In this document: in pieces, positions 1 through 64,000 of the stretch | Layout: every line of letters starts with the position of its first letter | Position numbering within the stretch: the stretch's first letter is position 1 | Origin: Hexactinellida sp. DTS-2022 | Lineage: Eukaryota; Porifera; Hexactinellida | Length of the DNA stretch: 64,000 nt | NCBI GenBank assembly: GCA_028753945.1 | Contig: JAPNXP010000016.1 | Coordinates: 2,388,001 to 2,452,000, forward strand | Direction: 5' to 3' | Made by a program: the position numbers and the translations under genes | The notes under the pieces: model-generated | The model's database searches: none | Told to the model about the DNA's origin: nothing | Seen by the model: only the letters and a program-made list of their open reading frames with translations

Positions 1-61
1 ATTTTTGTCAATTGACAGTACATTGGGGATTCAATGGGGAATAATTTAATAATGGATGGGC

Positions 62-182
62 TTACTTACATATCTGTCACCACTTTGACAATAGAAAATG
101 TGAATTTTTCATGTTAAAAATTGACCATGCCAGTACCATAAAATTACATTAAAAATGTGTTGGTGATGTATAAGTAATTCCT
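62..182. repeat. Family A short inverted-repeat element, degenerate
   Basis: The ends are TTACTTACATATC and the imperfect complement GATGTATAAGTAA. The interior carries the family signature (GTTAAAAATTGACCATGCCAGT, here split by small changes). Other copies lie near 2500, 2700, 7450, 9120, 10780, 27040 and 29930. Confidence 0.6.
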
Positions 183-284
183 TTAATAATATTGTTGCTA
201 ATAAATGTATAAATGTGTTAATTTGGACTTTCCCAGCAAATTTTGTTATACCTACTAATGGCTACTATATAGTACACTCTATAC

Positions 285-581
285 CAGGGTTCCGCAAACT
301 AGGTTTTTCAGGCCGCATGCGGCCTGAAACAACCTTATGTGTGGCCTGACAGCCCAATGGAAATTTGTATCATGTGAGGCCTGAGAGACATTTCTAATTT
401 TAATCTGGCTTGTACACATATACACACCGATTAATGTACTAGTAAACATTAAATTATAGTATTACAACAACATAATAGTTTTGTTGTAAATTTCGAAATA
501 TTTCTCGATATTGTTTGCGGCCTGAGGAAAATTTTATTAAGATTATGTGGCCTGATATAAATGAAAGTTTGCGGAACCCTG
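285..581. mobile_element. hAT-like MITE with 8-bp target duplication
   Basis: This 297-bp element has 16-bp terminal inverted repeats CAGGGTTCCGCAAACT / AGTTTGCGGAACCCTG. The 8-bp direct repeat CTCTATAC lies exactly outside both ends (277-284 and 582-589). The interior repeats GGCCTGA words. No coding capacity is seen. It lies in the inferred intron just upstream of the HACD3 exon. Confidence 0.88.
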
Positions 582-649
582 CTCTATACTGTAGTTATAT
601 ATCTAGTAGTGTTAGTATACGTATTGTAGTTATATAATTATTGCTTTAG

Positions 650-1593
650 AGATGCGTATGCTGACACACGAGACGTACATAGAATTCAGAATTCCCAAAT
701 CTGTATCTGAGGATTGGCCGCGACTAACAATGCGACCTCAAAAGTTGCATTGGCTGATGACCGACTGGAGCAGAACCACATTTGTAGATTCCGAGTCCGA
801 AGAGGACACCAGTCAAAGCAGGGACGCCGGGTTTGATAACGAGCAGCTAGACCAACTTATGAACCTGTATTCGGGGAAAGAGAGCGAGATCGAAGAGATG
901 AAAGATAACTTGGAAATGGGGGCGATTAAAACATACCTTATATGTTTCAACTCGTTACTATGGTGTCTCTTCTCGTATATCTTCGTAGTTTCACTACGAA
1001 TGCTTTTCGTGTACAAATTAGAAGCGACTGTGCACTTATATCCCAACATAATAACCACACTAATGGTAGCAGAAGGAATACAAATGTTGGAAGTTGTCCA
1101 CGTATTACTACGCTGGTCAAAAGCTGATCCTGTTAGTACTATACTACAAAATGTAGGCAGATGGATTCTGTTATTCATTGTAGTTATTCCACACGAGACA
1201 GCACACGAATTGCCAGCATTCACAATGGTTTGCTTAACCTGGTCTGCTATTGAAGTTGTGCGGTATCCGTATTACATTCTGCAGATAATAAACCGCCAAG
1301 TTGATTTCATGACTTGGCTTAGATACACTGCCTGGATACCGTTATACCCAACTGGCATCTTCAGTGAAATTATGACTATTCTGCCAACCTTACCTGAAAT
1401 TGAAAAGACCGGAAAATTCGATTTGTCGCTACCAAACAAGTATAATTTCAGTTTTCATTTGAGTACAGTTTTATTCTGTTTCGTTTGGGTTTTAGCTTTC
1501 CTCATGGCGCCTAGAATGTTCTATCATATGTACAAACAAAGTTATAAGAAATTAGGATTGAATAAGAAGAGAAATAAGAAGAAACAGGAATAG
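650..1593 (+). CDS. HACD3: HACD3-type very-long-chain 3-hydroxyacyl-CoA dehydratase, last exon
   Basis: This is an open frame of 313 codons from the first ATG (652) to TAG. It encodes the third step of very-long-chain fatty acid elongation in the ER membrane (dehydration of 3-hydroxyacyl-CoA). Residues 1-45 look like the end of a p23/CS domain (SEDWPRL, then W34 and W39), the N-terminal domain that marks HACD3. An acidic linker (45-90) follows, then a hydrophobic multi-pass region (93-290). RYPYY at 204-208 and LYPTGIFSE at 231-239 match the family. Y232 and E239 have the seven-residue spacing of the catalytic Tyr/Glu pair of yeast PHS1. The lysine-rich tail (KKRNKKKQE) fits ER retention. A clean acceptor (TTGCTTTAG) ends at 649 and the CS domain is incomplete, so I infer upstream exons outside the window. 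Confidence 0.9.
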
Positions 1594-2044
1594 TACATAG
1601 TTATGTGATTTTAGAGAATGAATTGAAATAGAATTGAATAATTGAAATAGTTTATCGCAGATACATTTGTGTCGTATAGAAATGTTGAATTCTTATTATT
1701 TATGTCAGGAAAAAAAAACGGCTCTATTATTATTAAGAACCGCTTTGTTACATTTACAAAGCATTAATCCTATAGAGAGTAGACCTCGTTAATAGCATTA
1801 TATGCTAGGGGAATTAAAATGTTAGTAGAACCTGTCTATAACAACACTTAGAATAGGTCCCCACATAACTTCCCATATTATAATCAACCTGTGTATAACG
1901 GCCATTTTGCATGTTTTGAATATTGTACGTAGAATCGAATGCAGGCATTAAATTTAGAATTTAGCCATGCCAAAATTTCAGCTATTACCCGTGATTCCAC
2001 AAACTATATTAACTAGTCTACTGATTGCATAGCTGTGTTAATGT
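1594..2044. other. Intergenic gap between HACD3 and the START-domain gene
   Basis: This tail-to-head gap of 451 bp is AT-rich. I see no coding sequence and no clear repeat ends, and no canonical AATAAA close to the HACD3 stop. Confidence 0.5.
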
Positions 2045-3583
2045 ATGGCGCATCAATCCGATAAGCCAGGGTACATCGGGTTCCAGGGGTTGGAACATAA
2101 CCCTCCCCCCTACGGCCCTCCCGCGGGATACTGGAATCCCTGCGGCGATTATTCCGCTATTCTGGAGGAGAGCTGGAGGTTCTTCTGCGAGCAGATGAGA
2201 CTGGAGTGGGTGTTAAAGGAACAGAAGAAGTTCCTGAAAGTAGAGACCAGAAAAGCGGATAAATACCGAGTTAGAGGTGCGTCATAGAAACACAAATATT
2301 TATAGAGAAAGAATACAGTCGTGTTTGTCTATTAGAATTGCTCTTAGGAAGTTATTTCAGTGCCCAAACGAGTATTTAATGTTAAGTCTATAATAGCAAG
2401 CAAATTTCGTGCAAAATGCGACTTGCTACCACGCGAACACCACTGTAATTATATATTGAGATACTTCTCTGATGTACAGTCATAGTTCAATGGCACACTA
2501 AAGCCATATAAAAACCGATGAATTATTGAATTAAAACTTAAAATGGCTTTTCCAGTGCCTAAAAATTACATTATAAAGGTCTTGACTGATCAAGTAGAAT
2601 AAATTCCCATTACATATATCGAAGTAAAGTAAATGTACTACCTCCTAATTAACTATTGTCGTAATTAACTATTGTACTAGCTCAATGGTACTATAAAAAC
2701 CGGCTTCGAAAAAGTGAATTTCTGATGTTAAAATGACCTTTCCAGTGCATTAAATTACTATTGTACTCTAGGCCTGCGTATGAGTGGAGAACTCGTGTCT
2801 GGCAACAAACCCGGGTTTGGAAAGGGGTCTACGATGGAGAACCTGAAGTCCCAGCTGTTCGGGTTTGAGGCCGCTAAGCAAACTCCGCAGGTGGACCCCA
2901 AGAGCGTGAGGCTCCTGGAGCAGCCGGGGGATAACACTAATGTTATAACGTTCGTAGAGAAGTACAGCTGGCCCATGAGCAATAGGGAATACATTGTAGT
3001 AGAACAAATGAAGGTAGATGCCCAGATACTGTAAGGGGATAAGGAATTTAGAAATAACAAAATATAGGTCAACTTCTTATAAATTGATGTGTTATTGTGA
3101 ACAATTTTTAACGACTTAATATGAACTTTTTATTGTGATAAGCCTATGGTCCAATTTAACAACTTACATAAGGTTTGTATTAAGTTGAGTTCGCTTTTTA
3201 ACTAAGTCTCTATTATGAACACAATTTTTGGTCCCTTGAATGTATTAAAATTAACATAATTTTGGTCCCTTGAATGTATAAAAACTAACTTGACTGTATA
3301 ATTATTACAATACATTTCTATTCACTAGAAAGACCCTACAACAGGTCACACGATGATAATAGGAGCACCAGTTATTCTCGCAGGAGTTCCAGAGAAAGCT
3401 AAGCCCATAAGAGCAGTACAGGAATATCTATTTATTCTAGAAACTTCTAGACTTAACCCGAATAATGTGTTCTGTACATTCTACATGTTCTATGACATAA
3501 AGGGAGACATGTCTCCAGCTGTTCAGGAATCCGGGATGTCAGATGTTATAAAGCTATTCTTAGAACTGCCAAAGTATATATAG
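2045..3583 (+). CDS. START-domain phospholipid transfer protein, PCTP/STARD2-like
   Basis: Three exons were assembled by hand: 2045-2276, 2772-3013 and 3329-3583, giving 242 aa. Junction phases agree (phase 1 at the first intron, phase 0 at the second), with GAG|gtgcgt, AAG|gtagat donors and CTCTAG, CACTAG acceptors. The START domain binds one lipid, usually phosphatidylcholine, and carries it between membranes in the cytosol. The match to PCTP runs KYRVRGL, then EKYSWPMSNREYIVV (the strongest block), then KDPTTG and the VFCTFYMFYDIKGD block near the C terminus. Human PCTP is 214 aa. The N-terminal 30 residues (proline- and glycine-rich) are extra. The segment between YRVRGL and the PMSNRE block is longer than in PCTP, and its R-x-x-WD motif is not seen. 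STARD7 or STARD10 kinship cannot be excluded. Confidence 0.82.
2326..2449. mobile_element. TA3 MITE, partial, in intron 1 of the START gene
   Basis: The sequence carries the TA3 words GCCCAAACGAGTATTTAATG and AAAATGCGACTTGCTA and ends GCGAACACCACTGTA. The left end is degraded. Confidence 0.7.
2474..2760. repeat. Two family A elements in tandem
   Basis: Two copies of the block AAAACCG...GTTAAAATG(G/A)C(C/T)TTTCCAGTGC occur at about 2510-2580 and 2690-2760. The second copy runs to within a dozen bases of the exon 2 acceptor, so the polypyrimidine region of this splice site is probably transposon-derived. Confidence 0.6.
3065..3298. mobile_element. TA5 MITE in intron 2 of the START gene
   Basis: It carries the TA5 words GCCTATGGTCC, GGTTTGTATTAAGTTGAG and TCTATTATGAACACAATTTT and ends TTGACTGTA. 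The block TTTTGGTCCCTTGAATGTAT is duplicated locally at about 3227 and 3264. Confidence 0.75.
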
Positions 3584-3664
3584 ACACCGGTTACAAGGAT
3601 GGTGAAATGGAATGTTTATGAGAAATATGTATATATTATTATAATATTAAATCACAATGATTTG

Positions 3665-4045
3665 TTTGTTTGTTTTTTTGTTCGGAATTGATTGAGGAAC
3701 TGGTAAGAGCTACAGACTTGAAATTTGGCAGGGGGGTGGAAAATATTGTTTCTAGGAACAAGTTCTAATATCTAAGAAAAAAAATAACATCTTCCCTTCC
3801 CTAAAGGTGACAAAACTTTAGCCTATTAAATTCGAGGGTTTTCCAGTATGGATTAGCAGCTAGCATTCAATTCGTATAAAAGGATTTCAGTCTCTCTATC
3901 AATTGTCAAGTGTGCGTTATAGAATGCCTATCTGAGACTGTGATTTAATTGGTCTAGAGGAAGTTCATTCATCCAATCAGTTATTGTGTTCACTCTGTCT
4001 ACCCATACATTTCTAACATTCCATTGTGTCTATTTGATTATTAAC
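3665..4045. repeat. ~370-bp dispersed repeat, copy 1
   Basis: This segment closely matches 62230-62605 over its whole length, sharing for example GGTGACAAAACT, AGAATGCCTATCTGAGACTG and CATTGTGTCTATTTGAT. A weaker copy is at about 58640-58880. No terminal inverted repeat or tRNA-like head is visible and no long frame is open, so the element class is unknown. Confidence 0.7.
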
Positions 4046-4239
4046 AATCAATTCAATAACTTCTCCACAGCCCAAAGTCAGGGGTCCACAGAGTTGTACA
4101 GTTCCTTAGTGATATTTAATTAATTTCTATTTGGAGTCGGTTCATTAATATACACGATCATGCGTTAATATCTAAAAAATTGTAAGTTCTAATTAGCATA
4201 AATATTCAACAATACAGGCGCTGATTAGTATTCCCAATT

Positions 4240-4740
4240 TATTTTCTGTCCTTATACGTATATACCTATGGCTAGGCGTAGGCCCTAGGGCCCATGGATA
4301 AATAGACAGCTTAGGGGGGCACAGCCCTACTCTGAAACAATAGCATTACTGTTATGTGTGTCACTAGCGGTCACCTAAATATCACCCATATGATTTCCCG
4401 TAATATAATGAACCTGTGCATAAGGCCGTTGAATTTTAAGTAATGCCAAGGGGTAAGTATTACAGCCCGTCCTTTTTTATTACAAAATGGCAAAAAGCGA
4501 GATGTAGGGAGGGGGTATATAATTTTGTTAATTTTTCATTACATAACCGACATTTTTATAGGCTCCTAGAATCAGTTTGAGCTCAATCATGCACATACAT
4601 TACTCAATTTGCATTGAGTCTATTGGAGTATGTATTTAAAAATACAACTGTTTTAAATACAAGCGAGGGCCACAGGCCCGAGTGCAAGTTGTAAGAACGC
4701 GCGTAGCGCGGGCGAGCAGCTTGTTATTATAATACTGTGC
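4240..4740. repeat. Unclassified repeat-rich gap between the START gene and MEMO1
   Basis: The stretch includes GC-rich palindromic words (AGGCCCTAGGGCCCATGG near 4280; GCGCGTAGCGCG near 4696). A block with AAAATGGCAAAAAGCGAGA and GGGAGGG recurs in altered form at about 8080-8150, so it is probably an old element. No gene is seen. Confidence 0.4.
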
Positions 4741-4964
4741 CGACTATACTTTATTTAATGATATTTTTAGAACTGCCAAATTATATTTAGACACTGGTAA
4801 CAGGGATGGTGAAATGGATTGTTAATGAGAATGTATATTTATTAAATTCTGCATTTAATCAACGTGAACATTAATCGAGACACCCGTTAATACAAATAAT
4901 TTACATAAATAAACATTCTACTCATAACATAACACATGTCCCTTATAAGTTATATGCATACAGT

Positions 4965-7900
4965 CTATATAGTGAGAACAGCAGCTGCATAGCTGACAGA
5001 ACTGTCTGACATGTCTTTAACTTGGGAGGACTGAGAATAGTGAAGGAACTTAAGTTTGCAGTTAGGGAGGTCTCTTTTGGAGCGTACATGCTCACACGTC
5101 TAGAGTATATAGAATGGGTATACGTAGGGCTGAAAACGAATATTCGTTGAAATGGTTGAATGAATACTAGTTTCGAAACGAATATTAGATTGAAACGGAT
5201 ATTTACTGATGTAAATTAAACTATTTGACACGAATTAGTTTTGAAATTTCGAAAAAATATTGTAAAATTATGAAGAAATATTACTGGATACAAAGATAGT
5301 GTTTTGAAAAGTGTATGATTTAACTAGGTATTCATTATCCGCACTATATCTCTATTATTGATACGAGTATGTTCGGGCTATATATGGACTATGGCTAGCT
5401 ATGCTAGGGTATGCTGTACTTACGTGTAGTAGCAGTGCTATAGGGTTCCTACCACAAATAGTATTGCCGTACTGACTGAGATACTCTGAGAAGGATTCTG
5501 AACTCAAACTCTCTATTCGCTCCATTCCCTAACATTAGATACAATAACCTCTCTATAGAGATATCTTATATGTGTTCATTACAGTAGAACCTCTTTAGTA
5601 GGAACATTAGGGGCCGTCACAATTCGTTCGTCATGTCCGGAATTCGTATTAACTAATATCATTTGTATTGAAAATGCTTTGAAGGGCATGCTTTTTTTCG
5701 CTTGTATTCAAAGTAGTAAAATCTCATACAACAGTACTAACCGTAATTTCGTATTAACCGTGTTCGCACTAAAGAGGTTCTATTGTATATCGAGGTATTC
5801 ATTCATTAAACTAAGATTCGTATTACAATGTTATACAAAATTCGAATGGAAACTTGTGTTTACTCCTATCGAGGTTTCACTATAGGAAGTTTGTCTGTAT
5901 AATAATATCACATTTCTATTAATAGTGCTATTTGGCTATTCGCTATACAAACCATTCTGTCCAGAGATTCAATAGACTCGTGTATCTCTCCACAAGTCTT
6001 ATCGTAGTGAGTGAAGCGGAATCTATTTCCTATAAATAGCAGAGTAACAATAGAATCCAACTACAGTAGACTCGTAAATAGGAACACAGATAAAGGAATA
6101 TCGGTTAAGGAGTACAAGGTTTAGTTCCCCTAGCCTATATAAATACATGCAAGTGACTCCGGTTAATACAAATAAGAACATATTACGATGGTCCCCTGGT
6201 GTTCCTATTAACAGAGCTCCTGCTTAACTCAACAAACATAGCTTACCCCAGTGACAGAAGTCTGAGGATATAACAAACAGGTTACTCGGATCCTCGAAAT
6301 ACGGAGCCAGTATCTTCCCGTAGCTGGCCCCCCTGTCCCCCTTAATATCTCCAACCAGGATAGGGACTACTGTAAACTCAGATCTCTTGCTTCATAAATA
6401 ATACAGTTATTAACCATTGCCTGTATATATACAGTCATTATTATGTTATGAGCATTCAAAGGATTAAATTGTGTTCATAATAGAGAGAATTCATAATAAG
6501 CGAACTCAACTAAATACAAACCCTATGTAAGTAGTTAAATTGGGACCATAGGGCTTGTTCATAATAATGTTTTCACATTAGTAGAACTCGGTTATAACGT
6601 ACTCCCTTGGGAAAGGAAAATAAGTACGTATTATCCGAGTTTACTCTACATACTGCTTTATAAACTTGGGTGAAATAAATCAGTAAGTATTAACCCAGGT
6701 ACGTTATAACCGAGTTCTACTGTATTAATCAGACGCATATTATTACAATAGTAGGCCTGACTGAGTATATAGCTAGTATGTACCTTTCCATAACTTTAGC
6801 AATGAATGCCAGCTGCATCTCAATGCTGTGTTCCTCCTCGTCAACCGATAGGTCTATCCTCTTAAACTCCCCGCTCTTCATTAGCGCGTCTACCACTGTA
6901 GACCCGGTATATATAGTACGTAATTAATGCAATGTTACAGGTAACTGCGAATTGTCAAATAGGAGTGTCTCCTTTTCCGCGAATTTCTAAGCCTATGTAT
7001 TCAAACTTTTCCTTTCGCGACCCATCTTATTAAATCCGTCAACGAACAATCAAATTAAAAATGAAATTTTGCTATAGACAATCCGGCGACCCTACAAAAT
7101 ATTAAAATTTCGACCCAAAAATCTTAAATTTTCAGTCCACTATAAATAAATGTGTCCATGGAAATCAGCCAATGCCTAGGGATTAGTCTAAGTAGAAAGG
7201 TATGCCTACATAATGCCACGACCCATGCATTAAGACCCTCAATTGCTAAACAACCTAGAATCATGGTATCAGCTGTTACCTGCGGTATCCACTCTGAGGT
7301 CGTACAGCGGAGTCTGGCATATCTGTGCTGGGGTAATGCCGCACCCGGATATGTACACGTGGTGCGAGGGCCCCAGTATGAACACTCTCTTCCTACGGAT
7401 AGGGTCTCGTAGATACACAGTTAATCGTATGGGGATACCGTATGTGTATAACGGGCAAACAGCTTTCAATATAAATACCCGGCTTTGCAAAGGTTAATTT
7501 TTGATGTTAAAATTTAATTTGTCAGTGATTGAAAATTATATTAGAAAGGTGTTGGCCAATATAAGTAAAGTAGAACCTCGTTAATACGAACACCAAGGGA
7601 CCGTCAAAATGTGTACTCATCCGAAATTCGTATTAACCGGTGTCATTTATATTGAAAGGCTTTGAATGGGACTGAATTAGTGTACGTATACTATCGAGGT
7701 TCTACTGTAATACCTTAACTATATCATATAATAGCGTGTTGTTATAAGGCTACTATAACGTACACATTTTCTGGGTTAATCTGTTTGAACGCATAAGCTG
7801 CAGTTGCTCCACAGTAGCGGTATCCTGCGTGTCTCAGAGAGTTAAGGAAATCAGTTTGTTATTGTTTGTATATTAAATTGAGTTTACAAAAGCCCCTGCC

Positions 7901-8866
7901 GTCTATGGGTAATAGTATTTAAGTCAAGAAAGTGGTCTTTTATAGACGGTCTACATAGAAGTTATTAAATTCAATAAATTGTGATCATAATAGAGACTTT
8001 ACAATAAGGGAACTCAACTTAATACAAACCCTATGTAAGTTGTTAATTGGGATAATTGCTTCCAAGGGAGTTAACCAATGTGTGACATCCTTTTTGTGTT
8101 ACAAACTGGTAAAAAGCGTGACATAGGGAGGGCCCGAGGGGTCTAATTTTCCTGGAATTTTGCGGTTACGTACCTTTTGAATGGCCCCTAATAATGATAA
8201 TTTAATATTAAGCAGACGAAATTTGTTCGTATTAAGCAGACTTGACTGTACATATAAATGATAAAGTTAGAACTTAGTTATCACAATTTGCTGTTATCTA
8301 AATAAATACTTTCTATAATCAGACAGTACATAAGAGGATACGGAGATATAATAGCTTTTGCTGGCGAATGAGATACGCTAGCTTGAGACAGCCAGTTAGT
8401 CAGCTCCTTATCCAAACTGCGAGCTACAATACAACATACACATAATAACTGACAATAATTACAGTGGTGTTCTCTAATAGCAATACATATTGCTCTATTA
8501 GGAAGTTAATTATAGTCCCCAAGCGAGCATTTAACATTAATTCTGTACATTTAATACAGTGGATGCCGGTTATAAGCACATCGTCGGGAACTGCACTCAA
8601 TGTGCTTATAACCGACATAAATTACAGGTTATATGAAAATGTTTTCCAGCATAGTCTTATATCCGATATGTTCTTATAACTGGTGTGCTTATATCCGACA
8701 TCTACTGTAATAAGTTCGCCTATTAGCAAACAAATTCGTGCAAAATGCGACTTGCTATTACGAACACCACTGTATATATAACACGCTTGCTATTACCATC
8801 AGATTGATACCAGCTTCCCGCGTGTGTCGCTCTCCTGCAAATAAGTTTGCCTTCTCTGTCTGCCAT
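4965..8866 (-). CDS. MEMO1: MEMO1, metal-dependent redox regulator of cell motility, complete
   Basis: Nine exons were assembled on the minus strand: 8797-8866, 8342-8423, 7764-7832, 7280-7392, 6784-6895, 6247-6383, 5953-6029, 5424-5528 and 4965-5099. They give 299 aa (human MEMO1: 297) and every junction is in phase. MEMO1 is a cytosolic copper/iron-binding protein acting downstream of receptor tyrosine kinases in cell migration; the fold is shared with extradiol dioxygenases. Family blocks appear in order: [73 protein letters not shown] and SSVSYAA. The ligand positions of human MEMO1 (His49, His81, Cys244) are conserved in HAGY, GPSHH and TICG. The introns are filled with MITEs. The start is the only ATG before the conserved block. 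Confidence 0.95.
5582..5785. mobile_element. TA1 MITE in MEMO1 intron 7
   Basis: It starts AGTAGAACCTCTTTAGTAGG and ends CACTAAAGAGGTTCTATTGTA. Inside are GGGGCCGTCA, TCCGGAATTCGTATTAAC and AACCGTGTTCG, the TA1 order. A 68-codon frame at 5679-5885 is only this element and its flank. Confidence 0.8.
6064..6232. mobile_element. TA2 MITE in MEMO1 intron 6
   Basis: It starts CAGTAGACTCGTAAATAGGA. It contains TTCCCCTAGCCTATATAAAT, CAAGTGACTCCGGTTAATAC and GGTCCCCTGGTGTTCCTATT. The right end is eroded. Confidence 0.75.
6450..6722. mobile_element. TA5 element abutting a complete TA8 element
   Basis: The part 6450-6578 is TA5-like (TAATAAGCGAACTCAACTAA, ACCATAGGGCTTGTTCATAA) and loses its right end. 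At 6580-6722 lies the TA8 element, GTAGAACTCGGTTATAACGT to ACGTTATAACCGAGTTCTAC, so TA8 probably inserted into TA5. Confidence 0.75.
7430..7562. repeat. Family A element in MEMO1 intron 3
   Basis: It carries AATACCCGGCTTTGCAAAGG, TTTTTGATGTTAAAAT and GAAAGGTGTTGGCCAATATA, the best-preserved family A interior in the first 10 kb. Confidence 0.65.
7569..7708. mobile_element. TA1 MITE in MEMO1 intron 3
   Basis: AGTAGAACCTCGTTAATACG opens the element and ATCGAGGTTCTACTGTA closes it. The GGGACCGTC module and the ATTCGTATTAACCGG box are intact. Confidence 0.82.
7862..7975. repeat. TCTATAGACGG-type repeat, partial
   Basis: It contains AAAGCCCCTGCCGTCTATGG, GGTAATA and TATAGACGGTCTACATA. Fuller copies are at 29480-29660 and 30595-30750. 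Only the right half is present here, next to a TA5 copy. Confidence 0.55.
7978..8255. mobile_element. TA5 MITE interrupted by a GC-richer insert, MEMO1 intron 2
   Basis: The left TA5 half (GTGATCATAATAGAGACTTT...TGTAAGTTGTTAATTGGGA) ends near 8052. The right half (ATATTAAGCAGACGAAATTT...CAGACTTGACTGTA) resumes near 8200. Between them is a segment with GTGTGACATCC and AAAAAGCGTGACATAGGGAG, related to 4440-4530. Confidence 0.65.
8457..8774. mobile_element. TA3 MITE with a nested TA6 MITE, MEMO1 intron 1
   Basis: The outer TA3 runs from CAGTGGTGTTCTCTAATAGC to TTACGAACACCACTGTA. It is split by a TA6 element at about 8559-8708, CAGTGGATGCCGGTTATAAG to TTATATCCGACATCTACTG, flanked by TA. TA6 is therefore younger than this TA3 copy. 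Confidence 0.85.
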
Positions 8867-8883
8867 TTGCTATCTTATTCGTA

Positions 8884-9018
8884 CAGTAGACTCTCGTTAA
8901 TACGACAACCGTATTAACCGGAGTCACTTGCATTTGTATAGACTAGGGGAATAACCTTGTACTCCTTGACAGATTCATATTTCGCCTTATCCGTGTTCGT
9001 ATTAATGAGAGTCTACTG
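8884..9018. mobile_element. TA2 MITE between MEMO1 and the ArfGAP gene
   Basis: CAGTAGACTCTCGTTAATAC to TAATGAGAGTCTACTG, TA on both sides. It lies 18 bp upstream of the MEMO1 start codon, so it must form part of the MEMO1 5' leader or promoter. Confidence 0.82.
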
Positions 9019-9117
9019 TAAATTGTAGGAATTTAAAATTAAACAATGCAAGTACTAACACCATTATTATATAGAAGTTATATACACAAGAATTATAAGT
9101 TTTAAATAACTATAAAG

Positions 9118-9240
9118 ACTTACTTATATATCGGCCAACCCATTACAATATAACCCGGCTTCGTAAATGTAAATGTTTATGTTAATAATTGCCTGTGCCC
9201 TCAAATTATATTAAAAAGGTGTTGGATTTTCCTAAATATG
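9118..9240. repeat. Family A element
   Basis: TTACTTATATATCGGCCAAC on the left is matched by a decayed complement near 9225. The interior has AACCCGGCTTCGTAAATG and TTGCCTGTGCC. Confidence 0.6.
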
Positions 9241-9472
9241 TACTACCCTATTAATATTAAACTTTTCTCCGAAACATAATTTGAAGAAATAAGGAGTTAA
9301 TAATCACTCAATGATTGCAATAAAATATTAATAATCTCAATAAAACAAATAAAAGCAATCTCTTACAATTAAGAAGGGATTATTTACAAATATACAGGAA
9401 TTATTCAAACTCATCTAACAGTAATTAAAATGGCAAAATGTAAATATGTACTGAAATAAGATTTGGAGAAGA

Positions 9473-30199
<20,727 letters not shown>

Positions 30200-30594
30200 C
30201 AGTCTATTTTAATATAAATCAAACAAACTAATAATCAGTTTATTTTATATTATACGCTTTCTATAATATTGTTTTCTTACAGCAATCTATTCTACTGTAT
30301 TTAGCCTACACAGTGTAATTGATACGGATACTAGATTCTAACTGGAATAATGATTATTTCTTACATTTGAGTTGATTGCATCTAACAAATAGTAAATTTG
30401 GTTGGCCTTATTTGGTGCTTGAATTAATATTGAATCACTTTTACCAGCAATATATAATTTTAGTTCTAAATTATTGTAATCGGTTATTAAACATCTTAAT
30501 TTGTGTCCAAGTCATTGCAAAATATGTTGTTTGATTATAAACAGGTTTATAGTACTTTATATATGATTTGTTTCTTAATAAACATATTTACAAT

Positions 30595-30755
30595 GAGTTT
30601 ACTTATAAGTAAACGGTCTAAATACAAATCAAGCTAACAATTGCAGACCGTCTATAAATTTTGTGAACTAAAAGCCCCTACGTCTATGGGTAATACAATT
30701 TAAGTTAAGATAACCTGGTCTAGAAATAAACGGTCTACATATAAGCTATTTCTTA
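30595..30755. repeat. TCTATAGACGG-type repeat, copy 3
   Basis: It contains AAGTAAACGGTCTAAATAC, GCAGACCGTCTATAAATTTT, CCCTACGTCTATGGGTAATA and AATAAACGGTCTACATATAA. It lies between the BAR gene start and eIF2B beta. Confidence 0.7.
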
Positions 30756-30824
30756 CAATATCTAATTAATACAATTATTATAATAAACTTTATTAATTGC
30801 AATGTAATTTATTACCAGCAAATT

Positions 30825-31083
30825 GCAATACTACATGTATGTCGTCTAGCATATAATCTTCTTGACGGTATAAATTATTCAAAACTTTATTAATTTTAAT
30901 GTAGTTTATAGAAACAACAGCATTTAATTACGTATATTACCAGCAAATTGTCAATACTAATGTCTATTGCATATAATCTTCTTGATGGTATAAATTATTC
31001 TAAACTTTATTAATTCCAATGTAGTTTATAAGAAACAACAGCATTTAATTACACATATTAGCAGCAATTTGTAATACTACAGT
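30825..31083. repeat. Tandem copies of the eIF2B beta 3' end
   Basis: Two ~120-bp copies lie downstream of the real stop. Each repeats the antisense of the last codons (CATATAATCTTCTTGA(C/T)GGTA against CATATAGTCTTCTTGATGGTA in the gene) followed by ACTTTATTAATT, AATGTAGTTTATA and AACAACAGCATTTAATTAC. The last coding residues, stop and 3' UTR have thus been triplicated in tandem. Confidence 0.85.
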
Positions 31084-32157
31084 CTATAGCATATAGTCTT
31101 CTTGATGGTACAACTCCGTTAGGTACCTATATACGTAGAAAGGAGCAATTCCTTCCTTCTGATTGATATACAGCTGCACCAGATTTGGAGGCACATAGTC
31201 GAACACAGGATTATAAATCTGTACACCATTCATTCGTGCATGTTGGCTCTCACTCATTATGTCCATCGGACTAACGCACTTATTGAAGGAATCATGGTTA
31301 TAATAACACGGATATTCAGGCGAAAGTTTATGCATTGCGGCACATACTATTACAGGGACTGAATGGAATTTGGCCGTCATAGCTAGTGTATGCGCTCCAT
31401 TCAATGCCTTTAAGCCCCCATCAGCTAACACAGTGTGTGTGCCTATAATAACCTTATTAACGCGAGACATTAGAGCAAATATCGCACTGTCTGTTACTAA
31501 CGTAGTCTCTATTTGAGCCTCTGCTAGCTTAGCAGCCATTTCGTGACCTTGGTATGTAGGCGCACATTCTGCTACCATAACCTGGAAATTCCTTTTCTTA
31601 GAAGCTTTCAATAGGAACGCTAAAACAGACTTTGAGTAGCCGAGTGTCATTATAATCTCTCCAGCATGAATATGCTCAAATGCCTGTTGAGCTATGTTAG
31701 TTGTAGAATCATTAATTTCATCTATAAGGTCCTGAATATGGCTTATGATTATCCCAGCGGGAATACCAAGTTTATACTCCTCATCAATTCCAGGCTGACT
31801 AAGACTGTGCAGAGAAATAGAATCCATCTCATCAGGGGCGGTGCCCTTCTGAATGGTTTGGTATTCCTCCTTGATTAACTTCAGAATCCGGCGAATTACG
31901 TTTCCAGTGTGACTTTCAGAAGGCTGGGCTTCTAACAGCACGCGACCTAACATTCTAAGTTTGTCCAGAAGATCTTTTGTAGAGGCCCACTTAGTTTTCT
32001 TTCCGACTAACTCTCTGACTAACTTGAGGGTGTCTAGAGCTACTAGCTGAGAGCTTTTGAATCTGTCTTTGTACTTCAGTTTCTGAATAAGGTCCTTTAA
32101 ACCTTCCGATATGTTCTCTAGACATATAGGGACTGTGGTATTGCTCTCTGCACACAT
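31084..32157 (-). CDS. EIF2B2: Translation initiation factor eIF2B subunit beta
   Basis: Single exon, 357 aa from the ATG at 32157 (MCAES); human EIF2B2 is 351 aa. With alpha and delta it forms the regulatory core of the guanine-nucleotide exchange factor that reloads eIF2 with GTP. Matching blocks in order: AQPSESHTGNVIRRILKLI, NIAQQAFEHIHAGEIIMTLG, VMVAECAPTYQGHEMA, FALMSRVNKVIIGTHTVLA, LSPEYPCYYNHDSF, VFDYVPPNLVQLYI and YRYLTELYHQED. The frame stays open for 20 codons upstream (to 32217), but those codons run into a TA1 element and the conserved region needs only the later ATG. The 3' end is followed by two tandem copies of itself. Confidence 0.96.
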   Translation of the reverse strand: MCAESNTTVPICLENISEGLKDLIQKLKYKDRFKSSQLVALDTLKLVRELVGKKTKWASTKDLLDKLRMLGRVLLEAQPSESHTGNVIRRILKLIKEEYQTIQKGTAPDEMDSISLHSLSQPGIDEEYKLGIPAGIIISHIQDLIDEINDSTTNIAQQAFEHIHAGEIIMTLGYSKSVLAFLLKASKKRNFQVMVAECAPTYQGHEMAAKLAEAQIETTLVTDSAIFALMSRVNKVIIGTHTVLADGGLKALNGAHTLAMTAKFHSVPVIVCAAMHKLSPEYPCYYNHDSFNKCVSPMDIMSESQHARMNGVQIYNPVFDYVPPNLVQLYINQKEGIAPFYVYRYLTELYHQEDYML

Positions 32158-32189
32158 TCTAATGGGTATAATCTGTATACAGCAAGTTA

Positions 32190-32385
32190 TATAGTATAAT
32201 CTCGTTAGTAGGAACACCAGGGGACCGTCATAATGCGATCGCCTTATCCGGAATTCGTATTAACCAATGTCATTTGTATTGAAATTGCTTTTAAGGGGAC
32301 TGAAATTGTGTCGTAAATTCGTATTAATTGGAATTTCGTCATTTCGTATTAACCGTGTTCGTACTAACGAGGTTCTACTGTATAA
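32190..32385. mobile_element. TA1 MITE immediately upstream of eIF2B beta
   Basis: It begins TATAATCTCGTTAGTAGGAA and ends TAACGAGGTTCTACTGTA. Because eIF2B beta starts at 32157 on the minus strand, this element must supply part of its leader or core promoter. Confidence 0.82.
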
Positions 32386-32394
32386 TGTATAGAC

Positions 32395-32472
32395 AGTAGA
32401 CTCCGCTTAATAGAGTCACCGGTTAATTGAGTCAAATACCAATGTGACCCAATTAAGCGGAGTGACTGTAGT
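32395..32472. mobile_element. TA7 MITE, short hairpin form
   Basis: CAGTAGACTCCGCTTAATAG to AATTAAGCGGAGTGACTG. It holds CACCGGTTAATTGAGTCA and lies 10 bp from the preceding TA1. Confidence 0.82.
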
Positions 32473-32592
32473 TGGAAGTATGTGTGTATTGAAATGTAAT
32501 ATAAATAAATACAAATCGGTACAGAGTATTAATGCATTAAATCGAATGGGGGGGGGGGCTGAGCTAAATAAGTAGAATTCATAAATCAGTTA

Positions 32593-35500
32593 TTATTGTT
32601 TATTAACTACTTCCCTCTTCAGTTTTGCTGACAAAGCTCTGCGGAATTTCCTCGCATCTTCCGCCATTACTTTTTCCTTATCAGAATCAACTGGAGAATC
32701 TAGGTTACCATCTGGGGTAGATGGAATGTGTTGAGTAGCTAATGTTGTTGTTGTTGTTGTTTGTTCTGCAACTCGTTGTTGTTTGCGCTGCTTTCTTAAG
32801 AGGTCGCGTTGCCTTTTGAAATGGTCTTCTCTGTCCACGAGATCTCTCTCGGATGGCTTCGCCTAAAAAGTTAATATTAATAGAGAAATTAAATATTATG
32901 TAGCTTTGTATCAGGATTTTCTTGACCGGCACTTTATAATGGAGGTAATAATTTCAATATTCTATAGCTTTTGTAAACTTCGTGTACAATGGTGTTCGCA
33001 TGATAGCAAGTCGCATTTAGCAATTTGCTTGCTAATATGCGAACTTGCAATTAGACAAACAGAATTAACATTAACGCTCGCTTGGGGACTGAAAATAACT
33101 TTCTAAGAGCAATTGTTATTATATACAAATAACACTAATAGTTGATATTTTCCCCTAGAGCACTAAATGCATTAATATTTATCCACTTATAACGAATATC
33201 CTGATATAACGAAGGAATTTACAGGTCCCAAGCACTTCGTTATACCTATAATTCCCTGTATATTATACCTTATCCTTATCACATTCTTCCACAGAAGATC
33301 TCCATTTGTATTTCTGTTGGTTGGCATATTCCATCCACTGTTGAGTTAGGCTGTCAGCAGCCTCTACCGGGGACTGAGCTCTCTCTTCCGATTGGTTAGT
33401 TTCCTCTCTGTCTCTCTCTATAGACATTCCTATGCGCTGTTTCTGTTGCGAAGGTAACTCTGGGAGTTTGAATTTATTCTCAGTGGGAACAGGAGTTATT
33501 TGTTCTACAAATGTGTCTTGTAATCCTGTGTTAGTTGTATCTGTAATAGTAGTATCCAAAGTACAAGGATCTGTTATAAGATTATCCAAAGTACAAGGAT
33601 CTGTTATAAGATTATCCGTGGTACTATTAGGTGCAGTTATATTATCATCAATAAAAGGATCAGTTATAAGATTATCCAAAGTACAAGGATCAGTTGGAAT
33701 ATCATCAGTAGTAGTAGGGAGAGTCGGGGTATTATCCATAATAGGATCAACTATAATATTATCCATGGTTGCAGGAGATAAGAATTCTTCAAACTCTGCA
33801 TTAGAAATAGGAGTAAGAGAAGGAATGGGATCATTCAATGAGAATTCCAGATCTGGATAAAGGCTATTGGGAGTTGGTTCATCTAAAAATTAAGTATAAT
33901 TACCGTATTTCCCCGAATAAGCGCCGGGTCAATAAAAATTGCATTTGCATGAGAAAATTAATACACATTTATTGATAAGTAAATGTAATTAATTTGATTT
34001 ATGCAAGTTGGTATGTTTACTATCACTGAGGACCGTTATAATCCAAATAAATATTATTTTCTGAATTTTTCAAAAAAAATTGTGTGTAAATATGGCTCAC
34101 GAAAACAATAAGCGCCGGGCATTTATTCGGTAAAATAATATATGGGAATCCTTATATAGAGCTGAGCTTTGTAGAGTTCAGATTTTATCCCATACTAAAA
34201 GCCCAGGCTTACTTTCTAAAGGTCAATTTCGAACTCTGGAAAAAAACTGACCTTTCTCAGTGCATGAATACACATAGTGGAAAACTGAACTCTACAAAGC
34301 TCAGCTCTATATAAGTAATTTCATATGTTATTTTAAATCAGTTCTGAGAATATTAATTTACGGAATACTGACTTGTACTTTCTGTAAAGTTTAACTGATT
34401 AGTTTCCTGTATTACGTCACCAAATTGTATTCCAATGTTTCGCTGAATATATTCCTGTTGCTCTCTCACTGTATTGTCAAACACTTGCAGATTATTTGAC
34501 ATATTTCTTGCAAAGGATTCCATCTCATCATCGCTTATAAGATTCCTCACTCCATCTTCTACTATCCATGGTTTAATCAGACAAATATACAGTGGAGACA
34601 AACACCAGGGGACTGATTTGTACTCCTTATCCGGAATTGATATTAACCGAAATTGTATTAATTGAAAGGAACTTATAATTTGTTCGTCTTAACGAAAGTC
34701 CACCATTATTCATTTTTGAAAAGATAACCTTTTTAATTGTTAAAAATAATTTTTTACAAGAGTCACTACAATACTCAATTGCCAAATTCAAATGAAAATA
34801 AAGTATAATTCAAATCAATTGTTAATTTTTGTTACAAGAGTACAGTAGAATCTCGTTAAAATACGAACAAGGTTTAATTCCCCTAGCATATACAAATACT
34901 ACATGCAAGTGACTCCGGTTAATACGAATTTCCAGTTAATACGAAAACATTAAGACGGTCCCCTGGTGTTCCTATTAACGAGTCTACTGTATTCAGTAGT
35001 TAGACTCAATTGAATTACGAAAGTACAGTCGACTCCGCTTAATAGAGCCAACGGTTAATATATTTAATAGATTCTCCGCTTAATGGGGTTAACATTTCAC
35101 AGGATTAAAAGTAACCTGGTCCCGAGGTGACTCTATTAAGTCACCGGTTAATAGTATAATGTATTCCGTAGCTAGACTAAGAAAGTTGAGTTACGAAAGT
35201 ACCTTAGGGTGACCAGAGGATTTTGGGCCAAAACCTGGACATTTATCAAAAATTCGACAAAAATCCTGGACACAGGTTATAAAAAACTGGACACTATTCG
35301 TTTAAAAAACCTGGACAATTTAGAAAATTACTGACATCGCACTATAATTGTAAAAAACCTGGACTGTCCAGGCTGAAAATTGGACAATGGTCACCCTAAA
35401 GTACCTTCAAACTAAATCTAGGCGCGCAGAAAATTTTTGCCTGGATGAAAATTTCACAGGATTTATAGGACGGAATTACAGTTTGGCTTAAAATATTTTC

Positions 35501-36960
35501 AGTTAATAATTTCTCCGCTTAATCGGGTCAAAGTAACCTTGTCCCGAGGTGACTCTATTAAGCCACCGGTTAATAGTATAATGTATTCAGTAGCTAGACT
35601 AAAGAAAGTTGAGTTACGAAAGTACCTTCGTATCCACTGTAGGGCGGGGGTGGGGTATCAGAGAATCTGGAAGCAACTTGTCGAGGCTGAAGTGAGGGCA
35701 TTAGCATTCCAGAGCGGCTTATCATCTCTAGGGCTCTGTTGTTGAGTTCCTTATTAGTGCTCACCATTATGTTCTTAAACAGAATAAAGTTATCCACAGC
35801 CTCGATGTGCTTAAACGCGTTCTAAATAAATACTTTATAAAGTTACTAATATATTTTTGTTTATTATGTTTTATAATATAGTGAACTCCCGTTATAATCA
35901 AGTCGGATATAACGAAATAATCGCTTATAATAAATAGATATTTCCCCCTAGAGCAGTAAATACATTAATTATTATCAGCTTATAACGGATGTCAGGATAT
36001 AACGAAGGAATTACAGATCCCAAGCACTTCGTTATAACGGAGTTGACCGAATATAAGCAAGCTTTTTAATTTTGCCATTATAATCCATGGTACAATTCAA
36101 TTCGGTTATAACGTAAATGTAAGGATTAGCCGTCAATTAGCCGTCAAGATGTATATTCATTATCCGAAATTCGTTAACCGGTGTCATTTGTATTGAAAAG
36201 GCTTTCAAAGGGGATTTAAATAGTGTCAGTATTTAAGGGAAATTCGTAATATTTAAAACCGTGTTCGTATTAACTATATTATATATACTGTGTCGAAGTA
36301 CGTTATTTCCGAATAATATTCTATCAAACCGATTTCAATCCGACTGACCTTTAGAGCATTGTTGTTTACCCCTTGGTGAGAGTTGATATCAAGAGCTAAC
36401 GCAGATGCAAAGTCGTTTGGGTTGATTCCAGTCTCGTCCATAAAATTAGCAAGTTGATAGTCAATCTATAAAGATTCATAAAACAGGAAATTATTTCAGT
36501 GAAATTATTCCCAAAATAAGAACTGTAAATTACCAACCAATTTCCCAAAATCTTGATGCGCATCTGTGTAGGAAAACTTGTTTTCTTCACTTGAATCGAA
36601 TACTAGAAAAGTATTGCGATAGTCAATCTGTAGGATTACAATTTGTACATAGAACTCGGTTATAACGTACACCCTTGGGAAATGAAATAAATAGTACGTA
36701 TTATTATTATGTAGTGGTTTATAAATTTGGTTAAAATATAATAAACAAGGTACTTTTATGTTATAGGTAATTAGCAAAATCATATCAGGGTTAACACCAT
36801 AGATTATCTACAGGGTCATTTCCCTAATTCGTAACTAACCCACGCATCTGTCCTCAATGAAATCCAATACAGGCGTTGAGAATAAAGGAGAGCAAACATA
36901 TTGTATTACTGAATCTATGACCCAATCTGGTGGCTTATCTCGAGACTTGAATAAGTTCAT
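32593..36960 (-). CDS. CFAP36: CFAP36 (BART-domain ciliary protein)
   Basis: Seven minus-strand exons: 36840-36960, 36538-36602, 36349-36465, 35626-35821, about 34379-34561, 33269-33882 and 32593-32862. Two in-phase donors are possible for exon 5 (34379 or 34373), giving 521 or 523 aa against 342 in human. The BART domain matches CFAP36: PPDWVIDSVIQYVCSPLFS, LDFIEDRC, FDSSEENKFSYTDAHQDF, DETGINPNDF and ILFKNIMVSTNKELNNRAL. The C terminus REDHFKRQRDLLRKQRKQQR ... RALSAKLKREVVNKQ matches the human coiled tail. CFAP36 binds the ARL3 GTPase and is found in cilia. Exon 6 is a 200-codon low-complexity insert with a T/D-rich repeat (DPCTLDNLIT three times, imperfect) explaining the extra length. The last codons AAT AAA CAA TAA contain a polyadenylation hexamer. 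Confidence 0.92.
32987..33117. mobile_element. TA3 MITE in CFAP36 intron 6
   Basis: It starts CAATGGTGTTCGCATGATAG and includes AGCAAGTCGCATTTAGCAAT and GCTCGCTTGGGGACTGAAAA. The right end is decayed near 33117. Confidence 0.78.
33143..33260. mobile_element. TA4 MITE in CFAP36 intron 6, partial
   Basis: It carries TTTTCCCCTAGAGCACTAAA, TGCATTAATATTTATCC, CGAATATCCTGATATAACGA and GGTCCCAAGCACTTCGTTAT. It ends at the exon 6 donor, so the splice site borders the element. Confidence 0.75.
33901..34133. mobile_element. MITE with CCGAATAA termini in CFAP36 intron 5
   Basis: The left end is TACCGTATTTCCCCGAATAA followed by GCGCCGGGTC. The right end is AATAAGCGCCGGGCATTTAT followed by TCGGTAAAATA. 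The terminal inverted repeat is imperfect at about 25 bp. The superfamily is not clear to me. Confidence 0.65.
34152..34313. mobile_element. Foldback MITE with 29-bp perfect inverted repeats
   Basis: The left terminus contains GAGCTGAGCTTTGTAGAGTT and the right its exact complement, ending CTATATA. A target duplication of TATA or TA is compatible. No other copy is seen in the window. Confidence 0.78.
34585..34708. mobile_element. TA2 MITE, decayed, overlapping the exon 5 acceptor region
   Basis: It holds CAGTGGAGACAAACACCAGG, GTACTCCTTATCCGGAATTG and TTAACGAAAGTCCACCA. It lies within about 25 bp of CFAP36 exon 5. Confidence 0.6.
34842..34992. mobile_element. TA2 MITE in CFAP36 intron 4
   Basis: CAGTAGAATCTCGTTAAAAT to ATTAACGAGTCTACTG. 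It has GACGGTCCCCTGGTGTTCCT and CATGCAAGTGACTCCGGTTA. Confidence 0.8.
35026..35635. repeat. Tandem duplication of a TA7 element plus the exon 4 donor flank
   Basis: The unit TA7 (GACTCCGCTTAATAGAGCC ... CCACCGGTTAATAGTATAAT) followed by GTATTCAGTAGCTAGACTAA and GTTGAGTTACGAAAGTACCT occurs at 35026-35205 and about 35445-35635. The second copy ends in the true donor of CFAP36 exon 4 (CGAAG|gtactttcg). The first copy is a decoy lacking the exon and is split from the second by the inserted element at 35206-35397. Confidence 0.82.
35206..35397. mobile_element. AGGGTGACCA transposon with 10-bp target duplication
   Basis: It is 192 bp with perfect 10-bp termini AGGGTGACCA / TGGTCACCCT. AAAGTACCTT is duplicated exactly at 196-205 and 398-407 (window positions 35196-35205 and 35398-35407). 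Internally it repeats CCTGGACA-type words about six times. A 9-10 bp duplication suggests a MULE-like rather than hAT or pogo element, but this is inference. Confidence 0.85.
35878..36046. mobile_element. TA4 MITE in CFAP36 intron 3
   Basis: AGTGAACTCCCGTTATAATC to CACTTCGTTATAACGGAGTT. It has four TTATAACGAA-type boxes and the GATCCCAAGCAC module. Confidence 0.8.
36100..36292. mobile_element. TA1-like MITE with a TA8-like left end
   Basis: The left side reads AATTCGGTTATAACGTAAAT. The interior and right are TA1 (CATTATCCGAAATTCGTTAA, GTGTCATTTGTATTGAAAAG, CCGTGTTCGTATTAAC). It may be a chimera or a TA1 beside a TA8 stub. Confidence 0.6.
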
Positions 36961-37608
36961 CTAAAATCTACAAACTCGCTATACAAACCACATCCGCATT
37001 AAAACTTAAAATGAATTATATTTCCTTGAATATTTACTGGTCTATTAAATTATGTGCCAAAGGAACAAATTAATATAATGAAAAAGAATGAATTATGTTT
37101 ATCTGTATTATTTATTGTATTATGACTAATTAACCAGGATGTTAAATAACAAGAGGAAATAAGAAGTTAAACGAAAAAATTTATGTATAATATGGATATT
37201 TACTTGTCTATTAAATTATAAACCAAATTAACTCATGAATTTAATCAGTGTTAATGAAATACTTACATTAAATGGATGCAGTGGTTATCATTAGGAGAAA
37301 GAAACAAAAATAAAATTTATCCAGGATGTTAAATAACAAGAAAATAATAATATTAAACGAAAGTTTTATGTATAATATGGATATTTTTACTTGTCTATTA
37401 AATTATTAAAATTAATACCAAATTAATAATCACTAGGGGAAATTTAAAAAATAAATTTATCCAGGATGTCAAATATCAAGAAGGAAATAAGAAAATTAAA
37501 CGAAAGTTTTATGAATCAAATCGAATATTCCAGGATCACATAATTTATAATCTAAAAGGTAATCCAATTGAAAAATAAATATATAACTAGAAGGTTTATA
37601 ACATCTTG

Positions 37609-40600
37609 TTAGTTGTCGAACTCCACTGATCTAACATTTGCCATCTGTGAGTATTCTCTAAGCAAAATAATGAAAATATAAAGTATCATACATTGTCTGC
37701 CTGCAATGCAAACACACTACTGATTCGTATTACAGTAGAACCTCGTTAATACGAACACCAATAGAGGGTAAAAATTTGATCGCTTTATCCGGAGTTCGTA
37801 TTAACCGGAGTAATACTAATACCCATTGAATAGCCATTGTAGGGACCTGATTTTGTGGAACTGTTGTTCGTCTTATCCAGAAATTCGTATTAACCGTGTT
37901 CGTACTAACGAGCTTCTACTGTATATCTAATATCAATGGTGATTATAAGAAAGTATACGGCGTAACTGATAGCAAATATGTACTAATAATACAAATTAAT
38001 AGAAAAACGGTAACAAGAAAATATAAATAATAAACTTACCTAATGATCATATCCACCATTTCATCAGCTGTTCTGAACTTATCATAATTAACTCGAATGA
38101 CAGGAATAATTCTACTTATGTCTTTAATAAACGATTCGTATGCAACGTACAATCTCTGTAGATAATCAAGTGTAATACCGGATTCACAATCCCTGCTACG
38201 CGCATCGATTCGCCTCTTGCTTTCAATCGGACTTACGTCCAGGTGAATTATTAAATTCGGCTTTTTCCTATAAAATAAATAACCACATACATACAGTGGT
38301 AGTCGCGTAATAGCAAGTCGCATTTTGCAGGAAATTTGCTTGTAAGAGGCGAACTTACTATTAGACGAACAGAATTATCATTAATAAAATATTGCTCGCT
38401 TGGGGACTGAAAATAACTTGCTAAATAACAATACACGTATTGGTATTAGAGCAATTGCTAATAGGCGAACAACACTGTAATCGATTGTAATTATCATACT
38501 ATCACCTTTTCCTAGATAATATTAATCAACCAAATCATTATTAGCACATACGTACTTCTAAATCGCAATAAGGTAGAGTATTACATGATTACTATGTACT
38601 TTATACTATTTACGCACGAAATCAAAAGTATAATTTTATTTGCAACATATAATTTCTACATAAAGTAGTTTGCTAGCTAAATTACAACACATTTTAAGAT
38701 TTCTAATGGCACTATTATAAAATAGAAAATAACATGTAGGTATGACACTATATAATTAATGTCTTATTTGCAAAAATGCAACATATTTTGAGGAAAATGT
38801 AGATTTTGCAAACAAGAGTAGTAAATCACTTCTGCTTGCGAACAATTTTTGCATACATCATCTGAAACTTTTTATTATGAACAAGCCTTATTGGTCCCAA
38901 TTTAACAACTTATATATGGTTTGTATTAAATTGAGTTGCTTATTTTGAAGTCTCTATTATGAACACAATTTTTGGTCCCTTGAATATTAATAATATAAGA
39001 ACCTGGCTATATAATTCTAGGTACTAACATGAAGTTAGACATATTGCTGAAAAGAGATCTGTACGTTTGGTATTCTCTGTCCTCCATTAACCCGTCATCT
39101 TTGAGAACCTTAGCGAACACTGAATCCTCGTAAATAGTTCTATCCTGTACCCCCCCTTGGCCCTGCCAAATTATCTGTTGATGTTGTTGGAATCTTCTGT
39201 TTAGTAAGTATACCTGGAACATGGAATTCAAATAGAAATTACAGTGAAAACTTAGTTAATTCGAGAAGCGAAATTTTGTTATATTAGAGTTTAATGTATA
39301 GGTTGTGCAATAGTACTTTCAGTTTCTAATTACACAACTTTAATGCAAACAACAACAACAACAACAATATAGTAAACATCATCTTTTATTTTTTGGGAAC
39401 CTCGTGGATATAACAACACTAAAATGAATATTATAGAAATTCTAAAATTAAATGCAAACAATATTATTACAACACTTTCATAATGTGATTAAAATATTCA
39501 CGTGCACAAATAATTGCATAAGTCAATAACAACAACAATAATATTGAATAACTGGCTTACTATTTTAACTTATGCTTATAAAATGATTCATATAATTAAA
39601 AGTAAACAAATCATTAGGATTTTTGTTTGTACATACGTACAGTAGAACCTCGTTAGTACGAACACGGTTAATACGAATTTCCGGATAAGACGAACAAACA
39701 GTTCCACAAAATCAGGTCCCTACAATGGCTATTCAATGGGTATTACTCCGGATAAAGCGAACAAATTTTTACTGTCCAAGGTGTTCGTATTAACGAGGTT
39801 CTATTGTATTATCTAAAAATAGGTCCAACCCACCCACCTGTAAGGGAAAGCTGTACCTTTTAGGATCTTTGTAGAAATCAGAGAGATACGCGTTGTCAAT
39901 GACAGGCTCATAGAAACAAGGTAGAGACATTTTTTCAGCAAGTTTGGTTGCCAAAGTAGTTTTACCAGCCCCTTGAGTCATAAGAAGATTATTAAAGTAT
40001 GATTGAAAATAAAATATATTAATTAGCTGACCATATAAAGCTAAGGGGCGTTGAATTAATTACAAAGACACAATTCTATTAATAAAATAGTATGATTGGT
40101 AAGTTAGTTATTCCAAACCAATTATTTTCTGGAGTAGACCTCAATTGATAGTAAATATATATTTCTTAGAAAAATATACTGACAACATATTTAATTTTTG
40201 CCTACTCCAAAAGTAAATGCAATACGAAAGTATGAGAAAAACATGATTTAATCACGGGAGAGAATATTGAAACAAAAAGCATAAGGAATTAATTGGAATA
40301 AGGATTATTTGTGGTCATATATGGTTTGAATTGAAAGCTACATCCTGTTGTCCGCCTAATATTTATCTATTCTTGCGTCAATGGGCAGTTCCATTTCGTG
40401 CCGTTATAATAATTATGTACCTTGAGTTAACTTAATGTCACGTAGCTAGAAAAATAACCTGATTAACTTGTAATTAATATTAATTCTCATTCACTGCTAC
40501 AGTAGACTCGTTAAACAAACACGGATAAGGCGAAATATCGGTTAAGGAGTACAAAGTTTAATTCCCCTAGCCTATACTAAATACGAATTTCCGGATAAGA

Positions 40601-43600
40601 CAAACAAATTTCAACGGTCCCCCTGGTAATCGCATTACCAAATCACATAGTTTATTATACAGTCAACTCTCGTTATAACGAAGTGCTTGGGACCTGTAAA
40701 TTCATTCGTTATATCCGGATATTCGTTATAAGCGGATAATAATTAATGGATTTAGTGTTCTAGGAGAAAATCTCAATTTTGTTATAAGCGGTTATTTCGT
40801 TATATCCGACTTCGTTATAACGGGAGTTCTCTGTAATATAAACAACCCATAACACAGTTAGAGAATATCCCAGCAATACTATAAGCCTGGTATATTATTC
40901 TATCCTATCGCTTATGGTTGTAGTTATATTGATAAGCTGGGAAGGTCCCGAGGGGCTCTCTCCTGGTTATGCTAATGACAAACTACAGAAGAAGATCGAA
41001 ATATTAGGTAAATTTTAGTTAACCTAATACAGTAGAACTCTATTCATTTCACTTCAAAGCTTTTCCAATACGAATTATACGTATTGTATAATATGGCGGA
41101 CGCATTTTGCAATTTGACCGTCCCGTGGTGTTCGTACTAACAAGGTTCTACTGTATGTTAATATCTAATTAATCTACATTTGTGTTATGATTAGGACAGA
41201 ATTCCTTATTTAGTAATTGAAAAACAGGAAGAAGGTTCATAGTAATTTGTGCGTATGGTTAAATCTCATGTTATTATAACGAAGCAGGATGTTATTCTAG
41301 AGTGTATTGTGTTAGGTAATTAAGTGTAGAAAAGACTACAAATATATTAATTAATAAGATATAGCTATAGTATTATTTCAATAAATGAAAAGAATTAATG
41401 AATTAATATAATTACTTTATTAAATTTGAAGAGTAAAACGTTTTACTTTCAACCCATGTTTCTAAAAATCCGTTTTGTTTGTCTACAGAGTTCAATCATA
41501 AGTATATAACATTTAACGGATATTATATCAAAAATTATCAGTCATTATGGACAATCCTCGTTCGCAGAATTTATATCTAAAAACCATTTTTACTGTGCAG
41601 ATGTCAGTTTTGAAACTATTGAAATTATAAGCGATTAAGTTAATTATGGGCGATTAAGTTAATTATTATAATTATTATAATTATTTATTACAGGGTATAT
41701 GGCAACCGTTTTCCAATATAGTGTTCTTATATCCGATATGTTCTTATAACCGGTGTGCTTATATCCGACATCTACTGTACCTCGAATAAGAACACAAAAC
41801 AGTCCAGTTTCTTCAATCATACAAACAAATATATGACACTCTGCCGTGTTTTATTAGTATAGACTCTAGAGTATAAATTGTATTTAAATTTCCCTCGTGT
41901 TTTGCATAAACTAAATGTCATTATCAGTATAACTTTTTGCATAAACTAAATGTCATTATCAGTATAACTTTTTGCATAAACTAAATGTCATTATCAGTAT
42001 AACTTTTTGCATATACTAAATGTCATTATCAGTATAACTTTTTGCATAAACTAAATGTCATTATCAGTATAACTTTTTGCATATACTAAATGTCATTATC
42101 AGTATAACTTTTTGCATATACTAAATGTCATTATCAGTATAACTTTTTGCATATACTAAATGTCATTATCAGTATAACTTTTTGCATATACTAAATGTCA
42201 TTATCAGTATAACTTTTTGCATATACTAAATGTCATTATCAGTATAACTTTTTGCATATACTAAATGTCATTATCAGTATAACTTTTTGCATATACTAAA
42301 TGTCATTATCAGTATAACTATCATTAAATAACAAATTTATAAATCGTATTATTGCTAGGAGGCAAGATTCTCGGCAAGTGGGAGGTAGACTGTGAGGTGT
42401 ACTCCTCTCTGAATGGAATAGTCGGTCTCACGGACACACAAGCTCCGGCCGCTACCCCGCTAGGCGGCGCCACCGGCCCCCAACAGGCCATATACGTACT
42501 GCACAACTCTAATTATAGTCTCAGCACGTTCGCAATTCTAGAGGACGACACGGTGCTAACTGCTGACTCTAGCTTCGATCAGTTCCTACCACACATGAAA
42601 GCGTTTTATAAGAAAGGTATACAGTAGTAGCCTATTGGTTCCAGGCTTTCATACAGGTATACAGTAGACCAGTGGTTCCAGGCTCTCATACAGCCATTTG
42701 TAAATGCGCTCCTAATCCTGGTCTGATCCAATTTTCATACGCCTAAATCACAAATTAATGTTACGGTATAGGAGAGGATTCCAAATTTTCGCGCTCCTAA
42801 ATAAAAATTTTCCAAAAATCATGCTCCAAAAGGAGCGTCTCGGCTCCTGAATAATTCCTTGCCTGAGGGGACCGACGAATTTGTTCGTATTATTCGGAAT
42901 TCGTATTAACCAGAGTCAGTTGCATGCTTTTGAAAACTTGTATTTTAACCGTTATTCTCCTTAATCACGTTAGTATTATTAATTTAACCAAGAGTCTACT
43001 TTCTACTATACTGTTACGAATCAATTGAAAGTAGAAATACTATCAGCAAATAACTAGAATTTCTACTCAAAAACCTACTCTATTCTAACAAGCATATTAA
43101 CGTTACACAATGAACTTATTTTAGAGCTTAAAATGCTATAAGGAAGTTATATCTCATCATAAGTTCGTAATCTCATTTTGAGCACTCTGAGCAGCTTGAA
43201 ACAATAATATAATCATAATTTTAATACATTCAATTCTGACGAAGTATTTATTAATACTGTAGTTATTTTTGCAATATAAAAGGATTGTCTATCACTCTTG
43301 GAAGCGTTACGTAACGTTTGAAATGCTCTATAAATTCCTTTCAATAGGATACCGTTTCCCCCTACATGTTGTCATCTTATACAGTTTCCAAACTAGCTCT
43401 AAAAGGATTGTCTGTCACACTTTATTAACACATTAATTATTCCCCTCTTGGAAGCGTTAAATAACGTTTGAAGTTTGAACCCATAATTAATACAATTCCT
43501 TTAATAGCATGCCATTTCCCCCTATATATTGTCATGTTACACAATAGCTTTCTAATAGGTCAGAAGAGCGATGCTCGAGGGAACAGATACGAACTGAATG

Positions 43601-45025
43601 AGTTTATAGTTAAAACCGGCGTTGCTACTTATGGTGCTAGTCAGAATAAAACCTTACTTCTGGAAATAACTTATATGAACAGTGATTACCAACACGAGTG
43701 TTTAGGTAGAATAGCAGAATTAGCGAAGCTACTTTTAGACAGCTCGTTTCCTGGCATAGAACCTCCGACAACTGTAAGAGAGGATAAGAAGTTTTCTCCA
43801 TCGGATTTATTGCTACAGTATAAATCCTTATTCTCTCATCTCAAGAAACCAACTGCTATCAAATAACATAATAATATTGTATAATTATACTATCTGTCTA
43901 TTACATATTATTTTGTTTGTTGACTAATTAGTATATCTCGTGATTGATAATATCTTTTCAGATATTTTAGATTGTTTCAATATACCAGTAATTCCGGTAA
44001 TTTTTTCTCAATATATACTTCCCTAGTTTATAGTGTATTCCTTTAATTATTATTATTATTATTATATTTCAAGCATGTGACTCTCTATATGACATTTACA
44101 TATACGTACTTAATATAGAAGTTAATTTATGATTTATGAATTAATGGCCACTAATTTAATTAAATATTGTACTTGGGTGAATTTCAACAACAACAAACTT
44201 ATCATTTCACAAATTTGTGATATTATACACATTTCTAAGAATATTTACCAGTATACAATAATTTAATGGGGATTTGTGGTAAGGATTCATGTAGGTAATT
44301 TACTGTAGAATTCATTAACTAACCCATGCAAATGGTACATCTTTGAAGATTTAATTGTTTTTGCAGATATGTTAATTTTATGGTCACATTCTAAAAACTT
44401 GGAATTTGCTTAAGTAATTAAATCACAAAGTCTAGGTTTAGCAAATGCTTGTGAGAATATTGGATAGGAAATTGGTTGCTGAATAATGTTACGTATATTA
44501 AATGTACTTCTTTTAATTAGAAATTACAGCCAGCTCTCGTTATAACGAAGTGCTTGGGACCTGTAAATTCCTTTGTTATATCCGGATATTCGTTATAAGC
44601 GGATAATAATTAATGTATTTAGTGCTCTGGGGAAAATATCCATTCGTTATACTTATATCCGACTTCGTTATAACGAGTTCACTGTAATAATTAATCGAAT
44701 AAATTTAATTCTAGCTGAATGTAAAAGAAATTGTAAAATATTCCAATCGCAGGTATGATTTGCTAGTACGATAAATCGCATAATTCAATTTTGTAAATCT
44801 ACTGCTACGGAAATATAATTAGTATAACAAGAAATTATATTATCTATATTTTTAAACAGCATTAACAATACAACACAACAACAACAACAACAACTCACCG
44901 ATTAGTCCAGAAATAGAAATAAATATATCTTTGGTGCTAGCAACTTGATCAAGAGTTAAGAGTTCTGAAGTTTTATAACCAGAAGAACTGGTGTTAACTT
45001 TATCAGGTGTATCCTCAGTTGCCAT
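37609..45025 (-). CDS. Deoxynucleoside kinase
   Basis: Five minus-strand exons: 44899-45025, 39838-39971, 39029-39213, 38040-38267 and 37609-37657. They give 240 aa with all phases consistent. The enzyme phosphorylates deoxynucleosides to monophosphates (salvage of dNTP precursors). The P-loop is ISGLIGAGKTT (K46), built across intron 1. Then come the substrate-side CFYEPVIDN and FPLQVYLLNRRFQQHQ, the D/E-R-S-like motif QDRTIYEDSVFAKVL, NLIIHLDVSP, and the arginine-rich LID RRIDARSRDCESG. DRTIYED and RDCESG resemble bacterial and amoebal deoxyadenosine/deoxyguanosine kinases more than animal dCK/TK2 (which have ERS-x-YSDR). No mitochondrial presequence is obvious. MED20 lies inside intron 1 on the other strand. 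The final exon is only 16 codons long, but its donor (AG|gtaagt) and acceptor (CTTAG) are strong. Confidence 0.9.
37733..37925. mobile_element. TA1 MITE in the kinase, intron 4
   Basis: CAGTAGAACCTCGTTAATAC to CTAACGAGCTTCTACTG. The TA1 sub-form with ATTGAATAGCCATTGTAGGG and TGGAACTGTTGTTCGTC is shared with 39638-39810. Confidence 0.83.
38294..38480. mobile_element. TA3 MITE, near full length
   Basis: CAGTGGTAGTCGCGTAATAG to ATAGGCGAACAACACTGTA. It has the full internal order AGTCGCATTTTGCAGG, GCGAACTTACTATTAGACG, GCTCGCTTGGGGACTGAAAA and AGCAATTGCTAATAGGCG. Confidence 0.85.
38845..39013. mobile_element. TA5 MITE, reverse orientation
   Basis: It has ACAAGCCTTATTGGTCCCAA, ATGGTTTGTATTAAATTGAG and TGGTCCCTTGAATATTAATA. 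It ends at the exon 3 donor of the kinase (39029). Confidence 0.75.
39638..39810. mobile_element. TA1 MITE beside kinase exon 2
   Basis: CAGTAGAACCTCGTTAGTAC to ATTAACGAGGTTCTATTGTA. It ends 28 bp from the exon 2 donor at 39838. Confidence 0.83.
40497..40640. mobile_element. TA2 MITE, right end lost
   Basis: It starts CAGTAGACTCGTTAAACAAA, with GGATAAGGCGAAATATCGGT and AACGGTCCCCCTGGTAATCG. Confidence 0.72.
40661..40836. mobile_element. TA4 MITE, complete
   Basis: CAGTCAACTCTCGTTATAAC to GTTATAACGGGAGTTCTCTG. It shows CTTGGGACCTGTAAATTC and the boxes CGTTATAAGCGG and CGTTATATCCG repeated. Confidence 0.85.
40914..43866 (+). CDS. MED20: Mediator subunit MED20
   Basis: Three exons, 40914-41007, 42359-42616 and 43559-43866, give 219 aa (human MED20: 212). 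Junctions are phase 1 in both introns, with ATTAG|gtaaat and AAAG|gtatac donors and GCTAG, AATAG acceptors. MED20 is part of the Mediator head module, pairing with MED18 to bridge transcription factors and RNA polymerase II. Exon 1 gives the N-terminal strand (VVVILISWEGPEGLSPG ... KKIEILG). Exon 2 gives GKWEVDCEVYSS, AIYVLHNSNYSLSTFAILED and SSFDQFLPHMKAFY, aligned with MED20 YVMHNSEYPLSCFALFE and NFDVLMVKLKGFF. Exon 3 gives ARGNRYELNEFIVKTGVATY and the PSDLLLQYKSLFSHL tail. The whole gene sits antisense in intron 1 of the deoxynucleoside kinase. Intron 1 carries a 35-bp minisatellite. Confidence 0.92.
41030..41158. mobile_element. TA1 MITE, shortened, MED20 intron 1
   Basis: CAGTAGAACTCTATTCATTT to CTAACAAGGTTCTACTGTA. 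The interior has lost one box but keeps ACCGTCCCGTGGTGTTCGTA. Confidence 0.75.
41690..41781. mobile_element. TA6 MITE, right half
   Basis: It has GGTATATGGCAACCGTTTTC, ATAGTGTTCTTATATCCGAT and CGGTGTGCTTATATCCGACA, then CTACTG. It is identical in order to 50580-50662. The left half is absent. Confidence 0.78.
41899..42319. repeat. 35-bp minisatellite, about twelve units
   Basis: The unit is ACTTTTTGCATAAACTAAAT followed by GTCATTATCAGTATA. Units differ mainly by AAACT versus ATACT, and the ATACT type dominates the right part, which indicates stepwise spreading of a variant. It ends about 40 bp before MED20 exon 2. Confidence 0.95.
42650..42865. repeat. GAGCG-type repeat, copy 2, reverse
   Basis: It has CAGCCATTTGTAAATGCGCT, AATCCTGGTCTGATCCAATT, ATAGGAGAGGATTCCAAATT and CCAAAAGGAGCGTCTCGG. 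It is the reverse complement of 61500-61680. Confidence 0.75.
42870..43010. mobile_element. TA2 MITE, left end lost
   Basis: It has AGGGGACCGACGAATTTGTT, AATTCGTATTAACCAGAGTC and ATTTAACCAAGAGTCTAC. Confidence 0.65.
43285..43560. repeat. Tandem duplication spanning the MED20 exon 3 acceptor
   Basis: The block CTCTTGGAAGCGTTA(C/A), TAACGTTTGAA, AATTCCTTT(C/-)AATAG and CATTTCCCCCTATATATTGT is present at about 43297-43395 and 43444-43560 with about 85 % similarity. Only the second copy leads into the exon. Confidence 0.8.
44528..44687. mobile_element. TA4 MITE in kinase intron 1
   Basis: AGCTCTCGTTATAACGAAGT to TCGTTATAACGAGTTCACTG. Same order as 40661-40836. Confidence 0.82.
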
Positions 45026-46096
45026 TAAACGAATAATCCAAATACTTTATAAATATAATCTAATTGCAGTAATGTATGCCATGCATTAAATCAATTTACC
45101 ATAGAATAGAAATTAGTGTTTGTGTTTAAATTAATAATCATTTGAATAGTAACGACGATAATCACAAATAGCTAAAATTGTGGAGATAAATTTCACTGGT
45201 TTGATAATATTGGTTATGTAACAAATTTGAATTCGAGCTAGTAATTTGTTGCGTATTGACTAGTTAATTAAGAATAAAGATCACATTTGGAGATTTGGAT
45301 TATTCGCGCAAAATGAAGGAACTAACCTTTTAGAAGTTTCTACAATTTTCCACGTATCACCTTTGGTCGGCCCAGATCTTTATGTATTATAATCGTTACA
45401 AAATTTGAGAGAAAAAAGTAGAAGTATGTATGCTATAATTTCTACATAATTTAATGAGAGTAGAAAAAAGAGGGATATATTTGTATAAATTTCTACTGCT
45501 TTATAATTATAATTAATATATATCTAGGTGTTTTCTGAATTTTTAACTTGATAAATATCGCAATACTATATCAAGAAATTCTAATTATTGGCTATAAAGG
45601 TTAGTAAGTATATATTTGTTAAATTTAACCCTTCATTATGCAGTTATACGTATACATTACATACTTCTATTCTAGAACTTGTTTTGGTAGAGAAATTCAA
45701 TTATAGCAATAATAGTAATAATAAATAATTTAGTAGCAATTATAATTCAATTTTTAATAATTAATATTTTAAAAATAGTCAATCAATCAATATAGGTTTG
45801 CCCCAACCTTTAGAAATGGTACAAACTAATTATTTACTAAAACAATAAATTGACAAAAATTCCTAATAAATATTTCATTATTCCGAGTTTATAATGTAAG
45901 TACGTATGTCCCTTAATTACCCCCATAATCTACTTTTATGGTTATTTGAACTTCTAATTTTCTCATGAATCAACATTCTTGGCTCAAAATAAGGTAATTG
46001 AAATATATTAGATCATATTTGGAATATAATTCTTTATTTAGCAAATTATCAGTTGTGTAGAATAACAGTCCATATATATATGTAGATTTATTACTA

Positions 46097-46198
46097 CAGT
46101 CAACTCCGCTTAATAGAGCCACCGGTTAATCGGTTTCTCCGCTTAATCGGGTCAAAACAACCTGGTCCCGAGGTGGCTCTATTAAGCGGAGTTGACTG
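46097..46198. mobile_element. TA7 MITE, near-perfect hairpin
   Basis: CAGTCAACTCCGCTTAATAG to ATTAAGCGGAGTTGACTG, TA on both sides. It contains CACCGGTTAATCGG and CCTGGTCCCGAGGTGGCTCT. Near-identity of the arms suggests recent activity. Confidence 0.9.
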
Positions 46199-46505
46199 TA
46201 ATTCTATTTTCCAGGAAAATAATTAAATTGAAAGCAATTTGTCCTAATTACAATTTCGTTTCTGAAGAAAGTTTCCAGATGCTAGAAGCCTTAAATTTTA
46301 TGTATTTGTGGGAAATTGAGAATGGAAATTGTGCATCTCTAATTGTTTTTAAAAATTATTTCCCCACTACTTAGTACAAATTATACTAGAGACAAAAGTT
46401 ATTTCTACACACAAAAGTAATAATGGTATTATTTTAAATAAAGGGAGTGATTTCAGTAGTCGGCACAGTAAAAATATTATAACTTGAATAATACAAAATA
46501 TACGT

Positions 46506-46968
46506 ACAGTTGAAACCGGGTTTTACTAACACCGGGTAATTCTAACAATCAGTTTTTTCTACAGAATTTTATTGCACTTATTATTTAATTCATTATTATA
46601 GTTAATTTATATCTGTTTTTTTCTAATTCTGGTTATTCTAACTTTTCGATTTATTCTAACTTATATGCGGTGTAATAAATTCCAACTTGACTAGTATTTT
46701 CCATTGATTTTTCTAACTAGCGGTTTATTAAAATAATCGGTTTATTCTAACTAATATCTGCCAACCTATTTCAGGCTCCAATTTAAACTCACAATCAGTA
46801 ATTTTGTCCCAACTAAAAATCCTGTCCGAATGTAATTAACCACTGTATGCCTGTACAGAACAACCAAAATAGTTAAATCCCTGTAAGGTTGGCAGATCGG
46901 TTTATTATAACTATTCTTACTTGTAAAGAAATGGTTAGAAAAAACCGGTTTCTAGTAACTTTCTACTG
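46506..46968. mobile_element. TA10 element, 463 bp
   Basis: CAGTTGAAACCGGGTTTTAC to AACCGGTTTCTAGTAACTTT then CTACTG. The box TTCTAAC(A/T) recurs at least eight times (TATTCTAACTTATATGC, TTTATTCTAACTAATA). It is the longest TA-flanked element here and has no coding frame. Confidence 0.8.
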
Positions 46969-47280
46969 TGTAATTTTTTTTAATACATTAAGAATTGAAG
47001 AGCTTAACTAATAGGATAACAGATAAATTCGTATCGTTTACATTTACATATCTGATTTCATTATAGTATATAGTATGTACATCCAATCAATAGTAGTTTA
47101 CGTTGAAACAGTATATCAGATTAGTTCAAGCAATTTAATTCATTTCATAATTTGGGAAAAAGATGTATATAGTATAGTGGTATCAAACAATAAATATACA
47201 CTAAATTATATTACTTTACAAATGAAAATATACTTGTAATTATAAAATACTGCTTAGAGTATATAAAGTAATATGAGTCA

Positions 47281-48039
47281 TTAGTTAACAGTATACTTCG
47301 AATTACTGGAATAGTCTGTGCATTGTCCCATATGCCTCATAGCCCTATAAGAAGGGTGTGGGTCGATACAAATAGAGTGTTGTACCACTGGTCTGATTAT
47401 GCTCTGAGGGAACATTCCTCTCTCAGGCTCCTCACTATAGTGTGCCGTGTTATTGTTGGGAACCCCAGTACTGCTGTAGTAGGAGGGAATATACTCAGGA
47501 GGGCTGGAGTAGTTAGAAGGAACATATTCAGTAGAGGAACTGTTGTAAGAAGAATTAAATTGATTAAATTCAGTGTAGTTTGAAGGAACATATTGAGTAG
47601 AGCTAGTGTAGTAAGAGTGTATGTAGTCAGGAGGGCTGGAAGGAGTATACTCAGCAGGCAAGCTCTCGTTCACAGAAGAGGCGGCTACAGGTGTGTACAG
47701 AGGGGAAGAGAGAGAGCTTATCACAGAGGAGTGTGGCTCCAAATGTGTTGAATGCTTGGGAGGAGAGTGTGGAGGTATTCTCAGGGGATGCAGAGATGGG
47801 GGCGTAGGCATGAGACGGAATTCTTCGCAATAAAGTGCACCATTCGAATCCTGATAGGTGCAAGCGTAGGAACCGAATGTTCCCGCTTGTATGCAGTTAT
47901 ATTCTAAGCAGTGCCCTCTCTCGAGATTAATATGCACGTTATTTCGGAACCAGTGGTGGTTGTAGAAATGTAGTTTGCAGGAGGCCTTGAGTTGTATGGC
48001 TTCTCCTATATTTCTGTATAAAATAGGGTGGCTACTCAT
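47281..48039 (-). CDS. Ig-like domain protein with Pro/Ser/Tyr-rich tail and PHxS motif
   Basis: Intronless, 252 aa from the ATG at 48039, function unknown. Residues 10-76 resemble an Ig-like domain: C21, W30 in HHWFRN, then G56-x-Y58-x-C60 and a closing strand EEFRL. There is no signal peptide or membrane segment, so if translated as read it is intracellular. Residues 78-200 are rich in Pro, Ser and Tyr with repeats of SSTQYVPSNY/SSTEYVPSNY and PPEYIPSYY. Near the C terminus is VVQHSICIDPHPSYR, which matches motifs in the two genes at 60196 and 63083; LHPLRIPPHSP and HLEPHSS are weaker internal copies. A TATA-like AAAGTATAAATAGGGG lies 48-62 bp upstream of the ATG. Secreted or membrane function through an unseen upstream exon remains possible. 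Confidence 0.72.
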   Translation of the reverse strand: MSSHPILYRNIGEAIQLKASCKLHFYNHHWFRNNVHINLERGHCLEYNCIQAGTFGSYACTYQDSNGALYCEEFRLMPTPPSLHPLRIPPHSPPKHSTHLEPHSSVISSLSSPLYTPVAASSVNESLPAEYTPSSPPDYIHSYYTSSTQYVPSNYTEFNQFNSSYNSSSTEYVPSNYSSPPEYIPSYYSSTGVPNNNTAHYSEEPERGMFPQSIIRPVVQHSICIDPHPSYRAMRHMGQCTDYSSNSKYTVN

Positions 48040-48085
48040 TGTTTGATGCTTTGAATTATTCCTTATTTCAATATAACAAAGTGGC

Positions 48086-48102
48086 CCCTATTTATACTTT
48101 TC
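48086..48102 (-). promoter_or_regulatory. TATA-like element of the 47281 gene
   Basis: On the minus strand it reads AAAGTATAAATAGGGG. It lies about 50 bp before the start codon, a spacing compatible with a core promoter and a short 5' leader. Comparable TATA words stand before 60810 and 63604. Confidence 0.5.
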
Positions 48103-48779
48103 TGAACGAAACTCATGACTTTAGGTATAGTATATTATTCAACATTACCGCTAAACTAAAATTAGAATAATAATTCAGTGCTGTACATAATGTAATAGTA
48201 ACGAATGAAAATTTAACCAAATTAGGAGTATGATGGGAGTAATAATTAAATTGATAAGCATTACATATATTACATAAGCTAGGATATTATCATTAATTCG
48301 TAGTAATAAAATCTAAAGCAAAAATTGTACAATTTTTGATTATTAACAGAATTAGAATTCCAGTTTACAAAAGTATATTGACGCTAATAATATACAACAC
48401 AACACATGATTAAACCCGTCATTGCTACTGTATAATATATTTGATTTGTTTGTTAACTTTTACAAAATAACGTGATTCTAAAATGTAGATCTATATAACT
48501 TTAGTCATTCTCCTTATACAAAATAATACAAATTAGTTGTGCACGTGAGAGCATGTGAGAGACATTATCCTATACAATTGTGTTTAATAGATTTGAACTG
48601 CTTCGTTTACATAAAAAGTAGAAAAACAATTCAAAGTAATTTACTTAGAGGTAAGATGAACCCTGTAGTTTTTGTAAAATAGGCAATCAAATAGTTTGTG
48701 TAGGCTAGTGTATATAAAGAGATTATACGTATTGATTGTAGCAAGAACAACTTGGTCTTAAAATCTGAAATGTCACAAT

Positions 48780-48860
48780 CAGGCTTTTATCCAGGTTAAT
48801 TTTTCTGTGCGACTAGATTATGTTTGAGCTCGCTCACATGCGCCAAAAAATTCAATTTGT
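48780..48860. repeat. TTTATCCAGG/GCGAGCTC repeat fragment
   Basis: It has GGCTTTTATCCAGGTTAATT and GTTTGAGCTCGCTCACATGC. Related sequence is at 51600-51785, where both ends are present, and 35410-35450. Confidence 0.5.
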
Positions 48861-48947
48861 ATTATGTCTTAGTTAAACTGACATCCTATAATTATTGCTT
48901 TCAATAAAGAATCGTTTGTCTGAACCAACTATTATATTATCAAATAA

Positions 48948-49038
48948 TGAATCCATGCAAAGTTCCTATTATAATTTCAGAGCCTGAATCTCAGAATGCA
49001 ACTGTTGGGAGTACCGTTACGTTTAAGGTGAGTGTGTC
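48948..49038 (+). CDS. First exon of an Ig-like domain gene, partial
   Basis: It reads from the ATG at 48948: MNPCKVPIIISEPESQNATV then GSTVTFKVSVSG. The P-x-S-x-x-x-x-V-G-S-x-V-T-F pattern is the A'-B strand region of an I-set Ig domain. Two donors are possible: AAG|gtgagt (exon end 49026) and TGGA|gtaaga (exon end about 49038), both phase 0; the frame closes with TAATAG at about 49058. There is no signal peptide. I could not find the next exon in the following 10 kb of AT-rich DNA. It is divergent from the Ig-containing gene at 47281-48039, 0.9 kb away. It could also be a pseudogene fragment. Confidence 0.45.
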
Positions 49039-49239
49039 TGGAGTAAGACTCACTTATTAATAGCCTTTTAATCCCCCAGGAATATACATAAATAATTGTA
49101 AAATCAAATATTATTAAATATTATCCAAATAACTAAGAGGCTATTGGAGATATGACCGCTACACAATAGTAGTTGATGAAATTATGAAATCAGTTAACAA
49201 ATCTCAACTGTCTCGAGTACATTTCGCACCCATAAAATT

Positions 49240-49352
49240 TTCTAAAAGTACTAAAATCATGATTAGTTTCTAAAAAGTACTTAAACCATAATTAGTTTCT
49301 AAAAGTACTTAAATCATAATTAGTTTCTAAAAGTACTTAAATCATATTTAGT
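49240..49352. repeat. ~31-bp tandem array, four units
   Basis: The unit is about TAGTTTCTAAAAGTACTTAA followed by ATCATAAT. Four imperfect copies. Confidence 0.75.
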
Positions 49353-49844
49353 TTCATAACAATTATTTTTATCTTCATACGTTAATCTAGCGTAGAATAT
49401 AGTTGACCTATATCACTTTTGATAAAAGAATTAATGTTAGTAAGATAATAATTACGAATGCAACCAAAGCAAAAATGAGTTTAATTATCAATTGGATCAT
49501 GAAAGTAATCAGAAACTATGTACTCCCCAATAATAACCAGCTGAAACGAAACATTGCAAAATATATTGGCCCGTAACACCTTTATACTTGCATGTGATAA
49601 AAGTTTTGCACCACCAATTGATTTCAGGATTTTTATTAGAATAGAAAGGAAGTGCTATTAAAGTTAATTAAACACAAATATTTCAAATTATGCTTCGAGA
49701 CGTAATTAGAAATAAATTTACACTCAATCAAACTCATCATGAGGAGTACAATTAAAATAACCAGTGTATGCTTGCTAATACGCTTGTTGATTGTTATTGC
49801 TTGTTTATTTAAACATTAATTAGATAATATTTACTATCTATATT

Positions 49845-49906
49845 ATTAAAACTCGATTGTTGTGTGTGTATGTGTGTGACCGATACCGAAGGGCTCGTTG
49901 GTAAAT
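49845..49906. mobile_element. Short copy of the Helitron-like element
   Basis: TCTATATTATTAAAACTCGA at the left, a TGTGTGTGTATGTGTGTG run, and ACCGATACCGAAGGGCTCGT at the right. It joins the two ends of the long element at 52475-53897 with the middle missing. Confidence 0.6.
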
Positions 49907-50498
49907 AAAATCTTAATTAATAAAAAAAAACAAGCCGTACCAATCAACAAGCAAACACAATTTTATCCTCATTTTACTCTTTTCGTGTACTTTATGCTAA
50001 ATAGACAAAGTTCAAATGAAATTCTATTTATAACTTGAATCCCAGATCACTAAAGTTCAATCTTCAAGAGTTTCAATTTGCTAAAACAGCCTACCTAGTT
50101 CTTGTTGATCACATTGGTATTTGCCTATATCATAATAATACGCAGTAGATTTCAATGAACTTTGCTGTTTAAGTCCTTAGTTTACTCCTTACTGAAATTA
50201 ATATCATCTGATTAGCAAACAAATTAGTAATTTGAACTAATATACGTATTTATATTGGTACTGACATGGTTATTAATATGGAAACTAACACGGTACAAAA
50301 TTCTACTTTGCCTTGAATATCAAAAGTAATGATAATTAAATAATTATTGTTTTTGTACATTTTAAAGTACATAACCTGTTGTGTTCAATCATGATAATTT
50401 GGCTCAAAATAATTCGGATAACGAAAATTAATCTGGGAAGTCATATTTAATTAAGTATTTGTAGTTTCTAAATTGCCAAGTGTTGATAATACGTACTA

Positions 50499-50662
50499 CA
50501 GTGGATGCACATCGTCGGGAACTGCACTTAATGTGCTTATAACCGGCATGTTCTTATAACGGACATAAGTTATATAGGGATATGGCAACCGTTTTCCAAA
50601 ATAGTGTTCTTATATCCGATATGTTCTTATAACCGGTGTGCTTATATCCGACATCTACTGTA
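50499..50662. mobile_element. TA6 MITE
   Basis: CAGTGGATGCACATCGTCGG to CTTATATCCGACATCTACTG, TA on both sides. It has GTGCTTATAACCGGCATG and GGCAACCGTTTTCCAAAATA. Confidence 0.85.
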
Positions 50663-51599
50663 TTGCCATAATTTGTTATAACTTTCAAATTGTTTGCAAT
50701 TACGTAAATCTAAAACAAAAATTGTACAAACTATACACCGGAAAAACAGACAAGTTATTTCAAAGGATTTTCAGAGGAAATTATACAAAGCAGATCGTCT
50801 CGTCCATTGAAAAATTCCAGTAGAAAAAAGAGGAAAATTTAATCATATACGAATAAAAATATTTCTAGATCTAATCTAGAACAATATTTATAAATATCAA
50901 CCTATCAGAATCATGCATATGTTTCCAAATAGCTCAACAAGAGTAATCAATTTCTTTATTTTCCTACAAACTATTGGGTATTGGGGGTAGTATTTATCCA
51001 AATAAGCAATATTTTCTAAGAAATACAGAGTAGATTTGTATATGTAATTAATAATATTTTCAGTATATTTTCAAAGAATAATTAACTTTAGATTATTGAG
51101 AGCTGAGAGAGTTAAATATGAATAACGAAGAAATATGTTTTTTAGCGATTTAATTAATTAAATTAAATATAAAAAGCATAAATTGCTAGAGTATAACACG
51201 TATTAATTAACATATTAGTAGAGAAATATCCCTAAAATAATCTCTAAATATTTCTTAGTATACATACTACACTAAAGGAGGAGCTACATAAAATAATCAA
51301 TGAACTTCAACCAAAGTTCAAGATTTACATTATTAATTTAATTGATATTTTCACTATCATGTCAACAGAGGTACAAATACCAATGGAATTAAATTATAAA
51401 TTATCCCAATTCTAATTGACACTATGAGGTGAGAATTATTTCAAATCAATAATAATGTAAATTGTTTAGAAATTCAAGTTGTTTCAATGTATAATTTAAT
51501 AAAAGTATAATAAGTTGACTATATATGGCTGTAAGAGACATTCTAGCTGGTCAAATTGAAACCTTACCAACTTTAACAAAACTAACATTGTATGACTTA

Positions 51600-51785
51600 G
51601 GGTTTCATCCAGGCGTGCGCGAAGCGTAATTTTTGTAAGAAAACTTTCTAGGCGCGCAAAAATCGATAAATGCTCCCATAGACGTAATGTACAAATTGAA
51701 TAATTATTTATAATTAGGCGCGTGTGAGCGAGCTCAAACTTAATCTAGACGCGCAGGAAATTTTGCCAGGATGAAAACCTGTTGT
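51600..51785. mobile_element. MITE with GGTTTCATCC/GGATGAAAACC termini
   Basis: The left end is GGGTTTCATCCAGGCGTGCG and the right end GCGCAGGAAATTTTGCCAGG then ATGAAAACC. Internal GGCGCG boxes (AGGCGCGCAAAAATCG, AGGCGCGTGTGAGC) are unusually GC-rich for this region. Confidence 0.6.
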
Positions 51786-52474
51786 AGGTATTGTATAATC
51801 TTAATAACTTTGCTCCAAACTCACTGATATTGATATGGCCCTGAATTTCCTGCAATAATATAAATATAATTCACAAACGTGACTACTGATTATTAAACAG
51901 AATTATTGCTACACCCTGGTTGTATTAGATGGTTGCATATATATTGTACAATAATTGAGTAAAAGTAATATAAAATTACAAGAATATACGTACAAATCAT
52001 TGTTGATATTGGGCCAACACTATATGATATCTACTAATATTAAAAGATAGCATAATTAATTTGATCACAAATAAACCGCAATTTTGCTATTCGACAGATT
52101 CACTGTAAGCATACGTAACATAATTGAAATATGTTCTGTATTACATAGACATTGCTATTCTTATAGTTAACTGCAAAATAAAATAATTACTTGTAAATAG
52201 ACAATTGTACAGGGTTTTTATACTAACAGCTTATAATATTTATAGATACGAGACCTTCGTTCTTGGTCGTTTTGCGACGGATAACTCAACAGCTATGCGG
52301 TCTAGCTTTTTTTCAATAAATAATTACATTAAAAGTTTGAAAAAAAAATGAATTCAAATCCAGCATACTTGTTTAACTAAATATCCGTTGGAAGCTGGCT
52401 TCTGGGTTCATTTCGAATTTTAATTAATTTGTTTACCCATTTTGTAAACAATAACAATAAATATTCATAATATC

Positions 52475-52495
52475 TATATTATTAAATCTCGATTG

Positions 52496-52542
<47 letters not shown>

Positions 52543-53897
52543 TCCGGATTGTATTAAAGTGATGGGGGGATAGAAACCGCATTAATATATGAGATATAAA
52601 CTAACTGTCAAATGTTATAATTGGTAACAAATGTTATAATAGGTAAACAAATGTTATAATCGGTAAACAAGTATGCCGAACACGAATTTCGCGTTTATAA
52701 ATTTCTCATATTAATATTTGTTGTTGTTGTTTACACAAAATAGGTAAACAAATTAATGAAAATTCAAAATCAACCTAGAAGTTAGCTTCCAACGGGTATT
52801 ATAGGTAAACAAGTATGCCGAACACGAATTTCGCGTTTATCAATTTCTCATATTAATATTTGTTGTTGTTGTTTTTGTTGTTTACTCAAAATAGCTAAAC
52901 AATTTAATGAAAATTCAAAATCAACCTAGAAGTTAGCTTTCAATGGGTATTATAAGTAAACAAGTATGCTGAACACGAATTTCGCATTTATAAAATTCTA
53001 ATATGAGTATTTGTTGTTGTTGTGGTTTACACAAATAGGTAAACAAATTAATGAAAATCAAAATCATAACGTCCCTTTCTACCATTTTCATGGTAGAAAA
53101 TGTGAGGAGTAAGGCCCAAAGCTGGGCACTAATCCGTTAATCCGTTAATCGTTAATTAACGGAAGTTAAATTTTTCGTTAACGATTAACTTTTAAGTTAA
53201 CTTTGAAATCGTTAACGGACTTAATTAACTTCCGTTACATTTACAAGTACGTTAATAGTCCGTTAACGCAATTATGAATTCTTGATAGTTTCTATTACAA
53301 TAACCGAACAAATGTTTTTGAACAACAAGTATTTTATCCCACACACAATATGCTTCTTGAGCGTATTAACGGCAGTTTAACCTACTTTGGAAGACTTTAA
53401 ATATCTTGCTATAGTTATAAACTTCATAAACTTGCGATTTTAAGTCATTTTTGGATAGTGACACTTATGTGAATTTGAATCTTATATCTATATTAGTCAA
53501 CATCCCTTAAACAACTTATTCCCCTTATTATTCGCTGATTATACGATATAAAGGTTGTGCTAGCATATATCTTAGCTTGAATGACCCAACAAAGGAACAT
53601 TTTATAGTTAGAGCACTTTTTGAGATGTCTTATAGCAAAAAAACTGATTTTGTTGTTGTTTGTATAATATAAATTAACTGTAACGGATTAACGTTAACTT
53701 CCGTTACATTTTCAACGTATTAACGGATTAACTGTTAACGATGTTAACTTTTTGGTTAACGGATTAACGATTAACGAAGTTAACTTTTTGATTAACTGTG
53801 CCCACCTTTGTACTAAGGCCGCACAGCGGCCGTTAACTTGAGGTGCGTAGCACCGATCTGTCGCAAAGCGACCGAGACCGAAGGGCTCGTACAATAT
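52475..53897. mobile_element. Helitron-like long element with internal tandem repeats
   Basis: It begins ATCTATATTATTAAATCTCG with a (TG)n run of about 40 bp. Three ~150-bp tandem units follow (52620-53080), each with AAACAAGTATGCCGAACACG, GAATTTCGC and AACCTAGAAGTTAGCTT. The right end is GACCGAGACCGAAGGGCTCG. A reverse fragment of the right end lies at 61165-61320. No terminal inverted repeats are visible; the Helitron label rests on end style only. An hAT-like element is nested at 53117-53812. Confidence 0.6.
53117..53812. mobile_element. hAT-like element nested in the Helitron-like element
   Basis: Ends are CAAAGCTGGGCAC and GTGCCCACCTTTG. The flanks GTAAGGCC (53109-53116) and CTAAGGCC (53813-53820) are an 8-bp target duplication with one change. 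The fragment at 61165-61320 preserves the empty site (GGAGTAAGGCCGCA in reverse). Terminal and subterminal regions are full of GTTAAC/TTAACGGA words, likely transposase-binding repeats. Confidence 0.82.
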
Positions 53898-54910
53898 AAA
53901 TGCGAATTTCGAAATCAGTATACTGTCTACTTGTTTACCTATAATAGCCGTTGAAAGCTAGCTTCTGGGCTGTTCTAAATTCATTTTGAATTTGTTTTTT
54001 TTGAATTTTCATTTTGAACTATTCACCTTTTATCACCAAAACATTACCCAAGGTATTCAAATTCCTTTTCTAAGAATAGATTATAAGAAAGAGAGTAAGC
54101 AATAAATTCCATTAAATCTAGTTCATTATTGACGTAGGTTGCATAAGACAATAATCCCGTTGAGTATAACTCACGAGTATATAGGGTTGAATTTAATTTA
54201 ATTACTTACCCAAATATTCCTGATAATATGAAATCACATTAACATCAACCATCAAAACAAATCGTGCTTTTAATATCATCATGAGTGCAGACTTTTAGTG
54301 TATCATTTTTTCTACTAAGCAAATAATCAATTAACTACCAAAAAAGGAAAAGTAAACCCGTTATGATAAAAACTAAAAATTATTATGAGTAATAAATATG
54401 TGTCAAATCAATTAATTATAGTTGTCTGGTGAAAATGTTAGCTAAATATTAATTAACTAAATCAAATTAAACAAAATAAGTTTACTGACTTTGAAAAAAC
54501 TGTCTGTAGTTACTTTCAGAATAAGTGTTAAATATCATATTTTTGAATAATTGCAACTTTATTCAGTAGTTTTTTGATTTTTCAGCTATTATTTGTAATA
54601 ATAATCCTTCACTCATTCACTGAATTCAGCAAAATTTTAACTAACATCCTGAAAACTTTAATCTCTCTAAAAAGAGAGATTAAGTATAAAAATTGTATCA
54701 TAAATATAATCGTGACTAATAATTCAAACGGTCACGTTTGTTTATAACTGGTATGTATGTCATTTGATTAAGTCAGGCTTTAAGAGTGGTGTAAATTAAC
54801 GAAATTATTTAAATAGGATTGTTTGCATAGTTTAGTCCCAAACTGAATTATGAATTCTAACTCTTTACAACTAATTAATTATTTAAATATACTCACATAA
54901 GTAATAGCTA

Positions 54911-55194
54911 CATAGGCGTAGCAACATGTCCCAACCATGGGGGGGCGGACGAAAGAAGCTTGGTCTCCTTACCAGGTCTCTTAAAAGGTTAACTATATTT
55001 ATGGGACGCTTAACCCTAGGCTATATGGCATGTTATTCGTAGAGTGGATTTCCCGTAATTATCACCATGACCTTTATTTAACTCAAAATGATTCCAATAG
55101 CGCATTAGGTGAATACTAGTGGATGTCTGCATATTTATCGTAATTTTATGGGGGGGCGGAATAATACAGCGACCCCCCCTCAGCTACGCCTATG
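54911..55194. mobile_element. MITE with 12-bp perfect termini and 8-bp target duplication
   Basis: Ends CATAGGCGTAGC / GCTACGCCTATG. AATAGCTA is repeated at 54903-54910 and 55195-55202. G-runs (GGGGGGGCGGA) stand near both ends in mirrored position. hAT-like by duplication length. Confidence 0.85.
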
Positions 55195-55494
55195 AATAGC
55201 TACATAATGTAAATAATTAAATTACACATGACGAACTATAAACATTCAAAATAGAATGGGTTTGCTTTGAGTTTAAACCTAATTAATCATTTCTAAGATA
55301 TTTAATTAAATGAATTAATTATATTCTAGATATTCAATTGTAAATGTATATTATAACTATGAATATGAATGACAATAATTTAATGAAGAATAGAAATTAA
55401 TTACTTAACAGTAAAACGCAGTATATTACTATTACTTCGGTTAATATGTACTAATATTTTAAACAAGTTTATAAAATAGTATGTATTTCTATGT

Positions 55495-55575
55495 AGGGTA
55501 AACTTGGTTAGTACGTACACTCGGATAATATGTACTTATTTACATTCCCAAATGGGTAATAATTGAGTTAAACCA
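55495..55575. mobile_element. TA8-like fragment
   Basis: GGGTAAACTTGGTTAGTACG and TCGGATAATATGTACTTATT match the centre of the TA8 copy at 56109-56275. Only one end is present. Confidence 0.5.
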
Positions 55576-56108
55576 CTTTTTAATGTAATTTTCAGTCACA
55601 GACAAGGTAATTGTACATCACAATTCACCTTTGTGAAGTTTGGTTTATATATTGAAGGACCGGCAACCTTTTGAATAGTGGCCCAGTATTGTTTTACAGT
55701 AATTGTAATTAAAAGATTATCTACATTGTAGACTAATCTTGCGATTAGAATTTAGATAAATTGCAAATATACAAACTCACTATCCTGAATTGGTATAGAA
55801 ATTTTCATAATAATTAATTATCAAAATAACTTATAACTGACTACAAAATTAAACAATACAATAAAAGATTTGTTGTTACACGTAGAATTACAGATAATTG
55901 TATTGGAGAATATTTCTAAGTAATTTAAACTTTCTATTTATGTAAATCAAATGAATTCAGCAACTTAGGAATTGGCTGCAAACTTATTTGTGGTTTTTGC
56001 ATTGTACATCTTTTCTACTCAATATTAGACGTAATACTTACTATATATATTCTACTCCTTTTCAATATATTCAAATTAATCAGACTTAAATTAGATGATA
56101 TATATTTG

Positions 56109-56278
56109 CAGTAGAACTCGGTAATAAAGTACCCCCTCGGAAATGGAAATAAGTACATATTATCCGAGTGTACGTACTAACCGAGTTTACCCTACATAGA
56201 AATAGATATTACTTTATAAACTTGATTTAAAAAATAGTAGTACGTACTACCCAGGTAAGTTATATCCGAATTTTATCG
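56109..56278. mobile_element. TA8 MITE
   Basis: CAGTAGAACTCGGTAATAAA on the left. AAATAAGTACATATTATCCG, ACCGAGTTTACCCTACATAG and the right box CCCAGGTAAGTTATATCCGA follow the order of 6580-6722. Confidence 0.75.
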
Positions 56279-56507
56279 AACGAACTTAATAAGATACTTG
56301 GCTAAATTTCCTAATCTCAATTTATTAACTATTTCTCATCTCAATTGAGATAATATGTAATAATAGTCAGGGGTGTTTACAGGGGTGAACAAATTAATTG
56401 TACATTATTTGTCTCAGTTTAACTTTGCCTATCAGTATTGGAATTCATTTAAGCATACATTTATAAGCTTAATTGACACATTTCTATTCACTAATCATAG
56501 AAATATT

Positions 56508-56655
56508 TGTACGAAAACTGGTTAATACGAACAGTATTTCAGTCCCTTTCAAAGCCTTTTTAAATACAAATGCTAATGTTTAATACGAATTCCGGATAAG
56601 GCGAACGCATTTTGAAGGTCACATGGTGTTAATACTAACGGTATTCTACTGTAGA
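56508..56655. mobile_element. TA1 MITE, decayed left end
   Basis: It has TTAATACGAACAGTATTTCA, GTCCCTTTCAAAGCCTTTTT and TAACGGTATTCTACTGTA. Confidence 0.72.
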
Positions 56656-57631
56656 CTGTAGTGTAATTAAATATACTATAAGTTTAGCAGTTTGTAAATA
56701 AGTAGAAGTAATTATTCATAATCCTCCCCTCCTACATCATTTCTACTCGAACTTCATATATAAATAGAGGAAAATTTAGCAAAATGTAAAATAGAAGTTA
56801 CTTGCTAGAAAAATTAAGTCCTTGGAGATAAAATCGAATCACTCAGGTAAGAAAAAGTCTATTAGGCCATGTCAAATAAATAAATAAATAGTTTATCATC
56901 CGGATTTTTTCAGAAAATACAGACAGCTTACGGGATATTATTTATTATTTATTATTCCATTAACATGCACTAATATTATTATCCCATGCCAAACAATAAA
57001 TATAAATAATTAATTAAATTAGAAAATCACATGACAATGGTTAAATAATTAAAGTAATGCTCTAAAATACATGACTTATAAAAATTGATACATTAGGAGT
57101 ACTTTACACAAGTTTATAGATAATATTTTGGACGATTATGTTCATAAGATATTTACAAAAGATATCTGGACGGATTATAAAAATTGGGACGGACGGGGAT
57201 GATAAACAAGTAATTTAATTTATATGGCCTTATATGGCCTTATTATTACTATATGTATTATTAATATTGTTAATGATTAGCTTTGCGATAAATTAGTGAT
57301 CCCTGAAAGTATTGCCAATGTTATGGCTGTATTTTGAGATTATTCAAATAAAATAAAATCTTAGAAGTAAAGGCAACACAATTTAATTTCTACTCAAGTA
57401 ATCAAGTGTGATCCTCTAACTTAATTATTTGCATTATTTTAGGTAATTCAATAAGTTCAGCTACATAGATAGAAAGTAGAAAACTTTAATTAATAATTAA
57501 GTTAGTCTATGAATAAATTTGATTTACTCATGCAAGTGGCACAAATAATATGCTAATATTACTGAAAGGATTATTTTAGAATTACTCAAGTTTTTGAAAA
57601 ATTCCAAATATACTCAAGTTTTATTGAATTA

Positions 57632-57800
57632 CAGTGGAGCCTCCCATAACGGACACTCCAAATAGCGGACAACCTCTAAATAACGGACAACCCTCGTGGC
57701 ACGAATTTATTTATTTAGCATATGTCTAATAGAAAAGCAACCTCTAAATAACGGACAACGGTACCGGTCCCAAGGTGTCCGTTGTTCAGAGGCTCTACTG
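57632..57800. mobile_element. TA9 MITE
   Basis: CAGTGGAGCCTCCCATAACG to GTTCAGAGGCTCTACTG, TA on both sides. The box TAACGGACAA(C/-) is repeated four times, and GGTCCCAAGGTGTCCG is near the right end. It is the only copy in the window. Confidence 0.85.
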
Positions 57801-58379
57801 TATTCCAAATATGCTCAAGTTTTTATAAATTCGCCGATCTACTCAAGTTTTAGAACGGCTATATTTGGTCTAACTAATAAATAATATTGGTTGGACGCCA
57901 TACTAGTTTCAATAATCCAATAAATTTGAGGATATTTGGAATAATCCAACAAAACTTGAGTATTTTGGGATTTTCCCATAATATAACAAATATCTATAAT
58001 ATAATAATATATAGTATTCTGCGTAGTTAAAGTATTGTGTAATATTTCTATGTTTTTCTACACTAAAATTAATCATTAGTAGTGAATTTGAAAAGTAATT
58101 TGTCTATCTATATTTCATCATAACTATATTAGTTAACTTTATTAATATTAATTTGATTAACATAATAATACGGGTTGTCATTTTATCAGTAGAAATTATA
58201 ACTATAATCTAATCATAAATCTGTTATCATTGTTTAGGAAGTATAATAAAGTAATAACTATATCATGTTTCTAATGATGCAAGTTTTAGTAGAAAATGCT
58301 AGAGAACAGTTTTGCTTCTATACAAAATTCTACTGAATTCTACTTCCAAACATTCTACTGTAATTCTACCACCAAGCAA

Positions 58380-58557
58380 ATATAGTGAACTCCTGTTATA
58401 ACCAAGTCGGATATAACGAAATACCCGCTTATAACGAAATGGATATTTCCAACCAGAGGACTAAATGCATTAATTATTATCAGCTTATAACGAATATCAG
58501 GATATAACGAAGGAATTTACAGGTCCCAAGCACTTCGTTATAACGAGAGTTCACTGT
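58380..58557. mobile_element. TA4 MITE, complete
   Basis: AGTGAACTCCTGTTATAACC to TTATAACGAGAGTTCACTG, with TTACAGGTCCCAAGCACTTC. Confidence 0.84.
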
Positions 58558-58639
58558 AAACAAATTTAATGTATAGTTGTTGAGTGGACATATAACAATT
58601 GATCAATTCACAAATTTGGTGAAGATAATATTTTGTGAA

Positions 58640-58880
58640 AAACAATTAATAATTATTCTATGTTACCCATTTGAAACTCAACAATTTTCGAGGGTTTGTT
58701 AGTATGGATTAGCTTCATCAATTAGTATAAATAGACTGTGCAAGCATAATAGAAATATTTTCTGAGTCTGCAATCTGATTGAGTGAAAATTTATTCATTT
58801 AACCAATCAATAATTTGTCTATTCTATTGCATGTTTTCTTTAGTATTATTTTGGATTCGAGCTTCCTTATCGTGCAACTG
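58640..58880. repeat. ~370-bp dispersed repeat, degraded copy 3
   Basis: It shares TTTCGAGGGTTTGTTAGTAT, GGATTAGC and ATTCATTTAACCAATCAATA with 3665-4045 and 62230-62605. Confidence 0.5.
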
Positions 58881-59553
58881 AAATTTATTGAGCTATTAAT
58901 ATGAGAATTTGATTTTCCCAAACTAATTACATTGTATAGCATTCTTATTAAGTATGGTACGATGAAATATTAATTGTGTTCCTTGTAATATAGTAATATA
59001 CAGGAAATTCCCAAGGAAATTATAATAACTTATTACGAGAGCAACAATGTCTATATAAAATTTAATTAATTTAGAATACAAGTCATGTTGTAAGAACTTC
59101 AAAATTTGTTACTTAGTTAGTTACTTCCAGTTAGTTCCCATAATTTATGATCATTTCTTATTATAATTATAAATAGAACTAAAGTGTTATAAACTCGTGA
59201 TTATCAGTTTATACTTCTTATTGTGCAAACATTTATTTGAGTAGATTTACAGTCTAGTTACAGAAAATTTCTTGTATGATGGATACTCTAATACTACATA
59301 ATATTTTTTGTAAAATTAATGTGAAATCCTATTTTTCCAAAATAGCACAACTTAAATAACATTATGGTTAAGGGGCAAGTTGAACTATTGTAATATAGTG
59401 AATAATTAATGATTATTGATACCCTTTCCACTCGAAAAATGAATAATTAATCAGGAATAATCCATAAAATATTCCAAAATGATTAATTAATTATTCTCGA
59501 TGAATTGTATGATTGTATCCCGATTTTCTAAAACTCTGAACTAGATTTCGACT

Positions 59554-59736
59554 ACAGTCAGGAATGATTATTAAGAATTATTTTTCGTCTGCTTAATATT
59601 AAACTTTTTATTCTGAACAAGCCCTATGGTCCCAATTTAACAACTTACATAGGGTTTGTATTCTGCTGAGTTCGCTTATTATGAAGTCTCTCTACTATGA
59701 ACACAATTTTTAGTCCCGAAAATAAAAGAACCTGAC
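59554..59736. mobile_element. TA5 MITE
   Basis: CAGTCAGGAATGATTATTAA to AAAAGAACCTGACTATA. It holds ATGGTCCCAATTTAACAACT and TACATAGGGTTTGTATTC. Confidence 0.8.
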
Positions 59737-60195
59737 TATATTTTGTAAGTCTTCCTTCTAATATTAATTACTTTTGTTTTGAATAATTAATGATTTAATT
59801 TCTTCATACTGAATAATTTATAATACTAATTCAATAATACATGAATTAATTTATATCTTGGCAATTAACCAAATTAGTTAGTTCAACTTAAGAGATTATA
59901 TTACTATTCAATAGTCCCAGTTAAATGTGAATATAATAAGTAGATCAGTTCATTTATTGATATAATTACAAACAAGTAGAGACAATTGGTTTGATATTAC
60001 AAGTAAGTTTGTTAGATATAATTACCTAAATAACAAGATCCTAAAATATGTATCTAAACAAAAACACACTTAATAATGTATATAATTAATACTGTATATT
60101 TATACATTAGTATAGTACAATTATAATTACCTTATAGCAGAATTATTTAATATTATCTATAAGCTACAATATAACACAAATACTAATGCCTAATT

Positions 60196-60810
60196 TCAAG
60201 GATGGAGATTTATTCTATCACAGTATGGTGGGATCTGCTGTACAAACACCATAGATGGATGGGAGTCTATTCTAGTTGAGTGCTGTATGTTTAAATGAGT
60301 AGTTATTGGCTGTGATACTCTGAAAGGAGAATAATTAATGTCGTTTGGAGTTGCGCTGTATAGAGAGGGGATTGTCTGAGGATGTCCGAATTCTCTGATT
60401 GGAGTTATATTAAGCATTGAGGGGTGTGGATCAATACGTAATGAATTGCGAGGTTTAATGGGTATTCTAGCTTCAATTATATCCGAGTGTTGTATAAATG
60501 TTGGTGGTTCATTAACAGTCGCTCTCGGATAAAGATCTTGTTTCTTAACGGGCGAGTAAGGAGCTATATTAAGGGTTGAATGGTGTGGTTCTATCCGTAA
60601 AGAATTGGGGATTTGTTTAGTGAGAATTCCTATTTCTATACCATCCGAATGTTGTTGTTGCAAAGCTGTTGTTGTTTGTTTGGCAGTCGATTTAGGATAA
60701 AGATCTTGTTTCTTAACGGGCGAGTGAGGAGCTATTTGTAACGCGTGGCTGTATTGGTCTAGATGTGACATTTGTCGGTAAAAATTTGAAGATTTGGTAA
60801 GGTGAGACAT
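60196..60810 (-). CDS. PHxS-motif protein, member 2 of an unrecognised family
   Basis: Intronless, 204 aa from the ATG at 60810 (MSHLTKS); function unknown. The frame extends to 60954 but that part precedes a TATA-like word and is AT-rich leader. Two tandem ~58-residue repeats make up its first half: each has IAPHSPVKKQDLYP or IAPYSPVKKQDLYP, a T-rich stretch, QHSD, then SLRIEPHHSTL or SLRIDPHPSML. The C-terminal part has IQHSTRIDSHPSM. The repeated core [I/L]-x-I-x-P-H-[PH]-S also occurs in the genes at 47281 and 63083. There is no signal peptide, membrane segment, cysteine pattern or known domain. Proline- and histidine-rich composition suggests a disordered protein offering short binding motifs. 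Confidence 0.65.
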   Translation of the reverse strand: MSHLTKSSNFYRQMSHLDQYSHALQIAPHSPVKKQDLYPKSTAKQTTTALQQQHSDGIEIGILTKQIPNSLRIEPHHSTLNIAPYSPVKKQDLYPRATVNEPPTFIQHSDIIEARIPIKPRNSLRIDPHPSMLNITPIREFGHPQTIPSLYSATPNDINYSPFRVSQPITTHLNIQHSTRIDSHPSMVFVQQIPPYCDRINLHP

Positions 60811-60887
60811 ATTGTGTTCCTGTTTGGGAATAATGGATTCTGACTTTTGTAATAAAAAATTTAAATACAATAGTAGTATTTTATTAC

Positions 60888-60902
60888 AAGTATTTATACT
60901 TC
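60888..60902 (-). promoter_or_regulatory. TATA-like element of the 60196 gene
   Basis: On the minus strand it reads GAAGTATAAATACTTG, about 80 bp before the chosen start codon. The core AGTATAAATA is identical to that before the 47281 gene. Confidence 0.5.
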
Positions 60903-61041
60903 GTGGGTATAGTTGTAACAGTATAAAACTCAAGTAATCATGATAAATAATCAACTATGGATCTAGCAATAGAAATTTATAATCTATCATTAATGAATTA
61001 ATTAAAACAAAAACTTTAGTAATAAGCGACAAACAAAAGAC

Positions 61042-61140
61042 ATGCCTCAACTAATCGTTAGACATATCTCCAGGAAAGGGGAATTTCTACTCGCAAAGAA
61101 ATGGGCTAAAATACATGAAGTCCCTGATCCTATTTATTTG
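61042..61140 (+). CDS. Putative exon of an unknown plus-strand gene
   Basis: 33 codons from an ATG (MPQLIVRHISRKGEFLLAKK then WAKIHEVPDPIYL) to a strong donor TTG|gtaagt. An acceptor-like AAAAG at 61039 means it may be an internal exon. Amphipathic composition is compatible with the start of a helical domain, but no family is recognisable. It lies 232 bp from the divergent gene ending at 60810. The following intron would contain the Helitron-like fragment and the GAGCG repeat. Confidence 0.35.
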
Positions 61141-61164
61141 GTAAGTTTAACTCCTAATGTTTAT

Positions 61165-61320
61165 TTTATACGAGCCCTTCGGTCTCGGTCGCTTTGCGCT
61201 GGATTGGTGTTACGCATCTCAAGATAACGGCCGCTATGCGGCCTTACTCCTCACCCTTGCTAACATTTTCCATAGTTTTAACTTGTTTACATATAATACC
61301 CGTTGAAAGCTATTAAACTT
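61165..61320. mobile_element. Helitron-like fragment, reverse
   Basis: ACGAGCCCTTCGGTCTCGGT, then AACGGCCGCTATGCGGCC and AATACCCGTTGAAAGCT. It represents the uninterrupted form of the region into which the hAT at 53117-53812 inserted. Confidence 0.65.
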
Positions 61321-61499
61321 AACTACCAACGAACGAGCATTGAGAAGATGGGTTGAAATTAAGAATCTACTTTGATAGGCAACCGGAAGAGACGAATGGG
61401 ATGTGTAAATCGACTCAAGGAGTACTACCAAACAGGGAAAATTTATAATTTAATTTAATACACAGTTATCTGTTGAAGTGCCATTGGAAAGGACATCCA

Positions 61500-61685
61500 A
61501 TCAACGAATTATCCAGGGGGCGAGACGCTCCTTTTGGAGCATGATTTTAGGAAAAATATTAATTAGGAGCGCGAAAATTTGGAATCCTCTCCTATACCGT
61601 TACATTAATTTGTGATTTAGGCGTATGAAAATTGGATCAGACCAAGATTAGGAGCGTATTTACAAATGGCTGTATAATACACTGC
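61500..61685. repeat. GAGCG-type repeat, copy 3
   Basis: GAATTATCCAGGGGGCGAGA, CGCTCCTTTTGGAGCATGAT, ATTAGGAGCGCGAAAATTTG and GCGTATTTACAAATGGCTGT. CGCTCCTTTTGGAGC is itself a short palindrome. This is the best-kept of the three copies. Confidence 0.75.
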
Positions 61686-62229
61686 CTGGAATGTAGTATA
61701 TTCTATTGGTTTAAATTCCTAATATTTTTAGTGTGAGTCTTTCCAAGAAATATAATTGTGTTAATCACAAGTAAGCTCGAACTTAGTTACCAAGTTACTT
61801 CGGAATTTCCAGGGAATAATAACCTTGGTAACCTAAATGGAACTGAAACCAATAGATAGGTAATTAGTGGCATTATTTGCGATCCTTGAGATTATGATAG
61901 TTTTGATAAGGGTAAAGGTTTGGGTGATGTTAATTAATATTGGAAGTACAATTTCCTACGCTGAATGGACTTATATAACTAGGTATGTATTTTTAGAATA
62001 ATTAATGCAATGTTTCCCAGTTAAATATTTGGTCCCCTAGTGAAATATATCATATGCATAATATAAATAATATCACTACGTATCCCAGTTAATTTAATAT
62101 CACTAATATCATTGATAGTGTGGCTGGTTACAACAGTCTATTGAACTTTTTGTTGAAACACTTGTAAATAATTTGGGGTAATTGTGTTAACATGTTTTTA
62201 ATTATGCCTACGCGATCATTAAGGCAATT

Positions 62230-62605
62230 AACACAAGTGATATTGTGTAAGAAACTGGTAACAGTTACAGACTTTAAATTTGGCATGGAGGTGGGAAATA
62301 CTGTATCTAGAAACAAGTTTAAATATCTAAGAAAAATATTCACATTTTCCATCCCAAAAGGTGACAAAACTAATAGCCAATTAAATTCTAGGGTTGTCCC
62401 AGTATGGATTCAGCTAGAATTAAATTAACATAAATTGATTTTGTTAAGTGTGCATTATAGAATGCCTATCTGAGACTGTAATTTAATTGGGCGAGAATAA
62501 ATTCATACATCCAATCAGTTATTTGTGTTCTGTCTGTCTAGCCATACATTTCTAACAATCCATTGTGTCTATTTGATATCCAATTATTGTGTCATCTGAT
62601 ATCCA
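62230..62605. repeat. ~370-bp dispersed repeat, copy 2
   Basis: GAAACTGGTAACAGTTACAG through CATTGTGTCTATTTGATATC; it matches 3665-4045 throughout. Frames of about 79 codons on both strands are incidental. Confidence 0.7.
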
Positions 62606-62609
62606 ATTA

Positions 62610-63082
62610 ATTACTGTTTAGTGTCTCAGTACCAAGAATTATTATGAAGTTGTATAATGTATACCAGTTTAGTAAAATTTTACAAATGTTTCCTATGTAT
62701 TTAAACAACAGATGTTATTATGTGATATGCCCAGAGTATTGTACCATGAAAGGATTTGTTGGAAAGTATATACCAAGAGGTCGATCAGTCCTCTTGGCTC
62801 AATAAGCCTATGAGCTGAATATGATTGAACTCAAAGCAACCATTTTAAATTGTTATAGAATTAACATAAGCATGGTTCGTTACGTAAATCAGGATAAACC
62901 TAATTATGATTCACATTCCATACCGCCCTTCCCTGGTAACGTTAGTAACAATTACATTGTACCTGTGATAAAACAATGAAATGACATTTTGCACTAATAA
63001 TGTAGTGCCCAAAACCTATACTTATGAGTATAAACTGGGAAACATCCAATCTTGATTGTACTGCAAGGAGAGATATAATGAG
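62610..63082. other. Gap downstream of the 63083 gene
   Basis: AT-rich sequence with a small perfect-arm palindrome at about 62770 (CCAAGAGG ... CCTCTTGG). No gene or transposon end is seen. Confidence 0.45.
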
Positions 63083-63604
63083 TCAGAATTTCCTCTCAGT
63101 ATTATTAGCTAAGGAATTACACGAGAATCCATCAGAGTCAATAGGCTTATAGGGAGCAATAGTGGGAGAATGTAGGTTCAGAGGTCCAATCAGATTTTCC
63201 GCTCCTTCGTTAGGCCTATTAATGATCTGCTGAGTGTAACAAGCAGGTGTATATGAATGAGTGTAATAAGCAGGTATATATGAATGAGTGTAATGAGCAG
63301 GTATATATGAATCAGTGTAATAAGCAGGTGTATATGAATATACTAGCTGACTCGGGAAATAATGTTGTACAGAATGATGGGGTTCAATTTGCTCTGAGTG
63401 CCGTATAGGAATTTGCATAGGGTTCCACTGTCCGATTATAATGGGAGGAAATACCCCATTACTGGATGGGTGTGGGGCGATTTGTATTGGATGACCACTT
63501 GGAAGATATGGGGAGTAAGGCTCGATAAATTCAGAGTGTTTAATTCCAATTTTGTTAATTTCGTAGTCTCCTTCTGAGTAGGTACGTGCTGCGTTATCAG
63601 ACAT
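63083..63604 (-). CDS. PHxS-motif protein with Tyr-rich tandem repeat, member 3
   Basis: Intronless, 173 aa from the ATG at 63604; function unknown. It carries the shared motifs IQIAPHPSS and IRHSEQIEPHHSV, with the decayed forms FIEPYSPYLP and TIAPYKPI at each end. The middle (residues about 93-130) is a tandem of [S/A]-Y-[TI]-P-A-[YHC]-Y-T-[HD] repeats, about four units of ten residues. The composition resembles the PSY-rich tail of the 47281 gene but there is no Ig-like part. There is no signal peptide, membrane segment or known domain. A TATA-like CCTATAAATAACC lies about 50 bp upstream, as for its two relatives. Confidence 0.68.
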   Translation of the reverse strand: MSDNAARTYSEGDYEINKIGIKHSEFIEPYSPYLPSGHPIQIAPHPSSNGVFPPIIIGQWNPMQIPIRHSEQIEPHHSVQHYFPSQLVYSYTPAYYTDSYIPAHYTHSYIPAYYTHSYTPACYTQQIINRPNEGAENLIGPLNLHSPTIAPYKPIDSDGFSCNSLANNTERKF

Positions 63605-63651
63605 TGTTAGTTAACAAGAATCTTTGTTTGTTTAATAAAGCAAATTTCAGG

Positions 63652-63664
63652 TTATTTATAGGTT
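63652..63664 (-). promoter_or_regulatory. TATA-like element of the 63083 gene
   Basis: On the minus strand it reads CCTATAAATAACC, about 50 bp before the start codon. No other repeated upstream word shared by all three family members was found by eye. Confidence 0.45.
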
Positions 63665-64000
63665 TAGAGATACTACTTTCAATATGATAATATGATCTAA
63701 TTTTAAAATCGAAATTAAATAAGATATTTCTAGAATCAACTTATATAGGTAACAGTATGCAAGATACGTAGTTTTACATGTAGATGGAAATTAATCATTT
63801 TCATTTTATTTAATTATAGATTAGTTGTGTTGTGTAGTAATCATATTATTGTAATTATAAATAATTATCAGAATTTTTACTACTTGAACTTGACTCAGGT
63901 TATCAAAAATCTGTGATTGATAGACAGATAAATTTATTCTTATACAAGTTGTTTAGACCCCTATAAGCGTAATTGTCTTTGGTTGTGAATCTAACCATAA
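63665..64000. other. Right edge of the window
   Basis: Plain AT-rich sequence; nothing supported. Confidence 0.5.

Follow-up and report, generated by a model that had tools for sequence, protein, structure and literature searches.

The window analysed here is a stretch of 64,000 nucleotides of contig C8 (C8:2388001-2452000), which was examined together with its flanks (254 kb of C8) and used for searches of the whole genome (112.4 Mb in 18 contigs). Between 47 and 64 kb of the window, the longest open reading frames (ORFs) starting with ATG are those of three genes, all on the minus strand: gene A (47281..48039; 252 aa), gene B (60196..60810; 204 aa), and gene C (63083..63604; 173 aa). These are the same ORFs that had been pointed out in a previous sequence-only reading, with B counted from its first ATG. 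The next longest ORF in this region has 83 codons, and the longest ATG ORF in 200 first-order Markov simulations averaged 83 codons and never exceeded 141. Codon scores of the three reading frames were just slightly above those of the other frames, and that of gene C was 0.246 in frame vs. 0.253 in one other frame. Of the five poly(A)-like words sought, none was present in the 250 bases 3' of gene C. Judging from the open frames and from the distance to upstream TATA words (see below), the three genes are apparently single-exon. In agreement with the earlier description, a simple hydropathy scan of the three proteins revealed no transmembrane-like stretch, and by eye they lack a signal peptide. 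They are rich in Pro (10.7-12.1%) and His (6.3-6.9%), and A and C also in Tyr (9.1 and 9.8%, respectively). Their FoldIndex values as whole proteins are near zero, not negative (0.017-0.025), and lower than those of two folded proteins encoded in the window (0.149 and 0.197).

The three proteins share a ten-residue motif, approximately H-S-x-x-I-[D/E/A]-P-[H/Y]-x-[S/P], with a total of 12 copies. Gene A codes for an Ig-like segment (weakly supported), two motif copies, four Tyr-Pro repeats, a C-terminal motif copy, and Cys240; gene B for five motif copies (one of them recognised by its core only), with a C-terminal motif copy followed by a Cys; and gene C for three motif copies, four Tyr-Pro repeats, a C-terminal motif copy, and then a Cys. 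A common order can thus be read in A, B, and C: all begin with Met-Ser, followed by paired motifs, a variable middle, the C-terminal motif copy, and the Cys near the C-terminus. The Tyr-Pro repeat (Y-[I/T/V]-[P/H]-[A/S]-x-Y-[T/S]) is present in four copies each in A and C and absent from B; in gene C it is encoded by a 27-bp tandem array (63231..63339, minus strand; 4.0 copies, 92% matches). Gene B contains a 42-base block twice, with two differences between the copies.

The motif of the sequence-only reading was confirmed: its strict expression gave four matches vs. a mean of 0.002 in shuffled proteins. The six-residue core [IL][DEAP][PS][HY][PHSK][SP] gave 12 matches (three in A, five in B, and four in C) vs. 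0.049 expected, with a maximum of two in 5000 shuffles, and the ten-residue form gave 11 vs. 0.001, the twelfth copy, in B, fitting by the core only. These wider expressions were composed after sight of the sequences, and in B and C internal duplication inflates the numbers, so that more weight belongs to the comparison of one gene with another. Within the motif, Ile and Pro are each conserved in 11 of the 12 copies, and the following position is His in nine copies and Tyr in three; the spacing between copies is irregular. Seven copies end in Ser and five in Pro, four of the latter as S-P. We know of no linear-motif class that the motif would fit. The Ser-ending form (P-x-x-S) bears what we take to be a loose resemblance to the USP7 TRAF-domain consensus, and the S-P ending presumably resembles the sites of proline-directed kinases. 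A literature text search using only letter variants of the motif returned no title that appeared related among those listed. Gene A also codes for two PPxY sequences (PPDY and PPEY). Two PPxY, little above chance, were reached by 137 of 5000 shuffles of A, and two [LPA]PxY by 403 of 5000; no [LPA]PxY was found in B or C.

Smith-Waterman alignments, each with 500 shuffles, gave a score of 120 for A and C (shuffle maximum 75) and of 88 for A and B (maximum 79); for B and C the score of 70 was marginal, being reached by three of the 500 shuffles. The original claim that these genes form a small, unrecognised family sharing a motif is supported by the motif's excess over shuffled sequences, by the alignments between genes, and by the common order of elements. 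The family had also been described as fast-evolving and locally duplicated, which calls for correction. Where identical residues are aligned between genes, the codons were identical in 77 of 214 pairs vs. 78.5 expected from codon usage, indicating that synonymous sites are saturated and that the gene duplications look old; only the internal repeats, namely the 27-bp array in C and the 42-base block in B, look recent. Within genes, 36 of 86 codon pairs for identical residues were identical vs. 31.3 expected. These results fit A, B, and C being old paralogues with motif residues under constraint, and codon saturation, by that measure alone, would also arise from convergence.

A search of the genome for further motif genes, proposed in the sequence-only reading, recognised no fourth gene within the reach of protein and DNA-pattern searches; divergent or spliced copies could escape them. 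Protein searches with A (limit 0.001) and with its Ig part (limit 10) returned only the queries themselves. At a limit of 10, besides finding themselves, B gave two weak matches (E 0.012 and 0.063) and C one (E 0.83), all three with internal stops. The best of three DNA motif patterns, pattern 2, which detects eight of the 12 known copies, had nine matches (three in the reversed control): eight inside A, B, and C, and one in repeat-like sequence that offers no plausible ORF. Pattern 1 had three matches, fewer than its reversed control (seven), two of them inside the three genes and the third at a locus that also holds what we read as transposase-like sequence. Pattern 3 had 24 matches (reversed control, six), two of them inside the genes. 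In sixteen of the other 22 a stop interrupts the matching frame; 13 of these are copies in one repeat array (C1:13935869-13944652), and the rest lie on C1, C4, and C11. In five, Thr, Cys, or Trp takes the place of the Ser (C1, C11, C13, and two on C18): the C1 match belongs to a 42-residue frame in repeat-like sequence, and the other four were seen as matches only. The last one, on C2, reads H-S and sits in no open frame of at least 30 residues in its own frame. Among domain and structure databases, Pfam matched B to YneP (E 0.00017; 21.7 bits vs. a cutoff of 27), and PDB gave matches for C (from E 0.022 upwards) and for A (from E 1.3 upwards), all of which were set aside as probable chance; B gave no PDB match at E up to 1, and a PHROGs search at 0.01 no match.

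The Ig-like domain attributed to gene A (47797..48039, minus strand; 81 residues, with the likeness at about residues 5-77 of A) is weakly supported. The core pattern of Ig domains (the strand-C Trp and the strand-F G-x-Y) is present, and P5, G12, W30, L45, G56, and Y58 of A align with all eight of the neighbouring Ig domains compared. A Pfam scan of A at E up to 0.1 found no family. Aligned by hhalign to a profile of the eight domains, the segment gave an E of 0.0022 with a probability of only 12.9. In hmmsearch with the same profile, A ranked first among 2003 sequences at 13.7 bits, with a shuffled copy second at 12.9. A single-sequence structure model of the whole of A was poor (mean pLDDT 40.1), with one hairpin (strands 58-63 and 69-73). 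An Ig-like nature of this segment is plausible at most.

A TATA word, TATAAATA, precedes each of the three genes on the minus strand; by chance it would be expected there with a local probability of about 0.035 per gene. It starts at -57 from the ATG of A (48089..48096) and at -56 from that of C (63653..63660), within the 50-80 bp previously stated for all three, and at -88 from that of B (60891..60898), outside that range. Single-exon structure and a TATA word had been taken as marks of these three genes, but one or both also occur in other families lying to the right. Five leaderless single-frame ORFs with two Ig domains each (Ig family above the Pfam cutoff in each) lie at C8:2535-2546 kb. 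One of them has at least 17 genome matches including itself: 14 on C8 (12 ORFs, extending to 2816 kb), two on C1, and one, of low score, on C11. Right of gene A there is also an NHL gene that is RING-like (NHL 1.6e-25, with RING scoring below its cutoff). Further families on this side are a seven-ORF array, with an NHL repeat just at the cutoff in the one ORF scanned (20.4 bits vs. 20), and, at C8 about 2459-2527 kb, 25 single-frame membrane-type ORFs, 14 of which have [L/P/A]-P-x-Y in their last 75 residues vs. 0.9 expected. These PY-tailed proteins are possible ligands of NEDD4-type WW domains. On the left, C8:2316997-2327925 holds a tandem array of closely similar single-frame ORFs, with an NHL repeat in the one scanned. 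Within the window, matches were obtained to CFAP65, a PTPLA protein, a riboflavin transporter, and a subunit of initiation factor 2B type, a set that suggests a ciliated eukaryote and probably an animal. A silicatein-type pattern had no match in the genome, a result that would carry no weight if the pattern were split by an intron. The CFAP65-type protein (15403-20430, minus strand; 1675 aa) occupies one open frame, which we consider unusual for an animal gene of that length. A 35-bp tandem repeat at 41900-42319 of the window has twelve copies with 99% matches and so was recently expanded or homogenised. No obvious telomere repeat was found in the inspected stretches of both C8 ends and of the C1 start.

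Among ORFs of at least 150 aa, after four simple-repeat or antisense frames had been dropped, TATAAAW was present between positions -120 and -20 relative to the ATG in 17 of the 35 located right of 2435 kb (A, B, and C included) vs. two of 31 to the left (Fisher 0.00013), a comparison whose border was set after the listing had been seen and which is confounded because many frames on the left are probably exons of spliced genes in which the first ATG is not the start codon. Against the right-side background of 0.105, the 17 of 35 correspond to 1.3e-8, the members of a family not being independent. By family, the word precedes all three of A, B, and C, four of five Ig ORFs, 11 of 25 membrane-type ORFs (five of the 14 PY-tailed ones), and none of the seven ORFs in either the right or the left NHL array; the right array was accordingly left out of the TATA set. 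TATA promoters are thus common to the right and far from universal.

Putting these observations together, we give about an even chance to a reading in which A, B, and C stem from old duplications, are apparently single-exon and TATA-driven, and code for small leaderless, mainly flexible proteins acting as multivalent docking chains. The motif, with three to five copies in each protein, would be a linear docking motif, and its copies along a flexible chain would allow one protein to gather several molecules of a single folded intracellular partner. A metal, one of the partners suggested in the sequence-only reading, finds no support in these observations. Gene A would add an Ig-like module, the Tyr-Pro repeat of A and C could provide a second contact, and the S-P endings might serve as a phosphorylation switch.

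Alternatively, the three could be structural proteins whose Pro/His/Tyr/Ser-rich repeats self-assemble into a granule, coat, or fibre, the motif being a self-association unit instead of a docking site. The biased P, H, and Y composition, the tandem array in C, and the TATA words would all suit such proteins, but the near-fixed Ile, Pro, and His/Tyr at irregular spacing are unlike a regular structural repeat; this, together with the absence of a signal peptide by eye and the addition of an Ig-like segment in A, makes us regard a structural role as unlikely. Quite improbable is that the genes are unrelated and that the motif arose separately in Pro/His-rich sequence through convergence or repeat expansion. 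Such an origin could draw on the marginal similarity of B and C taken alone, the lack of Tyr-Pro repeats in B, the biased composition, and the internal duplication that raises counts in B and C. It would have to account, however, for 12 core copies vs. 0.05 in composition-matched shuffles, for A-C and A-B scores above all 500 shuffles, for the shared arrangement that closes with a motif copy and a Cys, and for neighbouring loci on the same strand with the same TATA word and no member recognised elsewhere. Least probable of all is that the ORFs are untranslated or are exons of larger spliced genes, which the weak codon preference for the frame would allow, but against which stand ORF lengths above the simulated maximum, a last motif copy and a Cys near the stop codon in all three, and a TATA word 56-88 bases before the ATG that, if used, would hardly allow for an exon further upstream.

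A docking function, as in our preferred reading, would make this a novel short linear motif, represented by about a dozen natural variants within a single genome, so that its partner could be sought and its residues mutated directly. To the right, the single-frame families, often preceded by a TATA word, would offer a test case for an animal genome gathering expanding families under one promoter type. A wider proposal, which we regard as improbable, places A, B, and C at the edge of a C8 stretch in which several single-frame families share TATA promoters (the leaderless Ig ORFs, part of the PY-tailed membrane array, and the RING-like NHL gene) and form one inducible or cell-type-specific intracellular programme; the P-H motif, as a novel linear motif, would then be recognised by a partner that this stretch itself encodes.

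Among known systems, MALT1 is an animal protein with intracellular Ig domains, and its tandem Ig domains (PDB 3k0w) were matched by one of the neighbouring Ig ORFs (E 0.00027, third of nine matches), in contrast to gene A itself, which has no PDB match better than E 1.3. The leaderless two-Ig ORFs (C8:2.535-2.816 Mb) resemble gene A in having a single open frame, no leader by eye, a location on the same contig, and a TATA word in four of five. They differ from it in that Pfam Ig scored above cutoff in all five scanned and not in A, whose segment is 14-19% identical to their domains; moreover, no P-H motif was seen in them, and B and C lack an Ig segment. Flexible chains that repeat a short linear motif are a general known kind of protein, which A, B, and C resemble in their several irregularly spaced copies with near-fixed core residues.
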